DNA from: Pseudobutyrivibrio sp.
GTDB taxonomy: Bacteria; Bacillota; Clostridia; Lachnospirales; Lachnospiraceae
Direction: 5' to 3'
Length of the DNA stretch: 49,451 nucleotides
NCBI GenBank assembly: GCA_024697025.1
Contig: JAILGH010000041.1
Coordinates: forward strand, 1-49,451
The notes beneath the pieces are model-generated. The model saw nothing but the letters and a program-made list of their open reading frames with translations, did not search any database and was not told where the DNA came from. Both the position numbers and the translations under genes were made by a program. This document shows, one piece after another, positions 1-49,451 of this stretch (the stretch's first letter is position 1; the number at the start of each line of letters is the position of its first letter).

Positions 1-134
1 GTCACCTTGTTGATTTTGATCAGGCAATGGCTCGTTCAAAGCAGTACAAGACAGAAGAAGGCAGAGCATTATTAAAGCAGCAGGAAGGTGATACACATCA
101 CGGCGGCTGCGGAAATTGTGGAGGTGACAAATAA
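1..134 (+). CDS. nfnA: NfnA/SudB-like flavoprotein subunit, C-terminal end only
   Basis: Only the last 43 codons are in the window, read in the frame that begins at base 3 and ends at the TAA at 132-134. The segment starts with HLVDFD, which matches the end of the CVDGPEFDGHLVDFD-type motif in the FAD/NAD-binding subunit of NADH-dependent ferredoxin:NADP+ oxidoreductase (also called SudB or dihydroorotate dehydrogenase electron-transfer-like). The tail is rich in Gly, Cys and His (HHGGCGNCGGDK), as is common for this subunit in clostridia. Its stop overlaps the start of the next gene by one base (TAATG), which implies translational coupling with nfnB. The identification rests on a short tail and on the neighbour, so it is good but not certain. 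Confidence 0.7.
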   Translation, partial: HLVDFDQAMARSKQYKTEEGRALLKQQEGDTHHGGCGNCGGDK

Positions 135-1519
135 TGGCAGACGGATTTGTTAGAGTACCTATTTCAGAGCAGGACCCAAAGGTTCGTGCAACAAACTTTG
201 AAGAGGTATGTCTTGGATATACAGAAGAGGAAGCAGTTGAAGAGGCAGGTCGTTGCCTTAACTGCAAGAAGCCAATGTGTGTAGCAGGATGTCCAGTTTC
301 AATCAACATCCCAGCATTCATTGAGCAGGTTAAGAATCGTAATTTTGAAAAGGCTTATGAAATCATTTCTGAGTCATCAGCACTTCCAGCAGTTTGCGGA
401 CGTGTTTGCCCACAGGAGTCACAGTGCGAAGGCAAATGTATCCGTGGTATCAAGGGTGAGGCCGTTGCTATCGGTAAGCTCGAGCGTTTCGTAGCTGACT
501 GGGCTAGAGAAAATGGTATTAAGCCAAAGAACACATCTACTCCAAACGGACACAAGGTTGCAGTTATCGGTTCGGGCCCTTCAGGTCTTACAGCAGCTGG
601 TGATCTTGCAAAGCTTGGTTATGATGTTACAGTATTTGAAGCACTTCATGAAATGGGTGGTGTTTTAGTATACGGTATTCCTGAGTTCAGACTTCCAAAG
701 GAAAAGGTTGTTAAGGCTGAGGTTGAGAACGTTAAGGCTCTTGGCGTTAAGTTCGAGAAGAACGTTATTATTGGACGTTCAATCACTATCGATGAGCTTA
801 TGGAAAAGGAAGGATTCGAGGCAGTATTTATCGGTTCTGGTGCTGGACTTCCAATGTTCATGCACATTCCAGGTGAGCAGGCTAATGGCGTATTCTCGGC
901 AAACGAGTACCTTACACGTAACAACCTTATGAAAGCTTTCACGGAAGGTTATGATACACCAATCGCTCGCGGCAAGAAGGTAGTTGTTGTCGGCGGTGGT
1001 AACGTTGCTATGGATGCTGCACGTACAGCCCTTAGACTTGGTGCAGAAGTTCACGTTGTATATCGTCGTAGCGAGCAGGAGCTTCCAGCAAGAGCAGAGG
1101 AAGTTCATCATGCTAAGGAAGAGGGCGTTATCTTTGACCTTCTTCAGAACCCTACGGAAATCCTCGTTGATGAAGAGGGTAATGTTAAGGGATGCAAGGT
1201 TATCAAGATGGAACTTGGCGAGCCAGATGCTTCAGGACGTCGTAGACCAGTTGAGATTCCTGGCAGCGAGTACGAGATTGACTGTGATACAGTTATCATG
1301 TCACTTGGTACATCTCCAAACCCACTTATCTCAAGCACAACAGTTGGTCTTGATACAAATAAGAAGGGTTGCTTAATTGCTACAGAGCAGGGCGCTACTA
1401 CTAAGGAAGCAGTTTATGCTGGTGGTGATGCTGTTACTGGCGCAGCTACAGTTATCCTTGCTATGGGTGCTGGTAAGACTGCCGCAGCAGCAATTGATGA
1501 GTACTTCAAGAATAAATAA
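134..1519 (+). CDS. nfnB: NfnB/GltA-type NADPH-dependent oxidoreductase subunit
   Basis: A 461-residue iron-sulfur flavoprotein of the glutamate synthase small-subunit family. Two N-terminal cysteine groups, CLNCKKPMCVAGCP near residue 42 and CGRVCPQESQCEGKC near residue 88, bind the [4Fe-4S] clusters. The FAD-binding loop VIGSGPSGLTAAG lies near residue 144. The NADP-binding loop VVGGGNVAMDAART lies near residue 287, with a C-terminal GGDAVTGAATVILAMG flavin motif. Directly downstream of an NfnA-like subunit, this is best read as the NADPH- and ferredoxin-side subunit of the cytoplasmic NfnAB bifurcating transhydrogenase. Databases often name such proteins glutamate synthase small subunit. 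No GltB large subunit is present, which favours Nfn. Full length for the family. Confidence 0.85.
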   Translation: MADGFVRVPISEQDPKVRATNFEEVCLGYTEEEAVEEAGRCLNCKKPMCVAGCPVSINIPAFIEQVKNRNFEKAYEIISESSALPAVCGRVCPQESQCEGKCIRGIKGEAVAIGKLERFVADWARENGIKPKNTSTPNGHKVAVIGSGPSGLTAAGDLAKLGYDVTVFEALHEMGGVLVYGIPEFRLPKEKVVKAEVENVKALGVKFEKNVIIGRSITIDELMEKEGFEAVFIGSGAGLPMFMHIPGEQANGVFSANEYLTRNNLMKAFTEGYDTPIARGKKVVVVGGGNVAMDAARTALRLGAEVHVVYRRSEQELPARAEEVHHAKEEGVIFDLLQNPTEILVDEEGNVKGCKVIKMELGEPDASGRRRPVEIPGSEYEIDCDTVIMSLGTSPNPLISSTTVGLDTNKKGCLIATEQGATTKEAVYAGGDAVTGAATVILAMGAGKTAAAAIDEYFKNK

Positions 1520-1532
1520 AATAAGTTGATTT

Positions 1533-1575
1533 AAAGAGTGTGATTTTTCCAAAAGGAAGAGTCATGCTCTTTTTT
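1533..1575 (+). terminator. Rho-independent terminator after nfnB
   Basis: An 18-bp stem that allows G-U pairs runs from AAAGAG at 1533 through an AAAA loop to CTCTTT, followed by a run of T. It closes the nfnAB transcript. Confidence 0.85.
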
Positions 1576-1650
1576 GGTTTTTGGAAATCCTTAAAGAAAA
1601 AACTTAGAGATTATACAGAACTAGAAGTTAAAGATATCATAATTTTTTAG

Positions 1651-1685
1651 AAAAAAATAAGAGCCAGTCCACTTGGACCGCTCTT
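1651..1685 (-). terminator. Terminator of the 40-residue minus-strand ORF
   Basis: On the minus strand AAGAGC pairs with GCTCTT and GTCC with GGAC around an AAGT loop, followed by TATTTTTTT. It lies 31 bases beyond the stop of the small ORF at 1716-1838, which supports that ORF being a real transcription unit. Confidence 0.75.
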
Positions 1686-1715
1686 GGCTAGTAACTAACT
1701 AGATATTTAATTAAA

Positions 1716-1838
1716 TTAGTACTGGCCGAAAGCGTACTTGAAAAATGAAACTGGCTTCTTGCCTTCTGCCTCTACACGCTTGCAATACTTCTCATAGTCT
1801 GAGTAGATGCTGTACATCTGAAATGATACTTCGTACAT
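1716..1838 (-). CDS. Small unannotated protein, 40 residues
   Basis: An ATG at 1838 is preceded at 1844-1850 by a perfect AGGAGGT ribosome site with five bases between them. The reading frame runs 40 codons to a TAA at 1716. The product starts MYEVSFQMYSIYSDYEKYCK and ends GKKPVSFFKYAFGQY. It is rich in Tyr, Phe and Lys, with no signal peptide, no clear membrane segment and no cysteine pair. A terminator follows immediately. Its own ribosome site and terminator in an otherwise gene-free 540-base gap, transcribed against both neighbours, make it a convincing small gene. I do not recognise the family. The role is unknown. Confidence 0.7.
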   Translation of the reverse strand: MYEVSFQMYSIYSDYEKYCKRVEAEGKKPVSFFKYAFGQY

Positions 1839-1979
1839 AATTTACCTCCTTAACTAGTATTTATAACAAAATATATTGGAATCACAGTTTTTGTTACTTA
1901 GGTATATTAATATGTTATTTGTAATTTGTCAACAAAAAGTTTGTAAAGAAATTGTATAAAATTACTAAACGGATTTTTA

Positions 1980-2024
1980 TTGAGTTAGTTTCCCCAGGAT
2001 GATAAAATGAAAACAAGGAAACTA
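1980..2024 (+). promoter_or_regulatory. Promoter and probable operator of the TetR-galactoside operon
   Basis: The -35 is TTGAGT (1980-1985) and the -10 is TAAAAT (2003-2008), 17 bases apart. An 8-bp inverted repeat overlies it: TAGTTTCC at 1986-1993 directly after the -35, and GGAAACTA at 2017-2024 near the expected start of transcription. A regulator bound there would block polymerase. The next gene encodes a TetR-family protein, so autoregulation and control of the downstream operon are inferred. Confidence 0.65.
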
Positions 2025-2056
2025 TACTAATAACATTTAGTTTTTAGGAGTGGTAT

Positions 2057-2617
2057 ATGAACGAGCGAATATTAGAGGGAGCTTTAAATGTCTTTAAGGC
2101 CAAAGGACCTAAATTCACAATGGACGACCTTGCTTCTGAAATGAAGATGAGCAAGAAGACCATCTACACAGTTTTCAATGATAAAAATGAAATGATGTGT
2201 GAAATGATGGACTATGCCTTTGACTTAATTAAGGAAGCTGAGGATAAGGTGTATTTTGATGAATCAAAGGACACAGTTGAAAAAATCAGGGGGATTTTAG
2301 CGGTGCTTCCAGAATCCCATTATGGATTTGACTATACTGCTATGCATCAGCTTGCAACCAAGTATCCTATGGCTTATGAGAAGCTACAATTTAGACTACA
2401 AAGTGGTTGGGACAAGACAGTGGATTTGTTAAAGCGAGGCATGGATGAGGGCAAGATTAAAAGGATTGATGTGGACCTTTTTAAAATCATGTATGAGGCA
2501 AGCGTGGACAAATTGCTGATGGGAGATTATCTTGTAAATTCCAAGATGGATTATCCAACTGCTCTAGGAGAAATAGTTAATTTAATGATGGATGGGATTA
2601 TTATAAAGGGAAAGTAA
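2057..2617 (+). CDS. TetR-family transcriptional regulator
   Basis: 186 residues, a normal TetR length. The N-terminal helix-turn-helix covers about residues 1-50 (ALNVFKAKGPKFTMDDLA, then MSKKTIYTVFNDKNEMM), and the rest is a helical ligand-sensing domain without obvious sequence landmarks. AGGAG precedes the ATG. The stop touches the start of the GH2 gene (TAA then ATG), so the regulator is the first gene of the galactoside operon and is probably translated together with it. The inverted repeat in its own promoter is the likely operator. The inducer would be expected to be a galactoside or a breakdown product, but nothing in the protein shows this. Confidence 0.85.
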   Translation: MNERILEGALNVFKAKGPKFTMDDLASEMKMSKKTIYTVFNDKNEMMCEMMDYAFDLIKEAEDKVYFDESKDTVEKIRGILAVLPESHYGFDYTAMHQLATKYPMAYEKLQFRLQSGWDKTVDLLKRGMDEGKIKRIDVDLFKIMYEASVDKLLMGDYLVNSKMDYPTALGEIVNLMMDGIIIKGK

Positions 2618-5074
2618 ATGACACAAAAAATATATTTAGACAGAAAATGGAGATTTAATGAGAATTTCACAGAGGATATGATTGAGCAGCCTATGGAAAA
2701 CTGCACTCTTGTGAATATTCCTCATACTGTAAAGGAGACACCTATATCATATTTTGATGAGAGTGTTTATCAGATGGTAAGTACCTATCAAAAGTACATT
2801 TTTGCCCCAGCTCAGTGGGAGGGCAAGGCAGTATTTTTGAATTTTGAAGGTGTAGGACATAGCTGTGATGTCTATGTTAATGGACGCCATGTATCGCATC
2901 ATGATTGCGGTTACACCGCCTTTGCTGCTGAGGTTTCAGAGGTTCTTAACTTTGGTAGGGAAAACCTCATCACTGTTAGAGTAGATTCCAGAGAGACACT
3001 TAATCAGCCACCATTTGGATTTGTAATTGACTATATGACTTATGGTGGTATCTATAGAGATGTTTATTTTGAAATTAAGGAGAAGGCGCATTTTGATGAT
3101 GTGTTTTTGCTCCCTTCCTTGTTAGAACGGGTTTCTACAAGACGACGCACTCCAAAGCAGATTCGCATGATGAATGTGCAGGGTATTTTAAAGACTGAGT
3201 GCCGTTTTTCAAAAGAGATTTATGACCTTGCTTATGACGAGCATGTATTTATCAAACAATATCTTGATGACAAGCTTATTATTTCTCAGCCGGTAGGTGG
3301 TTTAGAAGAGGACGAGGATGGATATTTGCTTGTGCTTACATCTGCACCAGGGCCAGTAAAGCTTTGGGATATAGAAAGTCCTTATACTTATACAGTCAAG
3401 ACCCAGGTGGTTATTGATGATGAGATTGCAGATGAGCATGTATCGACTATTGGATTTAGAGATTCAGAGTTTCGGGCAAACGGTTACTATTTAAACGGCC
3501 GCAAAGTAAAGCTTAGAGGACTTAATAGACATCAGTCTTATCCTTATGTTGGATATGCTATGCCAGAGTCTATGCAAAGACTGGATGCCAAGATTCTTAA
3601 AGAGGAATTGGGTGTAAATGCTGTTAGAACTTCTCACTATCCTCAGTCTCATTATTTTATTGATGAGTGTGATAAGCTTGGACTTTTAGTGTTTACTGAG
3701 ATTCCTGGATGGCAGCATATCGGTGATGAAAGTTGGCAGCAACTAGCTATTAATAATACTAGGGATATGGTAGTGCAGTATCGCAATCACCCATCGATTA
3801 TTCTTTGGGGAGTTCGTATAAACGAATCTCAGGATAATGATGAGTTCTATAAGAAGACAAATGAGGTAGCGCACAAGCTTGACCCTACGCGTCCTACAGG
3901 TGGCGTTAGAGTCCATGCCAAGAGTTCGTTCTTTGAAGATGTGTATACCTTTAATGATTTTGTTCATTCAGGCAATAATAAAGGATGCTCGAAAAAGAGT
4001 GATATCACATCAGATGTCAACAAGGCATATTTGGTTTCTGAGTACAATGGCCACATGTATCCGACAAAGCCTTTTGATGATGAGGAGCATAGACAGGAGC
4101 ATGCAATTCGTCATGCCAATGTGTTGGATGCCATAGCAGCAGAGCCTGATATAGCAGGTTCATTTGGATGGTGTATGTTTGATTACAATACTCACAAGGA
4201 CTTTGGCTCAGGAGACAGGATTTGTTATCACGGCGTATTAGATATGTTTAGAAATCACAAGCTGGCGGCGGCAGTGTACGCATCATTTTTGGAGAATGAG
4301 CCAGTTCTTGAGGTTACATCAAGCTTTGATATTGGTGAGCATCCAGCTAGCTTTAGAGGCAAGATCTATATCATGACCAATGCTGACTCTGTAAAGATGT
4401 ATAAGGGCGATGACCTATTAAAGGAATATTTTGCAGAAAACACTTACTTTGAAAATTTAAGTCACGGCCCAATTTTGATTGATGATTTTATTGGTGATGC
4501 AATAGAAAAGGATGGCAGATACAAGAAACATCAGGCAAAGCTTTTAAAGAATGCGTTAAACGAGGTGACAGTAAATGGATTTAAGATGTCTACTAAGGTG
4601 CTTAAAAACGTGTTGCCTTTGATTGTATTTTATAGAATGAAGCTACGTCAGGGCATGGAAATCTACAATAAGTTTGTAGGTGACTGGGGAGGCGAAGCTA
4701 GAGAGTTTAGATTTGAAGCCATAAAAGAAGGCAGAGTCACAAAGACTATTACTAAATCAGCAGTGGTTAGCGCTCATATAGATGCTAAGCCAAGTCATAC
4801 ATTGCTTACCGAGATTCACACTTATGATGTGACTTCTGTAAGGATTAGGGTGCTAGATCAAAACGACAACCAATTATATTATTACAGTCAACCACTTGAG
4901 TTTAAAGTGGATGGACCATTTGAAATAATTGGACCTAAAACTGTTTCTACAGTCGGTGGCGCAATTGGAGTGTACGTTAAATCTATTGGAGAGGATGGTG
5001 ACGGTTCACTTACTATTTCAGGTCCTGGACTTGAGCCTGTAACAATTGGTTTATCGGTACAGTGTCTAGTTTAA
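2618..5074 (+). CDS. GH2 beta-galactosidase-type glycoside hydrolase
   Basis: 818 residues. The order is an N-terminal jelly-roll domain (about 1-180), an immunoglobulin-like middle domain, the TIM-barrel catalytic domain (about 290-590) and a C-terminal beta region. The barrel opens with the GH2 signature LRGLNRHQSYPYVG. The acid/base Glu is E403 in WGVRINES and the nucleophile is E475 in SEYNGH, 72 residues apart as expected for the family. There is no signal peptide, so the enzyme acts in the cytoplasm on imported sugars. Beta-galactosidase is the likely activity from the motif style and from the GPH transporter and alpha-galactosidase beside it. A beta-glucuronidase or another GH2 specificity cannot be excluded from sequence alone. 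Confidence 0.8.
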   Translation: MTQKIYLDRKWRFNENFTEDMIEQPMENCTLVNIPHTVKETPISYFDESVYQMVSTYQKYIFAPAQWEGKAVFLNFEGVGHSCDVYVNGRHVSHHDCGYTAFAAEVSEVLNFGRENLITVRVDSRETLNQPPFGFVIDYMTYGGIYRDVYFEIKEKAHFDDVFLLPSLLERVSTRRRTPKQIRMMNVQGILKTECRFSKEIYDLAYDEHVFIKQYLDDKLIISQPVGGLEEDEDGYLLVLTSAPGPVKLWDIESPYTYTVKTQVVIDDEIADEHVSTIGFRDSEFRANGYYLNGRKVKLRGLNRHQSYPYVGYAMPESMQRLDAKILKEELGVNAVRTSHYPQSHYFIDECDKLGLLVFTEIPGWQHIGDESWQQLAINNTRDMVVQYRNHPSIILWGVRINESQDNDEFYKKTNEVAHKLDPTRPTGGVRVHAKSSFFEDVYTFNDFVHSGNNKGCSKKSDITSDVNKAYLVSEYNGHMYPTKPFDDEEHRQEHAIRHANVLDAIAAEPDIAGSFGWCMFDYNTHKDFGSGDRICYHGVLDMFRNHKLAAAVYASFLENEPVLEVTSSFDIGEHPASFRGKIYIMTNADSVKMYKGDDLLKEYFAENTYFENLSHGPILIDDFIGDAIEKDGRYKKHQAKLLKNALNEVTVNGFKMSTKVLKNVLPLIVFYRMKLRQGMEIYNKFVGDWGGEAREFRFEAIKEGRVTKTITKSAVVSAHIDAKPSHTLLTEIHTYDVTSVRIRVLDQNDNQLYYYSQPLEFKVDGPFEIIGPKTVSTVGGAIGVYVKSIGEDGDGSLTISGPGLEPVTIGLSVQCLV

Positions 5075-5096
5075 AAAAATGTTTTTAAGTTTTTAT

Positions 5097-5150
5097 GGAA
5101 CAATATTTCTTTTAAAGAGAAAGTTATAAAGGTATTAGGGGACAATATTT
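5097..5150 (+). repeat. 12-bp direct repeat upstream of the sugar transporter
   Basis: GGAACAATATTT (5097-5108) and GGGACAATATTT (5139-5150) agree at 11 of 12 positions and are 42 bp apart, close to four helical turns. They fill most of the 103-base gap between the GH2 and transporter genes. They could be a pair of regulator sites for an internal promoter, but I see no clear -35/-10 pair. Confidence 0.35.
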
Positions 5151-5177
5151 AGCAAAATTAAAAGAGGGGTTTTTACG

Positions 5178-7001
5178 ATGGAAAGTAAAAAGAAACTTAC
5201 TGGGTTAGAAAAATTTGCCTACGGTCTTGGAGCGGTAGGAAAGGACATGGTGTATATGCTATCGGCATCATACATCCTCTACTATTATCAGGATATCCTA
5301 GGAGTTGAGGCTTGGATAATGGGCTTGATTCTTATGATAGCAAGAGTTTTTGACGCATTTAACGACCCGATAATGGGCGTTATTGTTGCCAAAACTAAGA
5401 CTAGATGGGGCAAGTTTAGGCCATGGCTTTTTATTGGAACGGTTACTAATGCAGTAATTCTGTTTCTATCATTTGCATGTCCACCAAGTCTTAATGGCAA
5501 GGGGCTAGTTGCCTATGCATCGATATTTTATATCCTGTGGGGCATTACCTATACAATGATGGATATTCCATACTGGTCAATGGTTCCAGCCTTCACTGAA
5601 GGTGGCAAGGAGCGTGAAGGCTTGTCGGCTTTGGCTCGTTCCTGTGCAGGTGTAGGTACAGCTATTACTATCGTAATTACGGTAATGTCTGTTTCTGCAA
5701 TTGGTACAGCTATTAACAATAATAGTGACAGTAAAACAACCTGCAGTTACACAGATACAACTACCTACTTTGTGGAGATGGATGATGCTGGTGTTGCTAC
5801 AGGTGAAATCCTAAAGGTGCCTACATCTATTTCTAATGTCACCGCAGATGTGAGTGAGATTGATGATAACAAGGAAGCACTTTCCTTTAATGCAAACAAT
5901 TCGGATTATGTAGTTACAGTAGATGGCACAGTGCTTTTTAACAATGAAAACAGTACCATGGACTATACCAAGGATGCTGGAAATGATAGTGCTGCATCTG
6001 CCGCTATATACGTATTTAAGTCTGATTTTGCAAAGGTTTCTTCTGATAGTGGAGTATCAGTTGATGTGACTTCTACTAAGCAGGTGGAGAGATACGGTTT
6101 TAAATATTTCTCATTAATTATAGCTATTGTATTTATTATATGTACAGCTGTAACTTGCATTTTCATTAAAGAAAAGTCTACTGTGGATGTAAAGACACCT
6201 AGCGTTGGAGAGATGTTTAAATCCCTTATTAACAACGACCAGGCTATGACCATGGTAATTACAATTGTGTTGGTAAATTCGGCTTACTACATTACTGCCA
6301 ATCTTTTGATATATTTCTTTAAATACGATTTGGCCGGTTCTAAGTGGGAGGCCAACTATACTTTGTTTAATACCTTTGCTGGGGGAATCCAGATATTGGC
6401 TATGATGCTATTCTTTGGACTCCTTAGAAAGTTTTTCACCACAATGAAGATTTTTGATATTAGCATCTATTGTGGCGTGGTGGGTTATCTTGTACTTCTT
6501 GGACTTTCTTTGGGTGGTGCATCAACAGTGTATCCATACCTTGTTCCAGGATTTTTCATTATGTCAGCAGTTGGAATTTTGAATGTTTTAATTACCGTAT
6601 TTCTTGCCAATACAGTTGATTACGGTCAGCTTAAAAATGGTCATAGAGATGAGTCGGTTATCTTTTCTATGCAGACATTTGTTGTAAAGCTTGCTTCTGG
6701 TGTGGCAGCCCTTGTGGCGTCTATTGCTATATCAGTATTTCATATCAGCGATACCAGTGCGGAGGTTGAGGCCGTTGATGGCAGTGTAGTTAAGGGATTG
6801 GAACAGCTCCTTGCAGACATTTCAAAGAAGAGCACAGGCGTTGTTTCAAACAGCGATATATTTGGTCTTAGAATGACAATGACCTTAGCGCCAATTGCAC
6901 TACTTATTATTGCATTTTTTATCTTTAAAAAGAGATATATACTTACAGATTCAGAACTAGAAAAAATTGCTGCTAAACTAAAGGAGAGCGCAAATGATTA
7001 A
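5178..7001 (+). CDS. GPH-family sugar:cation symporter with large extracellular insert
   Basis: 607 residues, about 150 longer than typical members of the glycoside-pentoside-hexuronide family (melibiose carrier type). Membrane segments begin near residue 18. The conserved loop FDAFNDPIMGVIVAKTKTRWGKFRPW (quoted in parts: DAFNDPIMG and RWGKFRPW) is the family hallmark. Between the fifth and sixth membrane segments there is a polar, Asp/Thr/Ser-rich stretch of about 125 residues (about 180-305), predicted outside the cell. A second enlarged outer loop lies near residues 520-565. It sits between two galactosidases and overlaps the GH36 gene by 8 bases, so uptake of galactosides is inferred. AGAGGGG precedes the ATG. 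Confidence 0.85.
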   Translation: MESKKKLTGLEKFAYGLGAVGKDMVYMLSASYILYYYQDILGVEAWIMGLILMIARVFDAFNDPIMGVIVAKTKTRWGKFRPWLFIGTVTNAVILFLSFACPPSLNGKGLVAYASIFYILWGITYTMMDIPYWSMVPAFTEGGKEREGLSALARSCAGVGTAITIVITVMSVSAIGTAINNNSDSKTTCSYTDTTTYFVEMDDAGVATGEILKVPTSISNVTADVSEIDDNKEALSFNANNSDYVVTVDGTVLFNNENSTMDYTKDAGNDSAASAAIYVFKSDFAKVSSDSGVSVDVTSTKQVERYGFKYFSLIIAIVFIICTAVTCIFIKEKSTVDVKTPSVGEMFKSLINNDQAMTMVITIVLVNSAYYITANLLIYFFKYDLAGSKWEANYTLFNTFAGGIQILAMMLFFGLLRKFFTTMKIFDISIYCGVVGYLVLLGLSLGGASTVYPYLVPGFFIMSAVGILNVLITVFLANTVDYGQLKNGHRDESVIFSMQTFVVKLASGVAALVASIAISVFHISDTSAEVEAVDGSVVKGLEQLLADISKKSTGVVSNSDIFGLRMTMTLAPIALLIIAFFIFKKRYILTDSELEKIAAKLKESAND

Positions 7002-9330
7002 AGCAGACGGAAATAACTTTATTCTTAGCACAAAAAACACAAGCTATGCTTTTAAAGTCCTGGAGACAGGACAGTTGGAGCATCTGTATTATGGCAAGGT
7101 AATTAATCTTGATAACCCATCAATTCTTCAGGAGAAGAGGGCGTTTGCACCGGGAAATACTACCTGTTATGATGCTGACCATCCTGAGATTACATTGGAA
7201 GATATTAGGTTAGAGACCTCAACACTTGGCAAGGGCGACATCAGAGAGCCAATGGTAGAGGTGGTTTGTGCAGATGGAAGCAGCACGTTGGATTTTGTAT
7301 ATGATAGCTTTGAAGTGATTGCTGGAAAGCCTGCTTTTAAAGCTTTGCCAGGCTCTTATGACGAGTCTAATCAGGTTGAGACTTTAAAGGTTAAGCTTGT
7401 AGATAAAAATCATGGCTTTGAGCTGATTCTTTCGTACTTCGTATATACGGATTGCGATGTTATATCAAGAGCTGCAAAGTTTATCAACAAGTCAAAGGAA
7501 GCAGTTAAGCTTACACGTATGCTTTCTATGCTCTTAGACTTTGACAATGCTGGAATGAAAATCACTTCTTTTCATGGCAGTTGGACCAATGAGATGAATA
7601 AGCACGACATGATTTTATCTGCTGGCAAGTATGTTAATTCATCTTTTACAGGTACAAGCTCTAATCGAACCAATCCATTTTTTATGGTCTCAGAGGCTGA
7701 GTCTACGGAGACAGCAGGTGATGTATATGGATTTAATTTGATTTATTCAGGAAATCACTACGGTGCTGTTGAGATATCACCTTGGAATAAGACAAGAGTT
7801 GCTTACGGAATTAACCCACAGAATTTTTCTTGGATTCTAGAGCCAGAGCAGGAGTTTGAGGCACCAGAGGCTGTTATGACGTATTCTAGCGAGGGCTTTA
7901 GGCAGATGAGCCTTAATATGCATGAATTTGTCAGAGAGCATATTACAAGAGGTCAGTGGAAAAAGAAGGAGCGCCCTGTGCTTTTGAATAGCTGGGAGGC
8001 AGCCTATTTTAACTTTGATGAGTCATCTCTTATAAAGCTTGCTAAGACTGCAAAAAAAGTCGGTGTTGAACTATTTGTAATGGATGACGGTTGGTTCGGA
8101 GATAGAAACGACGACAAGCGAGCACTTGGTGACTGGGATATTGTTAACAAGAAAAAGCTTCCTCATGGCATAGATGGCTTGGCAAGTAGAATAAATGACC
8201 TTGGCTTGATGTTTGGAATTTGGGTAGAGCCAGAGATGGTCAATGTGGATTCGCAACTTTACCGCAAGCATCCAGATTGGACAATCGATATTCCAAATAT
8301 GCATCATTCCGAGGGACGCAATCAGCGGATTCTTGATTTGTGCAATCCAGACGTAGTTGATTATGTGATAGATAGAATGCGAGAGGTTTTCTCAACTCCA
8401 GGATTATCATACGTAAAATGGGATATGAATAGAAACTTCTCGGATTATTATTCGAGATATTTGCCAGCAGACAAGCAGCAAGAGGTAGGCCACAGATATG
8501 TGCTAGGCCTTTATAAGGTGCTTGCTACACTTACAGAGGAGTTCCCTCACTTGTTGATTGAGGGTTGTTCATCAGGTGGAAATAGATTTGATTTGGGGGT
8601 ACTCTGTTATTATCCTCAAATTTGGGCTAGCGACAATTCTGATTCGGTAAGCCGCTTGAATATTCAAAATGGTTATTCCTATGGATATCCTCAGAGCACC
8701 TACACGGCCCATGTTTCAGCAAGTCCAAATCATCAGACGTTAAGGAACACACCTCTTGAGTCTAGGTTTGAGGTGGCAAGCTTTGGAGTTTTGGGCTATG
8801 AGCTTAATTTAAACGATGCAAAGCCGGAGGATGTGGCAGCTGTTACTGCACAAATTGAGCTATACAAGCAGTATCGAAACACATTACAGTTTGGAGATTT
8901 CTATCGTCATTTGGATGGAAATATATACGAGTGGAGCATTGTTTCAAAGGATAAAGCCTGTGGTGTTACAATGGTTATGCAAAAGCTGTTGCAGCCAGCG
9001 GCTCAGTATCTTAGAATATATCAGGCAGGCCTTGATGATGAGGCAACTTATCATTTTTATGGCCGTGAACTTGAATATAACGTAAAGGGATTTGGTGATT
9101 TGGTTAATATGATTTCGCCAATTCACATCAAGCAGGATTCTATAGTTCATAATCTGGTGGCGAAGTTTGTAAAGATGCCTGGCGAGAGCGAGGACTTTAA
9201 AGCCACTGGAGATGTATTAAATAACTGTGGTGTCAAAGTGGCTCAAAGCTTTGTTGGAACAGGCTATAATGACCAGGTAAGATATTTCCCAGATTTTGGG
9301 TCAAGATTGTATTTTGTTGAAAAGGAGTAA
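6994..9330 (+). CDS. GH36 alpha-galactosidase
   Basis: 778 residues. An N-terminal beta-supersandwich domain precedes the catalytic barrel (about residues 320-650) and a C-terminal beta domain. The nucleophile is D477 in YVKWDMNRN and the acid/base residue is D547 in ASDNSD. The 70-residue spacing, and the CSSGGNRFDLG motif between them, are typical of GH36. There is no signal peptide, so it hydrolyses melibiose, raffinose-type sugars or other alpha-galactosides inside the cell. The ATG lies 8 bases before the end of the transporter gene, with ribosome site AAAGGAG, so the two are translationally coupled. Nothing is missing from the active site. Confidence 0.9.
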   Translation: MIKADGNNFILSTKNTSYAFKVLETGQLEHLYYGKVINLDNPSILQEKRAFAPGNTTCYDADHPEITLEDIRLETSTLGKGDIREPMVEVVCADGSSTLDFVYDSFEVIAGKPAFKALPGSYDESNQVETLKVKLVDKNHGFELILSYFVYTDCDVISRAAKFINKSKEAVKLTRMLSMLLDFDNAGMKITSFHGSWTNEMNKHDMILSAGKYVNSSFTGTSSNRTNPFFMVSEAESTETAGDVYGFNLIYSGNHYGAVEISPWNKTRVAYGINPQNFSWILEPEQEFEAPEAVMTYSSEGFRQMSLNMHEFVREHITRGQWKKKERPVLLNSWEAAYFNFDESSLIKLAKTAKKVGVELFVMDDGWFGDRNDDKRALGDWDIVNKKKLPHGIDGLASRINDLGLMFGIWVEPEMVNVDSQLYRKHPDWTIDIPNMHHSEGRNQRILDLCNPDVVDYVIDRMREVFSTPGLSYVKWDMNRNFSDYYSRYLPADKQQEVGHRYVLGLYKVLATLTEEFPHLLIEGCSSGGNRFDLGVLCYYPQIWASDNSDSVSRLNIQNGYSYGYPQSTYTAHVSASPNHQTLRNTPLESRFEVASFGVLGYELNLNDAKPEDVAAVTAQIELYKQYRNTLQFGDFYRHLDGNIYEWSIVSKDKACGVTMVMQKLLQPAAQYLRIYQAGLDDEATYHFYGRELEYNVKGFGDLVNMISPIHIKQDSIVHNLVAKFVKMPGESEDFKATGDVLNNCGVKVAQSFVGTGYNDQVRYFPDFGSRLYFVEKE

Positions 9331-9336
9331 TTATTA

Positions 9337-10266
9337 ATGGGAATCGTTGTTTTAGGAGCAGTATTCATTGATATTAAAGGACATTCAACAGCCAGCTATA
9401 TACCAGCAGGGCGAAATGTCGGTACTGTTGAGGAGGTTCACGGTGGGGTTAGCCGTAACGTTGTAGAGGATATCGCCAACGTAGAACTTAGACCTACTTT
9501 TGTCAGCCTTGTAGATGAAAGTGGCATCGGTACTGGGGTTTTGGAAAAGCTTACTAAGCACAAGGTAGATACTAGATTTGTTCGTCGCACTCCAGATGGA
9601 ATGGGCAAGTGGCTTGCAGTCTTTGATAATCATGGAGATGTTGTTGCATCTATTTCCAAGAGACCAGATCTTTCTGTTATCAATGATATTTTAGATGAGC
9701 AGGGCGATGAAATCTTTAAGGATGCTGACAGTATTGCTCTTGAAATCGATATGGAAAAGGAGACCATTAAGAGAGTCTTTAAGTATGCCGAAAAGTATAA
9801 TCTTAAGGTTTATGCTGCCGTTTCAAATATGAGTATCGCTGTTGAGCGAAGAGATTTCCTTAAGAATGTTGAGTGCTTTGTCTGCAATCAACAGGAGGCA
9901 GGAATTCTTTTCATGGATGATTATTCGGAAAAAACTCCTGAGGAGATGCAGGAGATTTTATCTAAGAAAATCCAGGCGGCTCAGATTCAAAAGATGATAG
10001 TCACTCTTGGAGGAAAGGGAGCAGTCTATGCAGACATAAATGGAAGTACAGGCTTTGTTCCAGCAAGAAAGGTAGATGTCAAGGATACAACAGGAGCAGG
10101 TGATTCATTTTTTGCAGGTGTCACTATTGGACTTACCTACGGTAAAACATTGGAGGAAGCCTGTGAAATTGGCTCAACTTTAGCGGCTTCTGTTATTGTT
10201 ACATCAGACAATGTTTGCCCTAGATTTTTACCTAGTGAGTTCGGTCTTGAGGTGCCAGAAGAATAA
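9337..10266 (+). CDS. PfkB-family carbohydrate or nucleoside kinase
   Basis: 309 residues, a normal size for the ribokinase/PfkB fold. The N-terminal GG-type motif (EVHGGVSRNVVEDIANV, near residue 33) binds substrate. The C-terminal DTTGAGDSFFAG motif holds the anion hole and the catalytic base D256. It starts six bases after the GH36 stop and is the last gene of the galactoside operon. A sugar kinase in this place would phosphorylate a released hexose. However, members with this N-terminus also include pseudouridine and nucleoside kinases, so the substrate cannot be named. Confidence 0.8.
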   Translation: MGIVVLGAVFIDIKGHSTASYIPAGRNVGTVEEVHGGVSRNVVEDIANVELRPTFVSLVDESGIGTGVLEKLTKHKVDTRFVRRTPDGMGKWLAVFDNHGDVVASISKRPDLSVINDILDEQGDEIFKDADSIALEIDMEKETIKRVFKYAEKYNLKVYAAVSNMSIAVERRDFLKNVECFVCNQQEAGILFMDDYSEKTPEEMQEILSKKIQAAQIQKMIVTLGGKGAVYADINGSTGFVPARKVDVKDTTGAGDSFFAGVTIGLTYGKTLEEACEIGSTLAASVIVTSDNVCPRFLPSEFGLEVPEE

Positions 10267-10281
10267 CCATATTTAATGGCG

Positions 10282-10340
10282 TTTACATTTGTTTTTTTGC
10301 CCTGTTATGGTAGAATATTTTTGTCCTGATTTTTTCAGGA
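10282..10340 (+). promoter_or_regulatory. Promoter and leader hairpin of the 57-residue ORF / folate genes
   Basis: A -10 TAGAAT at 10311-10316 preceded by TGG (extended -10) stands alone, with a weak TTTGTT at 17-base spacing. A better TTTACA at 10282 is 17 bases from an alternative TTATGG. A perfect hairpin TCCTGA-TTTTT-TCAGGA follows at 10324-10340 with no T run after it, so it is a leader stem rather than a terminator. Confidence 0.5.
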
Positions 10341-10366
10341 ATATCAATTGGATTGGGCTATGAAGA

Positions 10367-10540
10367 ATGTTTGAAGCTGATAACATTAAATACAGACAAA
10401 TGTATTTTGACATGGATGGCACCATTAAGCAGGAGACTTATGTTTTTCATAGGGAGATGACTGTGGAGGAGCAGGAACATTACGACAACCTTGTGGCTGA
10501 CGCCAATCAGATGTCTATATTTGACTTTATTAAGGATTAA
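10367..10540 (+). CDS. Small hypothetical protein, 57 residues
   Basis: An ATG-to-TAA frame of 57 codons beginning MFEADNIKYRQMYFDMDGTI and ending ANQMSIFDFIKD. The product is acidic and lacks a signal peptide or membrane segment. It has its own plausible promoter upstream and a strong terminator only five bases downstream, which argues for a real unit. Against it, the ribosome site is poor (only GAAGA next to the start). I do not recognise a family. The MYFDMDGTI stretch looks superficially like a HAD-hydrolase motif I, but the protein is far too short to be one. Confidence 0.5.
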   Translation: MFEADNIKYRQMYFDMDGTIKQETYVFHREMTVEEQEHYDNLVADANQMSIFDFIKD

Positions 10541-10544
10541 TTTT

Positions 10545-10580
10545 CTCCAAGGCTTTGAATTTTCAAGGCCTTGGAGTTTT
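10545..10580 (+). terminator. Terminator between the small ORF and the cyclodeaminase gene
   Basis: CTCCAAGGC (10545-10553) pairs perfectly with GCCTTGGAG (10568-10576), followed by TTTT. The next gene starts 20 bases later with no separate promoter visible, so read-through or attenuation into the folate genes is possible. Confidence 0.75.
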
Positions 10581-10599
10581 GTATTATAGGAGAACAAAC

Positions 10600-11208
10600 A
10601 TGAAGGAATTAAGCATCAAAGAATTTACAGAACAATTGGCATCCAAGACTTCGGTTCCAGGTGGAGGTGGTGCAAGTGCTTTAGTTGGCGCCGTTGGTAT
10701 CGCCCTTGGAGATATGGTAGGAGAGTTTACCGTTGGCAAGAAAAAGTATCAGGAGGTTGAGCCAGAAATCCTTAAGCTTATGGCTCGCGCCAAGGCTTTA
10801 GCAGATGAACTTTTACAGTGCATAGAGGATGACGCTGTAGCATTTGAGCCACTTTCAAAGGCATATGGCATTCCTAAAGAGGACCCATCTAGAGATGAGA
10901 TTATGGAAAAATGCTTAAAGGATGCAGCTAAAGTTCCTTTTCGCATTTTAGAGCTTGCCTGTGAGGCTGTTGATTTGCAAAGAGATTTTGCAGATAAGGG
11001 TTCAGTGCTTATGATTAGCGATGCAGCAACAGGTGTTGCTATGTTACAGGGAGCGATTAAAGGGGCTGCCGTTAATGTCAAGATTAATACCAAGTCTATG
11101 AAGGATAGAGACTATGCTAAGTCTCTTGAGGATAAGGTTAACGCCCTTGTTAAGGAGTATTCAAAAAAGGCAGAGGATATTTACTCTGACGTTTGGAATA
11201 GATTATAA
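10600..11208 (+). CDS. Cyclodeaminase/cyclohydrolase-family protein (FchA-like)
   Basis: 202 residues from the ATG at 10600, chosen because ATAGGAG precedes it. The frame is open further upstream, but that part overlaps the terminator stem. The family signature is the N-terminal SVPGGGGASALVGAVGIALG followed by a helical domain with DDAVAFEPLSKAYGIPK. The family comprises formimino-tetrahydrofolate cyclodeaminases and methenyl-tetrahydrofolate cyclohydrolases (FchA). It lies 11 bases before folD, which acts on the same methenyl- and methylene-tetrahydrofolate pools, so a one-carbon role in the cytoplasm is well supported. The exact reaction is uncertain, because FolD usually has cyclohydrolase activity itself. 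Confidence 0.8.
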   Translation: MKELSIKEFTEQLASKTSVPGGGGASALVGAVGIALGDMVGEFTVGKKKYQEVEPEILKLMARAKALADELLQCIEDDAVAFEPLSKAYGIPKEDPSRDEIMEKCLKDAAKVPFRILELACEAVDLQRDFADKGSVLMISDAATGVAMLQGAIKGAAVNVKINTKSMKDRDYAKSLEDKVNALVKEYSKKAEDIYSDVWNRL

Positions 11209-11219
11209 CTGGAGGATTT

Positions 11220-12083
11220 ATGGCTACATTACTTAAAGGCAAAGAGGTTACAGAGAGTTTAAATGCCAGGCTTGCAAAGCAGGCAGAAGATTTAAAGGCA
11301 AAGGGTGTTACACCAACACTTGCCATTCTTAGAGTGGGGGAGCGTCCTGATGACCTTTCCTATGAGAAGGGAGCAATTAAGCGCTGCCAGCTTATCGGAG
11401 TTGAGGTGAAGGTTGTTGCCTTAGACGAAAATATTAGTGAAAAAGATTTCTTTGACAAATTACAAGAATTAAATAAAGATATAACTATACATGGTATACT
11501 TATGTTTAGACCACTGCCTAAACATATTGATTCTGAAAAGGCTAGACAGATGTTATCTGCTGCTAAGGATATTGATGGATGTACAGATCTTTCTTTGGCA
11601 GGGGTATTTACCAATACTAAGCTTGGTTTTGCTCCATGTACCGCGGAGGCTGCCATGGAGATTTTGCATTACTATGATATTCCAGTTTCAGGAAAGAAGG
11701 TTGCAGTTATCGGCCGTTCCCTTGTAATTGGTAGACCTGTTGCTATGCTTTTAATGCATGAGAATGCAACGGTTACTATTTGTCACACAAGAACCGTTGA
11801 TGTGCCTTCTATCACTAGAGATGCAGACATTGTTATCGTGGCATCTGGTCAGATGGAAAGTGTTGGAAAGGAATTTCTTAGAGAAGGCCAGGTTGTTATT
11901 GATGTTGGTATCAGCTGGAACAACGACAAGAACAAACTTTGTGGGGATGTTAAGTTTGATGAAGTCGTCGATGTAGTTGAGGCTATTACTCCAGTTCCTG
12001 GAGGTGTAGGGGGGGTTACTACAAGCATACTTGTAAAGCATGTTATTGAGGCAGCAGTAAGAACTATTGGAGAAGACGTTTAA
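11220..12083 (+). CDS. folD: Bifunctional methylene-THF dehydrogenase / methenyl-THF cyclohydrolase
   Basis: 287 residues, full length for FolD. The substrate-binding region is near residues 45-60, with YEKGAIKRCQLIGVE taking the place of the usual YxxxK motif that contains the catalytic lysine. GILMFRPLPKHID is the family's GIxVQLPLP counterpart. The Rossmann NADP-binding part has VIGRSLVIGRPVAMLL near residue 160, and the C-terminal signature is TPVPGGVGGVT. It interconverts methylene-, methenyl- and formyl-tetrahydrofolate in the cytoplasm. GGAGG precedes the ATG. It is co-transcribed with the cyclodeaminase-family gene. GILMFRPLP replaces the more common QLPLP, as in some clostridial members. 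Confidence 0.92.
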   Translation: MATLLKGKEVTESLNARLAKQAEDLKAKGVTPTLAILRVGERPDDLSYEKGAIKRCQLIGVEVKVVALDENISEKDFFDKLQELNKDITIHGILMFRPLPKHIDSEKARQMLSAAKDIDGCTDLSLAGVFTNTKLGFAPCTAEAAMEILHYYDIPVSGKKVAVIGRSLVIGRPVAMLLMHENATVTICHTRTVDVPSITRDADIVIVASGQMESVGKEFLREGQVVIDVGISWNNDKNKLCGDVKFDEVVDVVEAITPVPGGVGGVTTSILVKHVIEAAVRTIGEDV

Positions 12084-12132
12084 TGATGTATAGATAATGC
12101 CGATATTTATATTGGTATGAATAGGGGGGACT

Positions 12133-12801
12133 ATGACAATTGAGCAGCTTGAACCAGGGCAAGAGGTTACTCTTGAAATCCTTATTGGAGGTTCATCTTT
12201 TGAATTAAAGACAGAGGTTGTTGGAACCAATGATGGCACAGGCGCTTTGGTAAAGCCATATATTTACAACAATAACGTTGTGGATTTTACTATTGGCTCA
12301 CCAGAGAGCATGAGCTTTTCATTGCACTGCATAGATTCCAAAACCGGTGGAAGAGTCGTCTGGAAAAACGTTGAAGTAAACGTTGTGAATTTCAGGGGTG
12401 TAGATTATTATGCCGTTGATGCCAAGGCTTTTGGCAAGATTGCTGCTTCCAGTGAAAGACGTGAGGACAGCCGAGTGATGGTTAACGTTCCAGGCTCTGC
12501 TAGTATGGAAGATGGCAAACGATTCTCCATTTCTGTAATTGATATAAGCGATAGTGGAGTGTCTTTTAGAGGCAGCTCCTTCGTTGGTAATACAGCAAGA
12601 GTTACTATTGGTGACGTTATTAATATTAACTTTGCGGATACTGCTCATAACTCTGATTTTAGTTTATCCATAAGTGCAAGAGTTGTTAGAGCAGAGGCTG
12701 AGCACGATGGAATCTTGTATGGTGGCAAGATTCTTGATAAGGACAATAAGTTACTTGCTTACTTGTGCTTTAAGGGGATGGATGAAAAATTAGGAAAGTG
12801 A
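12133..12801 (+). CDS. PilZ-domain (cyclic-di-GMP-binding) protein
   Basis: 222 residues. The N-terminal half is a YcgR-like beta domain (EQLEPGQEVTLEILIGGSSF). The C-terminal half is a PilZ domain from about residue 112. It carries RREDSR, the arginine motif that binds cyclic di-GMP, and DISDSGVSF, the D/NxSxxG motif. Both binding motifs are intact. It starts after a GGGGGGA ribosome site. No diguanylate cyclase or flagellar gene is nearby, so its output is unknown. YcgR-like proteins often act on motility or secretion. A second protein of the same design is encoded at 40444-41268. Confidence 0.8.
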   Translation: MTIEQLEPGQEVTLEILIGGSSFELKTEVVGTNDGTGALVKPYIYNNNVVDFTIGSPESMSFSLHCIDSKTGGRVVWKNVEVNVVNFRGVDYYAVDAKAFGKIAASSERREDSRVMVNVPGSASMEDGKRFSISVIDISDSGVSFRGSSFVGNTARVTIGDVININFADTAHNSDFSLSISARVVRAEAEHDGILYGGKILDKDNKLLAYLCFKGMDEKLGK

Positions 12802-12812
12802 TTTAGGAAATA

Positions 12813-13676
12813 ATGGCAGATGATAAGTTAAGGCAAGAATTACTATATATGGCAAAGCTTACCTCCAAATATGATTTGACAAATATGGAGGTGGTTGAGG
12901 GGATATTGCGTCTTGAAGGTGAGAGACGTATTTTAGATTCTGTTTTTGGAAAGAGATTTAAGACTCGTATTTTTGATGTGGCAGCTGGCGTAAATAAGGA
13001 TGATAGCTGTGTTATTTGTGGCAAGCCGGCAGAAAATCACATTATTTGCAACCACTGTCTAGAGACTATTGATGAAAGTCCTTATGCAAAGTCCAAGGAA
13101 AGTGCTAAGACAAAGAGTATTTCAGAGACTAAAGATAAAATAAAGGCTGGTCTTGTTAATTTTATTAAAACTAGCAAATCGGATGCTAAACTGAATTTTA
13201 AGACTACACTTTCATATATTTTGTTGGGGCTTTTAATTATCGTATTTGCGATACAAGTTTGGATTCTTGGAATGTGGCTTTCTATTCCAGATTACAACAA
13301 GCAGGTTGAGGCTAGAGTATCCAAGGAAAAGCCTGAGGATATAGCAACTCAAGAGCAGGCTTACGAGCAGCTTCTTAAGGATTTTCCTGAGGAGGAGGGC
13401 TATACAGTTACCTTTGCAAGATATGACAAGGAATATGTTGGCAGATTCAAAATCGATAAGGGTGAGTGCTGCCAGGATGTTGAGGAGGCTCTTTCAGATG
13501 AGGAGAGCTATGATTATTTCATAGACTATGATCAGGTGTATGTTTTTTACATCAACAAGATAGACGATGTCACTGGAATTGTTGGAATGGCTGAGGTTAA
13601 TGATAAGAGTCAGATATTAGTTTGTGGCTCTTTTAATGATGGTAGAAAGACAGATTGTCTGTACCGATTTAGGTAA
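12813..13676 (+). CDS. Membrane protein with N-terminal zinc ribbon, unknown function
   Basis: 287 residues. The cytoplasmic N-terminal part holds CVICGKPAENHIICNHC (about residues 68-84), two CxxC pairs that look like a zinc ribbon. One membrane segment follows at about residues 130-153 (SYILLGLLIIVFAIQVWIL). The remaining 130 residues are acidic, rich in Glu, Asp and Tyr, and predicted outside the cell. The gene starts 11 bases after the PilZ gene and ends just before a terminator, so the two form a short operon. I do not recognise the family. A signal-transducing or envelope role is possible but not shown. Confidence 0.7.
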   Translation: MADDKLRQELLYMAKLTSKYDLTNMEVVEGILRLEGERRILDSVFGKRFKTRIFDVAAGVNKDDSCVICGKPAENHIICNHCLETIDESPYAKSKESAKTKSISETKDKIKAGLVNFIKTSKSDAKLNFKTTLSYILLGLLIIVFAIQVWILGMWLSIPDYNKQVEARVSKEKPEDIATQEQAYEQLLKDFPEEEGYTVTFARYDKEYVGRFKIDKGECCQDVEEALSDEESYDYFIDYDQVYVFYINKIDDVTGIVGMAEVNDKSQILVCGSFNDGRKTDCLYRFR

Positions 13677-13690
13677 ATAAATTTGAAAAA

Positions 13691-13720
13691 AAGGCAATGC
13701 AAACTTGCATTGTCTTTTTA
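13691..13720 (+). terminator. Terminator after the zinc-ribbon membrane protein gene
   Basis: GCAATGCAA pairs with TTGCATTGT across an AC loop, followed by CTTTTTA. It separates the PilZ operon from the exporter operon. Confidence 0.8.
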
Positions 13721-13738
13721 TATGTGTTACAACTGTAT

Positions 13739-13815
13739 TATAACAGATAGAACAGTTATAAAGTTATAGGGAATTGTTATAGGAATAATGTTATCGAGAT
13801 GACGTTATCGAAATA
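13739..13815 (+). repeat. GTTAT[A/C] repeat array upstream of the exporter operon
   Basis: The hexamer GTTATA or GTTATC occurs at 13755, 13763, 13776, 13790 and 13804, the last four at 13-14 base spacing. The reverse-complement form TATAAC lies at 13739-13744, and ATAAC closes a small palindrome GTTATCGAAATAAC at 13804-13817. The array ends about 20 bases before the first start codon. It could be a binding platform for a regulator. I could not place a convincing promoter within it. Confidence 0.5.
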
Positions 13816-13835
13816 ACATTGAAAGGAAAAATGTT

Positions 13836-15038
13836 ATGAAGAAAAGAATAATAGCAATTATTATTGTAGCCGTGGTTATTATTGGCACGGTTTTGGGGGT
13901 TATGGTTTACAGAAAGAAGGGCCATGGCGGTAAAGCAACGGGCCAAGGCAGTGAGATTTATGTTATGCCCCTTTCTGAAATAATGGGAGCCAACAGCAGT
14001 TACAGCTCAGATGTGTTTATGGGAGTTGTAGAGGGCCAAGAAACTTCTAGTGTGACTAAGAGCACTGAAAGAGAAATCGACAAGATTTTTGTTTCTGAAG
14101 GCGATGAAGTAAGTGAGGGTAGCCCATTATTTTCTTATGAAACAGAATCTTTATCTTCTGAGAATACTCAATTAGGTTTCGACATCGAAAGAGAAAATCT
14201 ATCTATCGCAGAAAACCAAAGGACAATTGAAAAGACAAGAGATGAGATTTCTAAGATTAAAGGCGAGAGTGACGAGGACAAAAAGAAAATCGAAGATCTC
14301 AACACTACAATTGAAGACTTGGAGACTGACATAGCCATTTCACAAAACACTATTGATCAGACTAATTCAAAGATTGAAGAGAACAACAAGAAGATTGGCA
14401 ATTCAGTTGTGAAAGCTAAGGTGTCAGGTACTGTTACTAAGGTGGCAGATGATACTAATCCATATACAACTGATGGTTCATTTATCACAATTCTTGCTTC
14501 AACAGAAGTTAGAGTTAAGGGTATGGTAAATGAACAAAATATTGGTTCTATTAATGTAGGCGAGCCTGTTACACTTCGTTCGAGAATTGATAGTTCAATG
14601 ACATGGACTGGAACAATTCAGGATGTTAATACAAACTCTGCTGATGAAAAGGCAGGAGATGCTTCAAACGGAGGTGCTTCAGATGAATCCACATCTACAA
14701 AGTATCCATTTCACATTGCACTCGATAGCAGCGAAGGTCTTATGCTTGGGCAGCATTTGTATGTAGAGCTTGGCAATACTGAGGCTCCTGAGTTGGATTT
14801 TTCTAGTGGAACATATATTTATGGTTATTATCTTGCTTACGATGAAAAGGACAAGCCTTTCGTTTGGGTAGATGATGACGGCATACTTGCTAAAAAGCCT
14901 GTAAAACTTGGTGAGTACTACGAGGAGCAGGATGTTTATGAGGTTTCAGGAATTGACAACGACACAAGCATAGCCTATCCAATGGAAGACTATACAGAAG
15001 GCTTGAAGACTATTGATGGATCATCAGAGGGACAATAG
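13836..15038 (+). CDS. HlyD/MacA-like membrane-fusion adaptor, first copy
   Basis: 400 residues. One N-terminal membrane anchor (residues about 4-25, IIAIIIVAVVIIGTVLGVMV) is followed by the first half of a lipoyl domain (IDKIFVSEGDEVSEGSPLFSY). A long coiled-coil hairpin (about 105-190), rich in Glu, Lys, Asp and Ile, comes next. The second lipoyl half is KAKVSGTVTKVADD. A beta-barrel domain and a C-terminal membrane-proximal domain follow. In Gram-positive bacteria such adaptors pair with MacB-type ABC exporters. It lies three bases before the ATPase gene, and AAAGGA precedes its ATG. The substrate is not indicated: peptide, drug or lipid export are all possible. Confidence 0.85.
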   Translation: MKKRIIAIIIVAVVIIGTVLGVMVYRKKGHGGKATGQGSEIYVMPLSEIMGANSSYSSDVFMGVVEGQETSSVTKSTEREIDKIFVSEGDEVSEGSPLFSYETESLSSENTQLGFDIERENLSIAENQRTIEKTRDEISKIKGESDEDKKKIEDLNTTIEDLETDIAISQNTIDQTNSKIEENNKKIGNSVVKAKVSGTVTKVADDTNPYTTDGSFITILASTEVRVKGMVNEQNIGSINVGEPVTLRSRIDSSMTWTGTIQDVNTNSADEKAGDASNGGASDESTSTKYPFHIALDSSEGLMLGQHLYVELGNTEAPELDFSSGTYIYGYYLAYDEKDKPFVWVDDDGILAKKPVKLGEYYEEQDVYEVSGIDNDTSIAYPMEDYTEGLKTIDGSSEGQ

Positions 15039-15040
15039 AT

Positions 15041-15736
15041 ATGATAGTTAAATTAGATAATATTTATAAAGTATATGGCGAGTCAGGTACAGATACTTCA
15101 GTTCCAGCCCTTAATGATGTTTCTCTTACAGTAGACAGAGGAGAGTACGTTGCTATTATGGGACCATCTGGTTCTGGTAAAAGTACATTGATGAATGTCA
15201 TTGGATGTTTAGATAAGCCCACATCTGGCACCTATTATTTCGAGGACAAGGATGTGCTTAAATTAAAGGACAGACAGATGTCTGATCTTAGACTTCATTC
15301 AATTGGATTTGTATTTCAAAGTTTTTATCTTATGAATGAAGAGAATGCAATTGAAAATGTAGCCCTTCCTCTTTCTTATGCAGGGGTACCTAAGAAGGAA
15401 AGAGAGCGTAGAGCAATTGAAGTCCTTACAAAGGTGGGACTTGCAGATAGAGTTAAGTTTAGACCGGACCAACTTTCCGGTGGACAGAAACAGCGTGTGG
15501 CTATAGCAAGAGCCTTGGTTAATAATCCTAAGGTGTTACTTGCCGATGAGCCTACTGGTGCTTTGGATCAAAAGTCTGGTGCAGCCATAATGGATTTGTT
15601 TCAGCAACTGAATGATGAAGGCACAACAATTATCATGATTACTCATGATTCAAATATAGCTAGTCACGCAAAGAAAATTTATAAGATAGTGGATGGTCAA
15701 CTGTTTTCTGGCACAGACGAACAGGGGGTGGAATAG
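15041..15736 (+). CDS. MacB/LolD-type ABC transporter ATPase
   Basis: 231 residues, a single nucleotide-binding domain. Walker A is GPSGSGKST (about residues 41-49), the signature is LSGGQKQR and Walker B is VLLADEPT followed by GALDQKSG. The H-loop is MITHD. The [18 protein letters not shown] stretch is typical of the MacB/LolD/FtsE subgroup. It powers the permease encoded at 17297-18550 and stands between the two adaptor genes. The stop TAG touches the ATG of the second adaptor, so translation is coupled. Confidence 0.92.
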
Positions 15737-17287
15737 ATGAAAAAGATTATTAAACCCATCATCGTTCTCTTTGTAATAGCAGGTCTTGTGACAGGAGGTG
15801 TTTTTGCTTACCTGAAATTTGGACCAAAGAAATCAGGAGCGGAGGCTGCGCCTGTTGCTAACTATTCCATTGAAGATAATTTTAGTAATACTATTATAAG
15901 CTTTGGTGAAGTTACTTCAGAAAAAGCACAGACCGCATATTTAGATAAGGGTACTGAAATTGTTAGTGTAAATGTCAAAGAAGGAGATCACGTCAATGAA
16001 GGTGATGTACTTTTGACAGTTAGCAAGGAGACACAGGACGTTAGAGGCAAGGAGTTGGAGCTTCAGAAGGCAACGCAAAAGCTTAATTACGAACAACTTA
16101 AGATGGACAGACTACAGAATGAAGAGCCAATACCAGCCTATATTTCTACTTCCCCTGATACGAGAGAAAGAACTGTAGTTGTCGGTCGTACATATACGTT
16201 GAAAGATGATGCCAGTTTTATGGATTATTCTGCTGGTCAGGTAGTTTATGAGGAATTAGGTGAAGGAGGAGAGAATGTTTACCATGATTCTAGTAATCGT
16301 AACGCATGTCTTGATTCAGAAAAGGACAAAGAGGCCATAGATTCAATTAAGTCTCACTTGGCAGAGGTTGACAAGGGCGCTACTTTTAATTGCGAAGAGG
16401 AATCTAGAACAACTGAAGTAACGGTTGGTATGTTCCACTATAACGCTGAAACAGGAGAGCTTCTTGGAGAAGATGTATACGGCGAAGATGGTGAGATGAT
16501 ACAGGAATTCAAGGAGCCTGAGGGACTTACTCCAGAAGAACTTGATGAAGCTATTGATAAGCAGATGGAAGTCCTTAAAGAGCAGGATTTAGAGGTTAGA
16601 GTTACTGCACATCAGCTTGATGTGATGCGAAATACAGCAGAGGATGGAACAATTAAGGCTAAGGTGTCTGGTACAGTTGTTAAGCTTCAGGATATGGATA
16701 ATTTTAACAATACTCAGCCATTTTTAACTGTATCAGCAACCGACGAATATCAGGTTGAATGTAATATTGGAGAGCTTGATTTAGAAAGAGTCAAGATAGG
16801 CGAGCCAGTTAAGCTTAATTGCTGGGAAAAGGGAATCGAAGCGGAAGGTTCAATCGCATCTATCAGCGATAAGCCAGCTGATGCAGAAAGAGGAAGTTAT
16901 TATAACTTCGGAAATAATAACGTAAGTTACTATCCAATGGTTGTTAACGTGGATAAATCTAGTGGTTTGGAAATAGGTGCATCTGTTTCTGCAAATATAA
17001 CTCCTAGTTCAGAAGGGGGCAGTGACTTTTATGTTGCAAAGCTTTTAATACGTAAAGATAAAAAAGGCTACTATGTTATGAAGCTAGATGACAAAGGCCT
17101 TACTAAAAAAGTTTACATAAAAGCAGGCAAATCCTTATACGGTGAGTATCTTCAAGTTAAGGAAGGTGTTTCCAAAGAGGACTACCTTGCATTCCCTTAT
17201 GGCAAGGGTGCCAAAGAAGGAGTTAAATGCAAGAAAATCGACCAATTTGAAAGCACTTTAGGTGGAAATGGACTTTGTTGTTTCTAG
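15737..17287 (+). CDS. Membrane-fusion adaptor with inserted domain, second copy
   Basis: 516 residues, over 100 more than the first adaptor. It has an N-terminal anchor (residues about 4-26), a first lipoyl half (IVSVNVKEGDHVNEGDVLLTV, read in parts as VNVKEGDHVNEGD) and a second half GTIKAKVSGTVVKLQDM near residue 311. Where a plain coiled-coil hairpin is expected, about 140 residues of mixed, acidic sequence are inserted between two helical arms (about 130-270). The protein ends with NGLCCF, an unusual C-terminal cysteine pair. Two different adaptors in one operon suggest a heteromeric adaptor assembly on one permease. Function of the insert is unknown. Confidence 0.8.
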   Translation: MKKIIKPIIVLFVIAGLVTGGVFAYLKFGPKKSGAEAAPVANYSIEDNFSNTIISFGEVTSEKAQTAYLDKGTEIVSVNVKEGDHVNEGDVLLTVSKETQDVRGKELELQKATQKLNYEQLKMDRLQNEEPIPAYISTSPDTRERTVVVGRTYTLKDDASFMDYSAGQVVYEELGEGGENVYHDSSNRNACLDSEKDKEAIDSIKSHLAEVDKGATFNCEEESRTTEVTVGMFHYNAETGELLGEDVYGEDGEMIQEFKEPEGLTPEELDEAIDKQMEVLKEQDLEVRVTAHQLDVMRNTAEDGTIKAKVSGTVVKLQDMDNFNNTQPFLTVSATDEYQVECNIGELDLERVKIGEPVKLNCWEKGIEAEGSIASISDKPADAERGSYYNFGNNNVSYYPMVVNVDKSSGLEIGASVSANITPSSEGGSDFYVAKLLIRKDKKGYYVMKLDDKGLTKKVYIKAGKSLYGEYLQVKEGVSKEDYLAFPYGKGAKEGVKCKKIDQFESTLGGNGLCCF

Positions 17288-17296
17288 AGGTGGAAT

Positions 17297-18550
17297 ATGT
17301 TTGAAAATTTAAGATTGGCCTTTAGAGGAATATGGACTCACAAGCTTAGATCATTTTTAACTATGCTTGGAATTATAATTGGTATCGCGTCAATTATTGC
17401 CATTGTTTCGACTATAGAAGGTACAAATCAACGAATAAAAGAAAATTTAATAGGTGCTGGTTCTAATACGGTTTCCGTCATACTTTGTCAGGATGATTAT
17501 CCAATAGATACCAACTATATGGAAATTCCAGATGGTGTTCCAATGGTAACTGATTCCACATTAGAAGAAATCAGAGATTTTGATGAGGTTATGAGTGCCA
17601 GCCGATATACTGAACGCATGGTTTATGATGGCGTTTATTACAAAGAAACCACTATGGAAGGTGGTTATGTGCGAGGTGTTGAAATGGATTATTTTTCAAC
17701 AGCAAACCTCGCAGTAAAAGAGGGACGACTTTTTACTGACGATGACTTGAAAAAGTTTAGAAAGGTATGCGTTATCGATGAAGAAACCTGTGCAGGACTT
17801 TTGGGAAATGAAGACCCACTAGGTAAGGTTCTTGAAATAGGTGGAGACGCATACACTATAGTTGGTGTAATCACTCCAAGAAATACATTTACACCAGATA
17901 TTAATAGTGTTGATGACTATTATACTTTTACACAACCAGAGTCAGGAACGGTCTATATACCGCTTTGTGATTGGCCAATTAGTTATAGATATGATGTGCC
18001 TGAAAATGTTTTGGTTAGAGCCGCTAGCACTGACGATATGACAGCTGCTGGAAAGAAGTCAGCAGACCAGTTAAATAGCTATATACATGCAAGAGAGTAC
18101 GGTGTAGGCTATCAGGCACAGGATTTGCTAGAGCAGGCTCAACAGATGCAGGAACTTGCCAACTCAACTAACAAGATGCTTATTTGGATTGCAGGTATAT
18201 CCCTTCTAGTTGGAGGTATAGGCGTAATGAATATCATGCTTGTATCTGTTACAGAGCGTACAGCGGAAATTGGATTAAAGAAGGCTATAGGTGCTCGTAA
18301 GAGCAAGGTTATGGGCCAGTTCTTAACAGAAGCAGCGGTGCTTACATCATTAGGTGGTGTGATTGGAGTTGCCAGTGGAATTGGACTTGCCAAGGTTATT
18401 TCTATTGTTGCAAATATACCTGTTGCCATTTCATGGCCAGCCACTGTAGTGTCGGTTGTATTTTCAACAATTATTGGTATAGTGTTTGGAATTCTTCCAA
18501 GCCGCAAGGCTGCCAATTTAAATCCTATCGATGCTCTTAGAACAAATTAA
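17297..18550 (+). CDS. MacB-like ABC transporter permease
   Basis: 417 residues with the MacB/FtsX layout. The N-terminal motif is LRLAFRGIWTHKLRSFLTMLGIIIGIASII. It forms the first membrane segment and precedes a large extracellular MacB-PCD domain (about residues 50-270). Three membrane segments follow (about 290-405), with ERTAEIGLKKAIGARKSKV as the conserved cytoplasmic coupling loop. The C-terminal end is NLNPIDALRTN, also typical. Together with the ATPase and the two adaptors it forms a complete four-gene export system. AGAGGTGG precedes the ATG. No regulator or peptide substrate gene is adjacent. Confidence 0.9.
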   Translation: MFENLRLAFRGIWTHKLRSFLTMLGIIIGIASIIAIVSTIEGTNQRIKENLIGAGSNTVSVILCQDDYPIDTNYMEIPDGVPMVTDSTLEEIRDFDEVMSASRYTERMVYDGVYYKETTMEGGYVRGVEMDYFSTANLAVKEGRLFTDDDLKKFRKVCVIDEETCAGLLGNEDPLGKVLEIGGDAYTIVGVITPRNTFTPDINSVDDYYTFTQPESGTVYIPLCDWPISYRYDVPENVLVRAASTDDMTAAGKKSADQLNSYIHAREYGVGYQAQDLLEQAQQMQELANSTNKMLIWIAGISLLVGGIGVMNIMLVSVTERTAEIGLKKAIGARKSKVMGQFLTEAAVLTSLGGVIGVASGIGLAKVISIVANIPVAISWPATVVSVVFSTIIGIVFGILPSRKAANLNPIDALRTN

Positions 18551-18559
18551 GAATATAAC

Positions 18560-18588
18560 TTGAATTTTTGCATTCACTCTAATAGAAT
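18560..18588 (+). promoter_or_regulatory. Promoter of exoA
   Basis: TTGAAT (18560-18565) and TAGAAT (18583-18588) are 17 bases apart, immediately after the exporter operon. The expected start of transcription lies about 40 bases before the exoA ATG. Confidence 0.7.
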
Positions 18589-18633
18589 TCGATTGTAGGT
18601 ATTGCACTTACGATTAATTACTTGGAGGTTAGA

Positions 18634-19389
18634 ATGCAAAAATTTATTTCATGGAATGTTAATGGACTCAGAGCTGTTATTGGCAAAGGGTTTTGGGATT
18701 TTTTTGATAGTATAGACGCTGATATTTTTTGTTTGCAGGAGATTAAGCTTTCGGAGGGCCAGATTGAATGTGAAAAGGAAGGATATCACGTATATTGGAA
18801 CTACGCCGAGAAGAAGGGATACAGTGGAACTGCTATATTTTCTAAGCAGGAGCCAATTTCTGTGACCTACGGCATAGGAATAGATGAGCATGACCACGAG
18901 GGGCGCGTTATCACTCTTGAGTTTGAGGACTATTACTTTATTACCTGCTATACACCAAACTCTCAGAATGAATTAAAGCGTCTTGATTATCGCATGACTT
19001 GGGAAGATGACTTTAAAGCATATTTATGTGAACTTAATAAGAAAAAGGGAGTTATTCTCTGTGGTGATTTAAATGTAGCCCATGAGGAAATCGACCTTAA
19101 GAATCCAAAGACTAATCGCAAGAATGCAGGCTTTACTGACGAGGAGCGTGGCAAGATGACAGAGCTTCTTTCAGCCGGCTTTGTAGACAGCTTTAGACAT
19201 TTCTATCCTGACCAGACAGACATCTACTCTTGGTGGTCATATAGATTCCACGCTAGAGAGAAGAATGCTGGATGGCGCATCGACTACTTTATAGTTTCCG
19301 AGGACATCAAGGATAGAATGAAGGATTCCAAGATTCACACAGACATTATGGGCTCAGACCATTGCCCAATTGAATTAGATTTTGAATAA
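18634..19389 (+). CDS. exoA: Exodeoxyribonuclease III / AP endonuclease
   Basis: 251 residues of the ExoIII (Xth/ExoA) family. The start at 18634 was chosen because TTGGAGG lies just upstream; an in-frame TTG at 18622 sits within that ribosome site. Metal-binding and catalytic motifs in order are [10 protein letters not shown] (N-terminus), LQEIKL (Glu near residue 35), [12 protein letters not shown] (Asp and Asn), GWRIDYF and the C-terminal SDHCPI with the catalytic His. It cleaves DNA at abasic sites and removes 3' blocks in base excision repair. It has its own promoter. Confidence 0.92.
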
Positions 19390-19446
19390 CGTTTCTTATA
19401 ACGTTTTTTATGGTAAAATACTAATATCAATTTTTAGGAGGAAACC

Positions 19447-19623
19447 ATGGAAGAAAAGAAGGAAGCAACCTTTGTGATTCATGTCAAAAAGAGCAAAGAC
19501 AACGGATGGCAGGGACAGGTAAACTGGGCAGATCACGATGAAAAGCTCAATTTCCGAAGTGCCATGGAACTTATCAACATTATGGACTCAGCCCTTGATT
19601 ACGTGGAGGAGCCAGTCCAGTAG
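19447..19623 (+). CDS. Small hypothetical protein, 58 residues
   Basis: The frame runs from an ATG at 19447 to a TAG at 19621, with TAGGAGG as ribosome site and a -10-like TAAAAT preceded by TGG upstream. The product begins MEEKKEATFVIHVKKSKDNG and ends ALDYVEEPVQ. It is charged, has no signal or membrane segment, and contains the pattern NGWQGQVNW followed by a helix RSAMELINIMDSAL. A strong terminator follows. Short proteins of this kind occur in Lachnospiraceae, but I cannot assign a function. Ribosome site, composition and terminator make it a solid gene. Confidence 0.75.
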   Translation: MEEKKEATFVIHVKKSKDNGWQGQVNWADHDEKLNFRSAMELINIMDSALDYVEEPVQ

Positions 19624-19646
19624 GCAAAGCCATAATAAATCACAGC

Positions 19647-19674
19647 ACACCAGGCCTATGGCCTGGTGTTTTTT
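19647..19674 (+). terminator. Terminator of the 58-residue ORF
   Basis: ACACCAGGCC (19647-19656) pairs perfectly with GGCCTGGTGT (19660-19669) around TAT, followed by TTTTTT. The inverted repeat element E1 starts directly after it. Confidence 0.9.
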
Positions 19675-20280
19675 GCATTATTATGTTAATTTATATCGCT
19701 CCCCCCCCCAAGTGCCTGCGGCACGTAGAGGGCAAAACAATTTCGCTAAGATTATAGATTTTCTTAGTTCGAAAAGTGAGCTTCGCTGGGGTGTCCTTTC
19801 ATCGCTTTTACAATTCGAAGGAAGTGTGTGTCCCCTTACGGACAATTCACAACTATAAATTGATTTCAAAACTGGCTCATATAATTGCGCCGCGGCTACG
19901 TTTGCTAAGTGTATTTACGAAGTTATTTTTGTGGGTTTTGGCACCGTGATACAAATCAGTCCATTTCATAGTATCACTCTCGGCGCCGTCCGTGGCGCCT
20001 CATGCCAAAACCCTACAAAAACAACTTCTAATGTACTAAGCACACTTCGCATCGCTCTGCAATAATAATGAGCCAGTTTCGAAATCATATTTTTAAAATT
20101 TAATTATTGTCCGTAAGGGGACCACAGTTACGATAGAATTGTAAAACATTGAAAGAACACCCCATAATAAAAGAAGCGAAACTTCGAACTATTAGAAAAT
20201 CATAATCTTATGCGAGGTTTTGCCATCTACGTGCCGCAGGCACTTGGCGGGGGGCAATAGAAGATGAGTAGAAAAATGCA
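19675..20280. repeat. E1: 606-bp imperfect inverted repeat (long hairpin element)
   Basis: The whole stretch between two terminators folds back on itself around a centre near 19978. The outer block 19710-19738 pairs with 20217-20245 at 28 of 29 positions. Inner paired blocks include GGGGTGTCCTTTCA (19788-19801) with 20150-20163, CCCCTTACGGACAAT with ATTGTCCGTAAGGGG, and ACTGGCTCAT with ATGAGCCAGT. The tip carries two small hairpins, GTGATAC...GTATCAC and GGCGCC-GTCCGT-GGCGCC. A run of nine C lies at 19701-19709. No credible ORF or transposase is present. It shares motifs and tip design with E2 (32874-33475), in opposite orientation. It may be a structured RNA or a foldback element. I recognise no named family. 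Confidence 0.85.
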
Positions 20281-20314
20281 AAAAAACACCCCTTAGCTTA
20301 AGACTAAGGGGTGC
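20281..20314 (-). terminator. Terminator of argG
   Basis: On the minus strand CACCCCTTAG pairs with CTAAGGGGTG, followed by TTTTTTT. It begins six bases after the argG stop and abuts element E1. Confidence 0.9.
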
Positions 20315-20319
20315 TGTGA

Positions 20320-21543
20320 TTATTTCTGGTTTTTGTTCTCCTGGAGCTTCATTGCACGAACTTTTAATGGGAGGCCCCAAAGTGTTATGAAGCCTTCAGC
20401 ATCGTGATGATCGTAAAGGTCGCCAGTTGTGAATGATGCAAGTGACTCAGAGTAGAGTGAGTATGGAGAAGTTGTGCCGGCTTTGATGATGTTGCCCTTG
20501 TAAAGCTTGAACTTAACTTCGCCAGTAACATATTCCTGAGTAGACTTAACAAATGCTTGGATTGCATCGCAAAGTGGTGTGAACCATTTGCCTTCGTAGC
20601 AAACCTGTGCAAGCTTGTTGCCCATTTCCTTTTTCATTTCCATTGTAGCACGGTCGAGGCAGAGCTCTTCAAGCTGTGCGTGTGCTTCCATAAGAATTGT
20701 TCCACCTGGTGTCTCGTAAACGCCACGTGACTTCATACCAACAACACGGTTCTCAACGATATCGATGATTCCGATTCCGTTTCTTCCGCCGATTTCATTT
20801 AATTCCTTGATGATATCAGAAACCTTCATCTGCTTTCCATTAACAGAAGTAGGAACACCCTTTTCGAATGTCATTGTAACGTACTCTTCCTTGTCTGGAG
20901 CCTTTGAAGGTGGAGTAGTAAGCATAAGTAAGTGCTCGTAGTTTGGCTCCTGTGAAGGATCCTCGAGCTCGAGACCTTCATGGCTGATGTGCCATAAGTT
21001 ACGGTCACGGCTGTATGACTGGTCTGTAGAGAATGGAAGATTGATGCCATGAGCCTTGCAGTAATCTATCTCATCCTGACGAGACTGAAGTGTCCACTTG
21101 TCGTTACGCCATGGAGCGATAACCTTGATGTCTGGAGCAAGAGCCTTGATACCAAGCTCGAATCTAATCTGATCGTTACCCTTACCTGTAGCACCGTGGC
21201 AGATAGCAACAGCACCTTCCTTACGAGCAATCTCAACAAGTCTCTTAGCGATACCTGGACGAGCCATAGCAGTACCAAGTAAGTACTTGTTCTCGTAGAT
21301 AGCGCCAGCCTGAACGCAAGGTACAATGTAATTGTCGCAGAAATCATCAACGATATCTTCAATATATAATTTAGTAGCTCCTGAAGCCTTTGCTCTCTCT
21401 GAAAGACCGTCTAACTCATCGCCCTGTCCACAATCGATACAGCAGCAAATAACCTCGTAGCCGTAGTTTTCCTTGAGCCATGGAATAATAGCAGTGGTAT
21501 CAAGACCACCTGAATAAGCAAGTACAACCTTTTCCTGTGCCAT
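20320..21543 (-). CDS. argG: Argininosuccinate synthase
   Basis: 407 residues, full length for the family. The ATP-pyrophosphatase P-loop AYSGGLDTT is at the N-terminus (residues about 8-16), with [13 protein letters not shown] near residue 115 and SYSRDRNLW near residue 170. It joins citrulline and aspartate, using ATP, in the seventh step of arginine synthesis. TTAGGAGG lies upstream of the ATG on the minus strand. It is divergent from argC across a 291-base control region and ends in its own terminator. No argH is in the window, so the final step is encoded elsewhere. Confidence 0.95.
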
Positions 21544-21621
21544 AATATAAATCCTCCTAAATATATGTCCATTCAGTTACCATTCGTAAATTCACTCTGA
21601 ATGATTTTCAAATCTGAAGAT

Positions 21622-21650
21622 ACTGTACTACAATAAAGTGACAAATTCAA
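21622..21650 (-). promoter_or_regulatory. Probable promoter of argG
   Basis: Read on the minus strand, TTGAAT (21650-21645) and TACAGT (21627-21622) are 17 bases apart. An ARG-box-like site lies directly upstream of this -35. Confidence 0.55.
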
Positions 21651-21651
21651 G

Positions 21652-21738
21652 TGTAAAATTATGCATATCACGGGTATATTTATCATATTTGTTAAAAATA
21701 ACCTTGAAATACGTTGTATACGGATGTATATTTATGCA
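21652..21738. promoter_or_regulatory. Two ARG-box-like sites between argG and argC
   Basis: TGTAAAATTATGCA (21652-21665) and TGTATATTTATGCA (21725-21738) differ at only two positions and resemble the arginine-repressor box TGAAT-W4-ATTCA with a few mismatches. Their starts are 73 bp apart, close to seven helical turns, as suits a hexameric ArgR looping DNA. They flank the divergent argG and argC promoters. Binding is inferred, and argR is not in the window. Confidence 0.5.
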
Positions 21739-21768
21739 AAAATAATTTATAAATTTTCGTCAAAATAC

Positions 21769-21797
21769 TTTACTTCATGAAAGTGATGTACTACAAT
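21769..21797 (+). promoter_or_regulatory. Promoter of the argC operon
   Basis: TTTACT (21769-21774) and TACAAT (21792-21797) are separated by 17 bases, 37 bases before the argC start. Confidence 0.7.
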
Positions 21798-21834
21798 CAT
21801 TTCAGACTATTTTTATTACGGAAGGAATGACACT

Positions 21835-22887
21835 ATGATTAAGGTAGGAATAATTGGAGCAACAGGATATGCTGGAGCAGAGATTGTCAGATTGCTTTAC
21901 GCTCATCCAGAGGCTGAGATAGTTTGGTATGGCTCTCGCTCATATGTTGATGAGAAGTTTGCTTCTATATATAGAAACATGTTCACTTTGGTAGAGGATA
22001 AATGTTTGGATGACAATTTGCCAGAGCTTTCAAAGCAGGTTGATGTTATCTTTACTGCGACTCCTCAGGGATATTTGGCTGGTGTCCTTACTGAAGAGAT
22101 TTTAAGTAATTGCAAGGTTATCGATTTATCTGCAGATTATCGTATCAAGGATGTTGCTACATATGAGAAGTGGTACGGCATTGAGCACAAGAGTCCTCAG
22201 TTTATTGAGGAGGCTGTTTATGGTCTTTGTGAGATTAACAGGGACAAGGAGCCTGGCGCAAGACTTATTGCAAACCCAGGTTGCTACACAACCTGTTCTA
22301 TACTTACAGCTTATCCACTTGTTAAGGCTGGTTTGATTGATCCTGCTACATTGATAGTAGATGCTAAGTCAGGTACATCTGGTGCAGGTCGTGGAGCTAA
22401 GCTTCCTAATTTATTCTGCGAAGTAAATGAAAATATTAAGGCTTATGGTGTTGCTTCTCACCGTCACACTCCTGAGATTGAGGAGCAGTTGGGATATGCT
22501 TGTGGTCAGGAGATAGTTATCAACTTCACACCACATCTAGTTCCTATGAACCGCGGTATTCTTGTTACTGAGTATGCAAGCCTTGTTAAGAAGGATGGCA
22601 AGCTTCCAACTAAGGAAGAGATTATGAAAGCATATCACGATGCTTATGATGACGAGTTCTTCGTTCGTGTATTAGAGTATGGCCAGTGCCCAGAGACCAA
22701 GTGGGTTGAGGGCAGCAACTTTGTTGATGTAAGCTTTGTTGTTGACGAGCGTACAGGCCGTGTAATTATGATGGGAGCCCTTGATAACCTTGTTAAAGGT
22801 GCCGCAGGTCAGGCAGTTCAAAACATGAACATTATCTTTGGGTTAGATGAAAAAATGGGATTAGATCTCGCTCCAATGTTTCCATAA
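21835..22887 (+). CDS. argC: N-acetyl-gamma-glutamyl-phosphate reductase
   Basis: 350 residues. The N-terminal NADP-binding motif is VGIIGATGYAGAEIVRLL. The catalytic cysteine lies in NPGCYTT near residue 146. KSGTSGAGRGAKL and ASHRHTPEIEEQ follow, and the HRHTPE histidine belongs to the active site. It reduces N-acetylglutamyl phosphate to the semialdehyde in the third step of arginine synthesis. It is the first gene of argC-GNAT-argJ-argB-argD, with ribosome site GGAAGGAA. Confidence 0.95.
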   Translation: MIKVGIIGATGYAGAEIVRLLYAHPEAEIVWYGSRSYVDEKFASIYRNMFTLVEDKCLDDNLPELSKQVDVIFTATPQGYLAGVLTEEILSNCKVIDLSADYRIKDVATYEKWYGIEHKSPQFIEEAVYGLCEINRDKEPGARLIANPGCYTTCSILTAYPLVKAGLIDPATLIVDAKSGTSGAGRGAKLPNLFCEVNENIKAYGVASHRHTPEIEEQLGYACGQEIVINFTPHLVPMNRGILVTEYASLVKKDGKLPTKEEIMKAYHDAYDDEFFVRVLEYGQCPETKWVEGSNFVDVSFVVDERTGRVIMMGALDNLVKGAAGQAVQNMNIIFGLDEKMGLDLAPMFP

Positions 22888-22908
22888 CAAAAGGAGAGTA
22901 GCATAGTA

Positions 22909-23361
22909 ATGAATTACTCAATTAGAACAATGACAGAAAATGATTACGAAGAGGTTTTTTCTCTTTGGAAATCCATCCATGGTTTTGCCATGCGTTCCTT
23001 GGATGATTCCAAGGAGGGTATTCTCAAGTTTATCAAGCGCAACCCTAACACTTCAGTAGTTGCTACGGTTGATGACAAGATTGTGGGCTCAATTCTTGCA
23101 GGCCACGACGGCAGACACGGAAGCTTTTATCACGTGTGCGTACATGAGAATTATCGTAATCACGGTATTGGTAAGGCTATGGTTACAGCTGCTATGATTC
23201 GCCTTAAGGAGGAGGGCATCAACAAGATTCAGTTGGTTGCCTTTGCAGGAAACGAGATTGGAAATCATTTCTGGCACGCCGAGGGCTGGAGAGAGCGAGA
23301 AGATTTTAATACATATGATTTTGTCTTAAATGATGAAAACATAATCAAATTTAACAGCTAG
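22909..23361 (+). CDS. GNAT-family N-acetyltransferase in the arginine operon
   Basis: 150 residues, a single GNAT domain. The acetyl-CoA loop is VHENYRNHGIGKAMVTAAM (near residues 84-102), matching the family's Q/RxxGxG/A pattern. AFAGNEIGNHFWHAEGWRERE is the typical C-terminal part. Its place between argC and argJ suggests an amino-acid substrate. It could act as a stand-alone N-acetylglutamate synthase that supplements ArgJ, or as a YpeA-like enzyme. The sequence alone does not decide. AAAGGAGAG precedes the ATG. Confidence 0.8.
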   Translation: MNYSIRTMTENDYEEVFSLWKSIHGFAMRSLDDSKEGILKFIKRNPNTSVVATVDDKIVGSILAGHDGRHGSFYHVCVHENYRNHGIGKAMVTAAMIRLKEEGINKIQLVAFAGNEIGNHFWHAEGWREREDFNTYDFVLNDENIIKFNS

Positions 23362-23377
23362 TTACAAGGAGAAAATT

Positions 23378-24601
23378 ATGAAGGTTATTGAAGGTGGAAT
23401 TACAGCAGCGCAGGGATTTACAGCTGCAAGTACTGCTGCTGGAATTAAATATCAGGGCCGTGAGGATATGGCTTTAGTTTATTCAAAGGAGCCATGTGTC
23501 AGCGCCGGAACTTTCACAAGCAATGTTGTTAAGGCTGCGTGTGTTCAATGGGATATGAAGATTATTAAATCTGACATTCCTGTTCATGCAGTTGTTGTAA
23601 ATACAGGTATTGCCAATGCATGTACAGGTCAGGAGGGCTTTGATGCCTGCGAGGCTACTGCAAAGGCAGTTGAAAAGACTTTGGGCGTTAATTATGAGTC
23701 GGTAGTTGTTGGTTCAACAGGTGTTATAGGTATGCAGCTTCCAGTTGATAAGCTTGTTGCTGGTGTTGAGGCTATGTCAACTAAGCTTGATGATAGCGTT
23801 TTGGCTGGTACCAAGGCATCCAAGGCTATTATGACTACAGATACAGTTAACAAGGAGCTTGCCGTTGAGCTTGAGATTGGTGGCAAGAAGGTTACTGTGG
23901 GTGGCATGACCAAGGGTTCTGGTATGATTCATCCTAATATGTGTACAATGCTTGCTTATATCGGTACAGATGTAGATATTGATAAAACAGTTTTGCAGGA
24001 GATTGTAAGTGACGTTGTAGGCGACAGCTTCAATATGATTACAGTAGATGGAGATACATCCACTAACGATACATTTATTTGCTTGGCAAATGGTCTTGCA
24101 AAGAATCCTAAGATTACTGGCAAGGGCGCTGATTACGATGCCTTTAAAGAGGCTCTTTCATATGTTTGTACTGAGCTTGCAAAGCGTATGGCAGCTGATG
24201 GCGAGGGAGCAAGCAAGCTCTTTGAGGCAAAGGTTGTTGGAGCAAAATCCAAGGAAGATGCCAAGACTCTTTCAAGAGCCATTGTAGGCTCTAACCTTTC
24301 TAAGGCAGCAATATTTGGTTGCGATGCAAACTTTGGTAGATTCTTATGTGCAATGGGTTACTCAGGAGCTGATTTTGATCAAAAGGATGTTGAACTTTAT
24401 TTTAGAAGTGCCAAGGGTGAGTTGAAGGTTTTTGATAAGGGAACTCCAATTGTATTTGATGAGGACAAGGCAGTTGAAATCATGAAGGAAGATGCAGTTA
24501 CAGTCTTTGTAAATATGAACGAGGGTCAGGCTGAAGCAACAGCTTGGGGCTGCGATTTGACTTATGATTATGTAAAGATAAATGCAGATTACAGAAGCTA
24601 G
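23378..24601 (+). CDS. argJ: Ornithine acetyltransferase / N-acetylglutamate synthase
   Basis: 407 residues, full length. ArgJ cuts itself into two chains before a threonine that becomes the nucleophile, within KGSGMIHPNMCTML near residue 180. Here the bond is Cys-Thr where most relatives have Ala-Thr; the nucleophile is kept. TSNVVKAACVQW at the N-terminus and GCDANFGRF at the C-terminus are family motifs. The enzyme moves the acetyl group from acetylornithine to glutamate, giving a cyclic arginine pathway. Whether it can also use acetyl-CoA cannot be told from sequence. Confidence 0.93.
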   Translation: MKVIEGGITAAQGFTAASTAAGIKYQGREDMALVYSKEPCVSAGTFTSNVVKAACVQWDMKIIKSDIPVHAVVVNTGIANACTGQEGFDACEATAKAVEKTLGVNYESVVVGSTGVIGMQLPVDKLVAGVEAMSTKLDDSVLAGTKASKAIMTTDTVNKELAVELEIGGKKVTVGGMTKGSGMIHPNMCTMLAYIGTDVDIDKTVLQEIVSDVVGDSFNMITVDGDTSTNDTFICLANGLAKNPKITGKGADYDAFKEALSYVCTELAKRMAADGEGASKLFEAKVVGAKSKEDAKTLSRAIVGSNLSKAAIFGCDANFGRFLCAMGYSGADFDQKDVELYFRSAKGELKVFDKGTPIVFDEDKAVEIMKEDAVTVFVNMNEGQAEATAWGCDLTYDYVKINADYRS

Positions 24602-24637
24602 CTTAGCTAATGGCTTTTAGATATTAAGGAGGCAAAA

Positions 24638-25513
24638 ATGGAAGACGAAATGATGCGAGAAGTAATGGACAAAGCTCAGGTTTTAATTGAGGCTTTACCA
24701 TATATTCAGCGATTCAATCGCAAGATTATGATTGTTAAATACGGCGGAAGCGCAATGGTTGACGAGGAGCTTAAAAAGCAGGTTATTCAGGATGTTACCT
24801 TGCTTAAGCTTGTTGGTTTCAAGCCTATTATCGTTCACGGTGGCGGCAAGGAAATCAGTAAGTGGGTTGAGAAGACTGGAATGGAGCCAGAGTTTATCAA
24901 TGGTCTTCGCAAGACTGATGAGCCTACAATGGAAATCGCTGAAATGGTTCTCAACAAGGTTAATAAGTCTTTGGTTCAAAACGTTCAGGCCCTTGGTGTA
25001 AATGCAGTTGGTATTTCAGGCAAGGACGGTGGTCTCTTAAAGGTTGAGAAGAAGCTTTCTGACGGTCAGGATATCGGTTTTGTTGGAGAGATTACAGAGG
25101 TTAATCCAAAGATTCTTCAGGATTTGCTTGAAAAGGATTTCCTTCCAATCGTATGCCCAATTGGTATGGACGACAATTTTGTTACATACAACATCAATGC
25201 TGATGATGCAGCCTGCGCTATTGCAAAGGCATTAAATGCAGAAAAGCTTGCATTCTTAACAGACATTGAGGGAGTATACAAGGATAAGGACGACCCTGAT
25301 ACACTTATTTCTCAGATTACTGTTGATGAAGCAAGAGAGCTTATCGGAGAGGGATATATCGGTGGAGGTATGCTTCCAAAGCTTACTAACTGCATCGATG
25401 CCATTGAAGAGGGCGTTAATAGAGTCCATATTTTGGACGGTAGAATAGCTCACTGCTTACTCCTTGAATTCTTCACTAACAAGGGTATCGGAACAGCTAT
25501 TATTGGAAACTAA
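24638..25513 (+). CDS. argB: Acetylglutamate kinase
   Basis: 291 residues of the amino acid kinase family. IVKYGGSAM (near residue 32), [12 protein letters not shown] (near residue 67) and [18 protein letters not shown] (near residue 245) are the phosphate and substrate loops. An extended N-terminal helix ([22 protein letters not shown]) is present, which in known enzymes marks hexameric, arginine-inhibited forms. Feedback inhibition is therefore likely but inferred. It phosphorylates N-acetylglutamate in step two of arginine synthesis. TAAGGAGG precedes the ATG. Confidence 0.95.
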
Positions 25514-25530
25514 AATAAGAGGTGCTGACA

Positions 25531-26736
25531 ATGAACAAAAAGGAATATATCGAAGCAGCCGACAAGAACTTGCTTCATGTATACAATAGATTTCCAGTTA
25601 TTTTTGATTATGGTAAGGGAGTTTACCTTTACGATGAATTAGATGAGAAATACCTTGATTTTGCTTCAGGTATTGGTGTTATGGCTTTCGGCTATGGCAA
25701 CGAGGATTTTGAAAATGCTGTAACTACTCAGCTCAAGAGAATCACTCATACATCTAATCTTTATTATCATATACCTATGATTGATGCTGCATCAAAGCTT
25801 GTTAAGGCATCTGGTATGGACAAGGTGTTCTTTACCAACTCAGGTGCAGAGGCAATTGAGGGTGCGCTTAAGACAGCTAAGAAATATGCATATACAAAGA
25901 AGGGGGCAGGTGACTACGAGGTTATTGCCATGGACAATTCCTTCCATGGTCGTACTGTAGGTTCTCTTTCTGTTACTGGCACAGAGCATTATCGTGAGCC
26001 ATTTTATCCACTTATGGCTGGCGTTAAGTTTGCTACATTCAACGATTTTGGAAGTATTTTAGCAAATCTTACAGATAAGACTTGTGCAATTATCATGGAG
26101 ACTGTTCAGGGAGAGGGCGGTCTATATCCAGCGGAGCCTGAATTTATTAAAAAGGTTAGAGAGCTTTGTGATGAAAAGGATATACTTTTAATCTTGGATG
26201 AAGTTCAGTGCGGAATGGGACGTACAGGTTCTATGTATGCATTCCAGCAATATGGAGTTCGCCCTGATATTTTAACTACTGCAAAGGCTCTTGGAAACGG
26301 TGTGCCTATTGGCGCATTTGCTGTAACAGATAAGGTGGCAGAAAGCTCACTTGTACCAGGTGATCACGGTACAACTTATGGTGGCAATCCACTTTGTACA
26401 GCAGCAGTTTCTCAGGTGTTTGATATGTTTGAGGATTATAAGCTTCTTGACCATGTCAATGCAATTACACCATATTTTGAGCAGGTTCTTGACCGTCTTG
26501 TTGATAAGTACGATTTTATAACAGCTAGACGAGGCCTTGGGCTTATGCAAGGATTGGTTCTTACAATACCAGTTAAGGATGTTGTTACAAAGGCATTACT
26601 TGATGAGCATTTGGTAGTTTTATCAGCTGGCAAGGATGTACTTAGACTTTTGCCTCCTCTTGTTATTAAAGAGCAGGATATTGACGTGTTTAAAGAGAAA
26701 ATTGAGAGAGTTTTTGATAGTTTTGTTATAGAATAA
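25531..26736 (+). CDS. argD: Acetylornithine aminotransferase
   Basis: 401 residues from the ATG at 25531; an in-frame GTG at 25522 lies inside the ribosome site AGAGGTG and was not chosen. It is a class III aminotransferase: FTNSGAEAIEGALK binds the cofactor phosphate, LILDEVQCGMGRTG holds the PLP-binding Asp, and TTAKALGNGVPIGAF holds the PLP lysine. It converts acetylglutamate semialdehyde to acetylornithine. It is the last gene of the arginine operon. No terminator is obvious, and a new promoter for comEA begins 15 bases after the stop. Confidence 0.93.
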   Translation: MNKKEYIEAADKNLLHVYNRFPVIFDYGKGVYLYDELDEKYLDFASGIGVMAFGYGNEDFENAVTTQLKRITHTSNLYYHIPMIDAASKLVKASGMDKVFFTNSGAEAIEGALKTAKKYAYTKKGAGDYEVIAMDNSFHGRTVGSLSVTGTEHYREPFYPLMAGVKFATFNDFGSILANLTDKTCAIIMETVQGEGGLYPAEPEFIKKVRELCDEKDILLILDEVQCGMGRTGSMYAFQQYGVRPDILTTAKALGNGVPIGAFAVTDKVAESSLVPGDHGTTYGGNPLCTAAVSQVFDMFEDYKLLDHVNAITPYFEQVLDRLVDKYDFITARRGLGLMQGLVLTIPVKDVVTKALLDEHLVVLSAGKDVLRLLPPLVIKEQDIDVFKEKIERVFDSFVIE

Positions 26737-26750
26737 TTTTCGTAAAACTC

Positions 26751-26779
26751 TTGTAATAATTTCAAATATTCGCTACAAT
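26751..26779 (+). promoter_or_regulatory. Promoter of comEA
   Basis: TTGTAA (26751-26756) and TACAAT (26774-26779) are separated by 17 bases. The -10 overlaps an in-frame ATG at 26778, which rules that ATG out as the translation start. Confidence 0.75.
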
Positions 26780-26825
26780 GTACGGGATGATACTAGAATC
26801 TCCACAGTACCAATTTGGAGATTTC

Positions 26826-27398
26826 ATGAAGCAATTTTTATGTCTTGTACTTTGTAGCCTTTTTGTATTTACGGGCTGTACGAAGACTTCATATTTCGAA
26901 TCTACTGACCAAGTGGAAGAGCAAACTGAGACTAAGGATGAATTAGTTCAGCAGGAGGATTTGGAGAGCAAAAGCGAAATTTTTGTTCAGGTTGCTGGAG
27001 CGGTACAGCATCCAGATGTTTATAAGCTTCCACAGGGATCTAGGGTCTTTGCGGCAATTGAGGCTGCTGGAGGTTTGCTAGAATCGGCGGACGATAGTGA
27101 TTTAAATCAGGCATCTCTTCTTGAGGATGGCCAAAAGATTTATATTTACACTGTCGAAGAAAATAAAGGGAGACTTGATTCAGAAGCCGAGGCGGAAGCC
27201 AACGACGGACTAATCAACATTAATACTGCATCAATAGAGGAATTTAAAACCTTGCCTGGCATCGGAGAGAGTAAAGCCAGTCAAATAGTTTCATATAGAG
27301 ATTCAAAGGGAAGTTTTTCATCCATTGAGGATATCAAAAATGTATCCGGAATTGGTGACGGTATTTTCAATCAAATTAAATCACTTATAAAAATTTAA
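26826..27398 (+). CDS. comEA: ComEA-like DNA-binding competence protein, predicted lipoprotein
   Basis: 190 residues from the ATG at 26826, preceded by TTTGGAG. A lipoprotein signal peptide ends in the lipobox FTGC (Cys near residue 19), where usual ComEA proteins have a membrane anchor. Then come an acidic linker, an SLBB domain (about 55-110, VQVAGAVQHPDVYKLPQGSR) and two helix-hairpin-helix units at the C-terminus (LININTASIEEFKTLPGIGE and IEDIKNVSGIGDG). The protein would bind incoming double-stranded DNA at the cell surface and pass it to ComEC, encoded 3.2 kb downstream on the same strand. Confidence 0.88.
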   Translation: MKQFLCLVLCSLFVFTGCTKTSYFESTDQVEEQTETKDELVQQEDLESKSEIFVQVAGAVQHPDVYKLPQGSRVFAAIEAAGGLLESADDSDLNQASLLEDGQKIYIYTVEENKGRLDSEAEAEANDGLININTASIEEFKTLPGIGESKASQIVSYRDSKGSFSSIEDIKNVSGIGDGIFNQIKSLIKI

Positions 27399-27443
27399 AT
27401 TTATTATAAGAACCAAAATTATAAGAAAAGATTGAGGATGAGT

Positions 27444-28142
27444 ATGGCAAAAAAAGTGTTAGTTGTGGACGACGAAAAGCTTATTGTTAAGGGAATAAGA
27501 TTTTCACTTGAGCAGGATGGCATGGAAGTCGATTGTGCTTATGATGGGCAGGAGGCACTTGATTTGGCGACAGCGAATCAGTACGACATGATTCTTTTGG
27601 ATGTTATGTTGCCAAAGCTTGATGGTTTTGAGGTATGTCAGAGCATTCGCGAGTTTTCTACTGTTCCAATCGTTATGCTTACAGCAAAGGGTGACGATAT
27701 GGACAAGATTCTCGGACTTGAATATGGTGCTGATGACTATATAACCAAGCCATTTAATATTCTGGAGGTAAAGGCTCGTATCAAAGCTATCATGAGAAGA
27801 GCAGCCTTAGGTCAGCCGGTTGGTGGTGACCACAAGAGCGAGGATTCTGTTATTGAGGATGGCGACTTGGTACTTGATAAAAACAATCGCAGACTTACAA
27901 TCAAAGGAGTTGAGTTCAACCTTACTTCAAAAGAGTTTGACATGCTTCTTTTACTTGTTACCAATCCTAAGAAGGTATTTTCTAGAGAAGATTTGTTGCA
28001 CACAATTTGGGGTGCTTCATATCCTGGAGATGAGAGAACTGTTGACGTACATGTTCGACGCCTTAGAGAGAAGATTGAGCCAAATCCAAAGGAGCCTATT
28101 TACGTTCGCACTAAATGGGGAGTAGGCTATTACTATCAATAA
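27444..28142 (+). CDS. OmpR/PhoB-family response regulator
   Basis: 232 residues from the ATG at 27444 (GAGG six bases upstream; a TTG and another ATG further up lie on the ribosome site). The receiver domain has the acidic pair D9-D10, the phosphorylated Asp D53 in LLDVMLPK, and a conserved Lys in TKPFN near residue 102. The C-terminal winged helix ends in RTVDVHVRRLREKIEPNP and TKWGVGYYY, as in PhoB and WalR. It is followed nine bases later by its kinase gene. WalR-like in sequence style, but no walHIJ genes are adjacent. Confidence 0.9.
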   Translation: MAKKVLVVDDEKLIVKGIRFSLEQDGMEVDCAYDGQEALDLATANQYDMILLDVMLPKLDGFEVCQSIREFSTVPIVMLTAKGDDMDKILGLEYGADDYITKPFNILEVKARIKAIMRRAALGQPVGGDHKSEDSVIEDGDLVLDKNNRRLTIKGVEFNLTSKEFDMLLLLVTNPKKVFSREDLLHTIWGASYPGDERTVDVHVRRLREKIEPNPKEPIYVRTKWGVGYYYQ

Positions 28143-28157
28143 ATCAGGAGTTTGCGC

Positions 28158-29582
28158 ATGTCGTTTTTTCGTAGTCTTAGATTTAAAATAGCAGCGATTA
28201 TTATAGCAATAGGCATCATTCCATTTTTGGTTTGTGTGCCTATTTCTTTGCGTGTTTATAGAGTTGTTTCAATAAATAATGACAGCGTCAATCTAATGAG
28301 CCAAGCTCAAAAATATGCAAATCAAATTGTAACTAGTGGCTATTATCTTAAAGATGTGGACAATCCAGTCCTTGATAAACAGATTCAGGCTGTTGGAGAT
28401 AGCTACGAAGGTCGTATTCTAATCATTGATGCATCCACTTTAGAAATAATTAGAGATTCATACAACGTAGACATTGGAAAGACAATTGTTTGGGAGAATG
28501 TCATCAAAACCATTAAGGGCGAACCTGAACCTTATTTTGATGAAGCAAATCAGTATTTGATTGTCCCTGCTCCTCTTACCAATTCTGACGGTGATACAGT
28601 TGGCGTATTTATCATTACCAAGAATATGCACTATATTTCTCAGAACATCGAGCAGTTTCTTTCATATATGTTGATTTCAAGTATAATTGTTTTCTCGTTG
28701 GCATTTATTCTTGCAGTATATGCTTCGGTTCATTTTACAAGGCCAATGCGCAAGATGAACAACAATTTGGATTCAATCATTCGTGAGCACACAAGGGAGC
28801 TTCCAGAGGAGCTTTCTTATATAGAGCTTGAGAACATTTCTGAAAAGTTTAATGAGATATTTAGTAAGATGCAGCTGATAGACGAGTCTAGACAGGAATT
28901 CGTTTCCAACGTGTCACACGAGCTAAAGACACCACTTACCTCTATGAAGGTACTAGCAGATTCCTTGAATGGTACAGAGGATGTTCCAATAGAAATGTAC
29001 AAGGAATTCATGGTGGACATTGGTGAGGAAATCGATAGAGAGACCAAAATTATCAACGACTTGCTCAATTTGGTTCGAATGGACAAGAGTGACTCGCAAC
29101 TCAATGTATCAGCGGTCAATATCAATGAGTTGATTGAGCATATTTTAAAGAGATTAAAACCAATTGCCGACAAGGCCAACATCGAGGTTGTTTTTGAATC
29201 ATTTAGACCTGTTGTTGCTGAGGTTGACGAGGTTAAGTTTACGCTTGTTATTACAAATCTTGTGGAAAATGCCATCAAGTATAACAATGAAAATGGTTGG
29301 GTACATATTTCATTGAACTCAGATCATCAATTCTTCTACATCAAGGTAGAGGATAATGGTCTTGGTATACCAGAGGATTCTGTAGATCATATTTTTGAAA
29401 GATTTTATAGGGCTGATAAATCTCACTCTAGAGAGATTGGTGGTACAGGCTTAGGATTGGCTATCACAAAGAGTGCTATTGCTATGCACAATGGTGAAAT
29501 CAAAGTCCGCTCTAAGCTTGGCGAGGGTTCAACATTTGATGTAAGAATACCACTTAGCTACATAGAAAAGGAGGCTCACTAA
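28158..29582 (+). CDS. Membrane sensor histidine kinase
   Basis: 474 residues from the ATG at 28158, with TCAGGAG upstream. There are two membrane segments (about 11-33 and 170-195) around an extracellular sensor domain, then a HAMP linker. The HisKA domain has the phospho-accepting H254 in SNVSHELKTPLTSMK. The ATP-binding domain has NLVENAIKYN, DNGLGIPE and GGTGLGLAI. It is the partner of the preceding response regulator. The stop overlaps the next ATG by one base (TAATG), so the lipoprotein gene is translationally coupled and is probably part of the same signalling unit. Confidence 0.9.
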   Translation: MSFFRSLRFKIAAIIIAIGIIPFLVCVPISLRVYRVVSINNDSVNLMSQAQKYANQIVTSGYYLKDVDNPVLDKQIQAVGDSYEGRILIIDASTLEIIRDSYNVDIGKTIVWENVIKTIKGEPEPYFDEANQYLIVPAPLTNSDGDTVGVFIITKNMHYISQNIEQFLSYMLISSIIVFSLAFILAVYASVHFTRPMRKMNNNLDSIIREHTRELPEELSYIELENISEKFNEIFSKMQLIDESRQEFVSNVSHELKTPLTSMKVLADSLNGTEDVPIEMYKEFMVDIGEEIDRETKIINDLLNLVRMDKSDSQLNVSAVNINELIEHILKRLKPIADKANIEVVFESFRPVVAEVDEVKFTLVITNLVENAIKYNNENGWVHISLNSDHQFFYIKVEDNGLGIPEDSVDHIFERFYRADKSHSREIGGTGLGLAITKSAIAMHNGEIKVRSKLGEGSTFDVRIPLSYIEKEAH

Positions 29583-30574
29583 TGGTTGTTAAGAAGGCAA
29601 TTTCATTAATTCTTATTTGCACCATGGCCTGCTCTTTTCTAAGTTGTGGTAAGACTAAAAGCCAGAGTAACGCTAAGGTTTATTATCGAAACACTGACAA
29701 AACTGGCATAGTAGCTGTGGATTGCACATTTGAAAAGCCTAACGTAAAAGGCAAGATAGAGGAAGCTTTAGAGCTGCTTCAGAAGGATACGGATTCTACT
29801 GAATACATAGCCACCATTCCTACAAACGTACAAATCGATGATTACAAGGTTGAAGGTGGCAATGTTTCCCTGTTTTTCTCGGGAGACTATGATTCCTTAG
29901 ATTCCTATACTGAAATTTTGGTTCGTTCGGCAATAGTTAAGACATTAACTCAGATAAAGGGTGTTAATTCGGTTTCATTTTTCCTAGATGGAGCACCTAT
30001 AGTGGATTCTTCAGGCGAGACTTTAGGTGCTATGACGGCTGACTCTTTTATCTTTGATTTTGGTGAGGAGACAGAGTCATTAATACCTAAGGAGTTGACC
30101 TTGTATTTTGTAAGCTCCGATGGAGTTTCTTTAGTGGCAGAGCATCGCAAGGTTTATTACTCACGTACACTTAAGCTTGCCAATGTTGTTATCAACGAGC
30201 TTAAAAAGGGGCCTACAGACTCTAAGGATTTGTCGTCGCCACTTCCAGAGGGAACAGAATTATTAAATATTAGTCCATTGGAAAATGGTGTATGCAACGT
30301 TTACTTCAATGAGACAATTGAGTCATGTCCTAGTGGTTTTGAAAATGTATTGATTTATTCTATAGTCAATTCACTAATCGATAATGACACAAGCATTAAA
30401 CAGGTTCAGATTTTTGTAAATTCTGAGACACCAACATTTTTAAATGTTGATGCTGATTTGTCGGCACCTCTCGATAGAAATGAGGATATAATCGATGATT
30501 CATACAACAATTTGGATGAGCATGGTTTATATCAAATCGAAGATGATTCGGATTTCGAATACGAGGAAGATTAA
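29582..30574 (+). CDS. GerMN-domain lipoprotein coupled to the two-component system
   Basis: 330 residues. A signal peptide ends in the lipobox LSCG (Cys near residue 22). Two GerMN-like repeats follow, about residues 50-160 (ALELLQKDTDSTEYIATIPT) and 165-285 (LANVVINELKKGPTDSKDLS), and the C-terminal tail is very acidic. GerMN domains occur in sporulation and germination proteins and in LpqB, the lipoprotein partner of the actinobacterial MtrAB system. Order and coupling to a regulator-kinase pair match mtrA-mtrB-lpqB. A role in modulating the kinase sensor domain is inferred from that parallel only. Confidence 0.75.
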   Translation: MVVKKAISLILICTMACSFLSCGKTKSQSNAKVYYRNTDKTGIVAVDCTFEKPNVKGKIEEALELLQKDTDSTEYIATIPTNVQIDDYKVEGGNVSLFFSGDYDSLDSYTEILVRSAIVKTLTQIKGVNSVSFFLDGAPIVDSSGETLGAMTADSFIFDFGEETESLIPKELTLYFVSSDGVSLVAEHRKVYYSRTLKLANVVINELKKGPTDSKDLSSPLPEGTELLNISPLENGVCNVYFNETIESCPSGFENVLIYSIVNSLIDNDTSIKQVQIFVNSETPTFLNVDADLSAPLDRNEDIIDDSYNNLDEHGLYQIEDDSDFEYEED

Positions 30575-30595
30575 TTAAATATTTAAGGAGGACTT

Positions 30596-32866
30596 ATGCT
30601 TCAAGGAAGAAAGCTATTTAAGATTTCCTTGATGTGTGTGATTTTAATTGCCTTAAGTGCTTATGGCCCCTGGGATTTCCTGGGGGTCTATAATAAAGCT
30701 GAGGCGGCCCAAAGTTTTCTTGAAACAGGGCAAAAGGTTACAGCTTTTGGTACAGTCATTCAAAAGGAAATCAAGAGTGATTATTATCTTTATTCTGTAG
30801 ATGATGCTACCGTATATACGAATACCGGTAAGCTTCATAAAACATCTTTTATTTTTAAAACAGATTCAAATTCTATCCCAATTAATAGCAAATTAAATAT
30901 TTCAGGTTTGGTTAAGCATTTTTCGAAAGCAAGAAATGATGGGGCTTTTGATATGGAAAAATATTATTTTTCTAAAGGTTTATTTTTTGAGTTGGAAAAT
31001 GCGGAGATTAAAGCATGTAAGAAGAGTGACATTGGTGTTTGCGAATTCTTGCAAGCTGTCAGGACTGAAATTATAGCAATATATGAACAGTATTTAACGG
31101 GTGAAGAAGCTGGCTTTTTATCTAGTGTAGTTATGGGTGAACGAGGTGGACTAGAAAATGAGCTAAAGGAGTTGTTTCAAAGAGTAGGAGTAGCTCATGT
31201 TCTGGCAGTATCTGGACTTCATGTATCAGTTATTTGCATGTTTGTATATAGATTTTTTAGAAGAAGGCGGCTAGGGTATGTTACTAGTGGAATCCTTTCA
31301 GGGGCGCTTGCCATAATTTACGGCATTATAACTGGTGGTAGCGTATCTTCTATTAGAGCAATAGGGATGTTTATATTGTTTCTTGTGGCTCAAATGTTGG
31401 GAGAATGCTATGACATGTTAACGGCCATGGCTATAATGGCCTTAGCATTATTGGTGCCTAATCCTTTGTATATTACTAATTCAAGCTTTATCTTTTCCTT
31501 TGGAGCGGTGCTAGTGATTTGGTTTATTGCACTGCCAATGGCTGATCGCTATAAAAGGATTTATGGCAATGAAAATAAGTTTTTGGAAAAAGCAATTTCT
31601 GGATTAGTATTTTCAGCAGGGATATTTGTAGGTATGGTTCCGGTTACAACTATGTTTTTCAACCAGATTCCTATTTATTCTATTTTGCTTAACATGATTA
31701 TACTTCCGCTGATGCCACTGCTTCTTGGACTAGGGTTGATTGCTGGAATAGTAGGGCTAATCTTTCCTGTATTAGCGGAATATTTATTATTAGCATGCCA
31801 TTATATTATTTATTTTTATGAGTGGCTTTCTAGCTTGGTTAGTAAATTGCCAGGGGATGCAACTATCGTTGGACACAGGAGTGTTTTTGCAATAGTAGTT
31901 TATTATTTAGTTTTGCTTGTGGTGTTGTATTTCTTAAAGAATTTGTCTAGTGCTTTTGAGGGCAAGGAATGTGGCGGCAAGTCAATAAGGCGTAAGGGAA
32001 TTTTACTTGGTATTTCAGTAATTTTATGTGTTGCTATTTTTATAATGCCAAGGAAAGGGGAGTTTGAGATTGATTTTCTTGATGTAGGTCAAGGAGATGG
32101 AATATATATTAACTCTGGAGATGGTGTGAGGTTTTTTATTGATGGTGGAAGCAGCTCTAACCAAGACGTTGGTGTGTATACAATACTTCCATTTTTGAAA
32201 TATAAGGGTGCTAACGCCATTGATTATTGGTTTATTTCGCACACGGATAATGATCATATTTCTGGTATGGTGGAGCTTTTGGAGGATGGATATAACATTA
32301 AAAATATCGTATTTACGAAGTATATTCCAGAGGATGATAATCTTGCTAAGATTAAAGAGCTAGCCAAAGAGCAGGGGACCAATATTTTATACATGAATTT
32401 AAATGATAGAATTGGAAGTAAACACTTAAGGTTTAGATGCGTTTATCCAATGAAAGGGGCAGGTGATAGTCAAGATTGTGAGGTAGATGTAAATGATTAT
32501 TGTCTTGCCTTGGTTATGGAGTACGACTCAAATCTTGATAAAAAAGTAGATTACAAAGCCTTTTTTGGAGGTGATTTATCTATGGAGCAAGAAGCAGCTA
32601 TAGTGGAATCAAAGTTAGTTGGCAAAGTTGATCTGTTGAAGGTGAATCATCATGGCAGTAGGTTTAGCTCAGACAGCGGATTTTTAGCTGCCTTATCACC
32701 TGAAAATGCAGTGATTAGTTGTGCCAAGAAAAATATGTATGGGCATCCAAGCCCTGAGGCAGTGACAAGAATTGAAGATGCCAATATAAAGATTTTCTAC
32801 ACTATGGATTGTGGTCGAATCCAAGTAACTCCCGACCATATCGAAGGATTCATCTGGAGCTACTGA
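30596..32866 (+). CDS. comEC: ComEC/Rec2 DNA uptake channel
   Basis: 756 residues with all three ComEC parts. After an N-terminal membrane segment comes an OB-like extracellular domain (about 40-135). The competence core has many membrane segments (about 185-470) and holds VLAVSGLHVSVICMF and FSFGAVLVIW. The metallo-beta-lactamase domain (about 490-756) has DVGQGDGIYI, SHTDNDHISGM and KVNHHGS. The lactamase metal ligands are present, so a nuclease role is possible. It moves single-stranded DNA into the cytoplasm during transformation. It lies 21 bases after the GerMN gene, in the same unit as comEA. Confidence 0.92.
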   Translation: MLQGRKLFKISLMCVILIALSAYGPWDFLGVYNKAEAAQSFLETGQKVTAFGTVIQKEIKSDYYLYSVDDATVYTNTGKLHKTSFIFKTDSNSIPINSKLNISGLVKHFSKARNDGAFDMEKYYFSKGLFFELENAEIKACKKSDIGVCEFLQAVRTEIIAIYEQYLTGEEAGFLSSVVMGERGGLENELKELFQRVGVAHVLAVSGLHVSVICMFVYRFFRRRRLGYVTSGILSGALAIIYGIITGGSVSSIRAIGMFILFLVAQMLGECYDMLTAMAIMALALLVPNPLYITNSSFIFSFGAVLVIWFIALPMADRYKRIYGNENKFLEKAISGLVFSAGIFVGMVPVTTMFFNQIPIYSILLNMIILPLMPLLLGLGLIAGIVGLIFPVLAEYLLLACHYIIYFYEWLSSLVSKLPGDATIVGHRSVFAIVVYYLVLLVVLYFLKNLSSAFEGKECGGKSIRRKGILLGISVILCVAIFIMPRKGEFEIDFLDVGQGDGIYINSGDGVRFFIDGGSSSNQDVGVYTILPFLKYKGANAIDYWFISHTDNDHISGMVELLEDGYNIKNIVFTKYIPEDDNLAKIKELAKEQGTNILYMNLNDRIGSKHLRFRCVYPMKGAGDSQDCEVDVNDYCLALVMEYDSNLDKKVDYKAFFGGDLSMEQEAAIVESKLVGKVDLLKVNHHGSRFSSDSGFLAALSPENAVISCAKKNMYGHPSPEAVTRIEDANIKIFYTMDCGRIQVTPDHIEGFIWSY

Positions 32867-32873
32867 AAACTTT

Positions 32874-33475
32874 GTTAATATTCACAGTCTTATTTTTCTT
32901 AAATGGCATCTCCTTCTACATAGGGATAGGTTCAATCACAGAATAATGATTCTCTATAGTTGCTGCATGTAGCTTTCTTTATTGTGGGTGTTCTTTCAAT
33001 TATTTGCACTTCTATCGCTACAGTATGTATTGCTCAGACACACTCTATTTAAAGTAAGACTCCCCTATAAAGTTATATGAACCCTAGTTACCTGATTTGT
33101 GAAATGAGTCTAGTGGAATAGAAAATGAGTTTTGAAAGATATGGGCAGACCGAGCCATGGACGGCGAGGTCAAGGAAAGTTGAACACGGATGTGAATCTT
33201 GATTGGTGCCCATATCTACAAAACTCATTTTCTTAATTACACTTGATGAATGTAACATGAAGGCAACTAGGGTTCATATAATTTATAGGCGAATTAATGT
33301 AACCTTCAAGTGTCTGAGCCATACATACAGTAGCTACAAAGTGCAAAATCAATGAAAGGACACCCACTTAAAGCTACATTTGCTGCAACAAGAGAATCTA
33401 TCATTCTGTTCAAATTCACCTATCCCTATGTAGAAGGAGATGCCACCTCAAAATATATAGACTGTGAATAGTAAC
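32874..33475. repeat. E2: 602-bp imperfect inverted repeat (long hairpin element)
   Basis: It starts seven bases after the comEC stop. The arms pair along their length around a centre near 33175. The ends 32874-32889 and 33460-33475 pair at 15 of 16 positions, and 32904-32931 pairs with 33418-33445 over 28 bases without a mismatch. 33021-33041 pairs with 33310-33330 (20 of 21), and 33073-33089 with 33265-33281 (17 of 17). The tip has two hairpins. The first is GACC-GA-GCC, loop ATGGAC, then GGC-GA-GGTC; the second is a TCAAG...CTTGA stem. GTGGGTGTTCTTTCAAT and the tip loop correspond to E1. No ORF of substance, no transposase. Confidence 0.88.
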
Positions 33476-33492
33476 ATTTTCTTGCAGTGTAC

Positions 33493-33521
33493 TACATGAA
33501 AAGGCGGATTTGTGGTAAAAT
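33493..33521 (+). promoter_or_regulatory. Extended -10 promoter of the LprI-like gene
   Basis: TAAAAT at 33516-33521 is preceded by TGTGG (extended -10). The -35 at 17-base spacing is weak (TACATG). It begins 18 bases after element E2. Confidence 0.45.
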
Positions 33522-33575
33522 TTAGGGGATGGAAATTATTTTATGTCAGTTTATATAAAAGGAGAATTAATTGTT

Positions 33576-34634
33576 ATGAGTAGTAGAAGACAAAAGAAGA
33601 GAACTATTAATTTAGTGCTAATTGTTGTTGCGCTTTGCTTTATAGTGGGAGCATCAGTTTATTTTATTGCTTCCAAGAAAACAGATGTAAGTGATAACAG
33701 CAATGCAGCAACAGAAACCACAAATACGGATGTTCAGCAGACACAAGAAGCAGGTGATGCTTTGGTAGATGATACAGTGCCACAGGAGCAACCTTCCGGT
33801 GATGCAGGACTTTCATTTGCAGATTTAGCTAAGTATACATATTGTTTCTCTAGTGGTGCTGGTGCCTGGGCCGATGGTTTTGACATTGAAAAAGATGGAT
33901 TTTTCCATGGCGAGTTTCATGATTCTGACATGGGGGATGCTGGCGATGATCATCCAAATGGAACTTGTTATTTCTGTCAATACGAGGGACATTTTGTAGA
34001 CATTCAAAGAGTTGACGAATATACCTGCAAGATGAAACTTGCAGATATTCAAGCAGTTGGTGTGAAAGAAGATTATATTGAAGACGGTGTTTTGAATGTC
34101 TTTTCTAGTCCATATGCATTGAATAACGCAGATGAAATTGACATTTATTTGCCAGGCAAGCCAACTAGCGAAATTTCAGAAGAAATCCTCACTTGGGCTG
34201 GGCTTAATTATGGTGATGATAAGATAGACAAGTTGGAGTATCCTATCCTTGTTAATGTAAACGAAAATCAGGGTATCGCTGCTTCTGATAGAATGGATCC
34301 TAAGGAAGAGGCAGAATTTGATTATAATAATGCATCAGATTCTTGTAACTATATTGATATGCAGATTAATTCTGCAACTTCACAACAAGAGAAGAATGAA
34401 TTATCTGCTACTAAAGCCAAAGCTATGGATAATATGCTTAATAGCATCTGGATTTTAGTTAAGTATAATACTGATGAGGATACATTTAATAAGGCTTTAG
34501 AGGAGCAGCGTAGTTGGCTCAAGGATAGAGATGATAAGCTTAAGGCTTATTCAAAGGATGGTATGGACTACAACGAGACCCTTGCTAAGCTCACATTGGA
34601 CCGATGCAAGGACCTTTTAAAATATTTTAACTAG
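33576..34634 (+). CDS. Membrane-anchored extracellular protein with LprI-like C-terminal domain
   Basis: 352 residues from the ATG at 33576, chosen because AAAGGAG lies 11 bases upstream; an in-frame ATG at 33543 has no ribosome site. A positively charged start is followed by one membrane segment (about 11-31). Then come a Thr/Gln/Asp-rich linker, a middle domain with HPNGTCYFCQYEGHF, and a helical C-terminal domain. That last part (LEEQRSWLKDRDDKLKAY, then LTLDRCKDLLKYF) resembles the LprI/DUF1311 family, extracytoplasmic domains linked to lysozyme inhibition. Function here is unknown. The protein would sit outside the cell, anchored in the membrane. Confidence 0.65.
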   Translation: MSSRRQKKRTINLVLIVVALCFIVGASVYFIASKKTDVSDNSNAATETTNTDVQQTQEAGDALVDDTVPQEQPSGDAGLSFADLAKYTYCFSSGAGAWADGFDIEKDGFFHGEFHDSDMGDAGDDHPNGTCYFCQYEGHFVDIQRVDEYTCKMKLADIQAVGVKEDYIEDGVLNVFSSPYALNNADEIDIYLPGKPTSEISEEILTWAGLNYGDDKIDKLEYPILVNVNENQGIAASDRMDPKEEAEFDYNNASDSCNYIDMQINSATSQQEKNELSATKAKAMDNMLNSIWILVKYNTDEDTFNKALEEQRSWLKDRDDKLKAYSKDGMDYNETLAKLTLDRCKDLLKYFN

Positions 34635-34667
34635 TAAATTAGTCGTAGCACAAAAGAAGGGAAAATA

Positions 34668-35393
34668 ATGAAAAATAAAATAATTGTAATATGTATTTCT
34701 TTGGCAATGACTTTACTTGCTTGTGGCAAGGGAAGTGATGCAGGAAATGCAGCAAATACAAACAGCGGAAATGAAGCTTCAGTTGAAGCAGAAGAACAAA
34801 ACGATGCTTCAGTTGAGGAGGAATCGCAAAATAAAGATTCGGTTTCTGATAGCGCAGATGAATCCTTGGAAGATGATGAGTCTGTGGAAGTGGTAGATGA
34901 AAAACTTTTCTCCAGACAGTTGGGCAAAGCTATAACAAAGGTTACATTTACTAAGCCAGAGCATGAAGCTGCAAAAATAAGTTTTGAATTCGTTGACGAT
35001 TCAGTGCAGGAATTTGAAACGGCTATAATGCATTTGGGTTGTATAAAAAGCATAGAACTCCTTGATATTGATAATGATAATGAGGATGAATATGTTATAC
35101 AATACTATTTTTCTAATACTGGTGGAGAGTACAACTTTACGCAAGTGTTTAAGTATGATGGCAGAGATGTGATTGATATATCTCCTGATACAAACATTCC
35201 AGAACTAGAGGATTACACGTTGCATTCTAAGATAATTGAAAAGGAAATCGATGGCATAGAACAAAATGTAATTCGTGTTCGGGGTGTCGGTTCTGGAAAG
35301 AACTATGGAAAGGTATATAATGGTATTTTGTATTGCAAGGATGGTAAATGGACTGCCACCGCTATCCCAGATGATGGTGATGATCTCTGGTAG
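34668..35393 (+). CDS. Predicted lipoprotein, unknown function
   Basis: 241 residues. A signal peptide ends in LLACG (Cys near residue 19), followed by a long acidic Glu/Asp/Ser/Asn linker (about 22-75). A folded domain then carries LLDIDNDNEDEYVIQYYF, an Asp/Asn-rich loop like those that bind calcium in FG-GAP or dockerin-like units. GAAGGGAA precedes the ATG. It follows the LprI-like gene by 33 bases, and both encode surface proteins with acidic linkers. I recognise no family. Confidence 0.65.
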   Translation: MKNKIIVICISLAMTLLACGKGSDAGNAANTNSGNEASVEAEEQNDASVEEESQNKDSVSDSADESLEDDESVEVVDEKLFSRQLGKAITKVTFTKPEHEAAKISFEFVDDSVQEFETAIMHLGCIKSIELLDIDNDNEDEYVIQYYFSNTGGEYNFTQVFKYDGRDVIDISPDTNIPELEDYTLHSKIIEKEIDGIEQNVIRVRGVGSGKNYGKVYNGILYCKDGKWTATAIPDDGDDLW

Positions 35394-35446
35394 GGGAATT
35401 GCTTAAAGGAGATTATTTAAAATATTTTTATTAGCCGAAAGGAACT

Positions 35447-35905
35447 ATGATGCGACTTACAACTCTTTGCTATTTGATTAAGGGCAACAAGTATTTGATG
35501 CTTCACCGCACCAAAAAGGTTAATGACATCAATTCTGGCAAATATATTGGAGTTGGTGGACATTTGGAAGAGGGGGAGTCCCCTTTGGAATGCATCAAGC
35601 GAGAAGTGAAGGAAGAGACTGGATTTACATTAAACAGCGCTAGGTGTAGAGGGCATATCACTTTTATTTTAGGCAAAGAAACTGAGCACACATATCTTTA
35701 TACTAGCGATGATTTTGATGGCCAGATTCTTGATGAGTGTAGTGAAGGTGATTTAGAGTGGGTCGATATTGACAAGGTAAAGGAACTTAACTTGTGGGAG
35801 GGCGATATCGTATTTTTAGATTTGCTAAACGCAAGGGAAGATTTCTTTACACTTAAACTTGTATATGATGAGTCTGATAACTTTATTGAAGCTATAATGG
35901 AGTGA
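35447..35905 (+). CDS. Nudix hydrolase (MutT-like)
   Basis: 152 residues. The complete Nudix box GHLEEGESPLECIKREVKEETGF is present (about residues 39-61; key residues are the REVKEET core with its metal-binding glutamates). The N-terminal TTLCYLIKGNKYLMLHRTKK is typical of 8-oxo-dGTP diphosphatases. It probably hydrolyses an oxidised or surplus nucleoside triphosphate, or another NDP-X compound. Substrate choice cannot be read from the box. Ribosome site GAAAGGAA; two ATGs lie in a row at 35447 and 35450. Confidence 0.85.
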   Translation: MMRLTTLCYLIKGNKYLMLHRTKKVNDINSGKYIGVGGHLEEGESPLECIKREVKEETGFTLNSARCRGHITFILGKETEHTYLYTSDDFDGQILDECSEGDLEWVDIDKVKELNLWEGDIVFLDLLNAREDFFTLKLVYDESDNFIEAIME

Positions 35906-35915
35906 CAGAGAATTG

Positions 35916-37187
35916 ATGGTATACAAACTTGCGGCTCTTGGAGTAATCGCAATCTTTTATTGTATATACTGTGTAAATTTATTTTTACAGAAAAAGGATG
36001 CTATCATTGCGGCATCCTTTATTGTGGTTGTTCAGGCGATTTCCATGTATATTGGATTTTCCTATTTGCCTCTTCTTATAAAGCTTGTTGGCTTTTACAT
36101 GGGAGTTATTGGAGATGGTATATATATCCTTGCATTGCTGACCATGCGTTATAGTTGGAAGAATGAAGGAAACAGACACCTTGTGACAACAGGTATTTAC
36201 AAATTCTCTAGAAATCCAGAGATTTTCGCATTTGATTTAGAGTACATCGGAATTCTTATAATGTTTTTCAATCCAGTTTTGTTGGTGGTAACAATATTTG
36301 CCATAATTATTCTTCATCTGCAGATTCTCAAAGAGGAAAAGGATTTAGAGAAAATATATGGTAAGGCATATTTAGAATATAAGAGCAGGACCAACAGATA
36401 TTTTGGTTGGGGTAAATTTTCTTTTGACAGGCTTCTTCTTTACATTTATTTGATTATTTTTATTTGGTGCGGACTTTACTTGCCAACGTGCTTGATATAT
36501 GTAGGAGGACCTAGACTTTCATTTGGATTTATATGGGTTATCCTTGGGGGATTTTCATTAATTAGAGTTCTTATGCTTTATGCAAAGCTAGAAGGTAAGC
36601 CACTTTTTGCCATTCCAAAGTGGTTGAAGTGGACCTATAGAGTATTGTTTTTAGCGGGGCTTACGGTATTTATTGCCATTGAAGCTAAAGTTATAGGCGC
36701 CATGAAGGCCACGCCTAAAGATGGGCTTGATTATGTTGTGGTGCTAGGGGCTGGTATGCGAAATGGAGAGCCTTCTAAGACTCTAAGAGCAAGGATTGAA
36801 CGTGCTGCTGAATATTTGGAGAACAATCCTGACACTATGGTGATTGCCTCTGGAGGCAAAGGTAAAGACGAGCCAATTAGTGAGGCAAAGTGCATTGGGG
36901 ATTATCTCATTGTAAGAATGGGCGTTAGTCCGGATAGGATTATACTTGAAGAAAACTCTACAGATACTGTGGAGAACCTTAAGTTTAGCTATAACATTAT
37001 TGGCGATGAGAATGCGTCAGTTGGAATTATTACAAATGGATTCCATGAGCTTAGAGCCACAACAATTGCCAAGAATATGGGATACAAGCATGTGGAGCCT
37101 GTCCCAGCTGATACTATGATGCCAGTGGGGATTCATTACATAGTGCGAGAATTCTTTGGAATGCTGGAGGTCTATTTGCTGCACTAA
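35916..37187 (+). CDS. Membrane fusion protein: ICMT/PEMT-like methyltransferase region plus YdcF/DUF218 domain
   Basis: 423 residues from the ATG at 35916. The N-terminal half (about 1-250) has several membrane segments. It carries HLVTTGIYKFSRNPEIFAFD and LKEEKDLEKIYGKAYLEYKSRTNRYF (positions about 88-170), typical of isoprenylcysteine or phospholipid methyltransferase-like membrane proteins. The C-terminal half (about 265-423) is a DUF218 domain like YdcF, SanA and ElyC, with VVVLGAGMRNG, ASGGKGKDEP and EENSTDTVENLKFS. DUF218 proteins are tied to envelope integrity. I have not seen this pairing described. Ribosome site is weak. The gene begins ten bases after the Nudix gene. Confidence 0.75.
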   Translation: MVYKLAALGVIAIFYCIYCVNLFLQKKDAIIAASFIVVVQAISMYIGFSYLPLLIKLVGFYMGVIGDGIYILALLTMRYSWKNEGNRHLVTTGIYKFSRNPEIFAFDLEYIGILIMFFNPVLLVVTIFAIIILHLQILKEEKDLEKIYGKAYLEYKSRTNRYFGWGKFSFDRLLLYIYLIIFIWCGLYLPTCLIYVGGPRLSFGFIWVILGGFSLIRVLMLYAKLEGKPLFAIPKWLKWTYRVLFLAGLTVFIAIEAKVIGAMKATPKDGLDYVVVLGAGMRNGEPSKTLRARIERAAEYLENNPDTMVIASGGKGKDEPISEAKCIGDYLIVRMGVSPDRIILEENSTDTVENLKFSYNIIGDENASVGIITNGFHELRATTIAKNMGYKHVEPVPADTMMPVGIHYIVREFFGMLEVYLLH

Positions 37188-37259
37188 AAATAATTATTTA
37201 TAGACTGCTTAAAATTATGAAAACGACTAGGAAAATTAACTATTAATTTATAGTCACTC

Positions 37260-37288
37260 TTGTCTAAGCCGCAAAATTATGGTAGGAT
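37260..37288 (+). promoter_or_regulatory. Promoter of the thrS leader
   Basis: TTGTCT (37260-37265) and TAGGAT (37283-37288) are 17 bases apart, with TGG before the -10 (extended). Transcription would start near 37295, at the 5' end of the T-box leader. Confidence 0.7.
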
Positions 37289-37294
37289 ATGACA

Positions 37295-37546
37295 GAAAAG
37301 CGATGACAGAAACAGTAGTATTTGCGGAAGCTAAGAGAGAGGACGCCTAGGCTGGAAGCGTCTAGTGGAAGCTTATATGAACACCATTCTCGAGCTGAAC
37401 GTAGAAGCATTTTTTTGCGAAGCGTCTCCGGGTAGTTCCGTGAAAGACTAAATGAGTGAAACACTAAGGTGGAACCGTGTAAATTTTGTTTTAGATTTTT
37501 GCACCCTTAGGATTGGCATAATTGTCAGTTCTAAGGGTTTTTTATT
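37295..37546 (+). ncRNA. T-box leader (tRNA-Thr sensing) of thrS
   Basis: The T-box sequence AGGTGGAACCGTG is at 37467-37479. CTAAGGTG (37464-37471) can pair with CACCCTTAG (37502-37510) to form the antiterminator. The same CACCCTTAG pairs with CTAAGGGT (37531-37538) to form a terminator followed by TTTTTT. Upstream is a long stem I with a specifier-loop candidate GAACACCATT, which contains the threonine codon ACC at 37383-37385. Uncharged tRNA-Thr would stabilise the antiterminator and switch on thrS. CACCCTTAG recurs at 37551-37559, after the terminator. Confidence 0.9.
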
Positions 37547-37596
37547 TTTACACCCTTAGTAAAAGTTACAGTCATTTTATTTAAAAGGAGAAAATC

Positions 37597-39363
37597 ATGG
37601 TAAATTTCAAAGAAGACGAGTCATTAAACACTCTCAATCACTCATGTGCCCACATGATGGCACAAGCTGTTAAGCATCTTTATCCAAATGCAAAGTTTTG
37701 GGTTGGTCCAGTAGTAGAGGAAGGTTTCTATTATGATATGGACCTTGGCGATGTTATGCTTACTGATGAGGATGTTGCTGCTATCGAAAAGGAAATGAAG
37801 AAGGTAGCAAAGACTGGTGCTAAGATTTATAGAAGAGAGATTTCAAAGGCAGAGGCTCTTGAGATGTTCAAGGACGATCCATACAAGATTGATCTTATCA
37901 GCAATATGGATGAGTCTGAGCAGACAATTTCTTGCTATGACCAGGGTGATTTTACAGACCTTTGTCGTGGACCTCACGTAGATAATGTAAAGCTTTGCCG
38001 TTACTTCAAGCTTATTAAGCACTCTGGTGCATACTGGAAGGGCGATTCTGAGAATCAGGTTCTTAACCGTGTATACGGTGTATGCTTCCCAACTCAGGAG
38101 CAACTTGACGAGCACCTTGCACTTTTAGAGGAGGCAAAGGAGCGCGACCATAGAAAGATTGGTAAGGATATGCAGCTTTTCATGGCTGATGATTTGATTG
38201 GCCGTGGACTTCCAATGTATCTTCCAAATGGTTATACAATCTGGACTGAGCTTGAGACATATATCCGTAACAAGGAGCGTAAGCTTGGGTACCTTCACGT
38301 TATGACACCTTGTGTTGGTACAGTTCAGCTTTACCAGACATCTGGTCACTGGGATCACTACAAGGAGAACATGTTCCCAGCTATGGAGGTTGAAGGAGAG
38401 AACTTCGTTCTTCGTCCAATGAACTGCCCACATCACATGAGAATATTTGCAAACCGTCCACACTCATACAAGGAGCTTCCAATTCGTATCGCCGAAATCG
38501 CTCATGATTTCCGTTTCGAGTCATCAGGAACTCTTAAGGGTATCGAGAGAGGACGACACTTCTGTCAGAATGATTCACATATCTTCTGTACAATGGAGCA
38601 GATTAAGGACGAGGTTAAGAGCGTATGCGACCTTATCTTTAGCACATACGAGGATTTCGGTATCACAGAGTATAGATGTGTGCTTTCACTCCGTGACCCA
38701 GCAGACACTAAGAAGTATCATCAGGATGATGAGATGTGGAACACAGCTGAGCAGGCTCTTCGTGAGACTCTTACAGAAATCGGTATCGATTTCACAGAGG
38801 AAATTGGCGAAGCTGCATTCTACGGACCAAAGCTTGATGTTAATGTTAAGCCAGCTATTGGTAACGAGATTACACTTTCTACATGTCAGCTTGATTTCTG
38901 CTTGCCAGCTAAGTTTGACCTTACTTATACAGATGCAGACAGCAACAAGCAGACACCTGTAGTAATCCACAGAGCTATCCTTGGTTCTCTCGATAGATTT
39001 ATGGCTTACATCCTTGAGGAGACAAAGGGTAACCTGCCTACATGGCTTGCTCCTACACAGGTAAAGGTTCTTCCAGTTAAGAACGATGATGAGGAGCTTA
39101 ATGCATATGCGCAGAAGCTAGTAGATGCACTTAATGATGCTGATGTACGTGTTGAGTTTGATACACGTTCTGAGAAGCTTGGCTACAAGATGCGTGAGGC
39201 ACAGATTCAGAAGGTTCCTTATCTTGCAGTACTTGGCAAGAACGAGGAGGCTGATGGTACTGTATCATACAGACTTCATGGCGAGCAGGGCACTACAACA
39301 GTTAAGTTTGACGAGTTTGTAGAGCTTATCGTGGACGAAATCAAGACAAAGGGTCGTAAATAA
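37597..39363 (+). CDS. thrS: Threonyl-tRNA synthetase lacking the TGS domain
   Basis: 588 residues, about 55 short of the usual enzyme. The first residues lead straight into the editing domain (NHSCAHMMAQAVKHLYP; its HxxxH is kept as H15 and H19). The N-terminal TGS domain is absent, and the T-box terminator leaves no room for it upstream. The class II core has RPMNCPHHMRIF, FRFESSGTLKGIERGRHF and the motif-3 region RAILGSLDRFMA. The anticodon-binding domain is at the end. It charges tRNA-Thr. AAAAGGAG precedes the ATG. Confidence 0.93.
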   Translation: MVNFKEDESLNTLNHSCAHMMAQAVKHLYPNAKFWVGPVVEEGFYYDMDLGDVMLTDEDVAAIEKEMKKVAKTGAKIYRREISKAEALEMFKDDPYKIDLISNMDESEQTISCYDQGDFTDLCRGPHVDNVKLCRYFKLIKHSGAYWKGDSENQVLNRVYGVCFPTQEQLDEHLALLEEAKERDHRKIGKDMQLFMADDLIGRGLPMYLPNGYTIWTELETYIRNKERKLGYLHVMTPCVGTVQLYQTSGHWDHYKENMFPAMEVEGENFVLRPMNCPHHMRIFANRPHSYKELPIRIAEIAHDFRFESSGTLKGIERGRHFCQNDSHIFCTMEQIKDEVKSVCDLIFSTYEDFGITEYRCVLSLRDPADTKKYHQDDEMWNTAEQALRETLTEIGIDFTEEIGEAAFYGPKLDVNVKPAIGNEITLSTCQLDFCLPAKFDLTYTDADSNKQTPVVIHRAILGSLDRFMAYILEETKGNLPTWLAPTQVKVLPVKNDDEELNAYAQKLVDALNDADVRVEFDTRSEKLGYKMREAQIQKVPYLAVLGKNEEADGTVSYRLHGEQGTTTVKFDEFVELIVDEIKTKGRK

Positions 39364-39381
39364 TCCCATTTGAATAAGTAT

Positions 39382-39424
39382 TGGAGCGGTGTATATTTTA
39401 TAAATACTCGCTCCATTTTTTTCT
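39382..39424 (+). terminator. Terminator of thrS
   Basis: TGGAGCG (39382-39388) pairs with CGCTCCA (39409-39415), with extra pairing GTAT/ATAC inside, followed by TTTTTTT. Confidence 0.85.
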
Positions 39425-39453
39425 TTTCAAGGCAGGGCGTTATAGGGTATACT
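39424..39453 (+). promoter_or_regulatory. Promoter of holA, probably giving a leaderless mRNA
   Basis: The -10 is TATACT (39448-39453) with a weak -35 (TTTTCA at 39424-39429, or TTTCAA one base later). Only seven bases separate the -10 from the holA ATG at 39461, so transcription should begin at or next to the start codon. No ribosome site is visible. Confidence 0.5.
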
Positions 39454-39460
39454 TTTATCT

Positions 39461-40441
39461 ATGAGAAGAGTTGACGAAGATATAGCTAGCGGACAATTTC
39501 AGAACATTTATCTTCTTTATGGTCAGGAGGATTATCTCAAGCTTCAGTACAAGAATAAGCTGTTAAAGGCTCTTGTAAATGAAGGTGATGAGATGAATTT
39601 CTCCAAGTATGAGGACGCAGGCATCAATGTCAATCAGGTGATTGACCAGGCCGAGACTATGCCATTTTTTGCGGAACATAGAGTTATCCTCATTGAAAAT
39701 AGTGGCTTTGGCAAGAAGATGCCAGAGGAGCTTGGCGAGTATCTTTCGTCTATTCCAGATTTTACGATATTTATCTTTGTTGAGCCTTCTGCGGATAAGC
39801 GTGGAAAGCTTTATAAGGCAGCTAAGGCTGCAGGTAGAGACATCGAAATCAACATGCCAAACGAGAGTGATTTGGCAAAATGGGTTGGCGGCATGCTTAA
39901 GGAAGCTGGCAAGCAGATGAAGAGAGAGGCTTGGAGTCAGTTTCTTATTATGACCCACGATAGCATGGATAACATGGCACGCGAATTAGATAAGTTGGTT
40001 ACCTATGTTGGTGATAGAAGCCAGATTACATTGGAAGATGTGAATGCAATCTGTATTGCCAGGGTAGAGACCAAGATTTTTGATATGATTAATGCAATTT
40101 CTGCTAAGGATTTGCGCAAGACTTTGGATTTGTATCAGGATATGCTTTCCGCTAAGGAGCCACCAATGCGTATCTTGTACATGATAGTTCGACAGTTTAG
40201 ACAGATGAAGGCTATTAAAGAGCTTGCTGGATTTGGTGAGAGCGTAGGCAGCATTGCCAAAAAGGTTGGTTCACCAGATTTTGCAGTTAAGCGAACAATG
40301 CAGCTTACCAAGAATTTTACTTCTAAAGAGATATCACAACTTTTGTGTGATGCGGCTGACTTTGAGGAGCAGGTTAAGACTGGAAAGCTTGATGAGAATC
40401 TATCTGTTGAGCTAATAATAATGAAATATGCAGGAAATTAG
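39461..40441 (+). CDS. holA: DNA polymerase III delta subunit
   Basis: 326 residues. The N-terminus VDEDIASGQFQNIYLLYGQEDYL is typical of HolA, the clamp-loader subunit that opens the beta clamp. The C-terminal helical collar has ISAKDLRKTLDLYQDML and RQFRQMKAIKELAG. The start fits the family exactly although there is no Shine-Dalgarno sequence, see the promoter entry. It acts in the cytoplasm with the tau and delta-prime subunits. The next gene follows after two bases. Confidence 0.9.
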   Translation: MRRVDEDIASGQFQNIYLLYGQEDYLKLQYKNKLLKALVNEGDEMNFSKYEDAGINVNQVIDQAETMPFFAEHRVILIENSGFGKKMPEELGEYLSSIPDFTIFIFVEPSADKRGKLYKAAKAAGRDIEINMPNESDLAKWVGGMLKEAGKQMKREAWSQFLIMTHDSMDNMARELDKLVTYVGDRSQITLEDVNAICIARVETKIFDMINAISAKDLRKTLDLYQDMLSAKEPPMRILYMIVRQFRQMKAIKELAGFGESVGSIAKKVGSPDFAVKRTMQLTKNFTSKEISQLLCDAADFEEQVKTGKLDENLSVELIIMKYAGN

Positions 40442-40443
40442 AG

Positions 40444-41268
40444 ATGAAGAGGGAAAGAAAGAAACTACCAACAGACAAAAAACTTCACATTAGCAAGGTG
40501 AGACCCGAAGATCATATTTCTATCAATGCTATTGGGAAAAAGAAAAAATTAGAATTTGAAGTTACTTACGCCGAGATTACAGAGCAGGACAAGGCGGAAA
40601 TTGAAGCAAATTATGGAGACGCCACATTACCAATTGAGCTTATAGTTCATGAGGTGAATGGCCAGGAGAAACCTATATCATTTGCAGGCCATTCTTCAGC
40701 GTTAGAGTTTATTGCAATCAACCCAGAGGGTGTTTACAAGTGGGAACACATAAATCTTATCAAGTACAATTTATCATCGGGTAAGATGATTCATTTGGTT
40801 ATTGCATTACTTCCTGAGGGAATTAAATTTAATAGACGCCGCGGAGTTAGAGTCAACATGGATACCCGCATGGAAATAGAGCAGGATGACAAGCGAATAG
40901 CGGTCCTTGTGAGAGAGATGTCGTACTGTGGGCTCAGTTTTGTTAATCTATCATCTAGAGAAGTAGACCCATCAAAGCCATTTGTGCTTAATCTTATTGA
41001 TATTGATGACGACAAGGAAAAGACATTCGTTGTTGGAAAATTTTATGGCAAGATCCAAAGACAGCGTGTTGAAGAGGATGGAACTGTTGTATATGGATGC
41101 ATCTTAGCTGAGCGTCATGCAGAATATTTGCAGAAGTTTATTGCGATGAAGCAGCTTGAAAGTATCAGCGGTAAAAAGGCATATAAAGGCTATCAGCGCA
41201 ATAATTCAACACAGTTCTGGAAGGAAGATGCTGTTGATGCCTTAGAGGCTATTATGAAAGAAAAATAG
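40444..41268 (+). CDS. PilZ-domain protein, second copy
   Basis: 274 residues. A basic N-terminus (RERKKLPTDKKLH) and a YcgR-like N-terminal beta domain precede a PilZ domain from about residue 130. That domain holds NRRRGVRVNMDTRMEIE, with the arginine motif, and EMSYCGLSF, in which Glu-Met-Ser replaces the usual Asp-x-Ser of the second motif. The change at its first position may weaken cyclic-di-GMP binding. It starts two bases after holA, so they share a transcript. No other cyclic-di-GMP gene is close. Role unknown. Confidence 0.7.
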   Translation: MKRERKKLPTDKKLHISKVRPEDHISINAIGKKKKLEFEVTYAEITEQDKAEIEANYGDATLPIELIVHEVNGQEKPISFAGHSSALEFIAINPEGVYKWEHINLIKYNLSSGKMIHLVIALLPEGIKFNRRRGVRVNMDTRMEIEQDDKRIAVLVREMSYCGLSFVNLSSREVDPSKPFVLNLIDIDDDKEKTFVVGKFYGKIQRQRVEEDGTVVYGCILAERHAEYLQKFIAMKQLESISGKKAYKGYQRNNSTQFWKEDAVDALEAIMKEK

Positions 41269-41283
41269 AATTATTTTATAAAG

Positions 41284-41313
41284 AAAGATCTGGCTTAGTG
41301 TCAGGTCTTTTTT
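41284..41313 (+). terminator. Terminator after the second PilZ gene
   Basis: AAAGATCTGGC pairs with GTCAGGTCTTT (one G-U near each end) around TTAGT, followed by further T. Confidence 0.8.
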
Positions 41314-41412
41314 GTGTTATTAGGAGATTTTTTAAAAACATGGAAAAAAAATGAAAATTTTTTTGAATTATAAATATAGAGGTAATTGTTTTGATTTGGA
41401 AGGAGGGCTGGA

Positions 41413-41835
41413 ATGCCATTAATGGATAAGAAGGAACTTGATACATTAATTAATGATAGAGAAGTTGAGGCACACCAAAAACGAAACAAGGCTAAGCATT
41501 TGATCCACAATATCAAGATGGAATTAACTGGTCATCAGAAGACTCTTAAGGCAGAACAGCGACTACTAGATAACTATAACAATAAAGTGGATTCTCATAA
41601 GGAAAATGGGAATAAAGAGTTTAAGAATTATATTGAAAAGCATATAAAGGCTCTTAATAAAAATATTAATTCTATTAAGAAGAAGATTAAAGGGTTAGAG
41701 GATTCCATAGAAATTGCAGATGAAAAAATCGGGCAGTATAGCGACTTGACCTACAGATTAGATAATGAAGAAATAACTCTACAGGAAGGATTGGAGGAAG
41801 TGGAGAGAATTCACAACCTAGATAGTAGAGACTAA
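41413..41835 (+). CDS. Coiled-coil hypothetical protein, 140 residues
   Basis: An ATG after an ideal GGAGGG ribosome site opens a 140-codon frame. The protein is almost entirely helical. It is rich in Lys, Asn, Glu and Leu with heptad-like spacing (IEKHIKALNKNINSIKKKIK, then LEDSIEIADEKIG), and has no signal peptide, membrane segment or cysteine. Codon use is much more AT-rich than in neighbouring housekeeping genes, which hints at acquisition by transfer. It precedes another AT-rich gene by 75 bases, and the two lie alone between terminators. I recognise no family. A structural or DNA-interacting role is possible but unsupported. Confidence 0.65.
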   Translation: MPLMDKKELDTLINDREVEAHQKRNKAKHLIHNIKMELTGHQKTLKAEQRLLDNYNNKVDSHKENGNKEFKNYIEKHIKALNKNINSIKKKIKGLEDSIEIADEKIGQYSDLTYRLDNEEITLQEGLEEVERIHNLDSRD

Positions 41836-41910
41836 TCATTTTATTTATTCTATTTCATGTAAAGTAGAACTATTGTGCAACAAATTTATTACTAGAAGGA
41901 GGAAGTTATT

Positions 41911-42483
41911 ATGGAAACAGGATATGAAGCAGAGGCAGAATCAATACGAAATGTGAGACAAAAGCGAAAGAATAGAAAAAAAAGAGCATATAAAAAAGTA
42001 AATGATAAAGAAAAAAATAATATAGAAAATAATATTAAAGAGGAAAATGATAAAGAAGTAAAAAATAAAGAAGTAAATAATAAAAAAGTAAATAATCCTC
42101 AAATAGTAAGTAAAAAATTGGCGACTAAAGAATCCGAAAAAGATTCAATAGTATATGGGGGCGGACCTGTTTTTAAATCAAACGGAAATTCTCATAAAAA
42201 TAAAAAATATAAGCGATTGCATAAAGGAATTAAAGAAATAATTAAATTGAAAGAAAATAATGAAAACAAATTTAAGAATACAAACAGAACAGCACCAGAA
42301 CTTTTGCGTGCAGATAAACAGCAACGTTTATATGCAGAGTTATTAACGAGAGCCACAATGGTTGGTACATATATTGAACCTAATAATTCTTATAGGAAAA
42401 TTAATATAATGAATAACAATGAAATGAAGAATCCTATTTGTGAAACAACAAACAAAATACAATATAAAAAGCTCCAAGGTTGA
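41911..42483 (+). CDS. Basic, low-complexity hypothetical protein, 190 residues
   Basis: GGAGGAAG precedes an ATG and a 190-codon frame. The first half is very basic and low in complexity, with near-repeats KEVKNKEVNNKKVNN. The second half has IVYGGGPVFKSNGNSHKNKK and a helical stretch PELLRADKQQRLYAELLTRA. Codons are dominated by A and T, unlike the neighbours. The last five codons (KKLQG) are written inside the 5' half of the terminator stem at 42466-42502. I recognise no family. High Lys/Arg suggests nucleic-acid or surface contact, as inference only. Confidence 0.6.
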   Translation: METGYEAEAESIRNVRQKRKNRKKRAYKKVNDKEKNNIENNIKEENDKEVKNKEVNNKKVNNPQIVSKKLATKESEKDSIVYGGGPVFKSNGNSHKNKKYKRLHKGIKEIIKLKENNENKFKNTNRTAPELLRADKQQRLYAELLTRATMVGTYIEPNNSYRKINIMNNNEMKNPICETTNKIQYKKLQG

Positions 42484-42502
42484 CGGGACCTTGGAGCTTT
42501 GT
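42466..42502. terminator. Bidirectional terminator shared by the basic ORF and rpsT
   Basis: AAGCTCCAAGG (42469-42479) pairs with CCTTGGAGCTT (42489-42499). A T-rich end on both strands serves the plus-strand ORF and, on the minus strand, rpsT. Confidence 0.85.
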
Positions 42503-42516
42503 ATTGTTATAATTAA

Positions 42517-42780
42517 TTAAGCTAATGTGTTTACAAGCTTTGTAAGGCGAGATACCTTGCGGCTAACAGTGTTGTCATGATAAACACCCTTAGAGCCAGC
42601 AGTCTCGATAACCTTGATAGCAGCCTTAAGCTCTGACTCAGCAAGTGCCTTATCCTTAGCTTCTACAGCAGCCTCAACACGCTTAACGTATGTCTTAACC
42701 TCTGATCTAATTGCCTTATTGCGCTCAGTCTTAACAGCTGTTACAAGAACGCGCTTCTTTGCAGACTTGATATTTGCCAT
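42517..42780 (-). CDS. rpsT: 30S ribosomal protein S20
   Basis: 87 residues, normal for S20. The start MANIKSAKKRVLVTAVKTER is characteristic, as is the helical Ala/Lys-rich body ending in SRKVSRLTKLVNTLA. It binds 16S rRNA early in 30S assembly. TTGGAGGTG lies upstream of the ATG on the minus strand. It has a near-consensus promoter and a terminator, so it is a single-gene unit. Confidence 0.95.
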   Translation of the reverse strand: MANIKSAKKRVLVTAVKTERNKAIRSEVKTYVKRVEAAVEAKDKALAESELKAAIKVIETAGSKGVYHDNTVSRKVSRLTKLVNTLA

Positions 42781-42871
42781 GTGTTGCTACACCTCCAATT
42801 TGTTAAATAATATATTGTTCAAATCAAAATACGTTGTAGCCGGACACGGACAGTTCAACGCATACTCGAAT

Positions 42872-42900
42872 ATAATAGAGAAAAAACTTTACTTTGTCAA
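42872..42900 (-). promoter_or_regulatory. Promoter of rpsT
   Basis: On the minus strand TTGACA (42900-42895) and TATTAT (42877-42872) are 17 bases apart. This is the strongest promoter match in the window, fitting a ribosomal protein gene. Confidence 0.85.
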
Positions 42901-42951
42901 TACTTTCTAAGATTTTTCTTATCTTTATCATACGCAACCACCGGCCTACAT

Positions 42952-44154
42952 TTATTCATCCAATAGAAACTTAGCCAATACCTGGTTGCTGACATCTATT
43001 CCGATGTCAGTAAGGAATAAACGTCCCTCTTTGGCGTCCATGAAGCCTTCATTCCTAAGCGCGGTAAGGATAGGGCCGTAGATGGCTTCTATGTCTATTC
43101 CAAACATTTTTTGGAAATCTGAACGTGCCACTCCATCAATTTTGCGAAGGCCAAGAAACATGAATTCTTCCATGGCATCCTTTTTAGAAAGAATTTCCTG
43201 CGTCTGGGCATACGGAGAGCTGAATTCAGATTCAACAGCCTTTCCTGCTGAGATGGCCTCAGAGGTCTCTACGTACTTATATATATCGCGAATGTTGCTT
43301 GTGCGAACATTATCAATCAAAGAAGCGGCACCAAGACCCAAGCCAAGATATGGAACTCTATCCCAGTAGCCTAAGTTATGGCGGCAGACCTTGCCGTTTC
43401 GGGCATAGTTGGATATTTCATAACGCTGGTAACCCTTTTTGGCCAAGTAATCCATGGTAAATTTGTAGAGCTTGTAGGACTCCTCGTCTGTAGGTAAGTC
43501 TTCGGTAGGCATACCGGCCTGCTGCTTTACTGCATCGAATTTGTATTTTTCGTAAAAAGGGGTTCCCTTTTCTATAATGAGAGAATATGCAGATATATGC
43601 TCAGGGCGAAGCATGGTGACAGCGTTTAAGGTCTTCTCCAGCTTTTCGATAGTTTGATGAGGAAGACCTGTCATCACATCTACATTCACATTGTCAAAAC
43701 CTGCCTTGCGAACCAAATCAAAGGTATGAAGGAAGCGGTTGTAATCGTGGATGCGTCCAAGCTCCTTTAGCTCGTCATCATTGGCAGACTGTAGACCGAT
43801 GCTTAATCTGTTGATGCCGATTGAGCGATAGAGGTTGAGCTTTTCAGATGAGAGAGTGCCAGGATTGCACTCAACAGAAATTTCTGCCAAAGGATTGACG
43901 TGGAAGCTCTGCTTGACTGTTGTGATGATTTCGTCCATCAAATCCTCAGATAGCCATGAAGGGGTGCCTCCGCCTACATATATTGTAACAACCTCTGATT
44001 GTTGAAAGCGAGGCGCCATATATTTTATTTCAGTGCACAAAGCAGCGACATAACGTCGCTGCATTTTTTCATCGAAGACTCCTGAAAGGAAGTCGCAATA
44101 TAAACATTTTTTAACACAAAAAGGTATATGAATATAGATTTCGATAGGAGTCAT
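42952..44154 (-). CDS. hemW: HemW-like radical SAM protein
   Basis: 400 residues. The radical SAM motif CVKKCLYCDF (CxxxCxxC) stands near residue 13. YVGGGTPSWL follows near residue 60, then HISAYSLIIEKGTPF and a C-terminal HemN-type domain. HemW lacks the extra cysteine extension of HemN and acts as a heme chaperone rather than as coproporphyrinogen oxidase; databases often give the oxidase name. The initiation codon is one base away from the lepA stop on the minus strand, the widespread lepA-hemW arrangement. Confidence 0.88.
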   Translation of the reverse strand: MTPIEIYIHIPFCVKKCLYCDFLSGVFDEKMQRRYVAALCTEIKYMAPRFQQSEVVTIYVGGGTPSWLSEDLMDEIITTVKQSFHVNPLAEISVECNPGTLSSEKLNLYRSIGINRLSIGLQSANDDELKELGRIHDYNRFLHTFDLVRKAGFDNVNVDVMTGLPHQTIEKLEKTLNAVTMLRPEHISAYSLIIEKGTPFYEKYKFDAVKQQAGMPTEDLPTDEESYKLYKFTMDYLAKKGYQRYEISNYARNGKVCRHNLGYWDRVPYLGLGLGAASLIDNVRTSNIRDIYKYVETSEAISAGKAVESEFSSPYAQTQEILSKKDAMEEFMFLGLRKIDGVARSDFQKMFGIDIEAIYGPILTALRNEGFMDAKEGRLFLTDIGIDVSNQVLAKFLLDE

Positions 44155-44155
44155 T

Positions 44156-45961
44156 TTAATCCTCGTCTAATTTAAGTACGCTCATGAATGCTGCCTGTGG
44201 AATCTCTACATTTCCAATCTGGCGCATTCGTTTCTTACCTTCCTTCTGTTTCTCAAGAAGCTTCTTCTTACGTGTAATATCACCACCGTAGCATTTAGCA
44301 AGTACGTCTTTTCTCATAGCCTTAACAGTCTCGCGGGCAATAACCTTAGAGCCGACAGCAGCCTGAATAGGTATTTCGAAAAGGTGACGTGGGATTTCTT
44401 CTTTGAGCTTTTCACACATCTTGCGGCCACGCTCGTATGCAGTACCAGAAAATACGATGAATGAAAGAGCGTCAACTTCTTCTTTATTAATAAGTATATC
44501 AAGCTTAACAAGCTCTGATTTCATGTATCCCTTCATTTCATAATCGAAGGAAGCATAACCTCTAGAGCGGCTCTTCAAAGCATCAAAGAAATCGTAGATG
44601 ATTTCGTTAAGAGGGAGGGTGTACTTGATAAGAGCACGAGTCTCCTCAATGTATTCCATGCTGATGTACTGACCGCGGCGCTCCTGACAAAGGTCCATGA
44701 TTGCACCTATGTATTCGCTGGTAACCATTATTTCTGCTTCTACCATTGGTTCTTCCATGTAATCAATCTCACTTGGGTCAGGAAGGTTGCTAGGATTGGT
44801 AAGTTCAATCATAGTGCCATCTGTTTTGTGGACTCTATAGACAACACCTGGAGCAGTAGTAACCAAATCAAGGTTGTACTCACGCTCTAAACGCTCCTGA
44901 ATAATCTCTAAGTGTAAAAGGCCAAGGAAACCACATCTAAATCCAAAGCCAAGGGCAACGGATGTCTCTGGCTCAAATTGTAAAGCTGCATCATTAAGCT
45001 GAAGCTTTTCAAGGGCATCACGCAAATCAGGATACTTGGCGCCGTCAGCAGGGTACATACCGCAGTAAACCATTGGGTTGACCTTCTTATAACCAGGAAG
45101 AGGCTCTGCTGCTGGAGCATTAGTATGAGTGATAGTATCACCGACGCGAGTATCGCGAACATTTTTGATGGAAGCTGTCATGTAGCCAACCATTCCTGCT
45201 GGAAGCTCATCGCAGGGGATGAACTGACCGGCACCAAAATATCCAACTTCCACAACATCAAACTGGGCACCTGTAGCCATCATCTTGACGCTGTCGCCTA
45301 CCTTAAGAGTGCCTTCCTTAACTCTACAGAAAACGATAACACCCTTATATGGGTCGTAAAGTGAATCAAAGATAAGTGCCTGAAGAGGAGCCTTTGGGTC
45401 GCCCTTTGGCGCAGGAAGCTGATTAACAATAGCCTCCAAAACATCATGAATATTAAGACCTGTCTTTGCAGAAATCTGTGGAGCGTCCTGAGCTTCAAGA
45501 CCGATAACGTCCTCAATTTCCTCGATAACACGCTCTGGGTCTGCAGAAGGTAAATCAATCTTATTAATAACAGGGATAACATCAAGGTCGTGGTCTAAAG
45601 CAAGGTAAACATTTGCAAGAGTCTGAGCCTCGATTCCCTGAGCTGCATCTACAACAAGGATTGCTCCATCGCATGCAGCGAGAGAGCGGGAAACCTCGTA
45701 GTTAAAATCCACATGGCCAGGAGTATCTATAAGGTTGAAAATATATTCCTGTCCATCATCAGCTTTATATATAATACGTACGGCCTGAGACTTGATTGTG
45801 ATACCACGTTCCCTCTCGAGGTCCATGTTATCAAGTACTTGTGCCTGCATCTCACGGTCTGTCAAAGTGCCTGTCATCTGGATGATGCGGTCAGCTAGAG
45901 TAGACTTGCCGTGATCTATGTGTGCTACGATACAAAAATTTCTAATTTTACTTTGATCCAT
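44156..45961 (-). CDS. lepA: Elongation factor 4 (LepA GTPase)
   Basis: 601 residues, full length. The G domain has [13 protein letters not shown] (P-loop), DTPGHVDF and NKIDLP. Elongation-factor domains follow, and the C-terminal LepA-specific region has [20 protein letters not shown]. It is a ribosome-bound GTPase acting in initiation or back-translocation. GAGGTG precedes the ATG. It is transcribed divergently from hrcA and together with hemW. Confidence 0.95.
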
Positions 45962-45994
45962 TAATCTAATTCACCTCAAAAAAATTCTGTTCAT

Positions 45995-46023
45995 ATATTA
46001 CCAAAGCTGGGACAAAATAACAA
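45995..46023 (-). promoter_or_regulatory. Promoter of lepA-hemW
   Basis: On the minus strand TTGTTA (46023-46018) and TAATAT (46000-45995) are 17 bases apart, with TGG before the -10. Confidence 0.7.
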
Positions 46024-46056
46024 TTTATAAAAAATCTTAAATAAGTATAAAGTCTG

Positions 46057-46085
46057 TTGACAAACCATTTATGTAGGTGTAAATT
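46057..46085 (+). promoter_or_regulatory. Vegetative promoter of hrcA-grpE-dnaK
   Basis: TTGACA (46057-46062) and TAAATT (46080-46085) are separated by 17 bases, just upstream of the CIRCE operator. Confidence 0.8.
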
Positions 46086-46100
46086 AACATCAGAAAATGA

Positions 46101-46127
46101 TTAGCACTCAAATTGAGTGAGTGCTAA
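46101..46127 (+). promoter_or_regulatory. CIRCE operator
   Basis: TTAGCACTC and GAGTGCTAA are separated by nine bases, a perfect match to the HrcA binding site. It lies across the expected start of transcription. HrcA, encoded next, represses the operon until heat shock. Confidence 0.97.
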
Positions 46128-46174
46128 TAGCATCGAAAGAATGCTTCTTGTGGTAAAGAAAGCGAGGTGAATGT

Positions 46175-47224
46175 ATGGCAGACATCGAACTTGATGAGAG
46201 AAAAGTTAAGATTTTAAATGCGATTATCAAAAACTATTTAGAGACAGGAGAACCAGTTGGTTCACGTACAATTTCTAAATACACCGATTTGAATTTAAGT
46301 TCTGCCACCATTCGTAATGAAATGTCTGACCTGGAGGATTTGGGTTACATTGTTCAGCCTCACACTTCAGCAGGACGTATTCCTTCTGATAAGGGTTACA
46401 GATTTTATGTAAACAATCTTATCGCTGCCAAGGACCAGGAAGTGGCCCAGATGCAGGAATGGATGATTGAAAAGACCGAAAAGATGGAGAACCTTCTTAA
46501 GAATGTAGCTAAGGTACTGGCAACAAACACTCAGTACGCTACAATGATTTCCGCTCCATCGGTTGTTTCAAATAGATTAAAGTTTGTTCAGCTTTCAGCT
46601 GTTGACGAGCATCAGGTGTTGTCGGTAGTTGTTATGGATGGCAACATCGTTAAAAACAAAATAATCAACGTGGATAAGCCACTTGATAACGAGACAATGC
46701 TCAAACTCAACATGCTTTTAAATACCAACTTAAACGGCCTTACAGTTGACCAGATTAACTTGGCGTTAATCACAAGACTTAAGGATCAGGCTGGAAAGCA
46801 TGATGCGATTGTAGCTCAGGTTTTGGATACAGTGGCTGAGACAATCACTGAGGACCAGGATTTACAGGTTTATACCTCGGGAGCTACCAATATTTTCAAA
46901 TATCCAGAGCTTTCAGATTCCAAGAAGGCATCAGAGCTTTTAGATACCTTTGAAGAAAAACAATCACTTATGGAACTGCTTGCTGAAGGCAGTGGTGACG
47001 GTGATAATACTGGAATTCAGGTTTACATTGGTGATGAGACACCAATTTCTACCATGAAGGATTGCTCGATTGTTACAGCAACATACGAACTTGGCGATGG
47101 TGTCAAAGGTACAATTGGTATCGTTGGACCTAAGCGAATGGACTATGAAAATGTTGTTGATAATATTAAAAGCCTTAAGGGGCAGCTGGATAAGCTGTTA
47201 AAGCAAGAAGGCAAAGATAAATAA
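46175..47224 (+). CDS. hrcA: Heat-shock repressor HrcA
   Basis: 349 residues. The N-terminal winged helix carries the family motifs LETGEPVGSRTISKY and LSSATIRNEMSDLEDLGYI, ending in HTSAGRIPSDKGYRFYV. The GAF-like domain follows (about 110-340) with IGDETP and GVKGTIGIVGPKRMDYENV at the end. It binds CIRCE, usually with help from GroEL. AGCGAGGTG precedes the ATG. It is the first gene of hrcA-grpE-dnaK. Confidence 0.95.
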   Translation: MADIELDERKVKILNAIIKNYLETGEPVGSRTISKYTDLNLSSATIRNEMSDLEDLGYIVQPHTSAGRIPSDKGYRFYVNNLIAAKDQEVAQMQEWMIEKTEKMENLLKNVAKVLATNTQYATMISAPSVVSNRLKFVQLSAVDEHQVLSVVVMDGNIVKNKIINVDKPLDNETMLKLNMLLNTNLNGLTVDQINLALITRLKDQAGKHDAIVAQVLDTVAETITEDQDLQVYTSGATNIFKYPELSDSKKASELLDTFEEKQSLMELLAEGSGDGDNTGIQVYIGDETPISTMKDCSIVTATYELGDGVKGTIGIVGPKRMDYENVVDNIKSLKGQLDKLLKQEGKDK

Positions 47225-47241
47225 TATAAGGAGATAAGCTA

Positions 47242-47859
47242 GTGTCAGAGAATAAAGTTAAGAATGAAGAATTCTCTACAGAGGAAGCAGTGAAAGAAGC
47301 TGTTGAAAACGCTGAAGAGATGACAGAAGAGACAATGGATGCTGCATCTGAGGAAGTTAATACAGATAAGCCAGCCAGCGATGAAAAGGCTGATAAAAAG
47401 CCATTCAAGAAAAAGGACAAGAAAAAAGACAAAAAGGATGAGCAGATTGAACAGCTCACTGATAGAGTTACACGTCAGATGGCTGAGTTTGAAAACTTCA
47501 GACGCCGTACTGAGCAGGAAAAGTCGCAGATGTTCAACATGGGTGCAAAGAACATCATAGAAAAGATTCTCCCTGTAGTAGATAACTTTGAGAGAGGTCT
47601 TGCTACAGTTGAGGAAGGAGCAGATCCATTTTCAGATGGAATGCTCATGATATATAAGCAAATGCTTACTACACTTGAGGAGGCTGGTGTTAAACCAATT
47701 GAGGCTGTAGGGCAGGAATTCAATCCTGATTTCCACAATGCTGTTATGCACGTGGAGGATGAGGAAGTAGGCGAGAATGTTGTAGTTGAAGAATTCCAAA
47801 AGGGCTACATGTTTGGAGATACAGTAGTTCGCCATTCAATGGTTAAGGTTGCAAACTAA
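47242..47859 (+). CDS. grpE: Nucleotide exchange factor GrpE
   Basis: 205 residues from a GTG start, with AAGGAG eight bases upstream. The N-terminal 75 residues are very acidic, then very basic (KPFKKKDKKKDKKD). The GrpE core follows: coiled coil with RQMAEFENFRRRTEQEK, then the beta domain ending in FQKGYMFGDTVVRHSMVKV. It exchanges ADP for ATP on DnaK. It is 17 bases after hrcA and 36 bases before dnaK. Confidence 0.93.
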   Translation: MSENKVKNEEFSTEEAVKEAVENAEEMTEETMDAASEEVNTDKPASDEKADKKPFKKKDKKKDKKDEQIEQLTDRVTRQMAEFENFRRRTEQEKSQMFNMGAKNIIEKILPVVDNFERGLATVEEGADPFSDGMLMIYKQMLTTLEEAGVKPIEAVGQEFNPDFHNAVMHVEDEEVGENVVVEEFQKGYMFGDTVVRHSMVKVAN

Positions 47860-47877
47860 GAATAAAGATTTATTTAA

Positions 47878-49451
<1,574 letters not shown>

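What the first reader, a model, noticed from the sequence alone, without database searches (positions are those of the whole stretch)
32874..33475. E2, a second fold-back element of almost the same length behind comEC
602 bp, with arms that pair along their whole length: 28 of 28 at 32904-32931/33418-33445, 20 of 21 at 33021/33310, and 17 of 17 at 33073/33265. It begins seven bases after the comEC stop and the next promoter starts 18 bases after its end, so it forms a discrete cassette. Two such cassettes in one 49-kb window suggest that the genome carries many.
Basis: seen in the sequence. Interest (0 to 1): 0.8.

Follow-up and report, generated by a model that had tools for sequence, protein, structure and literature searches.

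The report
Jumping DNA hairpin with mirrored arms
A 602-base stretch behind a DNA-uptake gene of a Pseudobutyrivibrio bacterium is one copy of a family of inserted DNA hairpins whose two halves stay mirror images while their sequence changes, and whose centre was catalogued until now as an RNA of unknown function.

Summary
The 602-bp palindrome is real and far above background. Its apex (33097-33258) is Rfam's TwoAYGGAY 'RNA' (RF01731). The family is dispersed: 15 hits in this genome, hits in 26 of 28 other genomes of the genus (Pseudobutyrivibrio) and in 51 of 398 phylum genomes. Members like E2 end in GTTACTATTCACAG inverted repeats; over 45 elements with such ends an 8-bp target duplication shows (11 agree at 6 or more of 8 bases, 1.3 expected), though E2's own is not visible. 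Two clean orthologous empty sites were found.

New: (i) at 18 conserved insertion sites orientation is random between species (8 same, 8 flipped, 2 mixed); (ii) between distant species the core is closer to other sites of its own genome than to its orthologue; (iii) outer stems are unrelated between sites yet complementary within each copy, both arms having changed together; (iv) only 3 of 29 genomes of the genus have SbcD, of the palindrome nuclease SbcCD, above cut-off. The apex keeps a strand-specific fold. No parent transposase was found. How the arms stay matched is inferred.

The parts
32874..33475 (.). E2, whole palindromic element (602 bp)
32874..32889 (+). left terminal repeat GTTAATATTCACAGTC
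   Evidence: family ends
33460..33475 (-). right terminal repeat, reads GTTACTATTCACAGTC on the minus strand
32890..32931 (+). outer stem, left arm: private to this copy
33418..33459 (+). outer stem, right arm: complementary to the left arm, 28 of 28 at 33418-33445
32932..33096 (+). inner left arm, shared with other copies
33259..33417 (+). inner right arm, shared with other copies
33097..33258 (+). apex: Rfam RF01731 TwoAYGGAY, 57.4 bits (gathering 43)
30596..32866 (+). upstream gene, comEC-like (PF03772)
33543..34634 (+). downstream gene, C-terminal LprI domain (PF07007)
19701..20254 (.). E1, second element of the family in the window; lacks the GTTACTATTCACAG ends
19893..20052 (-). apex of E1: RF01731, 51.1 bits

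Best explanation
E2 is a non-autonomous mobile DNA element, a large fold-back MITE-like element, whose centre is the TwoAYGGAY motif. SHOWN for the family: shared terminal repeats, an 8-bp target duplication on average, presence and absence at orthologous sites, many copies, and no coding capacity in E2. INFERRED: a cut-and-paste (DDE-type) transposase encoded elsewhere moved it; none was found. SHOWN: some copies stay at one site through speciation, the part inside the outer stem is found in either orientation relative to the flanking genes, and cores within one genome are alike. INFERRED: both come from recombination, flips between the two arms of one copy and homogenisation between copies. 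SHOWN: at orthologous sites the two arms change together far more often than independent change predicts. INFERRED: one arm serves as template to correct the other (template switching across the hairpin). INFERRED: loss of SbcCD in most of the genus lets such long palindromes persist. The apex keeps a strand-specific fold, probably recognised as single-stranded DNA or as RNA; by what is unknown.
For: Copies in this genome 15, in 29 of 61 genomes of relatives. 8-bp duplication: 11 of 45 end-bounded elements agree at 6 or more of 8 bases, shuffled mean 1.33, 0 of 5000 shuffles as high; the peak is at length 8 and offset 0 only. Empty sites: G006 lacks stem and element at the sites of L241 and L239; G025 lacks both at the site of L022/L023, where the gene ends also differ. 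Orientation: 26 pairs syntenic on both sides, 13 same and 13 flipped; exact inversion inside a collinear stem in L224/L242. Cores: 27 of 51 comparisons closer to a paralogue, 23 of 23 in the 12 distant pairs. Arms: copy-to-copy identity 0.53-0.61 but own-arm match 0.63-0.93 at 240-330 nt from the centre in seven genomes; matching changes on both arms 262 against at most 45.8 expected, 13 pairs. SbcD above cut-off in 3 of 29 genomes of the genus. Few sites between divergent genes: 9 of 93, with 52 tandem and 32 convergent.
Against: No transposase with these ends was found. E2's own flanks do not show the duplication (3 of 8), and 34 of 45 elements agree at 5 or fewer bases. E1 and many copies in G002 and G022 lack these ends. 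G003, G016 and G020 have SbcD and still 8-10 hits each. The apex is strand-asymmetric, which a purely DNA-level palindrome does not need. The double changes could also be selection for pairing; the pairs are related and the alignments uncertain.
Confidence: 0.72

Rival explanations
1. A functional structured RNA, for example a CsrA-sequestering sRNA as proposed in print for TwoAYGGAY, that has multiplied in the genome; the long arms are part of the RNA or stabilise it.
For: RF01731 is curated as RNA. A CsrA-binding role is proposed in passages of PMC4333381. CsrA is found in 28 of 29 genomes with the motif. The apex mismatches are strand-specific (G.A 518 against C.T 49, G.G 197 against C.C 9), the Rfam strand folds better in 72 of 77 core clusters, and ANGGAY occurs on the Rfam strand in 133 of 171 cores against 3 on the other.
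Against: CsrA is also in 23 of 32 genomes without the motif. No G-U excess in the arms. Orientation relative to neighbouring genes is random and flips, so no fixed host promoter can be used. Arms show no strand preference of the same kind: their G.A/C.T lean is opposite (295 against 547 inner, 233 against 324 outer).
Confidence: 0.15
2. The inner element inserts into pre-existing host palindromes or terminator stems; the private outer stems are the targets, which explains why they differ from site to site.
For: Bare palindromes with GTTACTATTCACAG-like ends of 35-80 bp exist. An IS in G003 sits inside such palindromes. The boundary between shared and private sequence is rather sharp.
Against: Orthologous sites without the inner element also lack the outer stem (three of three sites read). 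The 8-bp duplication lies outside the whole palindrome.
Confidence: 0.08
3. A host-benefiting bidirectional terminator or insulator kept between genes; spread is incidental.
For: 84 of 93 sites lie between tandem or convergent genes and only 9 between divergent ones; some sites are kept across species.
Against: Insertions that spare promoters survive anyway. Copy number varies from 0 to 38 among genomes of the genus. The sites read were absent in close relatives without other change in L241 and L239.
Confidence: 0.05

Closest known systems
TwoAYGGAY RNA, Rfam RF01731 (Weinberg et al. 2010, PMC2864571; passages seen)
   Same: The apex of E2, E1 and the other copies matches the curated model above its gathering score.
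   Different: The published motif is a structured RNA of about 168 positions. Here it is the centre of a 550-750-bp mobile palindrome that flips; Rfam types it Cis-reg, which random orientation does not support.
MITEs (non-autonomous elements of DDE transposases)
   Same: Short terminal repeats, fixed-length target duplication, multi-copy, non-coding, intergenic.
   Different: Palindromic along the whole length, outer stems private to each copy, inner part inverts, parent transposase unknown.
REPINs / REP palindromes with RAYT transposases (Bertels and Rainey 2011, PMC3116915; outline and abstract seen)
   Same: Dispersed extragenic hairpins, non-autonomous.
   Different: Some twenty times longer, end repeats with 8-bp duplication, and no Y1_Tnp gene in this genome or in G022, which has 38 hits.
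Eukaryotic Foldback elements (recalled, no call)
   Same: Long inverted repeats making up most of the element.
   Different: Different domain of life; no relationship tested.
Clostridiales-1 RNA, Rfam RF01699
   Same: One 192-bp element with the same ends (L145) matches weakly, 25.3 bits against a gathering score of 48.
   Different: Below threshold, and only 1 of the 4 loci holding that element in the scan was listed at E up to 0.1; not a claim of membership.

Membership tests
Rfam RF01731 TwoAYGGAY | match above the curated gathering score (43 bits) | tested here: met
   E2 57.4 and E1 51.1 bits
Rfam RF01731 TwoAYGGAY | two loops with AYGGAY-like bases on the given strand | tested here: inconclusive
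   A N GGA Y occurs twice or more in 80 of 171 cores, once in 53, not at all in 38
CsrA-sequestering sRNA | transcribed and bound by CsrA | not testable with these tools
   only motifs and gene presence are available
cis-regulatory RNA (Rfam type of RF01731) | fixed orientation relative to the regulated gene | tested here: not met
   13 same and 13 flipped among 26 two-sided orthologous pairs; tandem genes: motif codirectional 22, opposite 30
MITE of a DDE transposase | terminal inverted repeats | tested here: met
   E2 ends; 48 end-bounded elements found, 45 kept
MITE of a DDE transposase | target duplication of fixed length | tested here: met
   8 bp for the group, 11 of 45 agree at 6 or more of 8; not visible at E2 (3 of 8)
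MITE of a DDE transposase | no coding capacity, multiple copies | tested here: met
MITE of a DDE transposase | autonomous parent with the same ends | tested here: not met
   exact-end search of 29 genomes gave only non-coding elements and one IS whose own ends differ; ends with mismatches were searched in the own genome only
REPIN/RAYT | RAYT or related Y1 transposase in the genome | tested here: not met
   PF01797 absent from this genome and G022; 11 of 29 genomes with and 14 of 32 without the motif have it

The most novel reading that the evidence does not exclude
TwoAYGGAY is not primarily an RNA but the centre of a self-mirroring mobile palindrome: after insertion each copy's arms are continually re-templated on one another, so every site evolves a private, self-complementary stem, while the centre flips freely and is converted between copies; lineages that lost SbcCD can carry dozens of such 600-750-bp palindromes.
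Probability: 0.35. Interest if true: 0.82.

Novelty: new variant of a known kind. Interest (0 to 1): 0.66.

Why it matters
It recasts an orphan Rfam family, catalogued as an RNA since 2010, as part of a mobile DNA palindrome, and offers a natural system in which arm-to-arm correction, inversion and conversion between copies of long palindromes can be studied in bacteria that mostly lack SbcD. It also warns that covariation inside inverted repeats can come from DNA copying and need not mean RNA structure, which matters for RNA discovery by covariation.

Tried and rejected
IS as parent: a 1.7-kb IS in G003 (PF01609) begins right after GTTACTATTCACAG, which first looked like a shared end. Its true ends are CAATGTCATTAAGTTAAG, and in other genomes it lies beside what look to me like halves of terminator hairpins, so it uses the palindrome as a target; rejected. 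SbcCD breaks as driver of conversion: most genomes of the genus have no SbcD above cut-off; rejected as the general driver. RAYT as current driver. RNA-level selection on the arms: no G-U excess. The apex G-U against A-C count depended on the set: 31 against 52 in the first subset, 161 against 103 in 153 loci, 50 against 45 with one core per 90% cluster; purine mismatches there are strongly strand-specific, so I do not claim that the apex is DNA only. Decayed gene: longest open stretch 61 codons. Source of the replaced block in L030/L222: not found in other fetched loci apart from one 12-mer. A pattern scan of genome contigs for end plus inner boundary gave 0 hits; the second scan named one record, Pseudobutyrivibrio sp. 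YE44. Literature: (Butyrivibrio, palindromic, repeat element) 0 papers; the rows listed (part of the hits) held no title describing this element; searches list 5 of 7 and 7 of 9 papers holding TwoAYGGAY or AYGGAY; one search was for Clostridiales-1.

Script faults and drops: one search used a wrong denominator and was redone; one search stopped after its first part and the rest was redone; one search failed and was redone; the output was cut. Three of 48 end-bounded elements were dropped before the count (two composites sharing an end, one duplicate orthologous site). The 153 loci are not all copies: 20 of G022's 38 hits and part of several other genomes were used, and several fetched loci (contig ends, duplicates, some single loci) were left out.

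Full report
Observation. The 602-bp palindrome at 32874-33475 is as described. Its score of 142.5 compares with a 99th percentile of 28.2 over 489 windows of the contig. Two of the three quoted pairings are exact; the third is 19 of 21. The gene before it is comEC-like and ends seven bases earlier. The longest open stretch inside is 61 codons.

What it is. Rfam places a TwoAYGGAY motif (RF01731) at the apex of E2 (57.4 bits) and of E1 (51.1 bits). The genome has 15 matches, 14 above the gathering score. Three further stretches read later are, by eye, family members or parts of them that this search did not list: a copy that has lost its apex (L137), a copy on contig 65 (L119) and half a copy at a contig end (L115). 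Of 61 genomes of relatives 29 have it: this genome, 26 of 28 others in the genus, 2 of 8 other members of the family, 0 of 24 others in the order. In a draw of 398 genomes from the phylum 51 have it, 34 above cut-off (these two larger searches use stricter filters).

Anatomy. From outside in: terminal repeat GTTACTATTCACAG(TC); an outer stem of about 40 bp or more; inner arms with an asymmetric start; an apex of about 160 nt. E1 and many copies in G002 and G022 lack the terminal repeat but share the rest. In genus g5 (G032) the element is shorter, about 280 bp, with other ends (AACTTCC...GGAAGTT). The same terminal repeat bounds a 192-194-bp two-hairpin element and bare palindromes of 35-80 bp.

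Mobility. Behind comEC, G006 has about 70 nt between the apparent stop and the next start codon, against 676 here; the stretches printed for seven other species show other sequence. At the sites of L241 and L239 (G025) the orthologous spacers of G006 lack element and stem. At the site of L022/L023, G025 lacks both, but there the gene ends differ as well. Over 45 end-bounded elements the flanking 8-mers agree at 48% of bases, against 28-37% at other lengths and offsets; 11 of 45 agree at 6 or more positions (shuffled mean 1.33, 0 of 5000 shuffles as high). L021, L063 and L179 agree at 8 of 8. The signal is weak in the ten 192-194-bp elements (36%) and absent at E2 itself (3 of 8). A fixed-length duplication with terminal repeats is the signature of a DDE transposase (established knowledge); which one is unknown. 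The IS tested has other ends and inserts into hairpins.

Life after insertion. I compared flanking genes of 153 loci from 23 genomes. Twenty-six pairs are syntenic on both sides, at 18 sites by my grouping of that list: apex orientation relative to the genes is the same in 13 pairs and flipped in 13 (8 sites same, 8 flipped, 2 mixed); no two-sided pair was inconsistent. One-sided matches: 13 same, 17 flipped, 8 inconsistent. E1's site is shared, on the argininosuccinate-synthase side only, with G012 (same), G015 and G020 (flipped). In L224/L242 the flanks are 95-98% identical, the outer stem is collinear and the part inside is inverted. Assembly error is unlikely to explain all flips: G012, in two contigs, is in three of the flipped pairs (L208/L255, L212/L269, L257/L268).

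Cores. In 12 distant pairs the 160-nt core is 57-76% identical to its orthologue, and in all 23 available comparisons it is closer to another site of the same genome, 20 of them at 0.90 or more. In 12 close pairs (0.94-0.99) none of 24 is; in two pairs at 0.87 all 4 are. Overall 27 of 51. That is concerted evolution, on a scale longer than the splits of the closest species.

Stems. In seven genomes of the genus copy-to-copy identity falls from 0.75-0.99 in the first 30 nt from the centre to 0.53-0.61 at 240-330 nt, about the level of one copy's arm against another copy's opposite arm (0.48-0.64), while each arm still matches its own partner at 0.63-0.93 (shuffled 0.41-0.61; in G032 the element is shorter and both fall together). 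In 13 same-orientation orthologous pairs both arms carry the same change in 262 columns; at most 45.8 are expected if arms change independently (related pairs, alignment-dependent, and one pair has none). In L030/L222, with flanks 97% identical, a block of about 25 bases differs between species but matches within each copy. The simplest reading is copying from arm to arm; selection for pairing is the alternative.

RNA or DNA? If the arms were selected as RNA on the Rfam strand, G-U should exceed A-C mismatches. It does not: 877 against 964 over 153 loci, with 61 loci one way and 75 the other, and 118 against 100 in 19 loci from other genera. I ran no positive control with a known RNA. The apex differs: G.A 518 against C.T 49, G.G 197 against C.C 9; the Rfam strand folds better in 72 of 77 core clusters (Rfam chose that strand, which biases this). 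In the arms the G.A to C.T lean is the other way: 295 to 547 inner, 233 to 324 outer; copies are related, so these are not independent counts. So one strand of the apex has a conserved fold, as RNA or as single-stranded DNA, and the arms do not follow that pattern. A CsrA-binding role has been proposed in print (passages of PMC4333381). CsrA is in 28 of 29 genomes with the element and in 23 of 32 without.

Tolerance. SbcCD cleaves hairpins and removes long palindromes in E. coli (established knowledge; a passage of PMC3733652 says so). SbcD scores above cut-off in 4 of 29 genomes with the element (one, G032, with an internal stop) and in 17 of 32 without; in the genus 3 of 29. The own genome has only a match below cut-off (49.9 bits). 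This fits tolerance of long palindromes, but it is largely one clade, the cut-off may miss divergent SbcD, and G003, G016 and G020 carry 8-10 hits each despite SbcD. It speaks against SbcCD breaks as the usual cause of conversion.

Judgement. The finding is real and the mobile-cassette reading holds. The kind (non-autonomous palindromic mobile element) is known. The combination of private mirrored stems, free inversion, homogenised centre and an Rfam 'RNA' as apex did not appear in the rows listed by my searches of the held library.

Noticed in passing
L288-L315 (28 hits in 9 genomes: G000, G001, G002, G003, G009, G014, G015, G042, G044): Ends CAATGTCATTAAGTTAAG of an IS with a DDE_Tnp_1 transposase (transposase read in G003 only). 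Many hits lie beside what look like halves of terminator hairpins, and in G003 five of five lie beside GTTACTATTCAC-type palindrome ends or parts of them.
   Followed up: partly
L120 (own genome, contig 77), L145, L148, L151, L155, L156, L161, L166, L170, L181: A 192-194-bp two-hairpin element with the same ends as E2 in several genomes; L145 matches Rfam Clostridiales-1 weakly (25.3 bits, gathering 48).
   Followed up: partly
L114 (G013), L099 (G010), L088 (G015), L091 (G008): Arrays of short inverted repeats (CTACTGCC...GGCAGTAG or TAGATAGTAG type) of some hundred bases behind comEC or before the next gene in relatives.
   Followed up: no
genus genomes G000-G028: SbcD (TIGR00619) above cut-off in only 3 of 29; G012 has two fragments below cut-off on its second contig.
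   Followed up: partly
L137 (own genome, contig 3): A copy of the element that has lost its TwoAYGGAY apex but keeps arms and ends.
   Followed up: no
L185 (G002), around base 397: A further multi-hairpin insert of about 120 bases nested in the left arm of one copy.
   Followed up: no
L066 and L068 (G036): Two RF01731 motifs in inverted orientation about 240-300 bp apart at two places.
   Followed up: no
G000 contigs 33, 35 and 82 (ends): Contigs end inside copies of the element, so copy counts in draft genomes are probably too low.
   Followed up: no
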